A stretch of 64,000 bases of DNA. Origin: Streptomyces sp. NRRL F-525. Lineage in GTDB: Bacteria; Actinomycetota; Actinomycetes; Streptomycetales; Streptomycetaceae. Below are positions 1-64,000 of the stretch, one piece after another. The translations under genes were made by a program, and so were the position numbers. Location of the stretch: positions 248,001-312,000 of the forward strand of contig NZ_JNXE01000002.1 of the NCBI RefSeq assembly GCF_000716605.1, read 5' to 3'. The notes below the pieces were generated by a model that was not told where the DNA came from, made no database searches, and saw only the letters and a list, made by a program, of their open reading frames with translations. Numbering within the stretch: the first letter of the stretch is position 1; every line of letters begins with the position of its first letter.

Positions 1-673
1 GCGCTCCACCCGGCAGCTGATCTGGATGGAGATCGGCCCCGGCCGCGCGGGCGGTCCGACCCTGGACGCGTTGCCGCGCGACGCCTGGACGGACCACGTC
101 CTGGACTCGCCGGTGATGTGCATACGGCAGGACAGCGGCCCGTGGGAGGTCCCGGAGGAGCTGACGTTCCGGGAGTGGATCAGGTCGGGGTCGCCGAGGC
201 CGCCGACCCGTGAGGATCTCGACTACCACGTCTCGACACTGTTCCCGCCGGTCAGACCGCGTGGCCATCTCGAACTGCGCATGATCGACGCGCAGCCCGG
301 GGACGACGGCTGGATCGTGCCGCTGGCCGTGACGACCGCGCTGTTCGACGACCCCGAGGCCGCCGAGACCGCCTACCGGGCCGTGAAGCCGCTGGCCGAA
401 CGGACCCAGGGGCTGCCCGCGCCGCACAATCCGCTGTGGATCGACGCGGCCCGCTACGGGCTGTCCGACCCGGAGCTGCACGAGGTCGCCCTCGTCTGCT
501 TCGCGGCGGCCCTGGAGGCCCTGCCGCGCCTCGGCGCGACCACGGGGGTCACGGACGCCGTCCGCGCGTACTTCGACCGTTATGTCGTCCGGGGCCGCTG
601 CCCCGCCGACGACCTGCTCGACCGCGTGCGCGGCACGGACAGCCGCCCGCACGGGAAGGACATCCGCACATGA
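1..673 (+). CDS. egtA: EgtA, glutamate-cysteine ligase of ergothioneine synthesis (3' part only)
   Basis: The open frame runs in from the window edge (frame of base 2) and ends at TGA 671-673, so only about the last 220 residues of a roughly 430-residue protein are present. The visible start reads RSTRQLIWMEIGPGR, the conserved strand of the actinobacterial EgtA branch of glutamate-cysteine ligases. EgtA makes gamma-glutamylcysteine, the sulfur donor used by EgtB. Identification rests on this motif plus the egtB, egtC and egtD genes directly downstream. The stop overlaps the egtB start (ATGA), so the two genes are translationally coupled. Confidence 0.9.
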   Translation, partial: RSTRQLIWMEIGPGRAGGPTLDALPRDAWTDHVLDSPVMCIRQDSGPWEVPEELTFREWIRSGSPRPPTREDLDYHVSTLFPPVRPRGHLELRMIDAQPGDDGWIVPLAVTTALFDDPEAAETAYRAVKPLAERTQGLPAPHNPLWIDAARYGLSDPELHEVALVCFAAALEALPRLGATTGVTDAVRAYFDRYVVRGRCPADDLLDRVRGTDSRPHGKDIRT

Positions 674-2010
674 CCGACGCCGACACCGCCGCCGACACCT
701 CCGCTGACATCGATATCGAGGCGCTCAGGCAACGGGCGTTGACCACCCTGACCACCGCCCGGGACCGCACCACGCTCCTCACGAGCTGCGTCGACGAGCC
801 CGAACTCACCGCCCAGGTCTCGCCGTTGATGTCCCCGCTGGTCTGGGACCTCGCACACATCGGCAACCAGGAAGAACTGTGGCTGCTGCGCGCCGTCGGC
901 GGCCGGGACGCGATGCGGCCCGACATCGACGGCCTCTACGACGCGTTCGAGCACCCGCGCTCCGAACGTCCCTCGCTGCCCCTGCTGCCGCCCGCGGAGG
1001 CCCGGCAGTACGCGGCCGAGGTGCGCGGCCGGGTGACGGACATCCTGGCGAGCCACGCCTTCCGCGGGACGCAGCTGACCGACCTGGGCTTCGCCTTCGG
1101 GATGGTCGCCCAGCACGAACAGCAGCACGACGAAACGATGCTGATCACCCATCAACTCCGCACGGGTCCGCAGGCGTTGACGGCTCCGGACCCGGAGCCG
1201 GTCCCGCTGTTCACCGGCCCGTCCGAAGTCCTCGTCCCCGGCGGCCCGTTCACGATGGGCACCTCCACCGAGCCGTGGGCCCTGGACAACGAACGGCCCG
1301 CGCACCGGCGCGAGGTGGCCCCGTTCCACATCGACACGACCCCGGTGACGAACGGCGCGTATCTGGCGTTCATCGAGGACGGCGGCTACGACGACCCGCG
1401 CTGGTGGACGAAGGAGGGCTGGGCGCACGTCCGCCGCAACTCCCTTACGGCGCCGGAGTTCTGGCGTCGGGAGGCGGGCCAGTGGCTGCGGCGCCGGTTC
1501 GGCGTCACGGAGGCGGTACCGCTGAACGAGCCGGTCGTACACGTCTGTTGGTACGAGGCCGACGCCTACGCCCGCTGGGCCGGACGCCGACTGCCCACCG
1601 AGGCCGAGTGGGAGAAGGCGGCCCGCCACGACCCGACGAGCGACCGCTCGATGCGCTACCCGTGGGGCGACGCCGACCCGGCACCCGAGCACGCCAACCT
1701 CGGCCAACGGCATCTGCGCCCGGCACCCGCAGGCAGCTATCCCGCAGGCGAATCACCCCTCGGCGTACGCCAGTTGATAGGTGACGTGTGGGAGTGGACG
1801 TCGAGCGACTTCCTGCCCTACCCGGGCTTCAAGGCGTTCCCGTACAAGGAGTACTCGGAGGTGTTCTTCGGCCCGGAGTACAAGGTGCTGAGGGGCGGTT
1901 CCTTCGCCGTGGACGAGGTGGCCTGCCGGGGCACGTTCCGCAACTGGGACTATCCGATCCGGCGGCAGATCTTCTCCGGCTTCCGCACCGCCCGCTCGGG
2001 GGCCGTCTGA
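670..2010 (+). CDS. egtB: EgtB, hercynine oxygenase (sulfoxide synthase)
   Basis: This 446-residue non-haem iron enzyme joins hercynine to gamma-glutamylcysteine with O2 to form the sulfoxide intermediate of ergothioneine. An N-terminal DinB-like domain (about residues 15-160) carries the iron ligands: His63 in LAHIGNQEE and the HxxxH pair His149/His153 in QHEQQHDE. A formylglycine-generating-enzyme/sulfatase-modifying-factor domain follows (about 195-446), with VPGGPFTMGT, RLPTEAEWEKAAR and VLRGGSF. A longer in-frame start upstream would lie inside egtA; the ATG overlapping the egtA stop is preferred because of the four-base overlap and family length. Confidence 0.96.
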   Translation: MTDADTAADTSADIDIEALRQRALTTLTTARDRTTLLTSCVDEPELTAQVSPLMSPLVWDLAHIGNQEELWLLRAVGGRDAMRPDIDGLYDAFEHPRSERPSLPLLPPAEARQYAAEVRGRVTDILASHAFRGTQLTDLGFAFGMVAQHEQQHDETMLITHQLRTGPQALTAPDPEPVPLFTGPSEVLVPGGPFTMGTSTEPWALDNERPAHRREVAPFHIDTTPVTNGAYLAFIEDGGYDDPRWWTKEGWAHVRRNSLTAPEFWRREAGQWLRRRFGVTEAVPLNEPVVHVCWYEADAYARWAGRRLPTEAEWEKAARHDPTSDRSMRYPWGDADPAPEHANLGQRHLRPAPAGSYPAGESPLGVRQLIGDVWEWTSSDFLPYPGFKAFPYKEYSEVFFGPEYKVLRGGSFAVDEVACRGTFRNWDYPIRRQIFSGFRTARSGAV

Positions 2011-2789
2011 TGTGCCGTCATCTGGCGTACCTGGGACCCGAGGAGCCGCTCGGCCGGCTCCTCGTGGACCCGGAGCACAGCCTGTACCGCCAGTCCTGGG
2101 AGCCTCGACGCCAACGGCACGGGACGGTCAACGCCGATGGTTTCGGGGTGGGTTGGTACGCCGAGGGCGACCCGGTACCGGGCCGCTACCGGCGGGCCGT
2201 ACCCATCTGGGGCGACCAGTCCTTCGCCGACCTGGCCCGCGTGGTCCGCTCGGGGTCGCTGCTGGCCGCCGTACGCGACGCGACGTTCGCGGGTGCCGAC
2301 GGGGAGGCCGCGGCGGCGCCGTTCGCCGCGGGCCCCTGGCTGTTCAGCCACAACGGCGCGGTCACCGGCTGGCCGCGGACACTGGCGGCGCTGGCCCAAC
2401 GCCTGCCGCCGGTGGACCTGTTGTCGCTGGAGGCCCGCTGCGACTCGGCGTTCGTCTGGGCGCTGGTCCTCAACCGGCTGCGGGCGGGCGACGAGGAGGG
2501 CCAGGCCCTGGCCGACACGGTGACGGAGGTCGCCCACGCGGCCCCCGGCTCCCGCCTCAACCTCCTTCTCACCAACGGCGATTCGATCGCCGCGACGGCC
2601 TGGGGCGACACCCTCTGGTACCTCTCGGAGCCCGGCCGCCGCACGGTCGTAGCGTCCGAGCCCTACGACGACGACCCGCACTGGCAGGAGGCCCCCGACC
2701 GCACTCTGCTCACCGCAACCCGCACGGAGGTCCTCCTCACCCCCCTGAAGGACCTAGCACCCGCACCGTCGAAGGAGCCCCGCACGTGA
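2010..2789 (+). CDS. egtC: EgtC, gamma-glutamyl hercynylcysteine sulfoxide hydrolase
   Basis: This is a class II glutamine-amidotransferase-fold (Ntn) hydrolase of 259 residues that removes the gamma-glutamyl group from the EgtB product. The protein begins MCRHLAYLG, so Cys2 becomes the N-terminal nucleophile once Met is removed. NADGFGVGWY and FSHNGAV are the usual glutamine-binding segments. The ATG shares its A with the egtB stop (TGATG), and the 3' end overlaps the egtD GTG, fixing it as an internal operon gene. Confidence 0.96.
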   Translation: MCRHLAYLGPEEPLGRLLVDPEHSLYRQSWEPRRQRHGTVNADGFGVGWYAEGDPVPGRYRRAVPIWGDQSFADLARVVRSGSLLAAVRDATFAGADGEAAAAPFAAGPWLFSHNGAVTGWPRTLAALAQRLPPVDLLSLEARCDSAFVWALVLNRLRAGDEEGQALADTVTEVAHAAPGSRLNLLLTNGDSIAATAWGDTLWYLSEPGRRTVVASEPYDDDPHWQEAPDRTLLTATRTEVLLTPLKDLAPAPSKEPRT

Positions 2790-3748
2790 GCCCGTTCCTT
2801 CTCACCCGCACCCTGCCCGAGGACGCCACCGACGCGGCTCTGCGCGCCGACGTCCTGGAGGGCCTCACCAGCACCCCGAAGACCCTCCCGCCGAAGTGGT
2901 TCTACGACGCCCACGGCAGCGAACTCTTCGAGCAGATCACCGAGTTGCCCGAGTACTACCCCACCCGCGCCGAGCGGGAGATCCTCGTCGACCGGGCCGG
3001 CGAGATCGCCGCCGCGACCGGCGCCCGCACGCTCGTCGAGCTGGGCTCCGGGTCCTCGGACAAGACCCGCCACCTGCTGGACGCGTTCACCGGCCTGGCC
3101 GTGTACGTCCCGGTCGACGTCAGCGAGAGCGCGCTCACGCAGGCCGGGCACGCCCTCATCGAGGAGCGCCCAGGTCTCGACGTACACGCCCTGATCGCCG
3201 ACTTCACCGGCGACCTCACCCTGCCGGCGACCCCGGGCCCGCGTCTGCTGGCGTTCCTCGGCGGCACGATCGGCAACCTGCTCCCGGCGGAACGCGCCAC
3301 GTTCTTCGCCGGACTCCGCTCGCTCCTCTCCCCCGGTGACGCGCTGCTGCTCGGCACGGACCTGGTGAAGGACGAGGACGTCCTGGTCAGGGCGTACGAC
3401 GACGCGGCCGGAGTGACGGCCGCGTTCAACAAGAACGTCCTGACCGTGGTCGACCGCGAACTCGGCGCCGACTTCGACGCCGACGCCTTCGACCACGTCG
3501 CCCTCTGGGACAGCGACAACGAGTGGATCGAGATGCGGCTGCGCTCCCGCACGGACCAGACCGTGAAGATCCCCGCGCTCGATCTCGCCGTCGACTTCAC
3601 GGCCGGCGAGGAACTCCGCACCGAGATCTCCGCGAAGTTCCGCAAGGAGGGCGTGCGGTCCGAACTGGCCGCCACCGGGCTGGAGTTGACCCACTGGTGG
3701 ACCGACCGGGAGGGACGCTTCGCGCTGTCACTGAGCGTGGTGCGCTGA
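2786..3748 (+). CDS. egtD: EgtD, L-histidine N-alpha-methyltransferase
   Basis: This SAM-dependent enzyme (320 residues) trimethylates histidine to hercynine, the first committed ergothioneine step. PPKWFYDAHGSELFEQIT and the SAM-binding LVELGSGSSDKTRHLLDAF are the family hallmarks, followed by FLGGTIGNL. The GTG start overlaps the egtC stop (GTGA). The C-terminal desulfurase gene egtE does not follow; the next gene is dodecin, so the last C-S lyase step must be encoded elsewhere, as is common in Streptomyces. Confidence 0.96.
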   Translation: MSPFLLTRTLPEDATDAALRADVLEGLTSTPKTLPPKWFYDAHGSELFEQITELPEYYPTRAEREILVDRAGEIAAATGARTLVELGSGSSDKTRHLLDAFTGLAVYVPVDVSESALTQAGHALIEERPGLDVHALIADFTGDLTLPATPGPRLLAFLGGTIGNLLPAERATFFAGLRSLLSPGDALLLGTDLVKDEDVLVRAYDDAAGVTAAFNKNVLTVVDRELGADFDADAFDHVALWDSDNEWIEMRLRSRTDQTVKIPALDLAVDFTAGEELRTEISAKFRKEGVRSELAATGLELTHWWTDREGRFALSLSVVR

Positions 3749-3841
3749 CATCGGGTGACGGGCCGTCTCGCGCACTGCCGCGCCGTGGGGCACGGTGGAG
3801 TAACGCGTGACGCGCCCGTCACGGCCGAGAGGAGTACCCGC

Positions 3842-4057
3842 ATGTCCAACCACACGTACCGGGTCACCGAGATCGTCGGCACGTCTCACGAGGGCATCGA
3901 CCAGGCCATCCGCAACGGCGTCGCCCGCGCCGCGCAGACCCTGCGCAGCCTGGACTGGTTCGAGGTGACCCAGGTGAGGGGCCAGATCGAGAACGGGCAG
4001 ATCGAGCACTTCCAGGTCGGCCTGAAGGTCGGCTTCCGCATCGAGGACGAGGACTGA
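3842..4057 (+). CDS. Dodecin family flavin-storage protein
   Basis: The 71-residue protein contains the dodecin pattern: TYRVTEIVGTS at the N-terminus, AIRNGVARAAQTLRSLDWFEV, then VRGQIENGQIEHFQVGLKVGF. Dodecins form hollow dodecamers that bind flavins (bacteria: FMN/FAD) and buffer the free pool. The ATG is preceded by GAGAGGAGT at a proper distance; the frame is open further upstream but without a better start. It lies 93 bp after egtD in the same direction and could be co-transcribed or have its own promoter. Confidence 0.93.
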   Translation: MSNHTYRVTEIVGTSHEGIDQAIRNGVARAAQTLRSLDWFEVTQVRGQIENGQIEHFQVGLKVGFRIEDED

Positions 4058-4059
4058 CG

Positions 4060-4076
4060 GCCGTAGCGGCTACGGC
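4060..4076. terminator. Short inverted repeat between convergent genes
   Basis: GCCGTA-gcggc-TACGGC immediately follows the dodecin stop and precedes the end of the convergent HAD gene. The stem is only six perfect pairs (eight if the loop is closed tightly) with no U-run, so it is a weak terminator candidate. Confidence 0.35.
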
Positions 4077-4094
4077 TCTACGGCTCTACGACTG

Positions 4095-4586
4095 TCAGGT
4101 CCGGCCCTCCCCCTCCTGTGCCGCCTCCAGCGCGGCGGAGGGGGAGGTCCAGCGGGCCCGTACGACCCTGAAACCGGCCCGCTCGGCGTCGTCGCAGACC
4201 AGTTCGTCGTCGTCCACGAGGACCCGGATGTCGCGGTCACGGGCGAGCTGCTTGAGTTTCTCCAGCTTGGTGCGCCGGGCGGGCCTGCGGTCGTCGTTGC
4301 GCCGCATGAGGACCCGCCCCTCGGGCAGCCCCTGCGCGGCGAGCCAGGCGAGCGTGTCGCGCCGGCAGCGTTCGGGGCGCCCGGTCAGATAGACGACCTC
4401 GCACTCCTCGGCACTCCCCAGCGCGAGCGCGATGCCCTCGGCCAGGGGTGGGTCCTGCGGCGCGGCACCGAAGAAGCCGTCCCAGTCGCGCGGCTTCTTC
4501 TCCAGGAACCGCTGCCGGTGGGCCGTATCGGCGAGGGTGTTGTCGAGGTCGAACACGGCGAGCGGGCGCTTGTTGTCGGCGGTCAC
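4095..4586 (-). CDS. HAD-superfamily phosphatase (polynucleotide-kinase phosphatase-like)
   Basis: This 163-residue single-domain HAD hydrolase has motif I DLDNT (Asp13 nucleophile, Asp15 acid/base) near the N-terminus, motif II threonine in VVYLTGRPE, a lysine-rich motif III region (KLEKLKQLA) and motif IV acidic residues in VLVDDDE. The layout resembles the phosphatase half of bacterial/T4 polynucleotide kinase without the kinase domain. The natural substrate cannot be told from sequence. It is monocistronic on the minus strand, convergent with dodecin. Confidence 0.82.
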   Translation of the reverse strand: MTADNKRPLAVFDLDNTLADTAHRQRFLEKKPRDWDGFFGAAPQDPPLAEGIALALGSAEECEVVYLTGRPERCRRDTLAWLAAQGLPEGRVLMRRNDDRRPARRTKLEKLKQLARDRDIRVLVDDDELVCDDAERAGFRVVRARWTSPSAALEAAQEGEGRT

Positions 4587-4658
4587 CCGCCCACCCTAGA
4601 CAGTCGGATCCTCCACCCCGGCAACGGCCCGCAATCGTCCTGGCCTCATGCTTCTTGC

Positions 4659-5081
4659 ATGTCTGCCGCCACTCCCGCTCCCCGTACGTTCCTCATAGGC
4701 GCCGCCCGCGAGCGGCCCTGCACCCTGGTCGTCTGCCGGGGCTGCTGCTGCGGCGACCCGCGCAAACACCCCGGCACCGACCACGCCTGGCAGTTGGAAC
4801 GGCTGCGCGCGGGTGCCGCCGAGCACGGTTTCGCGGTGCGTACGACGGACTGTCTCGGCCCCTGCGACCAGGCCAACGTGATCGTCGTCCAGCCGTCGGC
4901 CGCGGGACGGCGGGCCGGCGGGCGGCCGACCTGGGTCGGGTTCGCGATGGACGACGACTGCACGGAGGAAGTGCTGGACTGGGCGGCCGCGGGCGGCCCG
5001 GGAATCGCCGCGCCCCCCGTCACGCTGGAGCTCCAATTCATCGACCCGCCCCGGGACGCACGCGTCCGCTCCCGGCGGTGA
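4659..5081 (+). CDS. Thioredoxin-like (2Fe-2S) ferredoxin domain protein
   Basis: The 140-residue protein has VVCRGCCCGDPRKHPG near its N-terminus and TTDCLGPCDQANVIVV in the middle, the cysteine arrangement of thioredoxin-like [2Fe-2S] ferredoxin domains. Four cysteines spaced this way could ligate a cluster, but the CRGCCCG segment has more cysteines than needed, so the ligands are not certain. The ATG at 4659 is chosen because it immediately precedes the domain; upstream in-frame sequence overlaps the divergent HAD gene. It sits directly ahead of the Zur-box/rpmF pair in the same direction. Confidence 0.75.
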   Translation: MSAATPAPRTFLIGAARERPCTLVVCRGCCCGDPRKHPGTDHAWQLERLRAGAAEHGFAVRTTDCLGPCDQANVIVVQPSAAGRRAGGRPTWVGFAMDDDCTEEVLDWAAAGGPGIAAPPVTLELQFIDPPRDARVRSRR

Positions 5082-5104
5082 GAACTGTGCACCCGACCCC
5101 CGAT

Positions 5105-5125
5105 TGCTAATGGGATCCATTTTCA
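5105..5125. promoter_or_regulatory. Zur-like zinc-repressor box upstream of rpmF
   Basis: The 21-bp imperfect palindrome TG-ct-AATGG-gat-CCATT-tt-CA is centred at 5115, 55 bp ahead of the rpmF start codon. It matches about 14 of 21 positions of the actinobacterial Zur pattern as I recall it (TGAAAATGA-TTA-TCATTTTCA), with the outer TG/CA and AATGG/CCATT arms symmetric. The downstream gene is a zinc-free L32 paralogue, the classic kind of Zur target in Streptomyces, which raises the likelihood. Confidence 0.55.
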
Positions 5126-5169
5126 TATAGCGTCCTCGGTGCCTGCCCGCCCACCGAGGAGGAATCCCC

Positions 5170-5340
5170 ATGGCCGTCCCCAAGCGGAAGATGTCCCGCA
5201 GCAACACCCGCCACCGCCGCGCCCAGTGGAAGGCCACGACACCCACGCTCGTGCCGGTCACCGTGGACGGCGTACGCCACCTCGTCCCGCAGCGCCTGGC
5301 GAAGGCGTACGAGCGCGGGCTGCTGCGCCCCGAGGACTGA
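5170..5340 (+). CDS. rpmF: 50S ribosomal protein L32, zinc-independent (C-minus) paralogue
   Basis: This 56-residue protein begins [20 protein letters not shown], the L32 signature. The CxxC...CxxC zinc ribbon of ordinary L32 is absent: the protein has no cysteine, and the segment reads [21 protein letters not shown]-minus ribosomal proteins replace the zinc-binding copies when zinc is scarce, releasing zinc from ribosomes. The start has a GAGGAA ribosome site eight bases upstream. The Zur-like box at 5105-5125 supports zinc-responsive control. Confidence 0.93.
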
Positions 5341-5385
5341 CCGCGGCCGCGGGAATGCCGAGGCCTCCGGGGCGTTGAAACAGAC

Positions 5386-6381
5386 GTGAGTTCCGTGATC
5401 GCTACGACCCCTTTCTCCGTCCTCGACCGGTCCCGCACCCGCGAGGGGCACCCGGCCGCCGAGGCGCTGCGTGACACCGTGCGGTTCGCGCGGGAGGTCG
5501 AGGAGCTGGGGTATCACCGGTTCTGGGTGTCGGAGCACCACGGCGTGCCCGGGGTCGCCGGTTCCGCGCCGACCGTGCTGGCCGCCGCCGTCGCCTCGGC
5601 CACCCGGACCATCCGCGTCGGGACGGGCGGGGTGATGCTGCCCAATCACCAACCCCTGGTCGTGGCCGAGCAGTTCGGGGTGCTGGAGTCACTCTTCCCC
5701 GGGCGGATCGACATGGGACTCGGCCGCTCGGTCGGCTTCACCACCGGCGTACGCAAGGCGCTGGGCCGCGACAAGGACGACGCAGACGACTTCGCCGGAC
5801 AACTCGACGAACTCCTCGGCTGGTTCCGGGGTACGTCACCCACCGGCGCGCACGCGCGGCCGTCCGAGGGGCTGACCGTCCCACCGTTCGTGCTCGCGAT
5901 GGGCGAGGGCGCCGACATCGCGGCCCGCGCCGGTCTGCCGATGGTCATCGGGGACCTCCGCAACCGGGACAAGATGCGGCACGGAATCGACCGCTACCGC
6001 GACAGCTTCCGACCCTCCCCCTGGGCCCCGGAACCGTACGTCGTCATCTCGGGCACGATCGCCGTGGCCGCCACCCCCGAGGCGGCCCGGCGGCTGCTCG
6101 TCCCGGAGGCCTGGTCGATGGCGTACTCGCGCACCCACGGCACCTTCCCGCCGCTGCCGCCCGCCGAGCGCGTGGAGCAACTGCCCATGACCGACAAGGA
6201 GTTCGGCTTCTACGAGGCCGGGCTCACCGGACAGCTCGCGGGCACCGAGGAACAGGTGGCCCACGAGCTGGAGACGGTGCTGAAGGAGACGGCGGCCGAC
6301 GAGGTCCTCGTCACCACCAGCACCTACGACCGCGAGGCCCTGCTGGACTCCTACCGGCGGCTCGCCTCGCTCAGGGCGTGA
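5386..6381 (+). CDS. LLM class flavin-dependent oxidoreductase (MsnO8-like)
   Basis: This luciferase-like monooxygenase has 331 residues. FSVLDRSR at the N-terminus, HRFWVSEHHGVPGVAGSAP, GTGGVMLPNHQPLVVAEQF and GLGRSVGF are typical of the bacterial-luciferase-like TIM barrel; the WxSEHH segment lines the flavin site. Such enzymes use FMNH2 or F420H2 on a substrate that cannot be inferred. The GTG start lacks an obvious Shine-Dalgarno site. Its last 11 bases overlap the end of the convergent alcohol dehydrogenase. Confidence 0.88.
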   Translation: MSSVIATTPFSVLDRSRTREGHPAAEALRDTVRFAREVEELGYHRFWVSEHHGVPGVAGSAPTVLAAAVASATRTIRVGTGGVMLPNHQPLVVAEQFGVLESLFPGRIDMGLGRSVGFTTGVRKALGRDKDDADDFAGQLDELLGWFRGTSPTGAHARPSEGLTVPPFVLAMGEGADIAARAGLPMVIGDLRNRDKMRHGIDRYRDSFRPSPWAPEPYVVISGTIAVAATPEAARRLLVPEAWSMAYSRTHGTFPPLPPAERVEQLPMTDKEFGFYEAGLTGQLAGTEEQVAHELETVLKETAADEVLVTTSTYDREALLDSYRRLASLRA

Positions 6382-7393
6382 GCACCATCCGGAAGCGCGC
6401 GGCACCGGACAGCATCCGCTCATAGGCCTCGCCCGCCTGGTCCAGGGGGACGGTCTCCACCATCGGGCGGATGTTGTGCAGGGCGCTGAAGGCCAGCGTG
6501 TCCTGCACGTCCTGCGAGGTGCCGGAGGGGTGACCCCGAACGACCTTGGCGCTCATGAGCAGTTGGAGCGGACTGATCCCCAACGGCGCGGTGTCCGCCC
6601 CGACGACGACCAGCTCGCCACGGGGCCGCAGCCCCTCCACGGTCGCCGTCGCGGCATCCGCGTTGCCCGCCGTGGCCAGCACGGCCTTGGCACCGCCGAG
6701 GGCCTTCAGCGCGTCCGCGACCTCGGTGTCCGCCGTGCTGTCGACGTAGTGGTGCGCGCCCAACTGCTTGGCGAAATCGGCCTTTTCGGGACCCCGCGCG
6801 ATCGCCACGGTCTCGAACCCCATCGCCACCGCGTACTGCACACCCAGGTGACCGAGGCCGCCGAGTCCGAGCACGGCGACCAGGTCGCCCGGCCCCGCGG
6901 AACTGCGTCGCAGCCCGTTGAACGTGGTCACGCCCGCACATCCCATGGGCGCGGCGGCGCTCGCCGAGAGGCTGTCAGGGATCCGGGCGAGTGCGTCGAC
7001 CGGCGCCACGGTCATCTCCGCGAAGCCTCCGTCGTACGCCCAGCCAGGCACCTTCATGTTCTCGCAGACGATGAAGTCGCCCTGCCTGCACGGGGTGCAG
7101 TACCCGCAGCTGCCGCCGAACCAGCCGACGCACACCCGGTCGCCGACCCGCCAACCACGGTCCGACGCGCCCTCGCCGAGCGCGTCGATGTGCCCGGCGA
7201 TCTCGTGCCCGGTGACAAGCGGGAACCGCACACCCGGCACTCCGGCGTTCACGAAGAAGGTGTCGCTGTGGCAGATCCCGCAGGCCTCCACGGCGATCCG
7301 CACATGGCCCGGTCCCGGCTCCGGCACGTTCCGCTCGGCGATCGTGAACTCGCCGCCGGCCGCGCCCACTTGCGCGACTCGATAACTGCTCAT
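6371..7393 (-). CDS. Zinc-dependent alcohol dehydrogenase
   Basis: This 340-residue medium-chain dehydrogenase/reductase of the AdhP/cinnamyl-type group has catalytic-zinc residues in CGICHSD and VTGHEIAGHI, structural-zinc cysteines in GGSCGYCTPCRQGDFIVC, and the Rossmann glycine motif GLGGLGHLGVQYA (NAD(P)H). It oxidises alcohols or reduces aldehydes; the substrate is unknown. The ATG (MSSYRVAQVG) is chosen over a much longer in-frame extension that has no family homology. Confidence 0.92.
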   Translation of the reverse strand: MSSYRVAQVGAAGGEFTIAERNVPEPGPGHVRIAVEACGICHSDTFFVNAGVPGVRFPLVTGHEIAGHIDALGEGASDRGWRVGDRVCVGWFGGSCGYCTPCRQGDFIVCENMKVPGWAYDGGFAEMTVAPVDALARIPDSLSASAAAPMGCAGVTTFNGLRRSSAGPGDLVAVLGLGGLGHLGVQYAVAMGFETVAIARGPEKADFAKQLGAHHYVDSTADTEVADALKALGGAKAVLATAGNADAATATVEGLRPRGELVVVGADTAPLGISPLQLLMSAKVVRGHPSGTSQDVQDTLAFSALHNIRPMVETVPLDQAGEAYERMLSGAARFRMVLTP

Positions 7394-7427
7394 GCCTGTC
7401 TCCCAGAGGGGTGCGAATGCGACTGGG

Positions 7428-9899
7428 CTAGTGCTCGGCCGCCTGACGTGCCCTGATCTCGATCGTGCCGTCGCTCGCGTCGACCCGGGCCTGGTCGCCC
7501 GCGTTGAGATCACCGGCGAGGAGCATGTCGGCGAGCCGGTCGTCGACCTCGCGCTGGATGGTGCGGCGCAACGGGCGGGCACCGAAGTCGGGTTGGTACC
7601 CGAGGTTCGCGAGCAGGTCAGCCGCCGCGTCGCTGACCTCCAGGGTGACGTCCTGGGCGTGCAGCCTGCGCCGGGTGTGTTCCAGCAACAGGTCGACGAT
7701 GTCGCGGAGTTGGGCGCGTTCCAGGCCGCGGAAGACGATGATCTCGTCGATGCGGTTGAGGAACTCGGGGCGGAAGTGCTGGTTCAGGACCGGCATCACC
7801 GTCTCGCGGACCTTGGCGTAGTCGTCGACCCCCGCCGCGAGGATGCGGTCGGCGCCGATGTTCGACGTCATGATCACGACGGTGTTCTTGAAGTCGACGG
7901 TGCGGCCCTGCGAGTCGGTGAGCCGTCCGTCGTCGAGGAGTTGGAGCAGTGTGTTGAAGACGTCGGGGTGCGCCTTCTCGACCTCGTCGAGCAGCAGCAC
8001 GGCGTACGGCTGCCTGCGGACGGCCTCGGTGAGCTGGCCGGCCTCCTCGTGGCCGACGTATCCGGGAGGCGCTCCGACCAGGCGGGAGACGGTGTGGCGC
8101 TCCTGGAACTCGCTCATGTCGAGGCGGATCATGCGGCCTTCGTCGCCGAAGAGGGCGGCGGCGAGCGCGCGGGCCAGTTCGGTCTTGCCGACGCCGGTGG
8201 GGCCGAGGAAGAGGAAGCTGCCGATGGGCCGGTTCGGGTCGCTCATGCCGGCCCGGGCACGGCGTACGGCACGGGCGACGGCGGTGATGGCCTCGTCCTG
8301 ACCGACGACCCGCTCATGGAGGTGCTCCTCCAGCTTCATCAGCCGGGCGCGCTCCTCCTCGGTGAGCTGCGCGACGGGGATGCCGGTGGTGCGGGAGACG
8401 ACCTCGGCGATGTCCTCGGCGGTGACCTTGGGCGCCTGCTCCTCGGCGGAGCCGCCCGCCTTCAACTCGGCCTCGGTGTCCTTGATCCGGTCGCGGATCT
8501 CCTTGGCCCGCTCGTACTCCTCGTCGGCGACGGCCTGGTCCTTCTCGCGGTTGAGGGCCGCGAGCCGGTCCTCGACCTCCCGGTCGTCGGAGAGCGGCGT
8601 CTTGGCGCGCAGCCGTACGCGGGCCGCCGCCTGGTCCATCAGGTCGATGGCCTTGTCGGGCAGGAAGCGGGCGGTGATGTACCGGTCGGAGAGTTCGGCC
8701 GCGGCGACAACTGCCTCGTCGGTGATACGGACTTGATGGTGGGCCTCGTAGCGGTCGCGCAGACCGCGCAGGATCTCGATGGTGTCGTCGACGGTCGGTT
8801 CGCCGATCAGGATGGGCGCGAAGCGGCGCTCCAGCGCGGAGTCCTTCTCGATGTACTTGCGGTACTCGTCGACGGTGGTGGCACCGATGAGGTGCAACTG
8901 CCCACGGGCCAGGGCGGGTTTGAGCATGTTCCCGGCGTCGAGAGCGCCGTCGCCCCCTCCCCCCGCGCCGACGACGGTGTGCAACTCGTCGAGGAACAGC
9001 ACCAGTTCGTCACTGTGCTCGCTCACCTCGTCGAGGAGTTTCTTCAACCGCTCCTCGAACTCGCCCCGGTACTTGGTGCCCGCGACCATCCCGGCCAGGT
9101 CCAGCGACACGAGCCGCTTGCCCGCCAGGGTCTTCGGCACGTCACCGGCGATGATCCGCTGGGCGATGCCCTCGACGACGGCGGTCTTGCCGACGCCGGG
9201 GTCGCCGATGAGGACGGGGTTGTTCTTGCTGCGCCGGGACAGCACCTCGATGGTCTGCTCGACCTCCTCGTCCCGCCCGATCACCGGGTCGAGCCGCCCG
9301 GCGCGGGCGTCCTCGGTGAGGTCACGCCCGTACTCGTCGACGGTCGGCGTACTACTGGGCTTCTTCCGCTCCGGCTCGGCACCGGTGGGCACCCGGTCGC
9401 TCTCCCAGCCGCTGCCGGTGAGGGCCTGTCCGGCGGCCGACTCGGGGTTGGCGGCCAGCGCGCGCAGCAGATGCTCGGGGCCGATGTACGAGGAGTCCTC
9501 GGCGCGGGAGATCTGGTACGCGTCGAGCAGGGCACGCTTGGCGGCCGGGGTGAGCGTGGTCGGTTCGGTCTTCGGCCCACTGCCCTCACCGGCGGTCAGC
9601 CGTTCCCGGATCCGGTCGGGGTCGGCGCCCGCCTCGGCGAGCAGCCGCCGGGTCGACTCCTGCTCGGTGGCGGCGGCCAGCAGATGCCGGGCGTCGAGTT
9701 CCTCGCTGCCCTCGACGGCGGCGATGTCCCGCGCCTGGGCGACCAGCTCACGGGCCCGTTCGGAGAGCAGACTCCCGATGTCGACGCGCTGGGCCCGGCG
9801 GGCCGGTGACGCCGGTCCCGAACCGCCGAAATACCGGGACATCAGCTCGTCGAATTCCTCGAAGGGGCTGCGTCCGAAACCGAAACCGGGAGTGCTCAT
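7428..9899 (-). CDS. ClpC-like AAA+ unfoldase, ATP-binding subunit of Clp protease
   Basis: This 823-residue Hsp100 protein contains an N-domain with two Clp_N repeats (about 55-190), NBD1 with Walker A GDPGVGKT, a central UVR-like motif ([12 protein letters not shown], hallmark of ClpC), NBD2 with GPTGVGKT and [12 protein letters not shown], and a D2-small domain ([10 protein letters not shown]). The N-terminus has an unusual Gly/Phe-rich stretch, [16 protein letters not shown], absent from housekeeping ClpC. It therefore looks like the second, accessory ClpC-type paralogue of Streptomyces. The start ATG follows GAAGAAGG; an in-frame extension upstream (MPVAARKK...) is less likely. Divergent from the UvrA-like gene. 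Confidence 0.9.
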
Positions 9900-10027
9900 A
9901 TGACCACGGGCCTTCTTCCGTGCGGCGACTGGCATCCGTGTCTTCCAACGTGTCACAGCGCGGACGCCCCCGCACCCCCGCAGGCCACCGGGCACCACAC
10001 GGCGTGCTCGCATAGACTCGCCGCGTC

Positions 10028-12373
10028 ATGCACAGCCCTCGCACGTCCCACATCCCCGACTCCTACGTCCGTGTCCGCGACGCCCGCGAGCACAATCTCC
10101 AGGGCGTCGACGTCGACATCCCGCGGGACGTGTTGACCGTGTTCACAGGCGTCTCCGGCTCCGGAAAGTCGTCCCTCGCCTTCGGCACGATCTACGCGGA
10201 GGCCCAGCGCCGCTACTTCGAGTCGGTGGCGCCGTACGCCCGCCGCCTGATCCACCAGGTGGGCGCGCCGAAGGTCGGCGAGATCACCGGCCTCCCCCCG
10301 GCGGTCTCCCTCCAGCAACGCCGCTCCACCCCCACCTCCCGCTCCTCGGTGGGCACGGTCACCAACCTCTCGAACTCCCTCCGGATGCTGTTCTCCCGCG
10401 CCGGCGACTACCCGCCCGGCGCGGAACACCTCGACTCGGACGCCTTCTCCCCCAACACGGCGGCGGGCGCGTGCCCCGAGTGCCACGGCCTGGGCCGGGT
10501 GCACCGCACGACGGAGGAGTCCCTGGTCCCCGACCCCTCCCTCTCGATCCGCGAGGGCGCGATCGCAGCGTGGCCGGGCGCCTGGCAGGGCAAGAACCTG
10601 CGCGACATCCTCGACACCCTCGGCTACGACGTGGACGTGCCGTGGCGCAACCTCCCCGCCGAGCAGCGGGAGTGGATCCTCTTCACGGACGAACAACCGG
10701 TGGTCACGGTCCACCCCGTCCGGGACGCGGACCGCATCCAACGCCCGTACCAGGGCACGTACATGAGCGCCCACCGCTACGTCATGAAGACGTTCGCGGA
10801 CACAAAAAGCCCGACCCTACGGGCGAAGGCGGAACGCTTCCTGACGAGCTCCCCCTGCCCGCTCTGCGGAGGCAGCAGACTGCGCCCCGAGTCCCTCGCG
10901 GTGACGATCGCGGGCCGCACGATCGCCGACCTGGCCGCGCTACCACTGGCGGAGCTGGCAGGCACACTCAACGGCACATCGGAGGCGGCCCGCGTCCTCA
11001 CCGAGGACCTCACCTCCCGCATCGCCCCGATCCTCGAACTCGGCCTCGGCTACCTCAGCCTGGACCGAGCGACCCCCACCCTCTCAGCAGGCGAGCTCCA
11101 ACGCCTGCGCCTGGCAACCCAGTTGAGGTCCGGCCTCTTCGGTGTCGTCTACGTCCTCGACGAACCGTCCGCCGGCCTGCACCCCGCGGACACCAAGGCC
11201 CTGCTCACGGTGCTGGACCGCCTGAAGGCCGCGGGCAACTCGGTGTTCGTGGTGGAGCACCACCTGGACGTCATGCGCGCCGCCGACTGGCTGGTGGACG
11301 TGGGCCCGCTGGCCGGTGAGCACGGCGGACGGGTACTGCACAGCGGGCCGGTGGCGGACCTCGCGGCGGTGGAGGCATCAGCGACGGCCCGTTTCCTCTT
11401 CGACGACTCCCGTACGCCGTCCCGCGAAGTCCGTTCACCGCGAGGCGAGTTGAAGGTGGGCCCGGTGACGCGGCACAACTTGCACGCCGTAACAGCCGAA
11501 TTCCCCCTGGGCGTGTTCACAGCGGTGACCGGCGTCTCAGGCTCAGGCAAGTCCACACTGATCGGCGAGATCACCGAGGAACTCCCGGGTGTTGGCCGCC
11601 TGGTATCGGTCGACCAGAAGCCGATCGGCCGCACTCCCCGCTCGAACCTGGCGACGTACACCGGCCTCTTCGACGTCGTCCGCAAGGTGTTCGCGTCGAC
11701 GGACGAGGCACGCCAACGGGGTTACGGCGTAGGCCGGTTCTCCTTCAACGTGACGGGCGGCCGCTGCGAGACCTGCCAGGGCGAGGGCTTCGTCAGCGTG
11801 GAGCTGCTCTTCCTCCCGAGCACCTACACCCCCTGCCCTGACTGCGGCGGGGCGCGCTACAACCCCGAGACACTCCAAGTGACGTACCGGGGACGGAACA
11901 TCGCGGAGGTCCTCGACCTGACGGTGGAGAGCGCGGCGGCCTTCTTCGCGGACACTCCGTCCGTGGCCCGCAGCCTGACCACACTCCTGGACGTGGGCCT
12001 CGGCTACCTCCATCTGGGCCAGCCCGCCACCGAGTTGTCCGGCGGCGAGGCCCAACGCATCAAACTGGCCACGGAGTTGCAGCGCGCCCACCGCACCCAC
12101 ACCCTCTACCTCCTCGACGAACCCACAACCGGCCTCCACCCGGCCGACGTAGAAGTCCTCCTCCGCCAACTCCACGCCCTGGTCGACACCGGCCACACCG
12201 TGGTGGTCGTCGAACACGACATGGCGGTGGTGGCAGGCGCGGACTGGGTGATCGACATGGGCCCGGGTGGAGGGGAAGAGGGCGGAAGGGTCGTGGCGGC
12301 AGGGCCGCCAGCAGAGGTGGCGGGGGCCAGCGGCAGCGCCACGGCCCCCTACCTGGCAAACGCCCTCGCGTGA
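10028..12373 (+). CDS. Compact UvrA-like ABC ATPase (UvrA2/DrrC-type)
   Basis: The 781-residue tandem ABC ATPase has Walker [11 protein letters not shown] and [10 protein letters not shown], and signatures [12 protein letters not shown] and [12 protein letters not shown]. Cysteine motifs [26 protein letters not shown] and CPDCGGARY are retained. At about 780 instead of 950 residues it lacks most of the UvrB-binding insert, as in UvrA2/DrrC-type proteins linked to tolerance of self-made DNA-binding drugs. It is probably not the housekeeping repair UvrA. CATAGACT about 10 bp ahead of the ATG suggests a leaderless transcript. Confidence 0.87.
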
Positions 12374-12385
12374 ACTCCCTTGTTC

Positions 12386-12426
12386 TTAAGGGGCGCGGGG
12401 AACTGCGCGACCAGCCCCCACCGGCC
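12386..12426. repeat. Streptomyces intergenic palindromic repeat, likely bidirectional terminator
   Basis: AGGGGCGCGGGGAACTGCGC followed by GACCAGCCCCC lies between the convergent ends of the UvrA-like and AlaRS-like genes. From memory this is the core of an intergenic element present in very many copies in Streptomyces genomes. It folds with outer GGGGC/GCCCC and inner CGCG/CGCG pairs. Only one copy was noticed in this window. Confidence 0.7.
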
Positions 12427-12439
12427 GACACCCGACCGA

Positions 12440-13570
12440 CTACCTCAGAAGCCCGGCAACCCATTCCCGGGGCAACCCATGAGTGTCATGAAGGTAGTGG
12501 TAGTCCTCCTCACTCAGAGGACCTCGAAACTCCGACCGAGACAACACCCGCCGCCCCCGCTCAAGGAGTTGACCAAACCGCCGCTCCTCATCAAGGAGCA
12601 CCTCCCGCTCGGTGCCGGTCCCGACAAGCTCCACCGGCAGATCAGACAACGTACGCGAGTCATCGTCCCGCCACAGAACCGTGAGCACCCGCCGAATCAA
12701 CCGCCGCACCACATACCCCCGCCCCGTGTTGGACGGCCGCACCCCTTCCCCGATGACGACCACGCTCGACCGCAGATGATCACAGACGACCCGCATATCG
12801 CGCTCGCCCAGAACCCACAGCATCGGAAGAATCCGCATCCACGGCTCAAACAGATCCGTCTCATACACCGACCGCCGCCCCTGAAGAACAGCCACCAGCC
12901 GCTCCAACCCCATCCCCGTATCAACGCTCACCTGCCGCAACGGAACCAGCCCCCCGTCCTCACCCCGTTCCAGCCGCATGTGCACGTGATTCCAGATCTC
13001 CACCCACCGCGAATCACTGATAGGGCTCCCCTCCGGCGACCCGCCCCCGGTCCAGTAGAAGATCTCCGAGTCAGGCCCACACGGCCCCACCGGCCCGTTG
13101 GACCACCAGTTCTCGTCCCGGGTCGACTCAACCGGCACCCCCAACTCCCGCCAGGTGTCCAGCGATTCAAGATCGGGCCCCACCTGTTCATCACCGCCGA
13201 AGACAGTGACGTACAACTTCTCGCGCGGGATACCGAACCCGTCCCGCAGCAGCTCGTACCCCCAACGCAGACTCTGCGGATGGCCGTAGTCGCCCAACGA
13301 CCATGACCCGAGCATCTCGAACACGGTGAGGTGGGTGAGGTCGCCGACCTCGTCGATATCCGTGGTGCGCAGACAGCGTTGGACGTTGACGAGCCGCCGC
13401 CCCTGCGGATGGGGACGGCCCAGGAGATACGGCGTGAGCGGATGCATGCCGGAGGTCGTGAAGAGGACCGGGTCCGACGGCGGCGGCAGCAGCGAGCTTC
13501 CGGTGATCGGCTCGTGCCCGCGTTCGCGGTAGAAGTCGAGGAACGTACGGACGATGTCGTCGGTGTTCAT
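12440..13570 (-). CDS. Alanyl-tRNA synthetase catalytic-core paralogue
   Basis: This 376-residue protein matches the first half of AlaRS: motif 1 region IVRTFLDFYRERGHEPITGS, motif 2 region LTVFEMLGSWSLGDYG, GPCGPDSEIFYW, motif 3 GMGLERLVAVLQG, the CDHLRS segment and GRGYVVRRLIRR of the tRNA-recognition domain. It ends near the HDTHGLP equivalent of YDTYGFP. The editing domain and the C-Ala domain are missing, against about 880 residues in full AlaRS. It may charge tRNA without editing, or supply activated alanine to another reaction. It lies downstream of the OlsB/OlsA pair and behind a putative attenuator. Confidence 0.85.
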   Translation of the reverse strand: MNTDDIVRTFLDFYRERGHEPITGSSLLPPPSDPVLFTTSGMHPLTPYLLGRPHPQGRRLVNVQRCLRTTDIDEVGDLTHLTVFEMLGSWSLGDYGHPQSLRWGYELLRDGFGIPREKLYVTVFGGDEQVGPDLESLDTWRELGVPVESTRDENWWSNGPVGPCGPDSEIFYWTGGGSPEGSPISDSRWVEIWNHVHMRLERGEDGGLVPLRQVSVDTGMGLERLVAVLQGRRSVYETDLFEPWMRILPMLWVLGERDMRVVCDHLRSSVVVIGEGVRPSNTGRGYVVRRLIRRVLTVLWRDDDSRTLSDLPVELVGTGTEREVLLDEERRFGQLLERGRRVLSRSEFRGPLSEEDYHYLHDTHGLPREWVAGLLR

Positions 13571-13649
13571 GGCGGTGAGCCCTTCGCGGGTCGGGAGGAG
13601 ACCGGAAGGGACCGCGCGGGAGGGCGGCGAGGGGGCTGGAAACGACACA

Positions 13650-13776
13650 CCCGGCGGTCCGTTTCCGGCCGCCGGGAGAGGTCAGTGAGGTTCAGGCGTC
13701 GGCGGCCGGCGAGCTGGTCGCTCGCGCGGTCGCGGTGGTGTGGGTGTGCCTGATGATCCTCATGGACGCAACGCTA
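13650..13776 (-). promoter_or_regulatory. Candidate ribosome-dependent attenuator: leaderless leader peptide plus competing hairpins
   Basis: On the minus strand a TAGCGT -10 box (13776-13771) stands seven bases ahead of an ATG (13763) opening a 23-codon reading frame rich in Thr (5) and Ala (6), ending at TGA (13694-13692). Four segments can pair alternately: GCGAGC/GCTCGC (13725-13720 with 13714-13709); CCGGCCGCCG inside the last codons (13709-13700) with CGGCGGCCGG (13674-13665), ten perfect pairs; and a terminator-like hairpin CCCGGCGG/CCGCCGGG (13676-13669 with 13657-13650) using the same arm. It lies just ahead of the AlaRS-like gene. The frame is also open from the acyltransferase gene, so it could instead be that protein's tail. 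Confidence 0.45.
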
Positions 13777-14627
13777 ACAGGACGCCTCCGCGCCGTCCTG
13801 CGGATTTTCACCGGGGTCTGTGCCACCGACGTGCAGTGGTCCTGGTGCTGGGGCTGAGCGGTCACCCCGGCCTGCGCCGCGTGGGCGAGGGAGCGGCGGT
13901 CGGGGTGACTGCCGGGGGCGATGGTCTCGCCCACCTCCACCTCGGCGACGAGCCCGCGCGTCGACACGACCCGCCACACCGAGGTGAGCAGGGAGTCGCT
14001 GCCGACGAAGGCGGGGGCGGTGCTGGCGGTGCCGTGGGTCAGGTAGTGCAGGCCGACCGGCTGGACGGGGACTCCGGCGTCGAGTGCGGCCTGGAAGACG
14101 GCCCGCCGGAAGTGTCCCTGGGCCCGGCCGCACCAGGTACTGCCCTCGGGGAAGACGGCGACCGCTCCGCCTGCGCGCAGGGCGCCCGCGATGGAGGCGA
14201 CCGTCTCGGGCAGGGCGCGCAGCCGGTCGCGGTCGATGAACAGGGCGCCGCTGCCCGCGGTGAGCGTGCCCGCGACGGGCCAGTGCCGGATCTCGGCCTT
14301 GGCCAGCATGCGGGCGGGGCGTACGGCGGCCAGCAGCGGGATGTCCAGCCACGATATGTGGTTGGCGACCAGCAGCAGTCCGCCGGTGGACGTGGTGGCG
14401 CCGGTGATGCGGAGCTGGATGCCGGCGGACCGGACGATCGTCCGGCACCACCAGCGCACCGCGCGGGCGGGGATCCGCTTGCCGACGGGGGTGAGCGCGG
14501 CCCCGGCGGCCACCACGACCAGGACGGTCACGAAGCGCAGCACGGCGCGCGGTACGGCCGTGACGGACCCCTTCGACTCGATGCACGCCCTGGGGGTGCA
14601 GGGCGCGCTGGGCAGCCAGACGCTCAT
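13692..14627 (-). CDS. PlsC/OlsA-like 1-acyl-glycerol-phosphate / lyso-ornithine-lipid acyltransferase
   Basis: This 311-residue membrane-associated acyltransferase has an N-terminal hydrophobic segment (RFVTVLVVVAAGAALTP), motif I NHISWLD (the HX4D catalytic pair), GALFIDRDR and VFPEGSTWCG (motif III). It transfers a fatty acyl group to a lysolipid. Being translationally coupled (TGATG) to an OlsB-type N-acyltransferase, it most likely acts as OlsA in ornithine-lipid synthesis. The last 70 or so residues (after LAHAAQAGVT) look unlike the family, are rich in Arg/Thr/His, and coincide with the possible promoter and leader peptide of the next gene. Confidence 0.85.
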   Translation of the reverse strand: MSVWLPSAPCTPRACIESKGSVTAVPRAVLRFVTVLVVVAAGAALTPVGKRIPARAVRWWCRTIVRSAGIQLRITGATTSTGGLLLVANHISWLDIPLLAAVRPARMLAKAEIRHWPVAGTLTAGSGALFIDRDRLRALPETVASIAGALRAGGAVAVFPEGSTWCGRAQGHFRRAVFQAALDAGVPVQPVGLHYLTHGTASTAPAFVGSDSLLTSVWRVVSTRGLVAEVEVGETIAPGSHPDRRSLAHAAQAGVTAQPQHQDHCTSVAQTPVKIRRTARRRPVSVASMRIIRHTHTTATARATSSPAADA

Positions 14628-15400
14628 CACGCCGGGACGAGCGAGAGGAAGTGCCGCAGATAGCGCGGGTTGACCCGGCGCATCGACAGCAGCACGTACA
14701 GGTCGGCGACCCCGAAGTCCGGGTCGTGGGCGGGCTCGCCGCAGACCCAGGCGCCGAGGCGGACGTATCCGCGCAGCAGCGGCGGGAGTTCGACGCGGCC
14801 GGCGGGACGGGTGACGCCGTCGGCGCTCCAGGGCAGCAGCGGGCGTACCCGGAACTCCTCCGGGGCGAGGTGCTTGGCGCTGACCCGGTCCCAGGTGCCG
14901 GCGGCGAGGGCGCCGCCGTCGGCGAGCGGGATGGAGCAGCAGCCGGCGAGCCACTCGTGGCCGCGGTCGACCATGTAGCGGGCTATGCCGGCCCAGATGA
15001 GGCCGATGACGGCGCCGTCGCGGTGGTCGGGGTGGACGCAGGAGCGGCCGACCTCGACGAGGCCCGGGCGGATCGAGTCGAGGGGGGCGAGGTCGAACTC
15101 GCTCTCCGAGTAGAGCCGTCCGGCGACCGCGGCGCGCTCGGGCGGCAGCAGCCGGTAGGTGCCGACCACCTGCCCGGTGACCGTGTCGCGGACGAGGAGG
15201 TGGTCGCAGTAGGCGTCGAAGGCGTCGACGTCCAGGCCGGGCTGCGGGCTGGACAGGTGGGCGCCCATCTCCCCGGCGAAAACGTCGTGCCGCAGCCGCT
15301 GCGCGGCACGCACATCGTCCTCGTCGCGGGTGAGCGTGACGGTGTAGCGGGTCGGCGCGGCGGGCTGCGAGGGACGGTCGAGGGTGGAAACGCCGGTCAT
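14627..15400 (-). CDS. OlsB-like GNAT acyltransferase (ornithine-ACP N-acyltransferase family)
   Basis: The 257-residue protein belongs to the OlsB/hemolysin-like GNAT group: YTVTLTRDEDDVRAAQRLRH, VFAGEMGAHL, DAFDAYCDHLLVRD, VGTYRLLPPE, and VEVGRSCVHPDHRDGAVIGL. OlsB attaches a 3-hydroxyacyl chain from ACP to the alpha-amino group of ornithine, giving lyso-ornithine lipid that OlsA then acylates. Gene order and coupling to the PlsC-type gene support this. I recall an equivalent pair in S. coelicolor beside sdh. The acceptor amino acid is inferred, not shown. Confidence 0.82.
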   Translation of the reverse strand: MTGVSTLDRPSQPAAPTRYTVTLTRDEDDVRAAQRLRHDVFAGEMGAHLSSPQPGLDVDAFDAYCDHLLVRDTVTGQVVGTYRLLPPERAAVAGRLYSESEFDLAPLDSIRPGLVEVGRSCVHPDHRDGAVIGLIWAGIARYMVDRGHEWLAGCCSIPLADGGALAAGTWDRVSAKHLAPEEFRVRPLLPWSADGVTRPAGRVELPPLLRGYVRLGAWVCGEPAHDPDFGVADLYVLLSMRRVNPRYLRHFLSLVPA

Positions 15401-15571
15401 GGCTCTCCCTGATCACGGGCCGGGGACGGCGGAGGAACAAGCTGGCCGGTTCCGTAAGTCCAGCCGCAACAGTTCTTCCTACGCCGGGCGTCCTGCGCGT
15501 GACCTGTGCCCGGAGCCGGGATGTGGGGTTGTTGAACGGCGTCCCCGCCCCCGGCGCTCAGCACCCGCCGT

Positions 15572-16597
15572 TCACTTCGGCGGGGCGCACCGCCCCAGCC
15601 GCTCCCCGGCCTCGTCGGCGCCGAGCACCCGCTCCAGCACCAGGTCACCCGTCATACCGGGGAAGAACCGGCCCGCGGGCCAGCCGCGTCTGTACGGCGC
15701 CGGGTCGAGGACCAGTACCCGTATGCCGTCAACGACCGGGATGTCGGTGGGAGTTCCCTCGTTCCACACCCATTCACCACTCGGGTTCACGAGGTTGAAG
15801 GCACCGGTGGTCGGCACCTGGCCCGGGGCGTCCCGGCACACCGCCGCCTCCTGCGCGGAGGGTGCCTGTCCGGGCACGTGTCCGCCGCCGATGAGGACGT
15901 CGGCGAGGAGGGTGTGCAGCTGGAAGTTGTCGCCGATGCCGGTCATCCGGAGCAGGTAGCCGGTGCCGGTGGGGCGGTGCAGGACGAGGAGGGGTTCGTC
16001 GTCGAGGACGACGAGGGCGTAGCGCAGGCACTTGAATTCGTGGCCGGACGCCTCCCGTATCTCGTGCAGGGCGCGCAGGAGTCCGAGGCGCACTTCGGGC
16101 GGGAGGGTGGTGCGCACCACGTGGTGGTTGAGCATGGCGTTGGAGGCCATCTCCCACTGCGGCAAGGTGATCCAGCCGACGGCGGCGTCCTGTCCGACCC
16201 GTTCGAGGGCGGCCTCGGTGAGGGCGGCCGGGTCGGGTTCGGGGAAGTCTCCGCCGCCGGTCGCCGCCCAGCGCTCGCAGAACTCCTGGGCGACACCGAC
16301 TGCTTCGACCAGCCCCTGGAAGATCTGCGGCGCGCAGCCGCCGGGGTCCGCGCCCCGCTCGACACAGGCGCCGACCAGTACGGCGACCAGCGCGCGGGGG
16401 CCGGGCGGCACCGTCGCCAGCAGTGCGGCCAGACGCGGGCCGACCTCGGCGAGGTCGGCGTCCCGCGCGTGCTCGAAGTGCCGTTGGACGTCCTGCATCG
16501 CCTGCTGCGCACGCTCGCCGTCCCCCTGACGAACAGCGGTCTCGAAGCCCGCCACCGCGTCGCGGAACCGCGTCCTCCCCTTGCCTGTGAAGATCAT
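15572..16597 (-). CDS. Conserved hypothetical protein
   Basis: No family recognised. The 341-residue soluble protein has no signal peptide or membrane segment. The N-terminal third is helical and charged (RFRDAVAGFETAVRQGDGER), the middle has WITLPQWEMASNAMLNHH, and the C-terminal half is beta-rich (LVVLDDEPLLVLHRPTGTGY, GDNFQLHTLLADVLIGG). It is a single gene on the minus strand between olsBA and sdhCAB and has a clean ATG. Codon use is typical of the region, so it is a real, resident gene of unknown role. Confidence 0.8.
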   Translation of the reverse strand: MIFTGKGRTRFRDAVAGFETAVRQGDGERAQQAMQDVQRHFEHARDADLAEVGPRLAALLATVPPGPRALVAVLVGACVERGADPGGCAPQIFQGLVEAVGVAQEFCERWAATGGGDFPEPDPAALTEAALERVGQDAAVGWITLPQWEMASNAMLNHHVVRTTLPPEVRLGLLRALHEIREASGHEFKCLRYALVVLDDEPLLVLHRPTGTGYLLRMTGIGDNFQLHTLLADVLIGGGHVPGQAPSAQEAAVCRDAPGQVPTTGAFNLVNPSGEWVWNEGTPTDIPVVDGIRVLVLDPAPYRRGWPAGRFFPGMTGDLVLERVLGADEAGERLGRCAPPK

Positions 16598-16627
16598 GTG
16601 GGCAGCCTACCGAGGGGCTCGGTGCCT

Positions 16628-16664
16628 GGCGGGACCGGGGATGAGCACCACCTCCGGTCCCGCC
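16628..16664 (-). terminator. Terminator of the sdhCAB operon
   Basis: Perfect 11-bp stem GGCGGGACCGG / CCGGTCCCGCC with a 15-nt loop, 44 bp beyond the sdhB stop. Streptomyces terminators commonly lack a U-run, as here. Confidence 0.7.
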
Positions 16665-16707
16665 CGTCCGCACCTTGTCGGCGAACGTTCTTGTGCTGTG
16701 GGCGAGT

Positions 16708-17453
16708 TCAGCGCTTGGCGGCCTTGCGGGTCGCCCGCAGCCACTCCTTGTTCATGCCGGTGATGGAGAACAGCGGGATGCCCTTCGGGCAGGCGGTGGC
16801 GCATTCGCCGGCGAGGGTGCAGCCGCCGAAGCCCTCCTCGTCCATCTGCGCGACCATGTCGAGGACGCGGGTCTCGCGCTCGGGTGCGCCCTGCGGGAGG
16901 ACGTTGAGGTGGTTGACCTTGGCGGAGGTGAACAGCATCGCCGCGCCGTTCGGGCACGCGGCGACGCACGCCCCGCAGCCGATGCACTCGGCGTGCTCGA
17001 AGGCGAAGTCTGCGTCCGGTTTGGGTACGGCGGTGGCGTGGGCCTCGGGGGCGGCGCCGGTCGGGGCGGTGATGTAGCCGCCCGCCTGAATGATCCGGTC
17101 GAAGGCCGAACGGTCCACCACCAGGTCCTTCACGACCGGGAAGGCGGAGGCACGCCACGGTTCGATGTCGATCGTGTCGCCGTCCTCGAAGGACCGCATG
17201 TGGAGTTGACAGGTGGTCGTGCGCTCCGGCCCGTGTGCGTCGCCGTTGATCACCAGGCTGCACGCACCGCAGATGCCCTCGCGGCAGTCGTGGTCGAAGG
17301 CGACCGGGTCCTCTCCCTTGAGGATGAGTTCCTCGTTTAGGGTGTCGAGCATCTCCAGGAACGACATGTCCGTGGAGATTCCGTCCACTTGGTAGGTGGA
17401 CATGGCGCCTTCGGCGTCGGCGTTCTTCTGCCGCCAGACGCGCAGGGTGAGCT

Positions 17454-17457
<4 letters not shown>
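16708..17457 (-). CDS. sdhB: Succinate dehydrogenase/fumarate reductase iron-sulfur subunit
   Basis: This 249-residue electron-transfer subunit has the plant-type [2Fe-2S] cysteines in [16 protein letters not shown] with a further cysteine in TTTCQLHM, then the bacterial-ferredoxin clusters [15 protein letters not shown] and [16 protein letters not shown]. It passes electrons from the SdhA flavin to the membrane cytochrome. ATG overlaps the sdhA stop (ATGA). The cluster arrangement matches the SdhB/FrdB group that pairs with the five-helix, b-type SdhC found here. Confidence 0.95.
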
Positions 17458-19406
<1,949 letters not shown>

Positions 19407-19407
19407 T

Positions 19408-20115
19408 TCAGCTCACCACTCCGGTCATGACGCCCACGGGCACGGCGATGAAGCCGGCCGTGAGCAGCAGCGCGAGGACATTGGCGATCGTCTTCAGGGC
19501 ACGGTCGCGGCTGCGGCTGCCCGCGCCGAGGGTCTGGGCCGCGCTCCAGAAGCCGTGCCGGACATGCAGGCCGAGGGCGAGCATCGCGACGATGTAGATG
19601 GTGTCGCCGTACCAGGTCGAGAAGGTGTCCACGACGTTCTGGTACGGGTGGCCCTCCTGGAAGCCGCCGGAGTGCACGGTGCCGGTCGTCAGGTCGAGGA
19701 TGTGCCAGACGATGAACAGGGCGAGGATAATGCCGCCCCAGCGCATGGTGCGGGTCGCGTAGGTCGCCCGGCGTTTTTTGTGCACGTACTTGCTGGGGCG
19801 CGCCTTGATGTCGCGGCGGCTGAGCTGGTACGCGGAGACGGCGTGCGCGATCACGGCGACGACGAGGACGATCCGGATCAGCCAGAGCGTCCACTCGTAG
19901 TGCATGAAGGGTTCACCGACGGTGCGCAGCCAGTGGGCGTAGTGGTTGAACTCGCCCGCGCCGAAGAAGATCTTCAGGTTGCCGATCATGTGGACGACCA
20001 GGTACAGCAGCATGATCAGGCCGCTGACGGCCATCACCGTCTTCTTGCCGACGGAGCTGTCCCACACCGTGCGCGCCATCGACGGCCGTCGGTCCGTCCG
20101 CGTTGCCAGAGCCAT
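19408..20115 (-). CDS. sdhC: Succinate dehydrogenase cytochrome b558-type membrane subunit
   Basis: This 235-residue subunit has five hydrophobic helices (first [20 protein letters not shown]) and conserved histidines in [30 protein letters not shown] and LGLHVRHGF that can ligate two b haems. The ATG at 20115 is preferred over an upstream TTG. A TAGCGT -10 box ends seven bases before it, predicting a leaderless mRNA; the TTG would lie upstream of that -10. It heads the sdhCAB operon and is divergent from a LysR gene. Confidence 0.92.
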
Positions 20116-20122
20116 GGCAAGC

Positions 20123-20153
20123 ACGCTAAGTGTCAAGGGGCCGATCGGTCCAA
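20123..20153 (-). promoter_or_regulatory. Probable sdhCAB promoter (leaderless)
   Basis: Minus-strand TTGGAC (20153-20148) and TAGCGT (20128-20123) separated by 19 bp, with the -10 seven bases ahead of the sdhC ATG. The -10 placement is strong, the -35 is approximate. Confidence 0.5.
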
Positions 20154-20174
20154 GACATGGTCTGCCTGGTTTCC

Positions 20175-20189
20175 ATAGCCTGCGGCTAT
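20175..20189. promoter_or_regulatory. LysR-type T-N11-A operator overlapping the lysR -10 box
   Basis: Perfect dyad ATAGCC-tgc-GGCTAT containing T-N11-A, the consensus frame of LysR-family sites. It covers TAGCCT (20176-20181), a good -10 for the regulator (AAGACA at 20152-20157 as weak -35, 18-bp spacing), and lies in the 83-bp gap between sdhC and lysR. This predicts autorepression and control of the divergent sdh operon. Confidence 0.7.
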
Positions 20190-20198
20190 CGTGGGTGC

Positions 20199-21080
20199 AT
20201 GCAGTTCCAGCAGCTCCAGTACTTCGTGGCGGTCGCCGAGACCCGGCACTTCACCCGGGCCGCCGATCTCGTCCATGTCGCACAGCCGTCGCTGTCCCAG
20301 CAGATCAAGGCGCTGGAGCGGGAGCTGGGCGCGGATCTGTTCCTGCGGGCCCGCGGCAACATCACGCTCACCGACGCGGGCGAGGCGCTGCTGCCGCTGG
20401 CCCGCCGCATCCTGGCGGACGCGGACACGGCCCGGCACGAGGTGCAGGAGCTGGCCCAACTCCGCAGCGGCCGGATCAGGTTGGGCGCGACCCCGAGCCT
20501 CTGCACGGGCCTGCTCCCGGACGTCCTGCGCGCCTTCCACGACCGTTATCCGGGCATCCGGCTGCTGATCGAGGAGGGCGGTTCGCACGATCTCGTACGC
20601 GAACTCGCGCGCGGGGCGCTCGACTTGGCGTTGGTGGTGCTGCCGTTGCCCACGCCCTCACCCGCGTTGACGACGGTGGAGCTCCTGCGCGAGGACCTCG
20701 TGGTCGTCTCCTCCCCGGAGGCACCGGCGCCGGGCCGCGGCCGTACGGTGCGCATCTCCGACCTGGAGGGCGAGCGCCTGGTGATGTTCCGCCACGGCTA
20801 CGACCTGCGCGAACTGACCGTCGCCGCCTGCCGCGCCGAGGGCTTCGAACCCGACTTCGCGGTGGAGGGCGGCGAGATGGACGCGGTCCTCGGTTTCGTC
20901 CGGGCGGGGCTCGGCGTGGCCGTCGTTCCGCGCATGGTCGCGACGAAGTCGGGGCGGGGGTTGCGGGTGACCTCGCTGGCGCGGCCCGGGCTGCACCGGA
21001 CGATCGCGCTCGCGCATCGCAGTGATGTGGCTCCACCGAGGGCTGCGCGGGAGTTGCAGCGGATGTTGTTGGAGAGGTGA
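20199..21080 (+). CDS. LysR-family regulator, likely of sdhCAB
   Basis: The 293-residue protein has a typical N-terminal winged HTH (MQFQQLQYFVAVAETRHFTR, AQPSLSQQIKALERELGADL) and a periplasmic-binding-like effector domain from about residue 90 (RIRLGATPSLCTGLLPDVLR). The ATG is chosen because the HTH begins there; no clear ribosome site is present. Divergent orientation to sdhCAB and the shared T-N11-A palindrome make it the probable controller of succinate dehydrogenase; the effector is unknown. Confidence 0.9.
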   Translation: MQFQQLQYFVAVAETRHFTRAADLVHVAQPSLSQQIKALERELGADLFLRARGNITLTDAGEALLPLARRILADADTARHEVQELAQLRSGRIRLGATPSLCTGLLPDVLRAFHDRYPGIRLLIEEGGSHDLVRELARGALDLALVVLPLPTPSPALTTVELLREDLVVVSSPEAPAPGRGRTVRISDLEGERLVMFRHGYDLRELTVAACRAEGFEPDFAVEGGEMDAVLGFVRAGLGVAVVPRMVATKSGRGLRVTSLARPGLHRTIALAHRSDVAPPRAARELQRMLLER

Positions 21081-21083
21081 CAA

Positions 21084-21126
21084 CCGGGCGCCGGGGTACG
21101 GGAGTTCATCGCTCCTCGGCGCCCGG
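21084..21126. terminator. Bidirectional terminator between lysR and SDR genes
   Basis: Perfect 10-bp stem CCGGGCGCCG / CGGCGCCCGG with a 23-nt loop that can add a small inner GGGAG/CTCC stem. It sits exactly between two convergent stop codons. Confidence 0.65.
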
Positions 21127-21131
21127 GTGGC

Positions 21132-21911
21132 TCACCAGGTCGGGATGAACCCGCCGTCGATCACCAGGTCGCTGCCGGTCAGGTTCGCCGCTCGGTCGCC
21201 GGCGAGGAACAGGACCACGTCGGCGATCTCGGCGGGCTTCGAGAAGCGGCCGGTGACGGTAGCGGCGGAGGCCTGGGCCACTACCTGTTCGGGGGTGAGG
21301 CCGGCTGCGGCCGAGACCGTCGCGGCGACGCCACCGCCGCCGAGCCACAGTTCCGTCTCGACCGGGCCGGGGCTGACCGTGTTGACGCGGATGCCCTTCG
21401 GGCCGACCTCCTTGGACAGGGCCTTGGAGAAGGCGACCAGGGCGGCCTTGCCCGCGCTGTAGTCGATGACCAGCGGGTCGGGCAGGGTGGCGTTGACCGA
21501 GCCGATCGTGATCACGGAGCCTCGCCCTGCGGCCAGCATCAGGGGGAGGGCGGCGCGGGTGACGCGTACCGCCGTGAGGAGGTTCAGGTCGAGGGTGCGC
21601 GCCCAGTTCTCGTCGGTCACGGAGAGGAAGCCGCCGGTGCGGGGCGGTGCCGTACCGACGTTGTTCACGAGGATGTCGACGCGGCCGTCCGCCGCCTCGA
21701 TCAGCCGCTCGGCCGCACCCGGTTCCGCGAGGTCCACGGGCACCCAGGTGACCGGGAACTCCTTGACCAGCGCGTCCAGCCCCTCGGTCGTCGTACGGGA
21801 CCCGGCGACGACGCTCGCGCCCGCGCCGGCCAGCGCCTTCACGACCGCCAGCCCGATGCCCTTGCTGGCGCCCGTCACCACGGCGGTCCTGCCCTGCAGT
21901 TCGGTACTCAT
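21132..21911 (-). CDS. Short-chain dehydrogenase/reductase
   Basis: Classical SDR of 259 residues: cofactor motif TGASKGIG near the N-terminus, NNVG, serine in GSVNAT and the YSAGK catalytic Tyr/Lys. SRTT after the second strand suggests NADPH preference. Ends VIDGGFIPTW. The ATG at 21911 has a GAAGGAG site ten bases upstream, so it is preferred to a TTG three codons earlier. Substrate unknown; no pathway partner nearby. Confidence 0.9.
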   Translation of the reverse strand: MSTELQGRTAVVTGASKGIGLAVVKALAGAGASVVAGSRTTTEGLDALVKEFPVTWVPVDLAEPGAAERLIEAADGRVDILVNNVGTAPPRTGGFLSVTDENWARTLDLNLLTAVRVTRAALPLMLAAGRGSVITIGSVNATLPDPLVIDYSAGKAALVAFSKALSKEVGPKGIRVNTVSPGPVETELWLGGGGVAATVSAAAGLTPEQVVAQASAATVTGRFSKPAEIADVVLFLAGDRAANLTGSDLVIDGGFIPTW

Positions 21912-21996
21912 CGAGCCCAACTCCTTCGGTGAGACGCGGGAGGCTGTTCGGCCGCCATGAGGGCATCCTCTCCCGCCGACGCCCCTCGCACAGGTC

Positions 21997-22230
21997 CTAC
22001 TCGATGTCCGGCGGCACCGGAGTCCCCTGGTGGTAGAACATCCGCCAGGCCGGGGGCGAGGAGGGTGCCCGTGATGGCCGGCGGCCCGAGGCGCCGATCT
22101 CCACGAACTCGGGGTCCAGCAGCCGGACGGCCTCGCTGCGGGAGGCGCGGACGGCCGGGTCCAGAAGGGCCAGTTCGCCCGCGATCGCTTCGTTCACGGC
22201 GTCTGACGCACGCGCTTCACTCACCCGCAC
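21997..22230 (-). pseudogene. DUF4440 (NTF2-like) gene with internal deletion
   Basis: The 77-residue frame begins like a DUF4440 protein (ELALLDPAVRASRSEAVRLL, PEFVEIGASGRR) and ends with the family's last strand (AWRMFYHQGTPVPPD). Family members are about 120 residues; here the middle (about 45-50 residues, several strands of the NTF2-like cone) is replaced by the short joint PSRAPSSPP. The joint is in frame, so a short protein could be made but should not fold normally. The start is a GTG. This is read as a decayed gene; a sequencing gap is unlikely because both ends are clean. Confidence 0.65.
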
Positions 22231-22274
22231 ATGATCACCCTCGAACCCTGGCCTCCCGCAACCGACTTGTGCCC

Positions 22275-24410
22275 TCAGCCGGTCGCGTCCACCAGCGCCA
22301 GGTCGTGCAGCCGCTCCGGCGGGCCCGGGCGGGCGTAGAACCAGCCCTGGGCCGTGTCGCAGCCCAGTATGCGGAGCTGTTCGGCCTGGGCGCCGGTCTC
22401 GACGCCCTCGACCGTCACCGCGAGGTTCAGGCTGTGGGCGAGGGAGACGATGCCCTCGACGATCTTGAGGTCGACGGGGTCGGCCGGGAACTGCTGCATG
22501 CTCTGGGTGAAGGAGCGGTCCAGCTTGAGGATGCTGACCGGCAGGCGGCGGAGGTTGGCCAGGTTCGAGTAGCCGGTGCCGAAGTCGTCCAGGGCGATGT
22601 CGACGCCCATCTCGGCGAGGCGCCGCAACGGCTTCAGGAGGTCGTCGTCGGCGCCGATCAGGGCCGACTCCGTGACCTCCAGGCAGAGCGCGTCGGGGGC
22701 GACGCCGGTGCGCTCCAGGATGTCGACGGTGTCCTGGACCAGGCCGGGGTGGGTGAGCTGGCAGGGCGAGAGGTTGACGTTGATGCGCAGGGGGACGGCG
22801 TCGCCGTACGTCTCACGCCAGGCGCGGGCCTGTCGTACGGACTGTTCCAGGACCCAGCGGCCCAACGGGACGATGAGGCCGGTGTGTTCGGCGAGCGGGA
22901 TGAAGCGGTCGGGGCCGAGCACGCCGTGCTGCGGGTGCAGCCAGCGGACGAGGGCCTCGGCGCCGCGCACGCTGCCGTCGCCGAGGTGGACCAGCGGCTG
23001 GTACTCGATGAAGAACTCGTTGCGGTCCAGGGCGGCCGGCAGGGCCGTGGTGAGGCCGTGGCGGGTGATCGCGCGGGCGTCGGCCTCCGGGTCGGCGAGT
23101 TCGAAGCGGTTGCCGCCCGCGGACTTGGCCCGGTACATGGTGATGTCGGCGCTGCGCAGCACCTCCGCGGGGCCGCGCTCGCCTGCCGGGCCCTCGACGA
23201 TGCCGATGGAGCCGCGCACGGTGAGGTCACGGCCGTCGATGCTGACGGGGGTGATCAGGGCGTTCATGATGCGGCCCGCGAGTTCGTCGACCTCGCGCTC
23301 GGTGTCGGGGCCTGTGGTCAGCGCGACGAACTCGTCGCCGCCGAGCCGGGCGACCATCTCGCCGGGTGCGGTCGCGCACGACTGCAGCCGGTCGGCGACC
23401 TCGACGAGCAGCCGGTCGCCGGCCGCGTGGCCGAGGCTGTCGTTGATGGTCTTGAAGCCGTCGAGGTCGAGGTAACACAGGCCGAACCGCTGGTTGTTGC
23501 CCGCGCCGAGCGCCTTCTCCAGGCGCTCGAAGAACAGGGTGCGGTTCGGGAGGCCGGTGAGGGCGTCGTGGGTCGCCTCGTAGCGCAGCCGTAGGTTCAG
23601 CAGCCGGCGCTCGGTGGTGTCCTCCATGAGGGCGAGCTGGTACTGGGGGTTGCCGTCGGCGTCGCGCAGGAGGGAGACCGTGAGGTTGGTCCACAGGACC
23701 GTTCCGTCAGGCCGGTAGAACGCCTTCTCGACGTGGTAGTGCTCGCGCTCGCCGCGGACGAGTTCGTCGTAGAGGGTCCAGGTCTGGGGCGCGTCGTCCG
23801 GGTGGGTCCACTCGCGGACGTTGCGGCCGCCCATGGTCTGGTCGTTGATGCCGAACATGCGCAGCAGCGCGCCGTTGACCTGGAGGATGTTGCCGTCGAG
23901 GTCGGCCATGCCGATACCTATGGCCGCGCCCTCGAAGACCGCGCGGAAGCGGGCCTCGGTCGCGTGCAGGGCCTGTGCGACGACGCCCTGGGCCTGGAGG
24001 GCGGCCACGGAGATGGCCTCCTGCTCGGCCAGGGTGCGCTCGCGCAGTGCCTGGGCGAAGCCGGCGGCCATGGCGTGCTGGAGGCGGGCCGAGCGGATCC
24101 GCAGGTCCTCCTGGGAGCCGTCGCCGCCGCAGTAGAGCACCAGGTAGGCGTCGACGCACTCCAGGCTGCGGGTGAGGGCGTCGGGGTCGGTGCAGTGCGC
24201 GGAGACGAGGGCGGAGCCGACCGCCTTGCCCTCCTCGGCCTCGAAGGTCCTGGCGCGCAGCGCCTCGCTCAACCGCCGTGCCAGCGGCAGGAGAAGCTCC
24301 TCGAACTCGGGCCGGGTCAGCGACGTGGAGGTCGCCGGGAACACCGCCCTGCTCCAGATGGTCGCGAACCTGCGCAGTCTGTCCTCCGGCCCGTCCGGCT
24401 CGGCGATCAC
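22275..24410 (-). CDS. rmdA: PAS-GGDEF-EAL c-di-GMP enzyme, RmdA-like
   Basis: The 711-residue cytosolic protein has an N-terminal helical region (1-150), PAS/PAC (about 152-270), GGDEF domain with intact GGDEF at 357-361, and EAL domain with intact EAL (485-487) and DDFGTGYSNL. The inhibitory RxxD site five residues before GGDEF is missing (APGE). It may synthesise and/or hydrolyse c-di-GMP, which acts through BldD in Streptomyces development. Domain order and the sdh neighbourhood match S. coelicolor RmdA as I recall it. GTG start overlaps the upstream methyltransferase stop (GTGA). Confidence 0.82.
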   Translation of the reverse strand: MIAEPDGPEDRLRRFATIWSRAVFPATSTSLTRPEFEELLLPLARRLSEALRARTFEAEEGKAVGSALVSAHCTDPDALTRSLECVDAYLVLYCGGDGSQEDLRIRSARLQHAMAAGFAQALRERTLAEQEAISVAALQAQGVVAQALHATEARFRAVFEGAAIGIGMADLDGNILQVNGALLRMFGINDQTMGGRNVREWTHPDDAPQTWTLYDELVRGEREHYHVEKAFYRPDGTVLWTNLTVSLLRDADGNPQYQLALMEDTTERRLLNLRLRYEATHDALTGLPNRTLFFERLEKALGAGNNQRFGLCYLDLDGFKTINDSLGHAAGDRLLVEVADRLQSCATAPGEMVARLGGDEFVALTTGPDTEREVDELAGRIMNALITPVSIDGRDLTVRGSIGIVEGPAGERGPAEVLRSADITMYRAKSAGGNRFELADPEADARAITRHGLTTALPAALDRNEFFIEYQPLVHLGDGSVRGAEALVRWLHPQHGVLGPDRFIPLAEHTGLIVPLGRWVLEQSVRQARAWRETYGDAVPLRINVNLSPCQLTHPGLVQDTVDILERTGVAPDALCLEVTESALIGADDDLLKPLRRLAEMGVDIALDDFGTGYSNLANLRRLPVSILKLDRSFTQSMQQFPADPVDLKIVEGIVSLAHSLNLAVTVEGVETGAQAEQLRILGCDTAQGWFYARPGPPERLHDLALVDATG

Positions 24411-25219
24411 GCCGCGCGTCCTACGCCGGCGAATCCGGAGAAGGAGTACGGATCCTCGTCCTCCAGCACTGTGTCCGGCCGCCACTCCGGCATCGGCACC
24501 AGTCCCGGTTCCACCATGTCGTACCCCTCGAAGAACCGCGCGATCTCCTCGCGCGAGCGCATGATCAGCGGATTGCGAATGTCCTTGTACACGTCCACCG
24601 CGCCCTCCGCCCGCTCCGGTGGCAACGGGATTCCCTCGTACGAGGCATGCGTGAGGATCAGCAGGCTGCCGGGCGCGAGTGCCTCGCGCAGCTGTGCCAC
24701 CGCTCCGTACGGGTCGTCCGCGTCTTCCACGAAGTGCAGTATGGCAACGAGAAGCAGCGCCACTGGCCGATTCACGTCGATCAGCCGCCGCACCTCGGCG
24801 CTCGCCAGGATCTCCTGGGGCTTGCGGAGGTCGGCCGCGACGACGTCCGCGGTCGCGTTGCCCGCGAGGACGGCCTGGCTGTGCGCGACCGCCACCGGGT
24901 CGTGGTCGACGTACATGACATGGGCGCCGGGGCTGGCCTTCTGGGCGACCTCGTGGACGTTTCCGAAGGTGGGAATTCCGGAGCCGATGTCGAGGAACTG
25001 GGTGATGCCCTCGGCGGCCGCGAAGCGTACGGCGCGACGCATGAACGCCCGGTTCGCCTGCATGATCTTGGGAAGTCCCGGGAGGAACTCCATGGCCTTG
25101 CGAGCCGCCTCCCGGTCGACCTCGAAGTTGTGCGAACCGCCCAGGTAGTAGTCGTAGATACGCGAAACGCTCGGCACCGAGATGTCGATGCTTCGTGGTG
25201 CCCAGGCGGGACGCTCCAT
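24407..25219 (-). CDS. SAM-dependent methyltransferase, DUF574/SAV2177 family
   Basis: The 270-residue protein is from a family strongly expanded in Streptomyces. PSVSRIYDYYLGGSHNFEVD and FLDIGSGIPTFGNVHEVAQ (SAM-binding) are diagnostic, followed by VMYVDHDPVAVAHSQA and LLVAILHFVED. Its substrate is not known. The ATG (MERPAW) has GGAGA upstream; a TTG four codons earlier is in that ribosome site. It is translationally coupled to the GGDEF-EAL gene, suggesting the two act in one process. Confidence 0.88.
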   Translation of the reverse strand: MERPAWAPRSIDISVPSVSRIYDYYLGGSHNFEVDREAARKAMEFLPGLPKIMQANRAFMRRAVRFAAAEGITQFLDIGSGIPTFGNVHEVAQKASPGAHVMYVDHDPVAVAHSQAVLAGNATADVVAADLRKPQEILASAEVRRLIDVNRPVALLLVAILHFVEDADDPYGAVAQLREALAPGSLLILTHASYEGIPLPPERAEGAVDVYKDIRNPLIMRSREEIARFFEGYDMVEPGLVPMPEWRPDTVLEDEDPYSFSGFAGVGRAA

Positions 25220-25561
25220 GTATCTCTCCAAGGCGTAGGCGATCCGGTGTTCGAGCTGAGGCTACTGATCGCCCGCCAAAGGGTCGAGCGGAAACGGAAA
25301 TTGACCATCCGTTCCCGCCGATTGCCAGCGGCACGTGCCGAATTGACGTGCGGGGACATGCGGAGAGGCGCGGCGAATGCCGGAATTGGCGCCAGGAAAA
25401 CGCCAAAGCGGCCCGCCCCCTCCGTGCGGTGCGGAGGGGGCGGACCTGGGGTCGCGCGCGCTGCTGTGTTGTTCGGCATTTCTGTCGCTTGCCCGCGACC
25501 CTCCCTTCCGCGTTTCGGGTGCCGAGTGGGCGGGGGGCGATCAACCCTGGGGAGGTTCTCG
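25220..25561. other. 342-bp intergenic region
   Basis: Holds the 5' region of the methyltransferase/rmdA operon on its left side and the terminator at 25413-25443 of the lipoprotein gene. No coding sequence or recognisable operator was seen. Confidence 0.6.
25413..25443 (-). terminator. Strong terminator of the lipoprotein gene
   Basis: Perfect 12-bp stem CCGCCCCCTCCG / CGGAGGGGGCGG with a seven-base loop, 118 bp after the lipoprotein stop; on the minus strand it is followed by CTTTGGCGTTTTCC. Confidence 0.75.
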
Positions 25562-26521
25562 CTACTCCGCGGGCGCGCCGACCGGCTTGCCTTCAGGGGA
25601 GACGGCGTACCAAGTGCCGCCCACGCCCTGTCCGTTGGTCTGTCCGGCGGCCGTGTCACCGGAGAAGGTGTAGATGGGCCAGCAGTTGACGGTCATCTGC
25701 TTCACGCCGTCGGAGCGGGTGAAGCCCATGAGGCCCTTCTTCTGCACGCCCTTGGTGTCGCTCGCCGAGACGATGCCGACGGCCGGCCACTTCTTCGCGC
25801 AGTCGCCGAGGCAGTTCGAGACCGACTTCGGCCATGCCTTGTCCTTGAGGAAGCGGTAGACCGTGTGGCCGTTCTTGTCGACGACGATGTCGCCGAGCTT
25901 GGCGTCCTTGCGGACGGAGAGGCCGGGCAGCGAGGCGAGGGTCGCCTTCTTGCCGTCGGGGGCGAGCGCGTACCACTTGCCGCCCACGCCCTGGCCGTTG
26001 ACGTCACCGGCGTTGACGTCCTTGGCGTAGCGGTAGGCGGGCCAGCCGCCGATGGTCAGCTGCTTGGTGCCGTCGGTGCGGGTCACCTCGCCGAGGAGGG
26101 CCTTGTCGATACCGGCGCCGGCCGTGGCGTCGTCCGCGGGAACCGGCGGCCAGGCGGTGGCGCAGTCGCCGTCGCAGTTCGACTTGGGGGGATTGGCCGT
26201 GTCGGCGTCGAAACGGTAGAGGGTCAGACCCGCACCGTCGCTCAACACCTTGCCGAGGTCGGGGTTGTTGGCAACGGTCAACTGGCCCGCGGGCTCGGCG
26301 GCGGCGGCCTGCTGGCCGTCGGCTCCGTACCCGTTGCCGGCACCGGTGCTGGCGCTCGCCGTGGCACCGACGCTTCCGTAACCTCCGGCCGCCGCCGTGG
26401 CACCGACGTTCTGTGCCGCAGAGGAAGGCGTGGTCACATTTTCCGAACCGCACGCCGCCGTCAACGCCATGACGGACACGGCCGTCGCCGCGAGTGAGGC
26501 GCTCCGCCAGGAGGTCTTCAT
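25562..26521 (-). CDS. Lipoprotein with two secreted-repeat (COG4315-type) domains
   Basis: The 319-residue protein has a lipoprotein signal peptide with lipobox LTAAC (Cys24), then a low-complexity Ala/Gly/Ser linker to about residue 80. Two related domains follow, each with LTLYRFD or HTVYRFLKD, a CxGDC..WPP/WPA cysteine pair, G.V.R.DG.KQ(L/M)T and GVGG.WYA(L/V)(A/S)P. Such repeats occur in exported actinobacterial proteins of unknown role. It should be anchored on the outer membrane face. ATG follows a GGGGAG site. Confidence 0.87.
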   Translation of the reverse strand: MKTSWRSASLAATAVSVMALTAACGSENVTTPSSAAQNVGATAAAGGYGSVGATASASTGAGNGYGADGQQAAAAEPAGQLTVANNPDLGKVLSDGAGLTLYRFDADTANPPKSNCDGDCATAWPPVPADDATAGAGIDKALLGEVTRTDGTKQLTIGGWPAYRYAKDVNAGDVNGQGVGGKWYALAPDGKKATLASLPGLSVRKDAKLGDIVVDKNGHTVYRFLKDKAWPKSVSNCLGDCAKKWPAVGIVSASDTKGVQKKGLMGFTRSDGVKQMTVNCWPIYTFSGDTAAGQTNGQGVGGTWYAVSPEGKPVGAPAE

Positions 26522-26780
26522 CGTCAACTCCCCATAATCACCTGGATGTTGCAGCGCCCGTCTGTGCCGCCGCACGGTCCTAGGTACGGGTGGGGACCAC
26601 GGAAGTGTTCAACCGCCGCACAAATTTCTTTCCGACCCCTGTGACCCGGCGGCTCCTTCTCGTACGCCCGTGCGCATCCGGCCATGTCCGGCGGCCGGTG
26701 CGTCAAACGGCCGCACCCCGTCTTCCACTCCTTCGGGGCATTCCTCCCGCGCCCCGGCGCGCCCCCGCCCGCGAGGCCTC

Positions 26781-27398
26781 ATGATCTCCGTCGTGCATGG
26801 ACCCGAACCGACCCGAACCGCCCTCGCCGCAAGGGTGTTGACCCTGGTGACGCTGACATGGCTGCTGGCGGGCGCACCGGCGGGCCTGGCAGCGGCCGAC
26901 GCGTGCGCGTACGCCTCGACGGGGCCGGACGGCACGGAGGCGGTGGCGGTGGCCGGCGGCGACTGGCCGACTCCCCCGGTCTGCCCGGAGCCGACCCCGC
27001 CGCCGCCCTGCCCCTCGCCGACACCCACCCCGCCACCGCCCAAGCCGACACCGCCTCCCCCGCCGAAACCCACCCCGACCCCGACCCCCAAGCCGACGCC
27101 GAAGCCCCGGCCCACGCCGAAGCCCACCCCGCCACCGCCCGCCCCGGCGCCGCGGCCGGCCCCCGCGGCTCCGGTACCCCGGGTGATCCCGACACCCACG
27201 CCCACACCGACGCCCACTCCGACTCCGACTCCAACGCCCAAGCCCACCCCGCATCCCTCGGCGTCCCCGGTGAGTTATCCGAAGTACCACTCCCAGCCGA
27301 GTCCGCGGCCGGCCCCCAACCGGACGCCGCCGGTCGTCTACGTCCTGCTCATCACCCTGCCCGCGGTGGTCGCCATCGTCGCGCTGCGTCCACGCTGA
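26781..27398 (+). CDS. Proline-rich secreted protein with C-terminal membrane anchor
   Basis: The 205-residue protein has a signal peptide ([20 protein letters not shown]), a short domain with two cysteines, a long Pro/Thr/Lys-rich stretch (about 70-160, mostly PTPTP, PPKPTP units), and a final hydrophobic helix ([17 protein letters not shown]) with tail RPR. It is probably a wall-spanning stalk or spacer. The ATG sits after a GC-rich stretch without a strong ribosome site. A DUF4239 gene follows 16 bp on. Confidence 0.72.
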
Positions 27399-27414
27399 TC
27401 CCCGGAGGAACCTC

Positions 27415-28179
27415 TTGTCGGAATGGCTTGTTCTCGTCCTCGCGATGGCGGCGGCCTGTGTCGTCGTCGTCATCGTCACCTTCCTGCGCGAACGCTCGGC
27501 GTCCGAGGACGAGGACCCCAGTGAGACCCCGGACGTCATCGAGTACATGACGATGTGGATCGGCGTGGTGTACGCCATCGTCCTGGGCCTCGCGATCGCC
27601 GGTGTCTGGGAGGCCCGCAGCGCCGCCCAGGACCACGTACAGGCGGAGGCGCAGGCGCTGCACGAGATCTCGGAGCGGGTGCGGGTCTATCCGCCGGCCG
27701 AGCGTGACCGCGTGCGGGCCGACGTCGAGGCCTATGTCTCCCAGGTCGTCAACGTCGAGTGGAAGACGATGGCCGACCACGAGAAGCTCACCCAGCGCGG
27801 CACCGACCTCCTGCAGCGCATCCGCGCCGACGTCACCGACTACCGGCCGACGACGGACTTCCAGGCGCAGGCCTACCAGCCGCTGGTCGACCAGGTGACC
27901 GCCGTGGACTCGGCACGCAACGCCCGTTCGGACTCCACGGGGGCGACCATGCCGTCGGTGGTGTGGTTCGGGCTGCTCGCCGGGGCCGTGATCACCATCG
28001 GCATGGTGTTCGCGCTGCAGATCCGGCGTACGACACGGGAGCTGATCCTCGCCGGGCTGTTCTCGGCGCTGATCGCGTTCCTGCTGTTCCTGATCTGGGA
28101 CTTCGACGCGCCGTACAGCCGCGGTATCACGGCCTCGGCGCAGCCGTTCCTGAACCTCTTCCCGCACATCAAGGACTGA
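27415..28179 (+). CDS. DUF4239 membrane protein
   Basis: The 254-residue protein has four predicted membrane helices: residues 4-23 (LVLVLAMAAACVVVVIVTFL), 47-65, and two near the C-terminus (SVVWFGLLAGAVITIGMVFA and LILAGLFSALIAFLLFLIW). A soluble helical segment lies between. The TTG start is well supported by GGAGGAA seven bases upstream. DUF4239 proteins resemble bestrophin-type channels in topology, but no function is shown. Probably co-transcribed with the proline-rich gene. Confidence 0.82.
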   Translation: MSEWLVLVLAMAAACVVVVIVTFLRERSASEDEDPSETPDVIEYMTMWIGVVYAIVLGLAIAGVWEARSAAQDHVQAEAQALHEISERVRVYPPAERDRVRADVEAYVSQVVNVEWKTMADHEKLTQRGTDLLQRIRADVTDYRPTTDFQAQAYQPLVDQVTAVDSARNARSDSTGATMPSVVWFGLLAGAVITIGMVFALQIRRTTRELILAGLFSALIAFLLFLIWDFDAPYSRGITASAQPFLNLFPHIKD

Positions 28180-28204
28180 CGGCCCCTCACCGGAGCAGGC
28201 CATC

Positions 28205-28236
28205 GGGGGACGTCCGCCACGCCGCGGGCGTCCCCC
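28205..28236 (+). terminator. Terminator after the DUF4239 gene
   Basis: Stem GGGGGACG / CGTCCCCC (8 bp, extendable) with a GC-rich loop, 25 bp after the stop codon. Confidence 0.6.
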
Positions 28237-28401
28237 GGTCGCACGAACGGGGTCCCCTGTGCGGCCCACACGATTGCCCCATTCGCGCGACTGCGATCGC
28301 GGGAGCGCACACATGTTCCTAGCGTTTCGGTCATCGAGGTGCATTTACGGCGCAAGCGGAAAAGGTCCGCTGCTGCTCCTCGGGGACCCGGAGGAATCAC
28401 C

Positions 28402-28950
28402 ATGCGCGCGATACGCGTCGCTTCGGCCGCACTGCTGGGCATCAGCGCCCTCGCCCTGTCCGCGCCGGTCGCCGTCGCGAAGGGCGACGGCAACCACAAC
28501 ATCACGCCGTTCGGCTTCAGCATCCTGCCCTCGACGATCGCGGCGGGCGGCCAGGTGACTCTGCAGCTCGACCGTGACCAGGGGGGCTGCAAGGGCTCCG
28601 CCACGGTCTCCTCCGGGGTCTTCGACACCGTCCGGATCTCGCCGGGGCAGTCCTCGGCGTCGGCGATGGTCGACTGGGACGCGCGGCCGGGGGCGGTGTA
28701 CCAGGTGACGTTCACGTGTGACGGCGTGAGCGGCTCCACGGGTCTGACCATCGCGTCGGGCCGCACGAACAACAACATCCAGCCGCTGCAGCCGGCCCAG
28801 CAGATTCCGCGAGGGGTCCACGCCGGTGAGGGCGGCAGCATCGCCGGCTTCGACCTCAAGGAACTCGGCATCGGCGCGGCCCTCATCGCGGGCTCGGTGG
28901 GAGCGGCGTACCACTTCTCCCGCCGCCGCACCGGAGAGGACGGCGCCTGA
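28402..28950 (+). CDS. Secreted protein with C-terminal anchor, possible sortase substrate
   Basis: The 182-residue protein has a signal peptide ending near PVAVAKG, an Ig-like beta domain with two cysteines (GGCKGSATV, VTFTCDGV), a Gln/Pro-rich linker, and a C-terminal hydrophobic helix followed by SRRRTGEDGA. The helix plus basic tail is the layout of sortase-sorted proteins, but no LPxTG is present. GGAGG precedes the ATG. A TAGCGT -10 candidate lies at 28320-28325. It is a paralogue of the 29045-29551 protein and close to a class F sortase. Confidence 0.78.
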   Translation: MRAIRVASAALLGISALALSAPVAVAKGDGNHNITPFGFSILPSTIAAGGQVTLQLDRDQGGCKGSATVSSGVFDTVRISPGQSSASAMVDWDARPGAVYQVTFTCDGVSGSTGLTIASGRTNNNIQPLQPAQQIPRGVHAGEGGSIAGFDLKELGIGAALIAGSVGAAYHFSRRRTGEDGA

Positions 28951-28966
28951 CCTCGGCACCACCCGC

Positions 28967-29013
28967 ACAGGCCTTCGCCCCGGAACCCGCAAGGGTCCGG
29001 GGCGAAGGCCTGT
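28967..29013. terminator. Very strong bidirectional terminator
   Basis: ACAGGCCTTCGCCCCGGA pairs perfectly over 18 bp with its complement, continues as ACCC/GGGT with one bulged A, and closes on a GCAA tetraloop. It separates two convergent surface-protein genes. Confidence 0.85.
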
Positions 29014-29044
29014 CACCTGCGCCTGAACTCCGAAGGGGAGGAGG

Positions 29045-29551
29045 TCAGATCCCGCGCTCGGTGCGGCGGCGCATCCAGAACACCCCGCCGGCCACGACGG
29101 CCGCGGCGACCAGGCCGCCGCCGATCGCCATGTCGGTCGGGGTCGCCCCGGCGCTGCTGCTGCCGCCGAGCCCGCCGCGGACACCGCCGATGACGGTGTA
29201 GGCGTCGTCACGGGTGAGCGAGGAGCCGTTGGAGCAGCGGACCGTGATGCTGTACGAACCCGGGGTGGCCGACCGGCTGATCCTGGCCGTGCCGCTGGAC
29301 GTCGTACCGGAGCCGCCGAGCAGGGACAGGTTGGCGGGGCGTTCGAACCCCGGTGAGGTGGCGATGGCGTTGCCGCCGCTGAAGCAGCCGTCGACCGTGA
29401 CGGTGAGCTGTCCGCCGCGGGCGATCACGCTGGGCAGGGCGACGATGTTGCTGGGGCTGGCGCCCATGCCGTCCGCGACGGCCACCGGGGCGGCGAGCCC
29501 CAGGACGGCCACCGCGGCACCGGCGGCAGCCAGGGCACGAGTAGTACGCAT
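29045..29551 (-). CDS. Secreted protein with C-terminal anchor, paralogue of the convergent gene
   Basis: The 168-residue protein has signal peptide LAAAGAAVAVLGLAAPVAVA, a beta-rich domain (VIARGGQLTVTVDGCFSGG, SYSITVRCSNGSS) with two cysteines, a Gly/Ser linker, then hydrophobic helix AIGGGLVAAAVVAGGVFWM and tail RRRTERGI. Fold and layout match the 28402-28950 protein. No LPxTG motif is visible. A longer in-frame start exists but lacks a signal peptide. Confidence 0.78.
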   Translation of the reverse strand: MRTTRALAAAGAAVAVLGLAAPVAVADGMGASPSNIVALPSVIARGGQLTVTVDGCFSGGNAIATSPGFERPANLSLLGGSGTTSSGTARISRSATPGSYSITVRCSNGSSLTRDDAYTVIGGVRGGLGGSSSAGATPTDMAIGGGLVAAAVVAGGVFWMRRRTERGI

Positions 29552-29883
29552 GTCATCCTCCGCGGAAGGCGCCCCGGGACCCGTCCCCGGTCGATCGGCG
29601 AGAAAACGCCTCCCAGACGCACCCTCAGATGCCTTGCGCGCGCCCGCATTTCGAGAATGGTCCGTCCTGGTGAGAGGACACGCCGGAGGGAAAGCGCACA
29701 ATCGGATATTGCCGCAGGTCACACACCGTCAGAAAATTCCTGTGGGCGCCAACTCGTATGGCGCACATAAGGATGACCGGGCCACCCGTTCGCGCTTCCC
29801 CCGTCGCCGGTTCCGTCTTCGGCATTTAGCGTTCTCGTATGCGCGATTGACGTGGCGACGGCCGCGTCGAGAGGGGATGGCGA
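29552..29883. other. 332-bp divergent promoter region
   Basis: Separates the minus-strand surface protein from the sortase. A TAGCGT -10 candidate for the sortase is at 29827-29832, similar in context (TTTAGCGTTCTCG) to that of the 28402 gene (CCTAGCGTTTCGG). Nothing else is recognised. Confidence 0.5.
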
Positions 29884-30555
29884 ATGTCTGCGTCGGAGCT
29901 GTCCGAGCTTGCCGAAGAGGAGGAGCGGCAGAAGAAGCGCGCCCCATGGGGAGTGATAGCGCTTGTTCTGCTGACCGGTCTCGCGCTCATTCGGAATGGT
30001 TCCGGGGAGTTCGACGTCGGGCCGCCGCAGCCGGCCTCCGCCGCGGCCGCGGACGCCCGGACCGGCCACACCACGTTCGGCAAGGTCCCGGCCCCGCTGC
30101 CGTACTCCGTCGCCGACCGGGTGCGGATCCCCGCGATCCGGGTCGACGCCCCGGTCATGCCGGTGGGCCTGGACGCGGACGGCTGGGTCGGCGCCCCGCC
30201 GCCGGAGGACCCGAACCTGGCGGGCTGGTTCACCGGCGCCGTCTCCCCCGGCGAAAAGGGCACGGCGGTCGTCGTCGGCCACGTCGACAACAAAATGGGC
30301 CCCGCCGTGTTCTACGGACTCGGGGCCCTCAAGAAGGGAAATCGCGTCGAGGTCGAGCGCAAGGACGGAAAGACCGCCGTATTCGAGATCTACGGCATCG
30401 AGGTCTTCGAGAAGAAGGACTTCCCCGGCGACCGCGTCTACGCGTCCAAGGGAACTCCGGAACTCCGCGTCATCACCTGCGGCGGCGGTTTCTCCAAGCA
30501 GAACGGCTACGACGGGAACGTCGTCGTCTTCGCCCGCCTGGTCGAGGTCCGCTGA
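29884..30555 (+). CDS. Class F sortase
   Basis: The 223-residue membrane-anchored transpeptidase has an N-terminal cytosolic charged stretch, one membrane helix (WGVIALVLLTGLALI), then the sortase domain from about residue 75 with PAIRVDAPVMPVG, catalytic His in VVVGHVDN, catalytic Cys in LRVITCGGGF and an Arg in VVVFARL. Class F enzymes are actinobacterial and their physiological substrates are mostly undefined. Nearby secreted proteins with C-terminal helices and basic tails are candidate partners. ATG follows GAGAGGGGATGGCG. Confidence 0.92.
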   Translation: MSASELSELAEEEERQKKRAPWGVIALVLLTGLALIRNGSGEFDVGPPQPASAAAADARTGHTTFGKVPAPLPYSVADRVRIPAIRVDAPVMPVGLDADGWVGAPPPEDPNLAGWFTGAVSPGEKGTAVVVGHVDNKMGPAVFYGLGALKKGNRVEVERKDGKTAVFEIYGIEVFEKKDFPGDRVYASKGTPELRVITCGGGFSKQNGYDGNVVVFARLVEVR

Positions 30556-30571
30556 GCGTTCCCCGGCCGGG

Positions 30572-30586
30572 CGGGCGAAAAGCCCG
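30572..30586. terminator. Small hairpin between convergent genes
   Basis: CGGGC-gaaaa-GCCCG between the sortase and deacetylase stops. Five pairs only; weak candidate. Confidence 0.35.
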
Positions 30587-31429
30587 TCAGGTGGTGGTGC
30601 GCCGACGCGGCAGCGTCATGTGGTAGCCGGAGTCCAGGAGGTGCGGCAGGTATTCGCGCAGCGCCTTCACGCTCTGGGTCCGGTCGCCCCCGGCGTCGTG
30701 CGAGAGCACCACGACGCCGGGGGCGGCGCCGTCCTCGACCGCGTTGACGATGTGGGGGACGCCGGGGGTGTCCCAGTCGAGGGTGTCGACGGTCCACGCG
30801 AGGGGTTCCATGCCCATCTCGGAACCGAGCTGGAAGGCGGCCCGGTTCCAGGCGCCGTAGGGCGCGCGGAACCACTGCGGGCGTTCGCCGTAGGCGTCCT
30901 CGATGACGTCGCTGGTGCGTTCCATCTCCGAGCGGATCTGACCGCGGGTCATCTTGGTGAGCAGGGGGTGGGACCAGGTGTGGTTGCCGACGATGTGGCC
31001 CTCGTCGGACATGCGGGCGAGGATGTCCCGGTTCCAGTCGGCCATCTCGCCGCACACGAAGAACGTGGCACGGACGTCGTACTCGGCGAGGGTGTCGAGG
31101 ATGTGCGGGGTGTAGCGGGGGTCGGGTCCGTCGTCGAAGGTCAGGACCATGGTGTTGCCGCGTCCCGACATGCGCAGGAACGGCTCGTGCCGCACCGGGA
31201 CACGGGCGGGGGCGGCGTGGGGTGCGCCGTATCCGGCCACGGGCTGGAGGCGGTAGGAGGAGGGCTTGCGTGCGAGGCGCGGCGGGGGCCCGGCTGCGGG
31301 GGCGGCGGCCCGGACCGGGGCGTCGTCCGAGAGTCCGGAGTACAGCAGACCGGCGGTGCCGGCCGCCCCGACGGCGGCGGCGCCGGCGAGCAGGGCCCGT
31401 CGGCGCGTGAGCGACTGATCCTTCTTCAT
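30587..31429 (-). CDS. Exported polysaccharide deacetylase (NodB domain)
   Basis: This 280-residue enzyme has a Tat-like signal (LTRRRALLAGAAAVGAAGTA), a short linker and a carbohydrate esterase 4 domain with motif 1 TFDDGP, motif 2 HTWSHP, motif 3 WFRAPYG, motif 4 VDTLDW and motif 5 VLSHDAG. All metal and catalytic residues are present. It should remove N-acetyl groups from peptidoglycan or other GlcNAc polymers outside the cell. Convergent with the sortase gene. Confidence 0.92.
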   Translation of the reverse strand: MKKDQSLTRRRALLAGAAAVGAAGTAGLLYSGLSDDAPVRAAAPAAGPPPRLARKPSSYRLQPVAGYGAPHAAPARVPVRHEPFLRMSGRGNTMVLTFDDGPDPRYTPHILDTLAEYDVRATFFVCGEMADWNRDILARMSDEGHIVGNHTWSHPLLTKMTRGQIRSEMERTSDVIEDAYGERPQWFRAPYGAWNRAAFQLGSEMGMEPLAWTVDTLDWDTPGVPHIVNAVEDGAAPGVVVLSHDAGGDRTQSVKALREYLPHLLDSGYHMTLPRRRTTT

Positions 31430-31520
31430 GACTCATCAGTCGCCCGCGCGGGACCCGGCGCCCCACGGCAACACCGGTGCGGCGGCAGGAAAACACCCGC
31501 CCGGCCCAGTTCTTGCGCGC

Positions 31521-34500
31521 TCAGCGGCGCCGGACGAGGGGGAACGGCAGGGTCTCACGGATCGTCAGACCGGTGAGGAACATGACGAGTCGGTCGACGC
31601 CGATGCCGAGTCCGCCGGTGGGCGGCATCGCGTATTCGAGGGCGTCCAGGAAGTCCTCGTCCAGTTCCATCGCCTCGGGGTCTCCCCCGGCGGCGAGCAG
31701 CGACTGGGCGGTGAGGCGGCGGCGCTGCTCCACCGGATCGGTCAGCTCGGAGTAGGCGGTGCCGAGTTCGGTGCCGAAGGCCACCAGGTCCCAGCGTTCG
31801 GCCAGCCGGGGGTCGGTGCGGTGCTGGCGGGTGAGCGGGGAGACGTCGGTCGGGAAGTCCTTGTAGAAGGTCGGCAGCCGGGTCGGTTCCTCCACGAGCC
31901 GTTCGTACATCTCCAGTACGACGTCCCCGCGGCCGTCGTCGGCGCCGTACGGCACACCCGCGCGGTCGCACAGCCGATGCAGGCGGGCGAGTTCGGTGTC
32001 GGCGTCGATCTCCTCGCCCAGCGCCTCAGAGATCGCGCCGTGGACGGTCTTCACCGGCCAGGTCCCGGAGATGTCGTACTCCTCGCCGTCCTTGCGGGCG
32101 ACGGGCGAGCCGAAGGCAGCCATGGCCGCACCCTGGACGAGTTCGCGGACGAGGTCGAGCATCACGTCGTAGTCGGCGTACGCCTGGTAGGCCTCCAGCA
32201 TCGTGAACTCGGGGTTGTGCTTGTAGGAGACGCCCTCGTTGCGGAAGGTGCGGCCCATCTCGAAGACCTTCTCCAGGCCGCCGACGCAGAGCCGCTTCAG
32301 GTACAGCTCGGGGGCGATGCGCAGATACAGGTCGAGGTCGTAGGCGTTGATGTGGGTGGTGAAGGGGAGGGCGTTGGCGCCGCCGTGGATCTGTTGCAGC
32401 ATCGGGGTCTCCACCTCCAGGTACCCGCGCTCCAACAGGCCCTGGCGCAGGGCCTGTACGGCGGTGGAGCGGGCCCGGACGACGTCCCGGGCGGCGGGGC
32501 TCGCGACGAGGTCGAGGTAGCGCATGCGGACCTTGGCCTCGGGGTCGGTGAGGCCGCGGTGTTTGTCGGGCAGCGGGCGCAGGCACTTGCCGGTGAGCTG
32601 CCAGGAGGTGACGAAGACGGTGGGTTCGCCCTTGTCGCTGGTGCCCGCGCGGCCGGTCGCGGTGATGTGGTCGCCGATGTCGGTGTCGGTGACGAAGCGG
32701 TCGAGGCCGGGGCCCGACTCAGCGCGGGTCAGGGCGAGTTGATGGTCGCCGGACCAGTCGCGCAGGGTGAGGAAGACGATGCCGCCGAGGTCGCGCACGA
32801 GCATCACCCGCCCGGCGACGGTGACTTGGTCCCCCGTGCGGACCTCGGCGAGGGTGTGGGTGCGCTGCGGAACGCCGACCGGGTACGGGTCGATGCCGGC
32901 GGCGCGGAGGCGGTCGAGCTTGTGGTGCCGGACGCGGACCTGTTCGGGCAGGCCGCTCTCAGGACCCTCGTCCTCGCTGTCGAGGTCGAGCGCGGACAGA
33001 GGCGGCAGACCTGCCGTGGTCGCGGGCCGCGGTCCGCTCTTCTGGTGCCCCTTTCCCCAGAGTTGGCGCAGTGACGGTACGGAGACGAAGCCCTCAGCGA
33101 TGCCGGAGGCGAGGCTGATGCGGGCGAGGGAGGCGGTCTCGCCGTAGCAGATGAAGCGGGGGTACCACTCGGGGTGGTACTTGGCGTTGGAGCGGTAAAG
33201 GGCTTCCAGTTGCCACCACTTGGAGAAGAAGAGCAGGAGGCGGCGCCACAGGCGGAGGACCGGGCCCGCGCCGATGCGGGCGCCCTCCTCGAAGGCCGAG
33301 CGGAACACGGCGAAGTTGAGGGAGATGCGGTGGACGCCCAACTTCGGTGCGGCGGCGCAGAGTTCGGCGACCATGAACTCCATGACGCCGTTCGGGGCCG
33401 TGCGGTCGCGGCGCATCAGGTCGAGGGAGACGCCGTCGCTGCCCCAGGGGACGAGGGAGAGCAGGGCGAGCAACTTGCCGTCCTCGTCGAGTGCTTCGAC
33501 CAGGAGGCAGTCGCCGTCGGCCGGGTCGCCGAGGCGGTCCAGGGCCATGGAGAAGCCGCGTTCGGTCTCGGTGTCGCGCCAGGCGTCGGCGCGGTCGACG
33601 ACCTCCTCCATCTCCGTGTCCGTGAGCGTGGCGTGGCGGCGGATGCGGCAGGTGGCACCGGCGCGGCGGACCCGGCCGACGGCCTGGCGGGTGACGCGCA
33701 TGTCGCGGCCGGCGAGGTCGAAGTCGGCGACGTGCAGGATGGCCTCGTCGCCGAGTTGGAGGGCGCCGAGTCCCGCGCGGGCGAAGGCTTTCGCCCCGTC
33801 CTCGGAGGCGCCCATCACGGCGGGGGCCCAGCCGTGGCGGCGGGCCACGTCCAGCCAGGCGGCGATGGCGTGCGGCCAGGCCTCGCGGTCGCCGACCGGG
33901 TCGCCGCTGGCGAGGCAGACGCCGGCCTCGACGCGGTAGGTGACGGCGGCCTTTCCGCTGGGCGAGAAGACGACGGCCTTGTCGCGCCGGGTGGCGAAGT
34001 AGCCGAGGGAGTCGTGGCCGCCGTAGGTCTTCAGGAGGGCGCGGATGCGGTCCTCCTCGTCGCCGTGCAGGGCCGCTTCGAGGCGTTGGGAGCGGAAGAG
34101 GACGGTGGCCGCGTTCAGGAGGGCGAGCGCGCCGAAGAGGCCGAGGAGGAAGGACACGGCTCGGGGCGGGCGGCCGTTGAAGGAGCGGTCGGAGACCAGG
34201 CCGCCGCAGACGCGGTTGGCCGCCAGGGCCAGGTGCTGGCTCTCGGGCAGGGTGCCGGGGAACAGGGAGACCAGTCCCCAGCCGGCGAGGATCGCCACGG
34301 CGAGCCCGCCGAACAGGACGGCGAGGGCTCGTCGTACCGCCGCGCGTCGGGAGGCTGCGTAGAACTGTCGGCGCGCCACGATCAGCAGGACCAGCAGCAG
34401 GACGCACACGATGAGGGACGGGAGGGACGCGGCGTACAGGCCGAGAGCCACGCCCAGGGCGTCCGTGAGGACCAGCAGGCCGAGGTAGACGACGACCAGC

Positions 34501-34787
34501 CACCAGGCGATCCTCTTGCGGGCCGCGGTAGCGGCGGCGAGCAGGAAGAGGAAGACGGCGTAGGCGAGGTTGGCGCTGACGGGGACGATCAGGAGGTCGA
34601 GGAAGCGGACCACCGGGCGCAGTACGCGGCGCAGCGGGGCGATGAAGGCGAGCAGGACGCAGAGCAGGCCGAGGGCGCCGAAGAAGGTCGCGAAGCCTTC
34701 GGGCACCCGGCTGAGGAACCCGTTGCCGGGCGGTCGTATCGGACCCTTGGTGTCCTTGGGCCTGGCGGCCTCCACCGTGGCAGTCAT
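31521..34787 (-). CDS. lysX: LysX, lysyl-phosphatidylglycerol synthase fused to lysyl-tRNA synthetase
   Basis: This 1088-residue fusion has N-terminal membrane helices ([43 protein letters not shown]), then an MprF-type aminoacyl-lipid transferase domain (about 250-570; [30 protein letters not shown]). A class II LysRS follows: OB-fold ([15 protein letters not shown]) and catalytic core ([39 protein letters not shown]). It charges tRNA with lysine and transfers lysine to phosphatidylglycerol, lowering surface charge and resisting cationic peptides. The ATG ([10 protein letters not shown]) is the natural start. Confidence 0.95.
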
Positions 34788-34877
34788 GGTTCCGACTGTA
34801 GGAACAGGGCGGGCGGCGCGCCCGTCGAGCGCTCCCGGGCGGGTTCAGGACCTGCGGGTTCCGATAGCCTCACGGCC

Positions 34878-35339
34878 GTGACGGAACAGCACTCAACTCA
34901 GTTCGAGCGGGGCACGGACGGGCCCAAGGTGATCGTGGCCGGAGTCGACGGCTCCGACTCCTCCCTCCGGGCCGCGTCCTACGCCGCGGGCCTGGCCAGA
35001 CGCCAGGGCGCGCTGCTCGCCCTCGTGTACGTGCAGCCGGTACTGGCGGCGGGCGCGGCCATGGGAGCACCGGTCGCCGACACCACCGACGAGATCGCCG
35101 AGAACCTCGTCGCCCAGATCCGCCACGAGACCGAGCGCGTGAAGGGGATATTCGACATCCGCTGGGAATTCCACACGTTCCGCGGCGACCCCTACGGCGG
35201 CCTGGTCAAGGCGGCCGACGAACTCAAGGCCGACGCGGTCATCGTGGGCGCCTCGGAGCAGGCGGGGCACCGGATCATCGGCTCGGTGGCGGTGCGGTTG
35301 GTGAAGGCGGGGCGGTGGCCGGTGACGGTCGTACCTTAG
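34878..35339 (+). CDS. Universal stress protein (UspA domain)
   Basis: The 153-residue single-domain Usp has VIVAGVDGSDSSLRA at the N-terminus and the ATP-binding pattern VGASEQAGHRIIGSVAVRL near the end (G-2X-G-9X-G-S type), followed by WPVTVVP. It is a cytosolic stress/dormancy protein. The GTG start lies about seven bases after TAGCCT, so the transcript is probably leaderless. Divergent from lysX across 90 bp. Confidence 0.9.
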   Translation: MTEQHSTQFERGTDGPKVIVAGVDGSDSSLRAASYAAGLARRQGALLALVYVQPVLAAGAAMGAPVADTTDEIAENLVAQIRHETERVKGIFDIRWEFHTFRGDPYGGLVKAADELKADAVIVGASEQAGHRIIGSVAVRLVKAGRWPVTVVP

Positions 35340-35356
35340 AGAGCCGTACTGAGCCC

Positions 35357-36172
35357 TCAGAGGGAGCGCAGGAACTGCCCGAGGAGCGGGTTGAACTCCT
35401 CGGGCTTCTCCATGTTCGGGTAGTGGCCGACGCCTTCGATGGTCGCGGCGCGGCCGTTGGGGACCGTGTCGGCGAAGCGTTGGGCCATGGCGATGCTGTC
35501 CGGCCAGTCGGCGGCGCCGTGGATGGCCAGCACCGGGACGTCCAGCTTCGGGACGCCGGACCACGGGTCGGGCAGCGGGACGTACCAGTCCTTCTCGCCC
35601 GGGGTGTGCTTGGAGATCGTGTGGGCGGTCAGTTCGCGCAGGCGGCGGATGACCGTCGGGTCGACCTCGGCCACCGCGCGGCGCGGGCCCGCCACCCCCT
35701 GCGTGAACTGGTCGAGCCAGGCCGGGATGTCGCCGGCGGCGAGCAACTGCCCGGCGCGGGCGGTGTGTTCCAGCAGCTCGGGGTCCTTGTACTCGAACGC
35801 GCTCGTGCCGCCGCCGCTGACGACGATCGCGCGGACCAGTTCGGGGTGTTCCAGCGCGGTGTCGGTCGTGACGCCCGCGCCCATGGACAGGCCGACCAGG
35901 ACCGCGGGCCCCAGGTCGAGGTGGCGCAGGAGACCCGCCAGGTCGTCGGCCCAGCGGAACGGCGCGCTCGCGTTGGCCGAGAAGCCGTGGCCCCGGATGT
36001 CGGGCGCGATGACGCGGAAGTCGGCGGCCAGGGACGGTAGTTGGTCGTCGAAGACCCGGTGGTCGGCGAAGCCGGAGTGGAGGAGGACCACGGGGTCGCC
36101 GGTGCCCACGTCGAGGTAGGCGAGGTCCCCGTCGGCAGATGCGAAGAAGCTCAGTTCCGAAGCAGCTGTCAT
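35357..36172 (-). CDS. Alpha/beta hydrolase controlled by divergent MarR
   Basis: The 271-residue alpha/beta-fold hydrolase has oxyanion segment LLHSGFADHRVF, nucleophile elbow GLSMGAG, acid region IHGAADWPDS and catalytic His in EGVGHYPNMEKP. Resembles 3-oxoadipate enol-lactonase-like and epoxide/ester hydrolases; the substrate is unknown. The ATG lies inside an operator palindrome (36171-36189), and the marR gene diverges from it, so it is very likely the regulated target. Confidence 0.9.
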   Translation of the reverse strand: MTAASELSFFASADGDLAYLDVGTGDPVVLLHSGFADHRVFDDQLPSLAADFRVIAPDIRGHGFSANASAPFRWADDLAGLLRHLDLGPAVLVGLSMGAGVTTDTALEHPELVRAIVVSGGGTSAFEYKDPELLEHTARAGQLLAAGDIPAWLDQFTQGVAGPRRAVAEVDPTVIRRLRELTAHTISKHTPGEKDWYVPLPDPWSGVPKLDVPVLAIHGAADWPDSIAMAQRFADTVPNGRAATIEGVGHYPNMEKPEEFNPLLGQFLRSL

Positions 36173-36189
36173 GACAACCAAGGTGTCAT
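36171..36189. promoter_or_regulatory. MarR operator 1
   Basis: ATGACA-accaagg-TGTCAT, perfect six-base arms, overlapping the start codon of the hydrolase. It shares CAACC(A/C)AGGTGTCAT with operator 2, 31 bp (about three helical turns) away. Confidence 0.72.
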
Positions 36190-36205
36190 CCTGGCCGGAT
36201 TTTGG

Positions 36206-36220
36206 CAACCCAGGTGTCAT
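36206..36220. promoter_or_regulatory. MarR operator 2
   Basis: CAACCCAGGTGTCAT, 14 of 15 bases identical to 36175-36189 in the same direction, ending 9 bp before the marR GTG. Expected to mediate autoregulation. Confidence 0.62.
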
Positions 36221-36229
36221 GATGAGGCC

Positions 36230-36715
36230 GTGAACGACTCCCCTTCCCCGGCTCCCGCTCCCCTCTCCCCCGACGAACTCGGCCACCGCCTCACCGAGGT
36301 GTTCGACCTCGTCGGCCCGCTCTACCGGCGCGCCGCGCGCAAGGTCGAGCAGGCCGAACCGGTCGAGGGCGTGTCCGCGGGCGTGCGCGCCGTCCTGAAC
36401 CTGCTGCGCCTGCACGGGCCCATGACGGTTCCTCAGATGGGCCGCGACCAGGCACTGAGCCGGCAGTTCGTGCAGCGCATGGTCAACGACGCGGCGGCAC
36501 ACGGCTGGGTCGAGAGCGTCCCGAACCCGGCGCACCAGCGGTCCTCCCTCATCCGGCTGACCGACACCGGCCGCTCGACCATCACCGATGTCCTGGGCCG
36601 CGAGCACTACTTGATGCGCCAGGTCGGCGGCGAGCTGACGGAGGCCGACGTCCGCGCGTGCGCGAAGGTGCTCGCCCAGATGCTGGAGACCTTCGCGCAC
36701 GTCGACGTCGACTGA
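36230..36715 (+). CDS. MarR-family regulator
   Basis: The 161-residue winged-helix regulator has dimer helix LTEVFDLVGPLYRRAARKV, HTH GPMTVPQMGRDQALSRQFVQ and a wing around VPNPAHQRSSLIRLTDTG. MarR proteins repress a neighbouring gene and themselves until a small ligand binds. The GTG start is chosen because upstream sequence holds the paired operators. Convergent end with the CapA-like gene leaves nine bases. Confidence 0.9.
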   Translation: MNDSPSPAPAPLSPDELGHRLTEVFDLVGPLYRRAARKVEQAEPVEGVSAGVRAVLNLLRLHGPMTVPQMGRDQALSRQFVQRMVNDAAAHGWVESVPNPAHQRSSLIRLTDTGRSTITDVLGREHYLMRQVGGELTEADVRACAKVLAQMLETFAHVDVD

Positions 36716-36724
36716 CCCCCGGGC

Positions 36725-37867
36725 CTACTTCCCCATCACCAGCCCGTCCTTCGCCGCGCCCCGGCTCAGCACCACCTCGCGGATGCGGTCGCGGTCGCCG
36801 GTCAGGTCGGCGCCCTGGCCGATCGCCTGGTTGACGTCGACGACCCGGCCCGCGTCGATGTCGAACAGCTGCGGGACGAACTCCGCCTTCGTCACCTCCC
36901 AGCGCCCTCCGTGCCGGGCGGGCGGCACGAAGGTGAAGCGGCCGAGGGTGCTCAGGTTGCCGCCGGGGTCCTGAGTGCCCGCGTTGTCGTACATCTCGCC
37001 GGTGATCTGGTCACCGAGCCCGTAGACCACCCAGGTGCCGTTCACCTTCTCGTACGGCTGCGGGGCGTGGGCCTGGGTGCCGAGGATCAGGTCGATGTCG
37101 GGGCGGCCGCCGGTGCGGGCGGCGGTGAGTTCACTGGCCAGCGCGAGCTGTTGCGGGTCGGGCGCGTTCTGGCCCGCCGTGCCCCAGCGCAGGGAGACGA
37201 CCACCACGTCGGCGCCCGCGCGACGGGCCGCCCGCGCGTCGGCGAGGACGCGGGCGGGGTCGAGGAGGTTGACGGCCCAGGGCTCGGCCGGCGGGAGCGG
37301 GACGCCGTTCGTGTCGGCGGTGTACGCGAGGTGGGCGACCTTCGCCGGACCGGCGCGCAGCAGGGTGACCGTGCGCGCCTCGGCGTCGGTGCGCGCCGTC
37401 CCCGTGTGCCGTACGCCCGCGCGGTCCAGGGTGTCGAGGGTGCGCTGGATGCCGACGGTCCCGGCGTCGAGGCTGTGGTCGGACGCGGTGGAGCAGCTGT
37501 CGTAGCCGGTCGCGGCGAGGCCCTGGGCCGCCTCGGGCGGGGAGGTGAGGGCGGCGGTGCCGGTGGCGGAGTCGCCGTAGACGCTCTCGATATGACACAG
37601 CGCCAGGTCGGCGTGGGAGACGAGGGGTTGGACCGCGGCGAGCATCGGGCGGAAGTCGTAGCCGGTGCCGCCGGCGTCGAAGCGGGCGCGGTCGACGACG
37701 GCGCTCTGCGGGAGGATGTCTCCGGCGGCGACGAGGGTGAAGCCGCGGGCGGCGGGGGGCGCCGGGCGGCCGGTCGCCTCGGAGTCGTGGTGCTGGGCCT
37801 GGCAGGCGGCGGCCGCGGTGAGAACGGCGGCGACGGCGACGGCCACCTGCTGTCTGCGTGCGATCAT
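36725..37867 (-). CDS. CapA-family metallophosphatase-fold exported protein
   Basis: The 380-residue protein has a signal peptide that may be a lipoprotein type (VLTAAAACQAQ, weak lipobox) and a CapA/PgsA domain: FTLVAAGDILPQ, ALCHIESVYG, TASDHSLDAG, VVVSLRWGTA and ILGTQAHAPQPYEKVNG. Gly/Asp/His residues typical of the metal site are present. The family includes the CapA component of poly-gamma-glutamate export, but no capB/capC is nearby, so the role is open. The ATG is preferred to an adjacent TTG. Confidence 0.85.
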   Translation of the reverse strand: MIARRQQVAVAVAAVLTAAAACQAQHHDSEATGRPAPPAARGFTLVAAGDILPQSAVVDRARFDAGGTGYDFRPMLAAVQPLVSHADLALCHIESVYGDSATGTAALTSPPEAAQGLAATGYDSCSTASDHSLDAGTVGIQRTLDTLDRAGVRHTGTARTDAEARTVTLLRAGPAKVAHLAYTADTNGVPLPPAEPWAVNLLDPARVLADARAARRAGADVVVVSLRWGTAGQNAPDPQQLALASELTAARTGGRPDIDLILGTQAHAPQPYEKVNGTWVVYGLGDQITGEMYDNAGTQDPGGNLSTLGRFTFVPPARHGGRWEVTKAEFVPQLFDIDAGRVVDVNQAIGQGADLTGDRDRIREVVLSRGAAKDGLVMGK

Positions 37868-38090
37868 CAATTCACCCCACTGTGGTCATATTTACCCACC
37901 AATAGGTATGAACTTCACCGGCCCCGCAAACGACTTCCGGCCTCTGATGACCCGTCCGGTGTGCGCGTGCGGCGGATCGCCGGGGAGCGCGGACCGTTCG
38001 TCGCACCGTTCGTCGACGCGATCGACCGTCCGCCGCAAGCCCCTCGTGCGCCCCCTGTCCCCGGACGCCCCCCTGCGATGCCATACGGCC

Positions 38091-38636
38091 ATGACGGCCG
38101 GACCCACGCTCAGAGACGGAACGACCGCCGAGCACGAGCTCGCCGCACTGCAGCGCGAGCACGGCAGGCCGCTCTTCGCGCTGCTGCTCCGGCTCTGCGA
38201 CGGCGACCGCCAGCGCGCCGAGGACCTCGTCCAGGAGACCCTCGTACGGGCCTGGCAGCACCCCGAGGCGCTGCGGGCCGACGCCTTCGAGTCCGTACGG
38301 CCCTGGCTGCTGACGGTGGGTCGACGGCTGGCCATCGACGCGCGCCGGGCTCGGCAGGCGCGGCCGCCGGAGGTCGGGGACGCGGTGCTGGAGAACGCAC
38401 GTGTCTGTGCCGATCACGCGGAACGGTCGGCGGCGACGCTCGATGTGCGGGAGGCTGTGAAGACACTCACTCCGGAGCACCGTGAAGTCCTGGTGCTGGT
38501 GTATTTCCACGGGGCGAGTGTTGCGGAGGCCGCGGCGGCACTGGGGATTCCGCCCGGTACCGTGAAGTCCCGCGCGTACTACGCGCTGCGCGCCCTGCGC
38601 CGGGTGCTTCCGGGCTATGCGGCCGACCTGCGGTGA
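38091..38636 (+). CDS. ECF-type RNA polymerase sigma factor (SigK/SigL-like)
   Basis: The 181-residue sigma factor has region 2 (RPLFALLLRLCDGDRQRAED, LVQETLVRAWQHPE, RPWLLTVGRRLAIDARRARQ) and region 4 (AVKTLTPEHREVLVLVYFHG, SVAEAAAALGIPPGTVKSRA). Region 2 with the PWLLTVGRRLAIDARRAR string and the zf-HC2 anti-sigma gene downstream suggest the ECF19-like group (M. tuberculosis SigK type). ATG chosen at the start of conserved sequence; a long in-frame extension upstream overlaps the capA promoter. Confidence 0.87.
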   Translation: MTAGPTLRDGTTAEHELAALQREHGRPLFALLLRLCDGDRQRAEDLVQETLVRAWQHPEALRADAFESVRPWLLTVGRRLAIDARRARQARPPEVGDAVLENARVCADHAERSAATLDVREAVKTLTPEHREVLVLVYFHGASVAEAAAALGIPPGTVKSRAYYALRALRRVLPGYAADLR

Positions 38637-38791
38637 AACCAATCCCTTGGTCAAACCTCTGTAAAGCGCCTTGCTCAGAAGCCGGTTGAGTAATCGGCTG
38701 TTCCCATCCGTGTTCCGGACTGGGGGGCTCGGGGTTCCTGACGGAGCCCGGGGCCGGGCGACGCGCACGCACCGGAGGAAGGCAGGAAGGG

Positions 38792-39313
38792 ATGCTGCAC
38801 AGAGGTCAAGAGAGCACGGACGGCACCGGTGGCGGTGAACTCACCGTCCCCATGGCGTGGTTGTACGCCGAGTACATCGCCGACGAGTTGCTGCGGACCG
38901 GCGACCTGATGCCGCCGACGTCCTTCGAGTTCCGCGCGGGTCGGGACGCGCTGGCGCTGACCATCTTCCTCTCCGACACGGACGGCGAGTTGTCCGGTAT
39001 CCGAGTGGTGACCCAGTTGGAGACCTGGCTTTCGCTCACGGCGTACGACCAGCCGTGGCAGGACTGGGTCGCGACACGTATGTCCAGGTTGACGGCCGAG
39101 GCCGCCGAATCCGGCGCCGACGCACCGGACTTGGCGCTCGCGGAGGCCGCCTGGCGCTGGCTGGAGGAGACCGAGCTGCTCGCGCCGGATCTGGACGCGG
39201 TGCCGGGGCCGGGAGGCGGTCCGGTGACCGGTGAGGACGACGGACCCAAGGTCTGGACGCCCGCCTGGCAGCTGGGTCTGCCGCTCGGCCATCTCGCCAT
39301 CCATCTTTTTTGA
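38792..39313 (+). CDS. Hypothetical protein between sigma and anti-sigma genes
   Basis: Not recognised. The 173-residue acidic cytosolic protein has no membrane segment. It contains MAWLYAEYIADELLRTGDLM, then a beta-rich part (SFEFRAGRDALALTIFLSDT, GIRVVTQLETWLSLTAYDQP) and helical segment LALAEAAWRWLEETELLAPD. GGAGGAAGGCAGGAAGGG ahead of the ATG is an ample ribosome site. Its place between the ECF sigma factor and its likely anti-sigma factor suggests a link to that switch. Confidence 0.75.
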   Translation: MLHRGQESTDGTGGGELTVPMAWLYAEYIADELLRTGDLMPPTSFEFRAGRDALALTIFLSDTDGELSGIRVVTQLETWLSLTAYDQPWQDWVATRMSRLTAEAAESGADAPDLALAEAAWRWLEETELLAPDLDAVPGPGGGPVTGEDDGPKVWTPAWQLGLPLGHLAIHLF

Positions 39314-39320
39314 AATGGGA

Positions 39321-39349
39321 CCAATCCGCGGGCTCGGCCGCTCCGAATC
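39321..39349 (+). promoter_or_regulatory. SigK-like ECF promoter ahead of the anti-sigma gene
   Basis: CCAATCC, 15 bp, CCGAATC. The recalled consensus for M. tuberculosis SigK is CCATCC...CCGAAT, so both boxes are close. It lies 104 bp before the anti-sigma ATG and would give feedback control by the sigma factor. Confidence 0.5.
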
Positions 39350-39452
39350 AGTTGCTTGGGATTCTGTGTGCCTTGAGTGATTCGACTGTCTGGTGCGTAC
39401 CGATGGGAGCAAGGAGTAACCCCACCCGCACCTAACGGCACGAGGATTCGGC

Positions 39453-40103
39453 ATGAGGTCCCTGGAAAGGCATCGCGACGTCGGCGCGTACGCGCTCGGC
39501 GTGCTGGACGAGGCGGACGCCTTCCGCTTCGAGGATCACCTCATGGAGTGCACCAGTTGCGCGGCTCATGTGACCGAATTCGGTCCCGCCTCACGGCAGT
39601 TGATGCTGTACCGGCGTGCGACGCCGCGCTCTGTGCACCCCATGGCACAACCCGGTCCGCGGCTGCTGGACCGGCTGCTCGGCGAGGTGGCCACGCGCCA
39701 TCGGGCCGGACGGCGGCGGTTTCTGTACGCCGTGGCCGCCTCGGTGGTGTTCGCCGTGGGCGGTCCCGCGGTGGCGACGCTCGCCGCGCACGGCGACGGT
39801 GCCGTGCAGCTCACGGCGACCGACGCGAAGTCGGGCGTGTGGGCGCAGGTCACGGCCGCGAACGAGAACTACGGCAGTGATGTGTCCCTGAAGATCAAGG
39901 ACGGCGCGGGCCCCCGGTCGTGTCGTCTCGTGGTCGTCGGCCGCGACGGTTCCGAGCAGACCGTGACCAGTTGGAACGTCCCCGCGCACGACGCGACGAT
40001 GATCACGATGCAGGGTGGCGCGGCGATGCACCCCACCGACATCGACCACTACGACGTGCGGACGGCCGACGGACAGCAGCTCGTACGGCTCACCTCTCAC
40101 TGA
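39453..40103 (+). CDS. zf-HC2 anti-sigma factor (RskA-like)
   Basis: The 216-residue membrane protein has an N-terminal anti-sigma domain (VGAYALGVLDEADAFRFEDH) with the zinc motif HLMECTSC (HxxxCxxC). A membrane helix (FLYAVAASVVFAVGGPAVAT, about 90-110) and an extracytoplasmic beta domain (VWAQVTAANENYGSDVSLKI) follow. It should hold the ECF sigma factor at the membrane until a signal releases it. The unusual point is that an unrelated gene separates it from the sigma gene. Confidence 0.88.
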   Translation: MRSLERHRDVGAYALGVLDEADAFRFEDHLMECTSCAAHVTEFGPASRQLMLYRRATPRSVHPMAQPGPRLLDRLLGEVATRHRAGRRRFLYAVAASVVFAVGGPAVATLAAHGDGAVQLTATDAKSGVWAQVTAANENYGSDVSLKIKDGAGPRSCRLVVVGRDGSEQTVTSWNVPAHDATMITMQGGAAMHPTDIDHYDVRTADGQQLVRLTSH

Positions 40104-40911
40104 AGTCCCGCCCTGCGGCGGCCAGTTGCCGCAGGGCCCGTGCGGACGGCGTCCCCGGATCCGCGGTGACGAACACGACCTGCTGGTCGTCGTACGGGAC
40201 GGTGAGCACGTCGCAGTTCACCCGCAGCGGACCCGCCTGCGGGTGGGTGAGGGTCTTGGTGCGATGGCCGGGGGCGTGCACCGGATCCGTCTCCCAGATC
40301 TGCCTGAACTCCTCGCTGCCGCCGCGCAGTTCGGTCAACAGGCGGGCGAGTCCCGGGTCGTAGGGATAGCGGTCGGCGGCACGCCGCAGCCGGGACACCA
40401 CGATGTGGCCGAACTCCTCGGCGCTGGAACTCTCCGGGGGCCGCCCCAGGAAGCGCCGACGCGCCAGGTTCGGCCGCGCGTCGAAATCACCCCCGAACAC
40501 GGCTCCCGCCAGCGGGTTCCAGGCGATGACGTCGTACGTCGCGTCGGTGACGACGGCCGCCGTGTCCGGGATACGGCACAGCAGGTCCGCCACATGCGGG
40601 CGGACGGTCCGCACCGGCGCGGCGAGCGGCGTCACCGGTGTCCCCGCCAGCCGGAACAGATGGGTCCGCTCGGCCGGGGTCAGCCGGAACACTCCGCCGA
40701 GGGCGTCCAGGATGCGGGGCGACGGGCGCGGCCCACGGCCCTGCTCCAGTCGGGCGTAGTAGTCGACGGACATGTGAGCCAGTTCGGCGACCTCTTCCCG
40801 CCGCAGCCCGAGGGTCCGCCGGGACGGTTCACCGGCCAGCCCCACATCGGCGGGGACCAGCGACTCCCGTCGCCCGCGCAGAAATCGGGCCAGCTCCTGT
40901 TTCCCGGTCAC
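40090..40911 (-). CDS. XRE-family regulator with MmyB-like ligand domain
   Basis: The 273-residue protein has an HTH (GLRREEVAELAHMSVDYYAR followed by LEQGRGPRPS) and then the MmyB-type PAS-like domain (YDVIAWNPLAGAVFGG, GGSEEFRQIWETDPVH, HPQAGPLRVNCDVLTVP). It represses or activates a neighbouring oxidoreductase in many Streptomyces loci. The GTG start has GGAGG eight bases upstream; a longer open frame has no homology. Divergent from an SDR gene, with a 7-bp inverted repeat between; its end overlaps the anti-sigma gene by 14 bases. Confidence 0.9.
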   Translation of the reverse strand: MTGKQELARFLRGRRESLVPADVGLAGEPSRRTLGLRREEVAELAHMSVDYYARLEQGRGPRPSPRILDALGGVFRLTPAERTHLFRLAGTPVTPLAAPVRTVRPHVADLLCRIPDTAAVVTDATYDVIAWNPLAGAVFGGDFDARPNLARRRFLGRPPESSSAEEFGHIVVSRLRRAADRYPYDPGLARLLTELRGGSEEFRQIWETDPVHAPGHRTKTLTHPQAGPLRVNCDVLTVPYDDQQVVFVTADPGTPSARALRQLAAAGRDFSER

Positions 40912-40972
40912 GGTGCCTCCGTCCGACGGCCTTCCGGCCGCTCTCCCGCTGCCTCTGCCCGCTCGCCGGCTG

Positions 40973-40993
40973 CCAGGGATCGGCTGTCCCTGG
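40973..40993. promoter_or_regulatory. Inverted repeat in the XRE/SDR divergent promoter
   Basis: CCAGGGA-tcggctg-TCCCTGG, perfect seven-base arms, midway between the two starts. It is a plausible operator of the XRE regulator. Confidence 0.5.
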
Positions 40994-41026
40994 TTCGCCG
41001 GCTCCGGCTGCGGAATCGTCGTCCCC

Positions 41027-41752
41027 ATGAACGTTTCCAACGATTCCACAGCACTCGTCACTGGTGCCAACAAGGGCATCGGCAAGGAAATTGCCCGCCT
41101 GCTGGTCGCCGAGGGATTCACGGTCCACGTCGGCTCGCGCGACGCCGGCCGGGGCGAGCGGGCCGTAGCCGAACTGGGCGGCGGCGCACAGCTGTTGACC
41201 CTCGACGTCACGGATCCCGACAGCATCGCGAAAGCGGCACACCAGGTGGACACCCTCGACGTCCTGGTCAACAACGCGGGCATCATGGCCGGCGGCAGCC
41301 CGGCACCCGAGGCGGACCTCAACGACTTCCGCCGCACCTACGAGACGAACGTCTTCGGCGTCCTGGCCGTCACCAACGCCTTCCTCCCGGCCCTGCGGCG
41401 CTCCGCCCACCCCCGCATCGTGAACATCTCCAGCGGCACCGGCTCCCTGACCTGGAGCGCCGACCCGGACCGCGAGTTCGCCGCCCACGCCGGAGCGGGC
41501 GCCGCGTACCGCTCGTCGAAGTCGGCCCTCAACGCCCTGACCCTCTTCTACGCCCAGTCCCTGGCGGCAGAGGGCTTCAAGGTGAACGCGCTGGCCCCCG
41601 GCCTGCGGGCGACGGACCTCAACGAACGGGCGGCGGCGAGCGACGGGGATCCGGCGGAGGCGGCGCGCGGGGCCGTCGACCTGGCGCTGCTGCCGGACAA
41701 CGGGTTCACGGGGCGGTTCCTGTCGTGGGACGGAACCGCCGTGCCCTGGTAG
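41027..41752 (+). CDS. Short-chain dehydrogenase/reductase
   Basis: SDR of 241 residues: TGANKGIGKEIA, NNAGIM, serine in VNISSGTGSL and Tyr/Lys in YRSSKSALNALT. The long Tyr-region segment and ending (FLSWDGTAVPW) match SDRs often paired with MmyB-like regulators. NADPH use is suggested by SRDAGRG after strand two. Substrate unknown. The stop directly abuts the stop of the convergent DNA glycosylase gene. Confidence 0.9.
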   Translation: MNVSNDSTALVTGANKGIGKEIARLLVAEGFTVHVGSRDAGRGERAVAELGGGAQLLTLDVTDPDSIAKAAHQVDTLDVLVNNAGIMAGGSPAPEADLNDFRRTYETNVFGVLAVTNAFLPALRRSAHPRIVNISSGTGSLTWSADPDREFAAHAGAGAAYRSSKSALNALTLFYAQSLAAEGFKVNALAPGLRATDLNERAAASDGDPAEAARGAVDLALLPDNGFTGRFLSWDGTAVPW

Positions 41753-42616
41753 CTACTTGAGCAGTTTCGACATCCGCCGGTCCGCCAGTGGCTTGCCGCC
41801 CGTCTGGCAGGTCGGGCAGTACTGGAGGGAGGAGTCGCTGAAGGAGACCTCGCGGATGGTGTCGCCGCAGACCGGGCAGGGTTCGCCGGTGCGGCCGTGG
41901 ACGCGCAGGCCGCTCTTCTTCTCCGCCTTCAGACGGCCTGCCGCCACGCCTCGGGAGCGTTCGATGGCTTCCGTGAGGGTGGTACGCAGGGCCGTGTAGA
42001 GCGTGTGCGTCTCGGCCGGGGTCAGGGACGACGCCAGTTTGAAGGGGGACATCTTCGCCGCGTGCAGGATCTCGTCGCTGTAGGCGTTGCCCACCCCGGC
42101 GATGAGGGTCTGGTCGCGCAGGGCGCCCTTGAGCTGGCGGCGTTCGTCCTTCAGGAGGGCGGCGAAGGCGGGCTCGTCGAAGGCGTCGGCGAGCGGGTCG
42201 GGGCCGAGGCGGGCGACGCCCGGGACCTCCTGCGGGTCGGCGACGACGTACACCGCGAGACGCTTCTGCGTGCCCGCCTCCGTGAGGTCGAAGCCCTCGC
42301 CCGTCTCCAGGGCCACGCGGAGCGCGAGGGGGCCCTTGCCGGGGCGGGGCGGGCCGTCCGGGAGGCGGTCCTTCCAGTGCAGCCAGCCCGCGCGGGCCAG
42401 GTGGGTCACGAAGTGCGGGCCGCCGTCCGTCTCGACGTCCAGGAACTTGCCGTGCCGGTGCACGGCCACCGCCTCGTGTCCCTCCAGCGCGGTGAGCGGA
42501 GGGTCGTACGTCTTCAGGACGCTGATGGCGACGGGCAGCACCCGTACGATCTCGTGGCCGACGAGGTGTTCGGTCAGGAAGTCCTTCAGCGCTTCGACCT
42601 CGGGGAGTTCCGGCAT
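41753..42616 (-). CDS. Fpg/Nei-family DNA glycosylase
   Basis: The 287-residue bifunctional glycosylase/AP lyase begins MPELPEVE, so Pro2 and Glu3 are the catalytic pair. A helix-two-turn-helix region (IAGVGNAYSDEILHAAKM) and a C-terminal zinc finger with cysteines in CPVCGD and YCPTC complete the fold. It excises oxidised bases. Sequence between these motifs (KDRLPDGPPRPGKGPLALRV) is more like the actinobacterial Fpg/Nei-like subgroup than true MutM, so the exact substrate is open. Confidence 0.9.
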   Translation of the reverse strand: MPELPEVEALKDFLTEHLVGHEIVRVLPVAISVLKTYDPPLTALEGHEAVAVHRHGKFLDVETDGGPHFVTHLARAGWLHWKDRLPDGPPRPGKGPLALRVALETGEGFDLTEAGTQKRLAVYVVADPQEVPGVARLGPDPLADAFDEPAFAALLKDERRQLKGALRDQTLIAGVGNAYSDEILHAAKMSPFKLASSLTPAETHTLYTALRTTLTEAIERSRGVAAGRLKAEKKSGLRVHGRTGEPCPVCGDTIREVSFSDSSLQYCPTCQTGGKPLADRRMSKLLK

Positions 42617-42652
42617 ACGTCCAGGGTGCCATCGGAGGCCCGGGAGGTCAGC

Positions 42653-44728
42653 TCAGGTCCGGTCCGGGACCAGGAACTCGCACCACACGCACTTGCCGCT
42701 GCCGCGCGCCTCCACGCCCCACACGTCCGTGAGCAGGTCGACGAGGAGCAGTCCGCGCCCGGAGACCCCGTCGTCACCCGCCTCGCGGCGGCGCGGGAGG
42801 GCGCTGGAGGAGTCCTCGACCTCCACTCGGAGTCGCCGTTCCGTGCCGTTGAGGACCCTGAGGGTGACGATCGCGGAGCCCTCGGTGTGCATGAGCGCGT
42901 TGGTGATCAGCTCGTCGGCGACCAGCTCCACCTCGTCGGACCGCTCGCCCGCGCCCCACGCACGAACGGCCGCCCGGATCATGTGCCGTGCCTCTGTGAG
43001 GGCCTCGGAGTCACCGGGCGCCACATGCTGCTGGAGCCGCCCGCCGGACTGCGGGGCGTCGAGCCCGCGCCGGCGCAGCAGAAGCAGCGCCACGTCGTCC
43101 TCGCCTCCCCGCTCCTCGGCCACGTCGATGAGCAGATCGGCGAGGTCGCGCACGTCGTCGGGGCCGGAGGCGATGAGCGCGGCGAGGGTCCGCATGCCGT
43201 CGTCGAGGTCGGCCCCGGGCTGTTCGACGAGGCCGTCGGTGCACAGCAACAGGGTCTCGCCCGGGTCGAGTTCGATGGTGGAGACGGGATATTCGAGCCG
43301 CCCGAACTCGGCGGAGAGCCCGAGCGGCAGCCCGCCCACGACGGTCATCCGGCGGGACGTCCCGTCCAACTGCCGCACCAGCGGGTCGATATGACCGGCC
43401 CGGACCACCTGCACCACTCCGGTCGACAGATCGACCTCGGCATAGAGGCAGGTGGCGAAACGCTCGGTGTCGAGTTCGTGGAGGAACACTGACGCGCGGG
43501 CCATCACCGTGGCCGGTGTGTGCCCCTCGGCGGCGTACGCCTTGAGGACGATCCGCAGCTGCCCCATGACGGCGGCCGCGTGCGTGTCGTGCCCCTGGAC
43601 GTCGCCGATGACCGCGCCGACCCGCCCGCCCGGCAGTGGGATCAGGTCGTACCAGTCACCGCCGATGTCCCGCCCGAGCTTCGCGGACCGGTAGCGCACG
43701 GCGATGTCGGCACCCGGGACACTCGGGATCGCGCGCGGCAGCATCGCCTGCTGAAGACCCTGCGCGAGGTCCTTCTCCTGCTCGTAGAACATGGCGCGCT
43801 GGAGGCTCTGCGCGATGCTGCTGCCCAGCGCCACGAGCACGTTGCGCTCGTCCGCAGAGAAACCGCGCCGGTCGTTGTAGAGCAGACCCATCGCCCCGAT
43901 CGGCCGCGCCTGCGCGATCAGCGGCAGATACGCGGCAGCGGTGATGTTCAGCTCGGTGATGTTCTGCCACAGCAGCGGATACCGCTCGGCGAACTCCTCC
44001 GGCGACTCGATGAACGCCGGCGCGAGGGTCCGTACGACCTCCCCCATCGGGTACGGCTCGTCGATCCGGGTGACCTCCGTGCCGGGCACGAAGCTGCCCT
44101 CGGGACCCTCCGCGACCAGCCGGATACGGCCGGCCTCGACCAGGCCCATGACCAGGCTGGTCGCGCCGAGGTGGACGAGACCGTGGGTGTCCTTGAGGAC
44201 GTCGATGACGTCCTGGACGGTTCGGGCGTGCGCGAGGGCGGCGGTGGTGAGCTGCACGACGTTGGTCTGCCGGCGCAGCGCCGCGTCCTGGGCGGCCTGC
44301 TCACGGCGGGCCGCGCTCTCGGCGAGCTCCTGTGTGGCGTCCCGGATGATCCCGATGATCCGGCGCGGACGGCCCGTCTCGTCGCGCCGGATGTAGCCCT
44401 GGGTGTGCGTCCAGCGCAGGCTGCCGTCGCGCAGCCGCATCCGGAAGTAGGCGCCGTAGTTCTCGCTGCCGTCCTTCATGGCCTGCGAGACGAGTCCGTC
44501 GAGCCGGTAGCCCTCCGGCGGCGGTACCCGGATCGCCAGCGACTCGGGGCGGCCGTCGTATTCGTCGGGGCGCAGGTCGAAGACCTCGTGGGCCTGGGCG
44601 TCCATGTGGAACAGGCCGTTGTCCAGGTCCCAGTCGAAGCTGCCCATGCGGTTGAGCGCCAGGATCGGGTCCGGGTGGGCGGGCCAGTCGTCCGGGAGTG
44701 ACAGGGCGCTCGCTCCCCGATCAACCAT
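42653..44728 (-). CDS. PAS-GAF-PP2C (SpoIIE/RsbU) phosphatase with anti-sigma-type kinase domain
   Basis: The 691-residue cytosolic multidomain regulator has PAS/PAC (about 25-140; GSFDWDLDNGLFHMDAQAHE), GAF (about 160-320), SpoIIE-type PP2C phosphatase (about 335-550; GGDWYDLIPLPGGRVG, IGDVQGHD, LLCTDGLVEQ, GGEDDVALLLL) and a HATPase/RsbW-like domain at the C-terminus (DEVELVADELITNALMH, SGRGLLLVDLLTD). It likely dephosphorylates an anti-sigma antagonist and can itself bind or phosphorylate one. The ATG (MVDRGAS) is used because AAGGTGG precedes it; a GTG is three codons earlier. Confidence 0.9.
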   Translation of the reverse strand: MVDRGASALSLPDDWPAHPDPILALNRMGSFDWDLDNGLFHMDAQAHEVFDLRPDEYDGRPESLAIRVPPPEGYRLDGLVSQAMKDGSENYGAYFRMRLRDGSLRWTHTQGYIRRDETGRPRRIIGIIRDATQELAESAARREQAAQDAALRRQTNVVQLTTAALAHARTVQDVIDVLKDTHGLVHLGATSLVMGLVEAGRIRLVAEGPEGSFVPGTEVTRIDEPYPMGEVVRTLAPAFIESPEEFAERYPLLWQNITELNITAAAYLPLIAQARPIGAMGLLYNDRRGFSADERNVLVALGSSIAQSLQRAMFYEQEKDLAQGLQQAMLPRAIPSVPGADIAVRYRSAKLGRDIGGDWYDLIPLPGGRVGAVIGDVQGHDTHAAAVMGQLRIVLKAYAAEGHTPATVMARASVFLHELDTERFATCLYAEVDLSTGVVQVVRAGHIDPLVRQLDGTSRRMTVVGGLPLGLSAEFGRLEYPVSTIELDPGETLLLCTDGLVEQPGADLDDGMRTLAALIASGPDDVRDLADLLIDVAEERGGEDDVALLLLRRRGLDAPQSGGRLQQHVAPGDSEALTEARHMIRAAVRAWGAGERSDEVELVADELITNALMHTEGSAIVTLRVLNGTERRLRVEVEDSSSALPRRREAGDDGVSGRGLLLVDLLTDVWGVEARGSGKCVWCEFLVPDRT

Positions 44729-44797
44729 GCGGCCCACCTTGCCAGGATTTGCCCGATTATTCGACTTGTCCGAGCGCTACGGCCACACCCCGAGCGG

Positions 44798-46141
44798 TCA
44801 ACCGTCGAACACGTTCGTCGGGCTGTCGAAGATGCTGCCGGTGGTGGTGTCGTCCGGGATCATTCCGCCGCCGTCGGGCAGATCAGGGGTCTCCGGCACG
44901 CTCGGCGGACCGATCTCGTCCGGGGATCCCTGGTCCTGGGACGGCTCCGGTACGACCGTCCCGGCACTCGGGGTGGCTCCGCGCTGCGACGGAGTGAGCG
45001 TGGTGCCGGGCGGGCTGGCCGTGACGGTGGCGGCGGGGCAGTCCGCGGGGCCGGGGGACGCCCCCGCGGCGCCGGGCACGCCCGGGGTCACCGTGACGGT
45101 CGGGGTGACACAGTCGGTGGCCGGGCCCTCCGGGGTGGGACTACCGCTGGGCGACACGCTCTCGCCGCTCGGCGACGGGCTCGTACCGCCGCTCGGGCTC
45201 TGGGAGGCACTGTCGCTGCCGCTCGGGCTCTGTGAGGGGCTCATACTGGTGCCGGGCGGGACGCCGGACCCGCTGTCGTGCGGTCGCGGAGACGGCCCGG
45301 TGTGCGACGGCGTCGGTGTCGGCGGCACGTGCGGCGGCCGGGGCACGACGTGGTCGTGATGCGGCCCGCGATGACCGAGGGGCCGTTCGATCCACGTGTT
45401 GTCGACGATGTTGATGATCGTGATGTTGGTGATCACCTGGGGCGCCGGGGTCACCACGACCACCTCGGCGGGCCGGAACCCGGACCAGGGCCGGCCGTTG
45501 TCACCCGTCGCACCCTGGCCCGCCGCACCCGCCTTGAGCGGGTTGCCGCAGGCGCAGCGGACCCGGGGCACGCCCCGGTCATCGACGAGGACGGCGGTAC
45601 CGGCCTGGAGCACCGACTGGAACCCGGTCACCTGAGCGTCCCGGAACCCGTGGTTGGTGACCTGGGTGTCGGCGCGCAGCACGACCGAGGTCAGCCCACG
45701 CAGATAGCCGGGGATCGCGCCCGGGGAGATCCCCTCGGCCTGCGCGAAGGCACCGGCCTTGGCCTGGTCGCGGGTGAGGTAGGAGATCTGCCGCTCCACG
45801 TCACAACTGCCGGTCCGCGCGGTGCCGCCGTACAGTCCGGGCGTGGCACCGGAGACGGTACGCATAGGGCCGGACGGCGTGGACACGGTCCCCGTGGGTG
45901 TCACCGGCGGAGGCGTCGACCGCCGAGGTGTGGACTGCGGCGTTCGGGTGACCCGTGGTGGAGCGCTCGGCGCGGTGGCCGTGGAGTCCGTGAAGGGGTC
46001 GGGGCCCTGTGCCGCGACGGGCTGCAGGAAGACCTCGCCGCTCGACTTCGTGTCCTTGCCACCGTCGCCGCCGCACCCGGCGACGAGGAGCGTCGCAGAG
46101 AGCGCGCAGGCCGTGGCGATGGTTCCGGTGGATGTGCGCAC
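44798..46141 (-). CDS. DUF6777 lipoprotein
   Basis: The 447-residue protein has a lipoprotein signal with lipobox LVAGC, then the segment GEVFLQPVAAQGPDPFTDST followed by a Pro/Thr linker, a globular part with SCDVERQISYLTRDQAKAGA and VRCACGNPL, and a long Ser/Pro-rich tail. I recognise this as DUF6777, seen in Streptomyces beside signalling proteins. No activity is known. The GTG start follows GGGAGA. Low-complexity tail is probably a wall spacer. Confidence 0.8.
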   Translation of the reverse strand: MRTSTGTIATACALSATLLVAGCGGDGGKDTKSSGEVFLQPVAAQGPDPFTDSTATAPSAPPRVTRTPQSTPRRSTPPPVTPTGTVSTPSGPMRTVSGATPGLYGGTARTGSCDVERQISYLTRDQAKAGAFAQAEGISPGAIPGYLRGLTSVVLRADTQVTNHGFRDAQVTGFQSVLQAGTAVLVDDRGVPRVRCACGNPLKAGAAGQGATGDNGRPWSGFRPAEVVVVTPAPQVITNITIINIVDNTWIERPLGHRGPHHDHVVPRPPHVPPTPTPSHTGPSPRPHDSGSGVPPGTSMSPSQSPSGSDSASQSPSGGTSPSPSGESVSPSGSPTPEGPATDCVTPTVTVTPGVPGAAGASPGPADCPAATVTASPPGTTLTPSQRGATPSAGTVVPEPSQDQGSPDEIGPPSVPETPDLPDGGGMIPDDTTTGSIFDSPTNVFDG

Positions 46142-46276
46142 CAGGTTCTCCCGCCTCAAGCCGGGTGATTCGCCACTATTGTCTGCTTCACTCACTTGGG
46201 TTACGCAACCGGAGGCATGGAACACGGAGAGTGAAGGTCTGCTCGGGCGCGACGACGGAGGGAGGAGCACACGGCC

Positions 46277-47698
46277 ATGGGATGGTTCACCGCACCCGAC
46301 TACTGGCTGAGCCGACTGGTCTTCCAGCGGGCGTTGGCCGGCCTCTACCTCATCGCGTTCCTCACGGCGGCCCGCCAGTTCCGCGCGCTGATCGGCGAAC
46401 GCGGCATGCTGCCGGTCCCCCGCTTCCTCGCCCGGATGCCGTTCCGCCAGGCCCCGAGCATCTTCCAACTCCACTACACGGACCGCTTCTTCGCGACCTG
46501 CGCGTGGGCGGGCTGCGCGGTCTCGGCAGCCCTCGCCGCCGGACTCGAATCCCAACTGCCGCTCTGGGGCGGGATGTTGCTGTGGCTGCTGCCCTGGGTC
46601 CTCTACCTGTCGATCGTCAACGTCGGCCAGACCTGGTACGCGTTCGGCTGGGAGTCACTGCTGCTGGAGGTCGGATTCCTGGCCGTCTTCCTCGGCAACG
46701 ACAAGGTGGCCCCACCGGTCGTGGTGCTGTTCCTGCTGCGATGGATCCTGTTCCGGGTGGAGTTCGGCGCGGGCCTGATCAAGCTCCGGGGCGACGCGTG
46801 CTGGCGAAAACTGACCTGCCTGGACTTCCACCACGAGACACAACCGATGCCGGGTCCGCTGAGCTGGTTCTTCCACCATCTCCCCCGCCCCCTCCACCGC
46901 ATCGAGGTGGCCGCCAACCACGTCACCCAACTCCTCGTCCCCGTCCTCCTGTTCACCCCTCAGCCGATCGCGACGGCCGCCGCGTCCCTGATGATCGCCA
47001 CCCAGCTGTGGCTGGTCCTGTCCGGCAATTTCTCCTGGCTGAACTGGATCACCATCGTGCTGGCCGTATCCGCGGTCCACCTCCCCCACACACCGCCGCC
47101 CGTACCCGACCCGCCCGTCTGGTACGAGGTCGTGGTCCTCACGGTCGCGGCCCTGCTTCTCTGGCTCAGCCACGGCCCGGTCCGCAACATGACCTCCCGC
47201 CGCCAGATCATGAACCGCTCCTTCGACCCGCTCCATCTGGTCAATTCCTACGGCGCGTTCGGCACTGTCAGCCGCATCCGCTACGAGGTGGTGGTCGAGG
47301 GCACGACGGACGCGGTACCCCGCGAGGACTCCGGCTGGCGGGAGTACGAGTTCAGGGGCAAGCCGGGTGATCCACGGCGCTGGCCACGCCAGTTCGCGCC
47401 GTACCATCTGCGGCTGGACTGGATGATGTGGTTCGCGGCCCTCTCCCCCGGCTACGCCGACCCGTGGTTCGGCGCCCTGGTGGAACGCCTCCTGGAGAAC
47501 GACCGGGACACGCTACGACTGCTGCGCCGCTCCCCGTTCCCGCCCGACGCACCCCCGCGCTACGTCCGGGCCCGTCTCTTCCGCTACCGCTACACGAGTT
47601 GGCGGGAGTTGAGGGAGACGGGCGCGTGCTGGGAGCGGACGTTCGTGCGGGAGTATCTGCCGCCGACGCGGCTGGCGGCGGACGCTCAGAGGCCGTAG
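46277..47698 (+). CDS. Lipase maturation factor family membrane protein
   Basis: The 473-residue protein has several membrane helices (RALAGLYLIAFLTAARQF, WGGMLLWLLPWVLYLSIVNV, VVVLTVAALLLWLSH) and the LMF pattern: FGWESLLLEVGFLAVFLG, LRWILFRVEFGAGLIKLRG, YHLRLDWMMWFAALSP, DPWFGALVERLLENDR. Eukaryotic LMF1 helps lipases fold; the bacterial homologues have no proven role. GGAGGGAGGAG lies ahead of the ATG. Its last 13 bases overlap the convergent amidohydrolase. Confidence 0.9.
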   Translation: MGWFTAPDYWLSRLVFQRALAGLYLIAFLTAARQFRALIGERGMLPVPRFLARMPFRQAPSIFQLHYTDRFFATCAWAGCAVSAALAAGLESQLPLWGGMLLWLLPWVLYLSIVNVGQTWYAFGWESLLLEVGFLAVFLGNDKVAPPVVVLFLLRWILFRVEFGAGLIKLRGDACWRKLTCLDFHHETQPMPGPLSWFFHHLPRPLHRIEVAANHVTQLLVPVLLFTPQPIATAAASLMIATQLWLVLSGNFSWLNWITIVLAVSAVHLPHTPPPVPDPPVWYEVVVLTVAALLLWLSHGPVRNMTSRRQIMNRSFDPLHLVNSYGAFGTVSRIRYEVVVEGTTDAVPREDSGWREYEFRGKPGDPRRWPRQFAPYHLRLDWMMWFAALSPGYADPWFGALVERLLENDRDTLRLLRRSPFPPDAPPRYVRARLFRYRYTSWRELRETGACWERTFVREYLPPTRLAADAQRP

Positions 47699-48525
47699 AC
47701 GCGGGTGGCTGTGCCCTCGAAGACCTCGGCGCGTTCGGAGGCACTCAGGTCGTCGGTCAACTCACCGGTCGCATCGGCGACTTGGCCGTACGTCGCCGCC
47801 AGCGTGCACACCGGCCAGTCCGAGCCGAACATCAGCCGACCCGGCCCGAAGGCGTCGAGTGCGGTGTCCGCGTAGGGGTGGAGGTCCTCCGCGCTCCAGG
47901 TCTTCCAGTCGGCCTCCGTGACCAGGCCGGACAGTTTGCAGTACGTGTTGGGGAGCGCGGCGAGGGAGCGGAGGGAGGTCGCCCAGGGTTCCTGTTGTCC
48001 CGAGGCGATGGGCGGCTTGCCCAAGTGGTCAAGGACGAAGGCGAGTTGGGGCAGGGCGGCGGCCACCTCCACGGCGGCCGGGAACTGGTGGGGCAGGACG
48101 AGCAGGTCGTAGACGAGTCCCGCGTCGGCCACGGCGGTGAGGCCCCGGCGGACGTCCGGGCGCAGCAGCCAGTTCGGGTCGGGCTCGCCCTGTACCTGGT
48201 GGCGGATGCCCTTGAGGTAGCGGCCGCCGGGGAGTTCGCGCAGGCGGGCCAGTTCGTCGGTGATGTCCGGGCGGGTGAGGTCGGTCCAGCCGACGACTCC
48301 GGCGATCAGGTCGTGCGCGTCGGCGAGGGCGAGGAACTCCGGGGTCTCCTCGGCGACGGTGATCGTCTGGACGAGGACGGTCCGGTCGACGCCGGCCGCG
48401 CGGGCCTCGGGTTCGAGGTCGGCGACGGTGAAGTCCCGGCGCAGGGGCTGGAGTTCGGGACCGGTGATCCAGTCCTGGTCGCGGACCGAGAGATCCCAGA
48501 CGTGGTGGTGGGCGTCGATCGTCAT
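47686..48525 (-). CDS. Amidohydrolase 2 family, probable L-fuconolactonase
   Basis: The 279-residue TIM-barrel metal hydrolase has an N-terminal metal motif IDAHHHVWDL, a lysine/histidine region (YLKGIRHQVQGEPD), HLGKPP and the C-terminal metal aspartate in MFGSDWPV. Family members open sugar lactones. As the last gene of the fucose-type cluster it most likely hydrolyses L-fucono-lactone to L-fuconate. ATG overlaps the mutarotase stop (ATGA). Confidence 0.87.
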   Translation of the reverse strand: MTIDAHHHVWDLSVRDQDWITGPELQPLRRDFTVADLEPEARAAGVDRTVLVQTITVAEETPEFLALADAHDLIAGVVGWTDLTRPDITDELARLRELPGGRYLKGIRHQVQGEPDPNWLLRPDVRRGLTAVADAGLVYDLLVLPHQFPAAVEVAAALPQLAFVLDHLGKPPIASGQQEPWATSLRSLAALPNTYCKLSGLVTEADWKTWSAEDLHPYADTALDAFGPGRLMFGSDWPVCTLAATYGQVADATGELTDDLSASERAEVFEGTATRVYGL

Positions 48526-48836
48526 GGCAGCTCCCATACGACGGGCAGGCCAGCGTCGGCGCCCTGGCCGGAGTAGTCGTGCACCACCGTGAGGAGCTGG
48601 GCCATGCGCGCCTGCCAGGCCACGTTCACCGGGAGCTGGTCCAACTCCGCGAGCAGGCGGGCGTAGTCGTCGCATTCCAGGACGTGGAAGAGGTCGGTTC
48701 CGCTGCGCCAGATCGTCCAGGAGGTGGCACCGGCGGCGCGGATCGCCGCGGTGAGTTCCTTGGGGACGTCGTGGTGGGCGCTCTCGTACTCGGCGATGCG
48801 GTCGGGGCGGACCTTGGTGTGCAGGGCCACTCTCAT
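48522..48836 (-). CDS. RhaM-type sugar mutarotase
   Basis: The 104-residue protein is a small alpha/beta-barrel mutarotase: ALHTKVRPDRIAEYESAHHD and SWTIWRSGTDLFHVLECDDY hold the catalytic His and aromatic residues of L-rhamnose mutarotase. In this operon it probably interconverts L-fucose anomers, a role usually filled by FucU, which is a different fold. Four-base coupling to the lactonase and a four-base overlap with the aldo/keto reductase place it in the operon. Confidence 0.88.
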   Translation of the reverse strand: MRVALHTKVRPDRIAEYESAHHDVPKELTAAIRAAGATSWTIWRSGTDLFHVLECDDYARLLAELDQLPVNVAWQARMAQLLTVVHDYSGQGADAGLPVVWELP

Positions 48837-49822
48837 GACGGCTCCTCGGCGGGGATCGGGGCGTCGGCGGACAGCAGCCCCGTTTCCCGCAGCTCCTGCC
48901 AGAACCCTGCGGGCACGTCGACGGCGAACTGCTCGGCACAGTCCCGCACTTCGGCCTCCGACCTGGCCCCGACGAGGACGCTCGCCACGGCCGGGTGAGC
49001 CGCGCAGAAGGCCAGGGCGGCCGCGCGCAGCGTGATGCCGTGGCGCTCGGCCACGGCCTTCATACGCAGGGCGCGTTCCAGCAACTCCCCCGGTGCCTGG
49101 GCGTAGTTGTACGTCGCGTCCGGCTTCGGGTCCGCCAGCAGGCCGGAGTTGAAGGCCCCGCCGATGACCACCGACTTGCCGCGTGCGACGGCCGCCGGGA
49201 GCAGTTCGGCGAGGGCGCTCTGGTCGAGCAAGGTGTAGCGCCCGGCGCACAACACGACATCCACGTCCGTGTCCTGGACGAACCGGGTCAGCATCTCGGC
49301 CTGGTTCATGCCCGCGCCGATCGCGCCGACGACGCCCTCCGCGCGGAGCTTCTCCAGGGCCGGATAGCCCTCGCGGAAGGCCTGTTCGGCGTGGTCGTCG
49401 GGGTCGTGGAGGTAGACGATGTCGACACGGTCGAGGCCGAGCCGTTCGAGGCTGGCGTCCAGGGTGCGGCGTATCCCGTCGGCGCTGAAGTCCCAGACGC
49501 GGCGCAGCGTGGCGGGCACGGCGAAGCCGTTGGCGAGGTCGTCACCGGTCACCGTCTCCACGGGTTCCAGGCGTCGGCCGACCTTCGTGGAGATCGCGTA
49601 CTCCGCACGCGGGCGGTCGCGCAGCGCGGCCCCGAGACGGCGCTCGGAGAGGCCGATGCCGTAGTGGGGCGCGGTGTCGAAGTAGCGGATCCCTTGCTCC
49701 CAGGCCGTGTTGACGGCCCGCTGCGCCTGCACGTCGTCGACCTCGGTGAACAGGTTGCCGAGCGGGGCGGTACCGAGGCCGAGCCCACCGACCTCGACCC
49801 CGCTCTCCCCGAGGGCGCTCAC
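48833..49822 (-). CDS. Aldo/keto reductase, probable L-fucose (aldose 1-) dehydrogenase
   Basis: The 329-residue NAD(P)-dependent enzyme has the AKR barrel with catalytic Asp/Tyr in RYFDTAPHYGIGLSERRLGA, Lys in STKVGRRL and a histidine in DIVYLHDPDDH. C-terminal SVLVGARSEAEV binds the cofactor. Similarity is to D-threo-aldose 1-dehydrogenase/L-fucose dehydrogenase, which oxidise L-fucose to the lactone. GTG start overlaps the upstream SDR stop (GTGA). Confidence 0.87.
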   Translation of the reverse strand: MSALGESGVEVGGLGLGTAPLGNLFTEVDDVQAQRAVNTAWEQGIRYFDTAPHYGIGLSERRLGAALRDRPRAEYAISTKVGRRLEPVETVTGDDLANGFAVPATLRRVWDFSADGIRRTLDASLERLGLDRVDIVYLHDPDDHAEQAFREGYPALEKLRAEGVVGAIGAGMNQAEMLTRFVQDTDVDVVLCAGRYTLLDQSALAELLPAAVARGKSVVIGGAFNSGLLADPKPDATYNYAQAPGELLERALRMKAVAERHGITLRAAALAFCAAHPAVASVLVGARSEAEVRDCAEQFAVDVPAGFWQELRETGLLSADAPIPAEEPS

Positions 49823-50574
49823 TGGCCCACCGGCCGCAGCCGCAGTCCCTGCATGCCGCCGTCCACGGCGAGCGACGTACCGGTCGTGGCGCCGGACAGC
49901 GGGCTCGCCAAGTAGGCGACGGCGCCCGCGACTTCGGCCGCCGAGACGAGGCGGCCGGAGGGCTGGCGGGCGGCCAGGGCGGCGCGTTCGGCGGCCGGGT
50001 CGGGAGCCGAGTCAAGGAGCCGGCCGACCCAAGGGGTGTCCGCCGTACCGGGGTTGACGCAGTTCACGCGGACGCCCTCGCGGAGGTGGTCGGCGGCCAT
50101 GGCGAGGGTGAGGGAGTACACGGCGCCCTTCGTGGCGCTGTACAGGGCGCGTTGGGGCAGCCCCGCCGTGGCCGCGATGGAGCAGGTGTTGACGATCGCC
50201 GCGTGGGAGGACTCGCGCAGATGCGGGAGGGCGGCGCGGGCGACGCGGACCATGCCGAGGACGTTCACGTCGAAGACGCGGTGCCATTCCTCGTCGTCGT
50301 TGTCCTCGACGGTGCCCTGGGCGCCGATGCCCGCGTTGTTGACCACCACGTCGAGCCCGCCGAGGTCGGCGACGGCGGAGGCCACAGCCTGCCGTATGGA
50401 CGTGTCGTCGGTGACGTCGGCGCGGTAGCCGAACAACGGCTTCTCGACGGAAGAGGGGTCGAGGTCGAGCACGGCCACCAACGCACCGCGTTCGGCGAGG
50501 AGTTCGGCGGTGGCCCGGCCGATACCGGAGGCGCCGCCGGTCACCAGGGCCTTGAGGCCCTCGAAGTCGGTCAT
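49819..50574 (-). CDS. SDR, probable 2-keto-3-deoxy-L-fuconate dehydrogenase
   Basis: Classical SDR of 251 residues: [11 protein letters not shown] after strand two (NAD-type), NNAGIG, serine in [13 protein letters not shown] catalytic pair, [13 protein letters not shown] and [11 protein letters not shown] at the end. These C-terminal features match keto-deoxy-fuconate dehydrogenases of oxidative fucose pathways. ATG overlaps the FucD-like stop (ATGA). Confidence 0.86.
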
Positions 50575-51911
50575 GCCGCGTGTCCCTTCTGGCGGTCGAG
50601 GTCGGCGGCCCAGAAGGTGCCGCCGGGGAAGGTGTAGCGCGCGATGGACTCGGGCCGCATGGTGGCCGAGAACCCGGGTGCGGTGGGTGCCATGTAGTGA
50701 CCCTCCCTGATCACCACCGGATCGAGGAAGTGGTCGTGCAGATGATCGACGTACTCGATGACGCGGTCGTCGGTCGTCCCGGCGACGGCGAGGTAGTCGA
50801 ACATCGAGAGATGCTGGACGAGTTCGCACAGTCCGACGCCGCCCGCGTGCGGGCAGACGGGGACGCCGAACTTGGCGGCCAGCAGCAGGATCGCGAGGTT
50901 CTCGTTGACGCCGCCGACGCGCGCCGCGTCTATCTGGAGGATGTCGAGGGCACCGGCCTGGAGCAACTGCTTGAAGACGATGCGGTTCTGCACGTGTTCG
51001 CCGGTGGCGACCTTGACCGGGGCGACGGCCGCGCGGATCGTGGCGTGGCCCAACACGTCGTCGGGGCTGGTGGGTTCCTCGATCCAGTACGGGTCGAACT
51101 CGGCGAGTGCCTTGGTCCAGCGGATCGCCTCGGCCACGTCCCAGCGCTGGTTGGCGTCGATCGCCATCCGAATGTCGGGGCCGACGACCGAACGGGCCAC
51201 CCTGCAACGGCGGATGTCGTCGTCGAGGTCCGCGCCGACCTTCAACTTGATCTGCCGGAAGCCGTCGGCCACGGCCTGCGCGGCGAGCCGCGTGAGCTTC
51301 TCGTCGTCGTAGCCGAGCCACCCGGCGGAGGTGGTGTAGGCGGGGAAGCCACGCTCCAAGAGGATGGCCCTACGGCCTTCCGCGCCCGCCTTGCCGCGGC
51401 GCAGGATGTCCAGCGCCTCGTCCGGGGTGAGCGCGTCCGTGATGTACCTGAAGTCGATCTGGCTGACGAGCCATTCGGGGTCGGCGTCGGCGAGGAGCTG
51501 CCACAGCGGTTTGCCGGCGCGCTTGGCGGTGAGGTCCCAGGCCGCGTTGATCACGGCGCCGATCGCCATGTGCATCACGCCCTTCTCGGGCCCCAGCCAC
51601 CGGAGTTGGCTGTCGCCGATCAGCTCGCGGTTCAACGACCCCGGATCGGCGCAGAGTTGGTCCACAGACCGGCCGATCACATGGTGCCGCAGCGCGTCGA
51701 TCGCGGCGACCTGGACATCGTTGCCCCGCCCGATGGTGAAGGAGAACCCGTGCCCCTCGTGCCCGTCGGCCGCGTCGGTGCGCAGCACGACGTACGCGGC
51801 CGAGTAGTCGGGGTCCGGGTTCATCGCGTCGGAGCCGTCGAGCTCGCGCGAGGTGGGGAAGCGGATGTCGTAGGTGTCGACCGCGATCACGCGGGCGGGG
51901 GTCGGGGACAC
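50571..51911 (-). CDS. L-fuconate dehydratase (enolase superfamily)
   Basis: The 446-residue enzyme has the FucD subgroup marks: [14 protein letters not shown] near the N-terminus, [10 protein letters not shown], catalytic lysine in [10 protein letters not shown], metal ligands in [19 protein letters not shown] and GEHVQNR, and the His base in PHAGGVGL. It dehydrates L-fuconate to 2-keto-3-deoxy-L-fuconate. The GTG start has only a weak AAGG ahead. Lies 57 bp downstream of the transporter permease gene, clearly one operon. Confidence 0.92.
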
Positions 51912-51968
51912 GGAAGGCCTTTCGGTCGGGTACAGGGATCCGGTGCCGTGCGGGTGCCGGAGGGGGTC

Positions 51969-52997
51969 CTAGTCCTGGGCTCGGCCCGTCGTCACGCGGG
52001 CGATCATCAGGGCGACCAGGATGATCCCGCCGTAGATGGCCTGGATCCAGAAGGACGGGACCTGGGCGAGGGTGAGGAGGTTCTGGACAACTCCCAGCAG
52101 GAGTACGCCCGTTAGAGCGCCGAACATGGTGCCCTTGCCGCCGTCGAGGCTGATACCGCCGATGACCGCCGCCGCCATCACGGTGAAGATCATGTTGTTG
52201 CCCTGGTTGGCACTGATCGCGCCCACGTAGCCGGTCTGCATGATGCCGCCCACCGAGGCTAGGACGCCCGCGATGACGGAGACCCCGAGGAGCATCCGGT
52301 CGACGCGGATGCCGGCCGCGCGGGCCGCTTCCTGGTTTCCGCCGATCGCGTACAACGCGCGGCCGACGCGGTGGTACTTGAGCACGAACCCGGCGACCGC
52401 GAAGCAGACCGCGGCCAGCCACACCGACATCGGGACGTTCAGGAAGGTGGAGGTGGCCAGGGTGAAGAAGGAGTCGGGCATGCCGAACAACGTCTTGCCC
52501 TTGGTGGCGCCCACCAGCAGCCCGCGCAGCACGATCAGCATGGCGAGGGTCACGATGAAGGCGTTGAGCTTGAGCTTCACCACGAGGATGCCGTTGAACG
52601 CGCCGATGATCCCGCCGACCACGAGGATCGCGACGAGGGCGAGCGGGGCCGACCACTCGGTGCCCCAACCGGACTCGGCGGTCGGCAGGACCAGCAGGGC
52701 GCCGATGGCGGGCGCGATGCCGACCACCGACTCCAGCGACAGGTCGATCTTGCCGGTGATGAGGATCAGCGACTCGGCTAGGACCACCATCGCGAGGGCG
52801 GCGGAGGCGCCCAGGATGGAGATCAGGTTCCGTTCGGTGAGGAACGAGTCGTTGACGATCGCGCCGAGCACCAGCAGCACCAACAGGGCTGGTACGAGGG
52901 CGAGTTCACGGGCCCGGCGGAGCAGGACCGTCCGGGCCGAGCGCGCCCCGGCGGCGCGGGGGGCGGCGAGCGCCGGGGCCGCCTTGGTGTCAGCCAT
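51969..52997 (-). CDS. Sugar ABC transporter permease (CUT2/RbsC type)
   Basis: The 342-residue membrane protein has about ten hydrophobic helices, e.g. ALVPALLVLLVLGAIV, NLISILGASAALAMVVLAES and FIVTLAMLIVLRGLLVG. GKIDLSLESVVGIAPAIGA and GGISLDGGKGTMFGALTGVL are the conserved CUT2 permease loops. It homodimerises with the ATPase to import a monosaccharide, by context L-fucose. Start overlaps the ATPase gene by eight bases. Confidence 0.92.
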   Translation of the reverse strand: MADTKAAPALAAPRAAGARSARTVLLRRARELALVPALLVLLVLGAIVNDSFLTERNLISILGASAALAMVVLAESLILITGKIDLSLESVVGIAPAIGALLVLPTAESGWGTEWSAPLALVAILVVGGIIGAFNGILVVKLKLNAFIVTLAMLIVLRGLLVGATKGKTLFGMPDSFFTLATSTFLNVPMSVWLAAVCFAVAGFVLKYHRVGRALYAIGGNQEAARAAGIRVDRMLLGVSVIAGVLASVGGIMQTGYVGAISANQGNNMIFTVMAAAVIGGISLDGGKGTMFGALTGVLLLGVVQNLLTLAQVPSFWIQAIYGGIILVALMIARVTTGRAQD

Positions 52998-54495
52998 GGT
53001 CCACTCCTTCGATGGAGGCGATCAGCTCGTGGTCGCGCCAGCCCGCCGGGTGCTCGGCGACGACACGGCCGTGGAAGAGGACGAGCACGCGGTCGCAGCG
53101 CCGCAGGTCGTCGAGTTCGTCGGAGACGACGAGCACGGCGGTGCCGTCGTCGCGGGCGCTGTCCATGCGGGCGAGCAGGGACTCCTTGGACTTCACGTCG
53201 ACGCCCGCGGTGGGGTTGATGAGGACCAGCAGCCGAGGGTCGGAGGCGAGCGCGCGGGCCATGACGACCTTCTGCGCATTGCCGCCGGACAGGTCGGAGA
53301 CGGGCTGTTCGGGGCCCTCGGTGTGGATGTCGAGCCGGTCGATCAGCTCGGTGGCGAACGCGCGCTTGCGCTCGGTGCCGACGAACCCGAAACGGCCGAG
53401 CCGGTCCAGCACCGTCATGGTCGCGTTGTCCCCGATGGACATCCCGAAGACCAGCCCTTGTCCGTGCCGGTCGCGGGGAACGCAGCCCACCCCGGCCTTC
53501 AGCGAAGCCTGCACATCCCCGAACGGCAGCTTCTCGCCGTCGAGTTGGGCGGTGCCGCCGGTCGGCGTGTACAGCCCGGTGAAGGACTCGGCCAGCTCGA
53601 TCTTGCCGCTGCCGCTGGACCCGGCGAGTCCGACGACCTCGCCCTTGCGGACGGTGAGGTCGACGTTCTCGTACGACTCGGAGGTGAGCCCGCGTGCGTC
53701 GAGGAGGACGGGTGCCTCGGTGTCCAACTCCCTGAGCTGGACCTCCAGTTCGGCGATCGACTCCCCCGCCATGGCCTCCACCAGGGCCCGGCGCGGGAGG
53801 TCGGCGACCGGTGCGGTGGTGATCCAGCGGGCGTCGCGCAGCACGGTGACGGTCTGGCACACCTCGTACACCTCCTGGAGGTGGTGCGAGATGAACAGGA
53901 AGGTGACGCCGGACTCCTGGAGCGCCCGCATGCGGGTGAAGAGCCGCTCGATCTCCCGGTTGTCGAGCTGCGCGGTCGGCTCGTCCAGGACGATGAACCG
54001 GGCGCCGAAGCTCAACGCCCGCGCGATCTCCACCATTTGGCGGTCCTCGACCTTGAGGTCGGCGGTGCGCGCCTCGGGGTCGACGTGCACGTCCCAGGTG
54101 TCGAGGAGTTCGGCGGCCTCGGTGCGGAGCCTGCGCCAGCTGATGATGCCGCCCCGGGACTGCGGCTGCCGGTTGATGAAGAGGTTCTCGGCGACCGTCA
54201 ACTCGGGGACGACGGTGGGCTTTTGGTAGACGCACGCGACTTTGCTGCGCCAGGCGTCGCGGTCGGTGAGCGGGGGCGCGGGCTCGCCGTCGAAGCGGAC
54301 GGTGCCCTCGTCGGGGGCCTGGAGTCCGGTGAGGACGGTGACGAGGGTGGACTTGCCGGCGCCGTTGCGGCCGACGAGGGCGTGGGACTCGCCCGGCAGC
54401 ACGGTGAGTCGGCCGTCGGCGAGGGCGACGGTCGGGCCGTACCGCTTGACGATTCCCGTCGCCTCCACCAGCGGAGTGGTCAGTGGGCTGCTCAT
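52990..54495 (-). CDS. Sugar ABC transporter ATP-binding protein (CUT2/RbsA type)
   Basis: The 501-residue tandem ATPase has NBD1 with Walker A GRNGAGKST and Walker B FIVLDEPTAQL, with a degenerate signature (VEDRQMVEIARAL). NBD2 has a divergent Walker A (GSSGSGKIE), a proper signature LSGGNAQKVVMARAL and LLVLINPTAGVDV. This asymmetry is usual in the RbsA/MglA group. ATG overlaps the binding-protein stop (ATGA). Confidence 0.92.
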   Translation of the reverse strand: MSSPLTTPLVEATGIVKRYGPTVALADGRLTVLPGESHALVGRNGAGKSTLVTVLTGLQAPDEGTVRFDGEPAPPLTDRDAWRSKVACVYQKPTVVPELTVAENLFINRQPQSRGGIISWRRLRTEAAELLDTWDVHVDPEARTADLKVEDRQMVEIARALSFGARFIVLDEPTAQLDNREIERLFTRMRALQESGVTFLFISHHLQEVYEVCQTVTVLRDARWITTAPVADLPRRALVEAMAGESIAELEVQLRELDTEAPVLLDARGLTSESYENVDLTVRKGEVVGLAGSSGSGKIELAESFTGLYTPTGGTAQLDGEKLPFGDVQASLKAGVGCVPRDRHGQGLVFGMSIGDNATMTVLDRLGRFGFVGTERKRAFATELIDRLDIHTEGPEQPVSDLSGGNAQKVVMARALASDPRLLVLINPTAGVDVKSKESLLARMDSARDDGTAVLVVSDELDDLRRCDRVLVLFHGRVVAEHPAGWRDHELIASIEGVDHG

Positions 54496-55577
54496 TTGAC
54501 CGTGTTGCCCCAGAGCTTGGCGTCGTCGACGTTGTCCTTGGTGACCAGGGGCGCGGGGAGCTGGTCCTCGAGGATGCCGCTGGGCAGCTTGACGATCGTG
54601 GAGTCGTGGTCGGTGGGGCCGGGCTTGAAGGTCTTCCCCGCCATCGCGGCCTTGATGTAGTACATGCCGTACTTGGCGTAGGCGTCGGCCGGTTGGGAGA
54701 CCGTGGCGTCGATCTCGCCCTTGCGGATCGCGTCGAACTCCTGCGGGATGCCGTCGTTCGAGACGATCGTGATGTGCCCGGCCTGACCCGCCTTCTTCAA
54801 CAGGCCCTTGGACTTGAGGGTTTGGAGGGTGGGCGCGAGGTAGACGCCGCCCGCCTGCATGTAGATGCCCTTGATGTCCGGGTTGGCGTTGAGCAGCGTG
54901 TCGAGCTTGGAGGCCGCGGTGTCGGACTCCCACTTGGCGGGGATCTCCAGAACCTTGAGCTTCGGATACTTCTTCTTCACGCAGGCCCTGAACGCCTCAG
55001 ACCGGTCACGGCCGTTGACCGAGGCGAGATCGCCCATGATCTGGACGACCTTGCCGCTGGTGATGTGGGCGCCGAGGTAGTCGCAGGCCTTCTCGCCGTA
55101 CGCGACGTTGTCGGCGCGCACGACCATCGCGACCTTGCCCTTGTCGGGCGCCACGTCGACGGCGACGACCGGTACGCCCTTGCGCTCGGCCTGGTCGAGG
55201 CCGGCTTCGATGGCGGCGCTGTCCAGCGGGGCGACGACCAGGCCCTTGACGCCCTGGTTCAGCTCGTTGTTGATGTCGGTGATCTGCTGCGAGGGGTCGC
55301 TGTTGGAGTTGACCGTCTTCAGTGCCTGGACACCTTCGGACTTCGCCATCTTCGGCACGTAGTCGTTGTACGACTGCCAGAACGGCGAGGTCAGCAGGGG
55401 CAGGATCACCCCGACCTTGCCCGTGCCGCCCCCGCCGGAGCTGGACGCGCCGGTGTCCTTGGTGCTGCCGCATGCCGTGAGCGCGAGGGTGCCGCACGCG
55501 GCCGCAGCCGTCGCACGCACCGCCCACGCGGTCAGTCGTCTGCCTTGCCGTCCGTTCCGCACTGTGCTGCCGGCCAT
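54492..55577 (-). CDS. Sugar ABC transporter substrate-binding lipoprotein (CUT2)
   Basis: The 361-residue binding protein of the ribose/LacI-like type has a lipobox LTAC after an Arg-rich signal, then a Ser/Gly linker and the two-lobed domain (KVGVILPLLTSPFWQSYNDY, GVKGLVVAPLDSAAIEAGLD, VVAVDVAPDKGKV, SNDGIPQEFDAIRKGEID). It captures the sugar outside the membrane. First gene of the operon, divergent from the FadR-type regulator. Confidence 0.92.
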   Translation of the reverse strand: MAGSTVRNGRQGRRLTAWAVRATAAAACGTLALTACGSTKDTGASSSGGGGTGKVGVILPLLTSPFWQSYNDYVPKMAKSEGVQALKTVNSNSDPSQQITDINNELNQGVKGLVVAPLDSAAIEAGLDQAERKGVPVVAVDVAPDKGKVAMVVRADNVAYGEKACDYLGAHITSGKVVQIMGDLASVNGRDRSEAFRACVKKKYPKLKVLEIPAKWESDTAASKLDTLLNANPDIKGIYMQAGGVYLAPTLQTLKSKGLLKKAGQAGHITIVSNDGIPQEFDAIRKGEIDATVSQPADAYAKYGMYYIKAAMAGKTFKPGPTDHDSTIVKLPSGILEDQLPAPLVTKDNVDDAKLWGNTVK

Positions 55578-55628
55578 CTGTCGGGCTCCTCATCGAGCGG
55601 GTTCGAGCAGTTGCCGGAATATTTATCA

Positions 55629-55634
55629 GACCAC
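55629..55634. promoter_or_regulatory. Second FadR-type half-site
   Basis: GACCAC within ATCAGACCACTTC, close to the transporter start, repeats one arm of the main operator at 55686-55698. Short; low weight alone. Confidence 0.35.
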
Positions 55635-55685
55635 TTCGGGGATACAACACCCTCAGGAGCCAAATTTTCGCGCTTTCGGGCCGTA

Positions 55686-55698
55686 GTGGTCCGACCAC
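55686..55698. promoter_or_regulatory. FadR-subfamily GntR operator
   Basis: Perfect palindrome GTGGTC-c-GACCAC, matching the TGGTnnGACCA pattern typical of FadR-type GntR regulators. It lies in the 163-bp divergent region, 43 bp ahead of the regulator start, and should control both it and the fucose transport/catabolism operon. Confidence 0.75.
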
Positions 55699-55740
55699 AT
55701 CCGTGGCTAGACTGCGCGGACCGGCGACAGGAGGAGTGGC

Positions 55741-56469
55741 GTGGACGAGACCCTGCCGAGTGAGACGGACCCGGGGGCCGCCGCGCCGAAAGGCACGGTG
55801 ACGCAGCGCGCCATCGACTCGATCAAGGCCCTGATCGGCGAGGGCCGCCTCGAACCGGGCCAGCGACTGCCCACCGAGCGCGACCTCGCGGCCCAACTGG
55901 GCATCTCCCGCAGCTCGATGCGTGAGGCGATCCGCGCGCTCACGGTGCTGGGCGTGCTGGAGGCGCGGCACGGTTCGGGCATCTACGTCACGCAACTGGA
56001 GGCCGGCGACCTGCTGGAGACCTTCGGTGTCGTCGCCGACCTCTCGCGGGGCCCGGGCCTGGTGGAACTCCTCGAAGTCCGCCGCATCCTGGAGTCGACG
56101 GCGACAGCTTTGGCCGCGGCCCGCATCACCCCGGACCAGCTGGCCGAGGTCGAGAAACACCTCACGGCGATGAACGCCACCGACGATCCCGAGGAGATCC
56201 TCGCCCACGACCTCGCCTTCCACCGCGAGATCGCCGCCGCCGCCGGCAACGACACCATGGCCGCGATCCTGGAGGGCCTGTCGTCCCGCACGTTCCGCGC
56301 CCGCGTCTGGCGCGGCTACCAGGAGGAGGGCGCCTTCGCCCGCACCCGCCGCGAACACGCCGCGATCCACCGGGCGTTGGTGGCCCGCGACCCGGAGGCG
56401 GCCCGCGCGGCGGCGGCGTCGCACGTGGGTGAGGTTGAGGAGTGGCTGCGGGCGCAACTCGGGTCGTGA
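55741..56469 (+). CDS. FadR-type GntR regulator of the fucose operon
   Basis: The 242-residue protein has an N-terminal winged HTH (LIGEGRLEPGQRLPTERDLA, LGISRSSMREAIRALTVLGV, EARHGSGIYV) and an FCD effector domain (LLEVRRILESTATALAAARI, DLAFHREIAAAAGNDTMAAI) with the metal/ligand Asp/His residues (DLAFHREI, HAAIHRAL). It probably binds a sugar acid and relieves repression of the divergent genes. GTG start has AGGAGG upstream. Confidence 0.9.
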   Translation: MDETLPSETDPGAAAPKGTVTQRAIDSIKALIGEGRLEPGQRLPTERDLAAQLGISRSSMREAIRALTVLGVLEARHGSGIYVTQLEAGDLLETFGVVADLSRGPGLVELLEVRRILESTATALAAARITPDQLAEVEKHLTAMNATDDPEEILAHDLAFHREIAAAAGNDTMAAILEGLSSRTFRARVWRGYQEEGAFARTRREHAAIHRALVARDPEAARAAAASHVGEVEEWLRAQLGS

Positions 56470-56486
56470 CAGCGGGGGTTAAGACG

Positions 56487-57085
56487 CCGGGCGCGGGCAG
56501 CGGAGGGCACTCGCGCCATCCTGGTCCTCAGGCGCCCGCGGCCAACAGCAGAGGACATGCGCGTGGCTCCGGGATGCAGACGCCTGCGGCGAACGGCAGA
56601 AGGCATGCGTGCGGTTCCGGTAATCAGGGCCCTGCCGCGGACAACGCAAGACACTTCGCATGACCCGGCACTCTGACACCCGCAGCAGACAGCAAAGGCA
56701 TGCACTCGGTTCCGGCATGCAGGCCCCTGCGGCGAACAACGGTGGGCGCCTCCCCTGAACCGGCGCTCAGGCGCCCCCGGCGGACAACGAAACACACCCA
56801 CGCGGTCCCGGCATTCAGGTGCCCACGGCGAGCAACCCAGGACACCCGCCCCACTCACCTCTCACGCACCCGCACCCGCACCCGCACCCGCACCCGCACC
56901 GGACGACGAAACACACCCGCGCGGTCCCGGGGCGCGTGTGGCACACAGCGCAGGACACCACCCCCACCCACCGCGCCCGCGCCCTCGGCCGAGGTCAAAG
57001 GGCACCCACGCCGTCCCGGGGCTCAGGCGCACGCGGCGAGAGCTGCGCAAGATGCCCGCCCCGTCGCGGCATTCACGCGCCCGCA
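56487..57085. repeat. Degenerate ~48-bp tandem-repeat array (about 12 units)
   Basis: Between the FadR gene and the DUF4231 gene, unit anchors (CCYGCGGCGRACAACG-type) fall at 56487, 56535, 56583, 56631, 56679, 56726, 56774 and 56822: spacings of 48 (once 47). After a CGCACC expansion the pattern resumes near 56893, 56935, 56982 and 57030. Each unit also has a GGCAYGCRCGCGGTTCCGG segment and ends NTCAGG. Frames are open on both strands through the 3n period but have no gene-like start, domain or codon use. It accounts for the whole 603-bp gene-free stretch and runs into the last codons of the DUF4231 gene. Confidence 0.8.
56865..56900. repeat. CGCACC hexanucleotide microsatellite, six copies
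   Basis: Six perfect head-to-tail CGCACC units inserted within the 48-bp array, explaining the 71-bp jump between neighbouring units. Confidence 0.95.
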
Positions 57086-57540
57086 GCTGGCAGCGGCGGT
57101 TCGCCCCGCTGGCCTTGGACCTCCGCCCATCCGCGCAGCTCGCTCGTGCCGACCTCGTCGATCGCCCGGTGCAGGGCGGCCCGCGCGTCCGCGTCTCGCT
57201 CGGCCTGCGGGAGCAGCAGGTAGCGGTCGATCGCCCGGCGCAGACCCTCCCGTGCCTGTGCGGCCAGGACCCAGCGGGAGCCGGGGCTGAAGAGTTGGCG
57301 CATGCCGGTGAAGAAGACGGCGCTGCCCGCGATCAGGGCGGTGAGCCAGGCGGGCGCCTGCAGTCCCGCCGCCACGACCGTCGCGGACGTGGCGGCGAGA
57401 GCGCCGAGTTCCGTCGTGTAGTGCGTCCGTCTGGCCCGGTCGCACGATCGCGCGTAGAACTCCAACTCCTGGCGGGCGAGGGCCAGGAGCGGATCCGGCT
57501 GCGATGCCCACGCCTGACCGGCGGCCGTTCTTCGTCTCAT
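57073..57540 (-). CDS. DUF4231 membrane protein
   Basis: The 155-residue protein has a helical N-terminus (DPLLALARQELEFYARSCDR) and two adjacent membrane helices (ALAATSATVVAAGLQAPAWL, TALIAGSAVFFTGM), then a charged C-terminal helical part (AQAREGLRRAIDRYLLLPQA). This is the DUF4231/SLATT-like layout; such proteins are thought to form membrane pores or sensors. The C-terminal GQRGEPPLPAAGA overlaps the edge of the tandem-repeat array, so the natural end may have been reshaped. Confidence 0.75.
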   Translation of the reverse strand: MRRRTAAGQAWASQPDPLLALARQELEFYARSCDRARRTHYTTELGALAATSATVVAAGLQAPAWLTALIAGSAVFFTGMRQLFSPGSRWVLAAQAREGLRRAIDRYLLLPQAERDADARAALHRAIDEVGTSELRGWAEVQGQRGEPPLPAAGA

Positions 57541-57587
57541 CGCCCCATCATCGGGGGATCACGGCCGCCGGGAGAAGCCGTTCCGCG

Positions 57588-60500
57588 TCAGGACCGTCGC
57601 AGCCGTAGCGTCACCAGCTCGAACGGGCGCAGTCGCAGGGTGAGTTGATCGCCCTCGCTGGTTACCTCCTCGGCTTCGGCCAGCGGCCGCTCCAGCAGGT
57701 CTACGGCCTCCACGGCGTCGAAATCGAAGCCCACCGTCAGTGTCGCCCTGGCCCGTCCTCCGTGCGCCTCGTGGAAGCGGACCACGACGTCACCGCTCCC
57801 GTCGTCGGCGAGCTTCACCGCTGTGACGACGACCGCGTCCCGGTCGACACTCACCAGCGGCGCGACCTCCTGCCCACCCTCAACTCGCCGCTCCGGCAGG
57901 TTGATCCGCCACCCTTCGCGCACCGCGTCGCCGATGCCCGCGCCGGGCACCAGTGCGTGCCGGAAGCGGTGGACGCCCTGGTCGGTCTCGGGGTCCGGGA
58001 AGCGCGGGGCGCGGAGGAGGGAGACACGCACCGTGGTCGTCGTACCGGAGTCGCCGTCGGTGCGGACCGTACGGGTCACATCGTGGCCGTACGTCGAGTC
58101 GTTGACGACGGCGACGCCCCAGCCGGGTTCCTCCATGTGGACGAAGCGGTGGTTGCAGGCCTCGAACTTGGCCGCCTCCCATGACGTGTTGGTGTGCGTG
58201 GGCCGGTGGAAGTGCCCGAACTGGGTCTCGGACGCGTACCGTTCGGCGTGCACATCCAGCGGGAATGCGAGCTTGAGGAACTTCTCGGTCTCGTGCCAGT
58301 CGACCTCGGTGTCGATGAGCAGTCGCCGCTCCCCCGGGGCCAGGGACAGGAGTTGGGTGACCTTCGACGCGCCGAAGGACCGCACGATCCGCACGGCGTT
58401 GTTTCCGTCGGCCACGACCTCCTCCGCGTCCGTGAGGTCGGTGACCGTGTTGCGGTAGAACTCGTCGACGTCCCAGGCATCCCACATGTTCGGGAAATCC
58501 GGGTGGAGTTGGAGCAGGTTGGCGGCCCGTCCGGGGGCGATCGTCTCGCGGTCGGCCTCAATGTCGTAGGCGGAGACGACGAGTCCCCGGCCGTCGATCT
58601 CGACACGGAGGAGGCCGTTCTCCAGTACGTGTCCACCGCCGACCCGGGTCGCGAGAGCCGTCTCGCCCTGCACGACCGGAGTTTGCGCGCCGCCCGCGAG
58701 GACGCCTTCGCGGGTGTGGGGCGCGGAGTTGAAGAGGAGGGGGGTCGTGCCCTCCCCCGCCAGTGCACGCTGAGCCGCGTCGATGATGGCGTTCAGTTCC
58801 GAGGCGATCCGCTCGTACGTCCGGCGGGCCTCGCGGTGCACCCAGGCGATCGACGAGCCGGGCAGGATGTCATGGAACTGGTGCAGCAGAACCGTCTTCC
58901 AGATCCGGTCCAAGTCCTCGTACGGGTAAGGGAATCCGACCCGCACCGCAGCCGTCGCCGCCCACAACTCCGCCTCGCGCAGGAAGTGTTCGCTGCGGCG
59001 GTTGCCCTGCTTGGTCTTGGCCTGGCTGGTGAGGGTGGCGCGGTGGAGTTCGAGGTACAACTCGCCTACCCAGACGGGCGGTTCGGGGTACTCGGCCTCC
59101 GCCTTCTCGAAGAACTCCTTCGGGGTCTCCCAGGCCACGGTCGCCGAGCCTTCGAGGTCACGCAGGCGGGCCGCCTTGGCGACCATCTCGCGCGTCGTGC
59201 CGCCGCCTCCGTCGCCCCAGCCGGTGGGCGCGAGGGAGTGCCGGGCGACGCCCTTGTCCTTGAAGTTGCGTGCCGCGTGGGCGATCTCGCGGCCCTGCAT
59301 GGAGCAGTTGTAGGTGTCGACGGGCGGGAAGTGGGTGAAGATCCGGGTGCCGTCGATGCCCTCCCAACGGAAGGTGTGGTGCGGGAACTTGTTGGTCTGG
59401 GACCACGAGATCTTCTGGGTCAGCAGCCACTTGGAACCAGCGGCCTTGATGATCTGCGGGAGTCCGGCGGCGAAGCCGAAGGTGTCGGGCAGCCAGGCCT
59501 CGTCGTTGTCGATGCCGAACTCGTCGATGAAGAACCGCTTCCCGTGCACGAACTGGCGGGCCATCGCCTCCGAGCCCGGCATGTTGGTGTCCGACTCCAC
59601 CCACATGCCACCGGCCGGCACGAACCGCCCGTCGGCGACCGCCTTCTTGACCCGCGCCCACACCTCGGGCCGGTGCTCCTTCACCCAAGCCCACTGCTGG
59701 GCCTGGGACATGGCGAAGATGAAGTCGGGCTCGTCATCAAGGAGGGCCGTCATGTTGGACGTTGTGCGCGCCACCTTGCGGACCGTCTCGCGCAGCGGCC
59801 ACAGCCATGCCGAGTCGATGTGCGCGTGCCCGATCGCGCTGATGCGGTGCGCGGACGGTACCGCGGGCGTCGACAGCACAGCCGCGAGCTGCGAACGGGC
59901 GTGCTCCGCCGTCCCGTTGACGTCCTGGAGATCGACGGCGTCCAGCGCCTTCTCGATCGCCCGCAGCAGATCCCAGCGGCGCGCCGAGTCCACCGGCAGC
60001 TCGGCCATCAGCTCGCCGACGACCTCCAGGTCGAGGACGAGGTTCCAGACGTTCTCGTCGAGGACCGCGAGGTCCATACGCGTGAGCGTGTACTGGGGCT
60101 CACTGCCCGCGGTCTCCTTGTCGCCCAACTGCGTTGGCACGAAGGGGTGGTAGTCCATGACCACCGGGTTGGACGCGGCCTCGATGTGCAGCCGCACCTC
60201 CTCGCCGCCGGCGACGGGCGCGCCGATCCTCACCCACTGGTTGCGCGGGTTGAGGCCCTTCACGGGGGTGCCGTCGGGCCGGTAGACGAGGCCCTCGCAC
60301 TGGAAGCCGGGCATGTTCTCGTCGAAGCCGAGGTCGAGCAGCGCCTCGACGGTCCTCCCGGCCCACTCCTGGGGGACGGTCCCGGTGACGCGGAACCAGC
60401 TGGTGCCCCAGGGAGCACCCCACCGGGCACCCACCTCGATCGGTTCGGGTGCGCCCGCGAGCCCCTCGGCCACGGGCACCGGCTCGTCGGGCGCGTGCCA

Positions 60501-60605
60501 GACGGCCACCTCCAGCGGCACGGACTCGGGATACACGGCGGGACGGATGCGCTCTTCGAGGACGCGCTTGAGGCGGGCTTCGACCAGGCTGCGGTCGTCA
60601 TGCAT
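57588..60605 (-). CDS. GH38 alpha-mannosidase
   Basis: The 1005-residue cytosolic glycosidase has an N-terminal domain (to about 250), then the GH38 catalytic domain with zinc residues in GHAHIDSAWLWPLRET, a further segment GGMWVESDTNMPGSEAMARQ and the nucleophile Asp in WLPDTFGF, then the middle and C-terminal beta domains. No signal peptide is present, so it works on imported oligosaccharide. It cleaves alpha-mannosyl links of N-glycans. Last gene of the glycosidase set. Confidence 0.94.
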   Translation of the reverse strand: MHDDRSLVEARLKRVLEERIRPAVYPESVPLEVAVWHAPDEPVPVAEGLAGAPEPIEVGARWGAPWGTSWFRVTGTVPQEWAGRTVEALLDLGFDENMPGFQCEGLVYRPDGTPVKGLNPRNQWVRIGAPVAGGEEVRLHIEAASNPVVMDYHPFVPTQLGDKETAGSEPQYTLTRMDLAVLDENVWNLVLDLEVVGELMAELPVDSARRWDLLRAIEKALDAVDLQDVNGTAEHARSQLAAVLSTPAVPSAHRISAIGHAHIDSAWLWPLRETVRKVARTTSNMTALLDDEPDFIFAMSQAQQWAWVKEHRPEVWARVKKAVADGRFVPAGGMWVESDTNMPGSEAMARQFVHGKRFFIDEFGIDNDEAWLPDTFGFAAGLPQIIKAAGSKWLLTQKISWSQTNKFPHHTFRWEGIDGTRIFTHFPPVDTYNCSMQGREIAHAARNFKDKGVARHSLAPTGWGDGGGGTTREMVAKAARLRDLEGSATVAWETPKEFFEKAEAEYPEPPVWVGELYLELHRATLTSQAKTKQGNRRSEHFLREAELWAATAAVRVGFPYPYEDLDRIWKTVLLHQFHDILPGSSIAWVHREARRTYERIASELNAIIDAAQRALAGEGTTPLLFNSAPHTREGVLAGGAQTPVVQGETALATRVGGGHVLENGLLRVEIDGRGLVVSAYDIEADRETIAPGRAANLLQLHPDFPNMWDAWDVDEFYRNTVTDLTDAEEVVADGNNAVRIVRSFGASKVTQLLSLAPGERRLLIDTEVDWHETEKFLKLAFPLDVHAERYASETQFGHFHRPTHTNTSWEAAKFEACNHRFVHMEEPGWGVAVVNDSTYGHDVTRTVRTDGDSGTTTTVRVSLLRAPRFPDPETDQGVHRFRHALVPGAGIGDAVREGWRINLPERRVEGGQEVAPLVSVDRDAVVVTAVKLADDGSGDVVVRFHEAHGGRARATLTVGFDFDAVEAVDLLERPLAEAEEVTSEGDQLTLRLRPFELVTLRLRRS

Positions 60606-60660
60606 GTGGGGTGCTCCGTAGCTCGGTTGCGGGTTGGGTCACGGGTATCACGGGTGGGTG

Positions 60661-62695
60661 TTACCAGGCGTGCGCGACGGTCACGGGGGCCGACGCTGTG
60701 TAGAGCTCCCCTGTCGCGCGCAGTTCGAACCACGCCTGCTGCTCGCCCTGTTCGGCCTGCAGCCCACCGACGAAGAACGCGCGCTGGCAGGTCCCGCCGA
60801 GGAACCGCCGGGTGCCGTCGGGCAGGAGCCGGTGCAGCGTGTACTGGCGCACGGCACCGGGCGCGGCGTCCCAGGCGAAGCGCAGGTCGCCACCGGTGGC
60901 GTCGGTGATCCGCAGGTCGGCGGGAGCGGCGGGCGCCTGGGTGTCGTCGACGTCGCGAACAGCGATACCGCCGAGCCGCCAGTTCACCGTGCTCCCGCTC
61001 GCGTCGGCCGCGGTGAGCCGTACACCGATCGCCTGCAGCGTCCCGGAGAGACCTGTGAGCGGCACGGTCACCGTCTGCCACCCGTCGACCGAGTTCACCG
61101 GCAGATAGGTGTACGGCGGTGTCGACCCCGCCGTGCCCGGTTCGGCGGTCGCGACGGCCAGCTCGACGTTCACGCTGCCGCTGTCGGTGCGGAAGGTCAG
61201 GTCGACCACCGTGTCATCACCGAGCGGCAGTTGTGAACCGTACAGATCCAGCGTCGTCGGTTGGTCGAGCACACCGGAGACCAGGACACTGCTCCCGCCC
61301 CGCCAGGCGTCCGCGAAGTCGAAGGTCACCGTGGGCCGTTGCCCGGTCGTCCACACCACCCACCGACGGGACGGCAGCCGGTCCTGGAGTCCGAGGTGGT
61401 TCCATGCCGTATCCGAGGTGACCACCCCGTCCTCGTACCAGCGCAGCCCGTGCCCGGTGTTGAAGACGCTCGCGAAGGGCAGCGCGCCGCCCACCGTCGA
61501 CCGGTCCGCGACCGACACGGCCGGTGCCCGCCAGGTGTCCGTGCCGTCCGGCTTCGACGGGTCGAGCGAACGCCCGGTCCAGAACCGGTCGTCGGCCGCG
61601 TGGAAGTCGCCCGGGGTGCGGCTCGCGGGGAGATGGTTGCGGGTCCATTCCGGCCGGTAGAAACCGATCGACGTGATGTGCGCCTTGGTCGTCGGCACCA
61701 TTGCGTCCCAACTCACGGACGTACTCGACCCGTTGGACTCGACGTCGACGCCGGCCCACAACTCGTAGCGGCTGCGCCCGAGTCCGTCCGCCTTGGTCCC
61801 GGAGGCCGCCAGCGTGCTGGTGCTCCACCGGAAGTCGATGAACATGTCGTTCGCGGCCTGGAAGAACGCCTGGTTCGACGTGTTCAGCGCGCCCTGCCAA
61901 CTGACCGTCCCGTTCACGGTCATCGCGTCGTACCAGGTGACCCGCTGCCCCTGCGCGGCGGCAAGGGACGTCAACTCTCCTACGAAACCCTGCATATCGG
62001 TGCCGAGGGCTGTGTTCCCGCCGCTGGTCTCGGCGTTGACGAACCACCCGTCGAAGCCGTACGCGGCGGCCACGGCGACGAGTTGGGCGGCCAGCGGGTA
62101 GTGCCCGGCGGAGTCCTTCTGGACCAGGTCGCGGGTCCACTGGAGCTGTCCGCCGTAGGCGACGGGCGGCAGGAAGATGTTGCCGAGGACGGGGACGCCG
62201 TGCCGGTGGGCGGCGTCGACGACGGGGGCGTTCGGGGCGAGGATGATGCCCTCGCCGGACGAGCCGCCCCAGAAGACGAGTTCGTCGAGGTAGGACCAGT
62301 GGGTGAGGGCGTAGTAGTCGGCGGTGGCCGCGCCCTGGGAGGGGTTGCTGGACGTCGGCCCGAAGGAGACCAGGGACTGGATGCGGGCCTGCCCGGAGCG
62401 GGCGGTGCTGTTCGCGGGGGGGCGGGGTGAAGCGGGCGGCCAGCGGGACCGCCGCCGCGTTGAAGGCGAGGTCCGCGTCCGAGTCGGCGGTCCAGGTCTT
62501 CAGGCTGTTCCAGGTGATGCCGGTGCCGGGGGTGCCGGCGGGCAGCGAGTCCGGGTACCAGTAACTGGCGTACGGTTGCCCGGTGTTGGCGGCAGCCTGA
62601 GGGGCGGCGAAGGCGGGCGTCGGCAGCTGGGGCAGGAGGGTTGCCGCCGCGCCGGCGATGAGGACGCTGCGTCTGGTGGGGCGTCCGGGGTTCAC
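60661..62695 (-). pseudogene. GH85 endo-beta-N-acetylglucosaminidase, frameshifted
   Basis: The gene starts GTG at 62695 with a Tat signal (RPTRRSVLIAGAAATLLPQL), then YASYWYPDSLPAGTPGTG of a GH85 N-terminus. The frame breaks at a run of seven G (62416-62422): with six, translation continues ARFTPPPANSTARSGQ into VSFGPTSS, ELVFWGGSSGEGIILAPN and the catalytic FDGWFVNAE (Asn and Glu), followed by C-terminal beta modules. Total length 2035 bp is not a multiple of three. A corrected protein would be 677 residues. Either a sequencing slip or a real phase-variable/dead gene. It cuts the chitobiose core of N-glycans outside the cell. Confidence 0.88.
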
Positions 62696-63948
62696 GAGCT
62701 GGTGCCTCCTTGTGGGGTGGGGAGTACCTGGTCGGGAGTGACGACTTCGGTGATGCCCCGCGCGGCGAGGTGTTCCTTGTCGTCCGCGCGCACGTCGAGG
62801 ACGGTCGTCGGGCGGGCCCCATCGGCGACGAGCCGGAAGTAGGCGTCGAAGACCGGCCCGCCGGGACCGCAGCCCGAACGGGCCGACGGATCGGCGGGCA
62901 CGACGAGCGCCGTGGTGCGGACGGCGGGTTCGTACACGGGCTCGCGGGCCGCCTCCGCCAACACCAACGCGATGTCCTTGGGTTGGCGGTCGTTGGTCAA
63001 CAGACCGAGCCCGTACTCGAGTTCGGGGAAGTCCGCGAGCTCGCGGGACACGTCGTGCGAGCACCACCAGGTGATGCCCCAGAGGTCGGGGCAGTCAAGG
63101 GCGTTGGCGATGGTCGCGGAGGCGAAGTCGGCCGCGTGCTCGGCGGGGACGAGCGGCTGGGGCGCGCCAACCTCCTGGAGCCAGACGGGCCGATGCGGTT
63201 CCTCGGCCCACGCCTTGCTCAACTCGACCAAGTACGCGGCATGATGCTCGGAGGGAACCGAACTACGGCCGTGTCGCTGAGCGGTGCCGTTGAAGACCCA
63301 GGAGTGCACGGCCGTCATCGCACCGCGCCGTGCGGCCTGCGCCGGGGTGAACGGCATGTCGTCCTGGTACCAGGTCGCGTCGTACTCGGCGTGCAGATGC
63401 GGCTTGCCGGGCGCACCTTCCGCACAGGCCGCGATCATCCGCTCCAGCCAGACGTCGATCTGCTCCTCCGTCGCCCGGTCGGGGTCCGGATGCGGGCCCG
63501 CCGAGAACTGGTTGACCTCGTTGCCGAGCGTCATGCCGATGAAGTTGGGGCGGTCGGCGAGAGCGGCAGCGAGCGTGCGCAGATAAGCGGCCTGGCCGTC
63601 GAGGACGTCCGGGTCGGTGAAGAGATTGCGCCGGTGCCAGGTGCGGGTCCAGGCCGGCAGGTAGTCGAAGCTGCTCAAGTGCCCTTGCAGACCATCGACG
63701 TTGACGTCGAGTCCGCGTTCACCGGCCGCGTCGACCAGCTCAACAAGCTGTTCCACGGCCTTCGTTCGGATCAAGGTCCGGTTGGGCTGGAAGTACGGCC
63801 AGAGCGGGAAGACGCGGATGTGGTCGAGGCCCAACTCGGCGATCGAGTCGAGGTCGGCGCGTACGGAGTCGAGGTCGAAGTCGAGCCAGTGGTGGAACCA
63901 CCCTTGGCTGGGCGTGTAGTTGACGCCGAAGCGCACGGCAGAAGACAT
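62692..63948 (-). CDS. GH5-type (GH5_18-like) beta-mannoside hydrolase
   Basis: The 418-residue clan-A TIM-barrel enzyme opens with FGVNYTPSQGWFHHWLDFDL and has LDHIRVFPLWPYFQPNRTLI, acid/base Glu in TLGNEVNQF and nucleophile Glu in WLQEVGAPQ. No signal peptide. Resembles the GH5 subfamily 18 enzymes that split Man-beta-1,4-GlcNAc from N-glycan cores, consistent with the GH85 and GH38 genes downstream. TGA overlaps the GH85 GTG start. Beyond it, a stop codon at 63991-63993 (preceded by codons for Lys-Gly) may end an upstream gene. Confidence 0.83.
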   Translation of the reverse strand: MSSAVRFGVNYTPSQGWFHHWLDFDLDSVRADLDSIAELGLDHIRVFPLWPYFQPNRTLIRTKAVEQLVELVDAAGERGLDVNVDGLQGHLSSFDYLPAWTRTWHRRNLFTDPDVLDGQAAYLRTLAAALADRPNFIGMTLGNEVNQFSAGPHPDPDRATEEQIDVWLERMIAACAEGAPGKPHLHAEYDATWYQDDMPFTPAQAARRGAMTAVHSWVFNGTAQRHGRSSVPSEHHAAYLVELSKAWAEEPHRPVWLQEVGAPQPLVPAEHAADFASATIANALDCPDLWGITWWCSHDVSRELADFPELEYGLGLLTNDRQPKDIALVLAEAAREPVYEPAVRTTALVVPADPSARSGCGPGGPVFDAYFRLVADGARPTTVLDVRADDKEHLAARGITEVVTPDQVLPTPQGGTSS

Positions 63949-64000
63949 CGGGATCCTGGTTCTGTAGTGCGTACCTGAATGCGGGGAACGTCAGCCCTTG

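What the first reader, a model, noticed from the sequence alone, without database searches (positions are those of the whole stretch)
13650..13776. Putative Thr/Ala leader-peptide attenuator ahead of an AlaRS-core paralogue
Seen: on the minus strand a TAGCGT box, then a leaderless 23-codon frame with five Thr and six Ala codons, then a CCCGGCGG/CCGCCGGG hairpin. A ten-base segment in the last leader codons (CCGGCCGCCG, 13709-13700) is fully complementary to the 5' arm of that hairpin, and a further small hairpin (13725-13709) can hide it. These are the 1:2, 2:3 and 3:4 pairings of classic amino-acid attenuation, placed before an aminoacyl-tRNA-synthetase-like gene. Inference: stalling at Thr or Ala codons would favour read-through. 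I know of no described attenuator for this gene type.
Basis: partly seen in the sequence, partly recalled or inferred. Interest (0 to 1): 0.72.

Follow-up and report, generated by a model that had tools for sequence, protein, structure and literature searches.

The report
Alanine-sensing switch before alanine-free synthetase
In this Streptomyces and in many other actinobacteria, a tiny alanine-rich leader peptide and competing RNA hairpins sit ahead of a spare alanyl-tRNA synthetase gene whose protein contains almost no alanine, so the cell could probably make this enzyme even when it has run out of charged alanine tRNA.

Summary
The attenuator is real by comparative evidence. In 99 of 99 distinct loci (Streptomyces, Kribbella, Nocardia, Micromonospora and others) a 20-31-codon leader with a -10 box just upstream precedes the same AlaRS-core gene and overlaps mutually exclusive 1:2, 2:3 and 3:4 helices that covary. 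Alanine, not threonine, is the conserved codon where a stalled ribosome would favour the antiterminator. It is not an acyltransferase tail. The leader was already listed once, as alaL of S. lividans (PMC8079986); L166 has the identical peptide before an AlaRS-core gene. A paralogue alaS2 (SCO7600) is reported as WblC- and tetracycline-dependent (PMC7157823), and 52 of 99 promoters, this one included, carry the WblC box. The new part: the controlled enzyme is nearly alanine-free. It has 2 Ala in 376 residues here and none in 29 of 96 intact relatives; background ORFs have a median of about 13% and canonical AlaRS cores 7-9%. Best reading: an emergency AlaRS that can be translated without Ala-tRNA. 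Enzyme activity, termination and induction are untested here.

The parts
13804..13809 (-). GAAAAT, a WblC/WhiB7-type box (GAAAWY), 33 nt upstream of the -10 box
   Evidence: Window position. GAAAWY found 32-34 nt upstream of -10 in 52 of 99 loci, against a mean of 0.2 (at most 2) in 200 base shuffles. Motif definition from PMC7157823 (passages).
13771..13776 (-). -10 box TAGCGT, 7 nt before the leader ATG (leaderless transcript expected)
   Evidence: No TSS data seen for this leader.
13692..13763 (-). Leader ORF, MRIIRHTHTTATARATSSPAADA-stop (alaL type)
   Evidence: Leader core plus stop in 99 of 99 distinct loci; Ala at codon -3 in 98, at +1 in 99, at +7 in 99.
13727..13733 (-). Region 1 (outer part): GCGACCG, leader codons Ala-Thr-Ala; pairs with region 2
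   Evidence: RNAalifold found the helix; 98.2% of cells paired and 37 doubly changed cells for 1:2.
13710..13724 (-). CGAGC-N5-GCTCG inner stem of the 1:2 helix
   Evidence: GAGC/GCTC paired in 60-61 of 61 rows and nearly invariant, so it gives no covariation evidence; the loop varies.
13700..13709 (-). Region 2: CCGGCCGCCG, pairs with region 1 or region 3
   Evidence: 2:3 fully complementary in 70 of 99 and 9 of 10 in 26 of 99 (where two rows were out of register); 17 doubly changed cells, 97.2% of cells paired.
13650..13676 (-). 3:4 hairpin with a GAAA loop (terminator-like). Region 3 is 13674-13665; region 4 is the 3' arm ending at 13650
   Evidence: 50 doubly changed cells and the covariation score exceed all 500 shuffles; the 6 doubly changed pairs are reached by 17 of 500. 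Median z -3.1 over 92 loci. At least 5 T in the next ten bases in 11 of 13 Kribbella loci, weak in the window.
13572..13615 (-). Hairpin predicted to pair the Shine-Dalgarno region (GAAGGG, 13585-13580)
   Evidence: Present in the MFE folds; median z -2.1 over 92 loci, at least 4 of 5 SD bases paired in 62 of 92. RNAalifold on an alignment gave no pairs.
12440..13570 (-). AlaRS-core paralogue (alaS2 type), 376 aa with 2 alanines
13692..14630 (-). PlsC-like acyltransferase ORF whose frame runs on through the promoter and leader to the leader stop
   Evidence: In-frame run-on in 9 of the 20 loci with this gene upstream; one more (L078) is masked there.

Best explanation
This is a ribosome-mediated transcription attenuator tuned to alanine, controlling an emergency alanyl-tRNA synthetase core that is itself almost free of alanine.

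Shown by sequence comparison: the conserved promoter and leader, the three competing helices, the Ala codons placed where a stalled ribosome would release region 2, and the near-absence of alanine from the product.

Inferred: when charged Ala-tRNA is plentiful the ribosome runs on, covers region 2, the 3:4 hairpin forms and transcription stops. When Ala-tRNA is short the ribosome waits at the Ala codons, region 2 pairs with region 3 and RNA polymerase reads on. The mRNA can then be translated although Ala-tRNA is missing, because the enzyme hardly needs it, and the new enzyme restores Ala-tRNA. A WblC/WhiB7 promoter would switch the unit on under translation stress, and a hairpin over the ribosome-binding site may add a second control.
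For: Leader core and stop in 99 of 99 distinct loci, with differing upstream genes. -10 box in 99 of 99. Covariation scores of 1:2, 2:3 and 3:4 above all 500 shuffles. With the nascent RNA ending at region 3, an A-site at codons -6..+1 gives 2:3 in 98-99 of 99 loci; at +2 in 22; at +3 and later in none; at -9..-7 in 21-29; with no ribosome 1:2 forms in 95 and 2:3 in 4. All leaders have 3-6 Ala in codons -6..+1. Of 96 intact proteins 29 have no Ala and 60 at most 3; 0 of 357 background ORFs are at or below the family median, and Ala is the only strong outlier among the 20 amino acids. Third codon positions differ about two- to seven-fold more than first and second in the 8 pairs compared, so the gene is under purifying selection. 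AlaRS catalytic fold. 20 of 20 loci among those later fetched by the RNA model (one, L170, is the same place as L006) have the AlaRS-core gene downstream. Literature passages: alaL in S. lividans; alaS2 WblC- and tetracycline-dependent.
Against: At equilibrium, with region 4 present, the terminator wins in 79-92 of 99 loci even with the ribosome at codons -6..+1, so the model needs co-transcriptional kinetics. Many Streptomyces hairpins, this one included, have a poor T-run. Compensatory changes arose only a few independent times and the sign tests do not reach significance; the shuffle control does not allow for relatedness. The window itself has an A.C mismatch in 1:2. Kribbella has a C.A mismatch in 2:3, and all 13 Kribbella loci lack an exact WblC box. 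No aminoacylation, termination or induction data were seen for this gene.
Confidence: 0.74

Rival explanations
1. The leader is a general sensor of slowed translation (drug-stalled ribosomes), like the WblC uORF itself, and alanine specificity is minor.
For: alaS2 depends on WblC and tetracycline (PMC7157823); WblC-type box in 52 of 99 promoters. In the folding model any stall at codons -6..+1 works.
Against: Ala is kept at -3 in 98 and at +1 in 99 of 99 while several neighbouring codons vary. Part of that conservation may serve the stems rather than the peptide. The alanine-poor product would be unexplained.
Confidence: 0.3
2. The AlaRS-core protein no longer charges tRNA; it makes Ala-AMP or has another task, and the attenuator simply reports alanine supply.
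For: It lacks the editing and C-terminal parts: 376-410 aa in nearly all, against about 890-920 aa for the canonical AlaRS frames compared.
Against: Catalytic motifs are nearly invariant in the family. The model spans E. coli AlaRS residues 2-413, the catalytic fragment. Avoiding alanine makes most sense for an enzyme needed when Ala-tRNA is gone.
Confidence: 0.17
3. Control is mainly at translation: the hairpin over the Shine-Dalgarno site is the switch and the 3:4 hairpin is not a terminator.
For: SD hairpin z median -2.1, SD mostly paired in 62 of 92. In the window, masking 36-48 leader bases also rearranges the downstream pairing. Weak T-runs in many Streptomyces.
Against: No consensus pairs on the alignment. 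11 of 13 Kribbella hairpins are followed by T-rich tails.
Confidence: 0.2
4. The leader is just the C-terminal tail of the acyltransferase.
For: In 9 loci, this window included, the acyltransferase frame runs into the leader.
Against: 79 of 99 loci show no such gene in the upstream stretch held; relatives of it elsewhere mostly stop before this point; in L100 the acyltransferase frame is broken and the leader is intact.
Confidence: 0.02

Closest known systems
alaL of Streptomyces lividans TK24 (SLIV_01313, before SLIV_01315), PMC8079986
   Same: Same leader type. L166 has the identical 22-residue peptide before an AlaRS-core gene.
   Different: The paper (passages seen) lists the peptide and calls the gene alaS. 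The passages give no comparative structure, no note that this is a core-only paralogue, and nothing about alanine content of the enzyme.
alaS2 (SCO7600) of the WblC/WhiB7 regulon in S. coelicolor, PMC7157823
   Same: AlaRS paralogue whose expression depends on WblC and tetracycline; WblC box present here.
   Different: The passages seen mention neither the leader nor the alanine depletion. That SCO7600 is the same gene type is inferred, not checked by sequence.
trp-type leader-peptide attenuators of trpS and leuS in Streptomyces (PMC1262725)
   Same: Leader ORF with cognate codons, antiterminator and terminator before an aminoacyl-tRNA synthetase gene.
   Different: The words alanine, alanyl and alaS do not occur in that survey's main text. 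Here the controlled enzyme is an auxiliary, core-only, alanine-poor paralogue.

Membership tests
Ribosome-mediated (trp-type) transcription attenuator | Short translated leader ORF from its own promoter | tested here: met
   Conserved frame and stop and -10 box near the start in 99 of 99 loci. Translation itself not measured.
Ribosome-mediated (trp-type) transcription attenuator | Codons of the cognate amino acid in the sensing part of the leader | tested here: met
   3-6 Ala in codons -6..+1 in 99 of 99.
Ribosome-mediated (trp-type) transcription attenuator | Mutually exclusive 1:2, 2:3 and 3:4 helices | tested here: met
   ribosome-position model. Few independent changes.
Ribosome-mediated (trp-type) transcription attenuator | Intrinsic terminator with a U-run | tested here: inconclusive
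   Strong hairpin; no terminator called in the window; at least 5 T in the next ten bases in 11 of 13 Kribbella loci.
Ribosome-mediated (trp-type) transcription attenuator | Measured read-through on shortage of the charged tRNA | not testable with these tools
   Needs RNA data or reporters.
T-box riboswitch or another Rfam family | Match to an Rfam covariance model | tested here: not met
   No match at E <= 1 in 11000-17000 and none at gathering scores in the window.
Alanyl-tRNA synthetase | Class II AlaRS catalytic core and motifs | tested here: met
Alanyl-tRNA synthetase | Editing and C-terminal domains | tested here: not met
   Protein ends about where canonical position 400-413 lies.
Alanyl-tRNA synthetase | Charges tRNA-Ala | not testable with these tools
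   Needs an assay.
WblC/WhiB7 regulon | GAAAWY box at the promoter | tested here: met
   GAAAAT at 13809-13804; exact box in 52 of 99 loci, in none of 13 Kribbella loci.

The most novel reading that the evidence does not exclude
The unit is a self-starting rescue circuit. Its product is an alanyl-tRNA synthetase from which evolution has removed alanine, so that it can be made when charged Ala-tRNA is gone (alanine shortage, AlaRS inhibitors, damaged tRNA-Ala). Attenuator-controlled spare synthetases in actinobacteria may follow this as a rule: five TrpRS paralogues with candidate Trp-Trp leaders have 0-1 Trp, against 2 in most other copies, though three copies without such a leader also have none (small sample).
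Probability: 0.6. Interest if true: 0.87.

Novelty: new variant of a known kind. Interest (0 to 1): 0.77.

Why it matters
A cell that has lost Ala-tRNA cannot make an ordinary AlaRS, since that protein itself needs alanine. This locus looks like an evolved answer: sense the shortage through an alanine-rich leader, then make a synthetase that needs almost no alanine. If true, it is an unusually clear natural case of a protein purged of one amino acid for a purpose, and it suggests how antibiotic producers may survive AlaRS inhibition. It also gives simple predictions that can be tested in laboratory Streptomyces strains.

Tried and rejected
Thr sensing: dropped, because Thr is absent from codons -6..+1 in 19 of 99 leaders. 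Acyltransferase tail: rejected. Rfam family or T-box: no match. Sigma-70 and terminator scans found nothing in 12300-15500; the -10 box and hairpin came from comparison instead.

Equilibrium folding with region 4 present did not favour the antiterminator (in the full RNA 19-31 of 99 at codons -6..+1); told as evidence against. Independent-change tests were too small to be significant: 3-5 usable pairs per test, on average more in the expected direction than against it, many unchanged. A consensus fold of the SD hairpin failed on the MAFFT alignment. Pairing of region 5 with the 3:4 apex or with region 4 was considered by eye; it did not look general and is not claimed. Pairing of region 4 with a downstream segment was computed only in the window's masked folds.

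Rows dropped. One search kept the best 80 of 143 relatives. L061, L062 and L069 are the same contigs as L003, L005 and L004. A1 used 61 of 97 distinct segments, to thin Streptomyces. A2 used 65 of the 86 distinct segments kept; 7 of 99 loci gave no SD segment by regex, and 5 more were left out as ill-placed. Trees used 98 and 97 of 99. The first passes missed some leaders (L018; L080 and L081); one search has all 99.

An error mended: the protein of L095 was cut wrongly (31 aa) because a repeat misplaced it; one search reads it at 398 aa with 4 Ala. The count of 96 intact proteins is one search's 97 of at least 340 aa minus L047, a broken copy whose read-through frame has 52 Ala; L004 and L100 are under 340 aa. 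In one search the 357 background ORFs very likely still hold the L095 and L100 copies of this family (the minimum of 0.8%); the lowest ORF outside this gene has 6.9%.

Papers. PMC8079986, PMC7157823, PMC1262725, PMC4833913, PMC12421871 and PMC4695845: passages only. Everything else: search listings only. 'Not in print' for the alanine depletion rests and 77 of an open-access library; most subscription papers are not held there. That WblC itself has a uORF attenuator comes from the passages. The ribosome footprint (13 nt past the A-site codon's first base) is recalled.

Full report
What was checked. The sequence facts in the finding are right: TAGCGT at 13776-13771, a 23-codon leader at 13763-13692 with five Thr and six Ala, CCGGCCGCCG at 13709-13700, and a hairpin at 13676-13650. 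The region folds better than 200 of 200 dinucleotide shuffles (z -3.2). The generic scans found no sigma-70 promoter or T-run terminator, and Rfam gave no match.

Related loci. Orthologues of the downstream gene were taken from 150 related genomes (21 loci) and from named bacterial genomes (the best 80 of 143), plus one broken copy found by pattern. After dropping three duplicate contigs, 99 loci remained: Streptomyces and Streptacidiphilus, Kribbella, Nocardia, Nonomuraea, Micromonospora, Occultella and others. All 99 have the leader core, in frame, with a stop, just upstream; leaders are 20-31 residues long. Counting from the invariant CGA codon as 0, Ala stands at -3 in 98, at +1 in 99 and at +7 in 99 of 99; many other codons vary. 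This fits a leaderless transcript.

Not a protein tail. In this window the frame of the upstream acyltransferase (PlsC-like, part of an ornithine-lipid-type gene pair) runs through promoter and leader to the leader stop. Only 20 of 99 loci have that gene in the upstream stretch held; 9 run on in this way and one (L078) is masked there. Of 9 others with an intact copy, 8 stop at about the same earlier site (...HAALVA-stop or close variants) and L095 runs longer; in L100 its frame is broken while the leader is intact.

Structure. On 61 of 97 distinct segments (A1) the 3:4 hairpin has 50 doubly changed cells and a covariation score above all 500 shuffles; its six doubly changed pairs are reached by 17 of 500. 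The 2:3 helix is 97.2% paired with 17 doubly changed cells (0 of 500). RNAalifold, unprompted, drew a 1:2 helix between the codons -3..-1 and region 2, 98.2% paired with 37 doubly changed cells (0 of 500), though without more pair types than shuffles. One base in each of regions 1, 2 and 3 tends to shift together: G-C-G in 39, A-T-A in 26, G-C-A in 15, A-C-G in 9 (this window's type), G-T-A in 8, others 2. On the tree these are only a few independent changes and the sign tests are not significant.

Where a ribosome must stall. With nascent RNA ending at region 3, and taking 13 nt from the first base of the A-site codon as the ribosome edge, an A-site at codons -6 to +1 gives the 2:3 helix in 98-99 of 99 loci; at +2 in 22; at +3 and beyond in none; at -9 to -7 in 21-29; without a ribosome 1:2 forms in 95. 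All 99 leaders have 3-6 Ala in codons -6..+1 and 19 have no Thr there. At equilibrium with region 4 present the terminator still wins in most loci, so the switch must act during transcription.

Promoter and second control. The WblC/WhiB7 box GAAAWY (definition from PMC7157823) lies 32-34 nt upstream of the -10 box in 52 of 99 loci, including this one, against a mean of 0.2 in shuffles; none of the 13 Kribbella loci has the exact box. Downstream of the 3:4 hairpin a segment with TTCCGG (72 of 99) or TCCGG (91 of 99) can form a hairpin with the Shine-Dalgarno region: median z -2.1 in 92 loci, SD mostly paired in 62 of 92. An alignment fold did not confirm it, so it is held as likely but unproven.

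The surprise. The protein is almost free of alanine. The window protein has 2 in 376. Of 96 intact family proteins (at least 340 aa, the broken L047 left out) 29 have none, 60 at most three, and the most is 20. In 425 ORFs of at least 250 aa from the window and 77 loci, the 70 lowest in alanine all lie at this gene and the next has 6.9%. Among 357 ORFs taken as outside the family the median is 13.5%, none reaches the family median of 0.5%, and no other amino acid is comparably displaced. Nine canonical AlaRS cores have 27-38 Ala in 405 residues. Twenty loci fetched later through the RNA model (L165-L184; L170 is the same place as L006) all have the gene downstream; the copies read there have 0-16 Ala in about 380-410.

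Distribution. The RNA model finds one place in each of 20 of 120 relatives and 53 of 246 Streptomyces genomes. A close orthologue of the protein (E <= 1e-100) is in 3 of 198 genomes drawn from the phylum, the window's own among them. It is a patchy accessory unit, not a housekeeping one.

What is known. The S. lividans reannotation lists alaL, MNVIGRNIFATARATSSPVAAA, before 'alaS' SLIV_01315, and says this leader type had not been described (PMC8079986, passages). L166 has that exact peptide before an AlaRS-core gene, so that 'alaS' is very probably this paralogue and not the housekeeping gene. PMC7157823 (passages) reports that alaS2 (SCO7600), unlike alaS (SCO1501), depends on WblC and tetracycline; that SCO7600 is this gene type is inferred. 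None of the searches named under Tried and rejected found the alanine depletion or the comparative structure.

Verdict. The attenuator is well supported and already on record in one species. Its wide conservation, its pairing scheme and above all its alanine-poor product are, as far as I could search, new. Together they make an emergency AlaRS the best reading; catalysis and control remain to be shown.

Noticed in passing
window 13692-14630 (minus); L001, L002, L004, L050-L055: The acyltransferase frame has no stop of its own here and runs through promoter and leader to the leader stop, so ribosomes finishing it could also cross the attenuator.
   Followed up: partly
L155, L156, L158, L161, L164: TrpRS paralogues preceded by a candidate leader with Trp-Trp have 0-1 Trp in their last 337 residues, against 2 in most other copies; L157, L162 and L163, without such a leader, also have none (23 loci). 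Cognate avoidance may be wider.
   Followed up: partly
L004, L047, L100: The AlaRS-core reading frame is interrupted or shortened although leader and hairpin are intact.
   Followed up: no
AlaRS-core family: Lysine is also low (median 0.26% against 1.4% in the background), but 12 of 357 background ORFs are as low.
   Followed up: no
window 13572-13615: Conserved TTCCGG segment and SD-covering hairpin between the attenuator and the gene start; its sequence also resembles the complement of the 3:4 hairpin apex.
   Followed up: partly
window 10028-12373 (plus): A UvrA-like gene lies convergent to the AlaRS-core gene, here and in L002.
   Followed up: no
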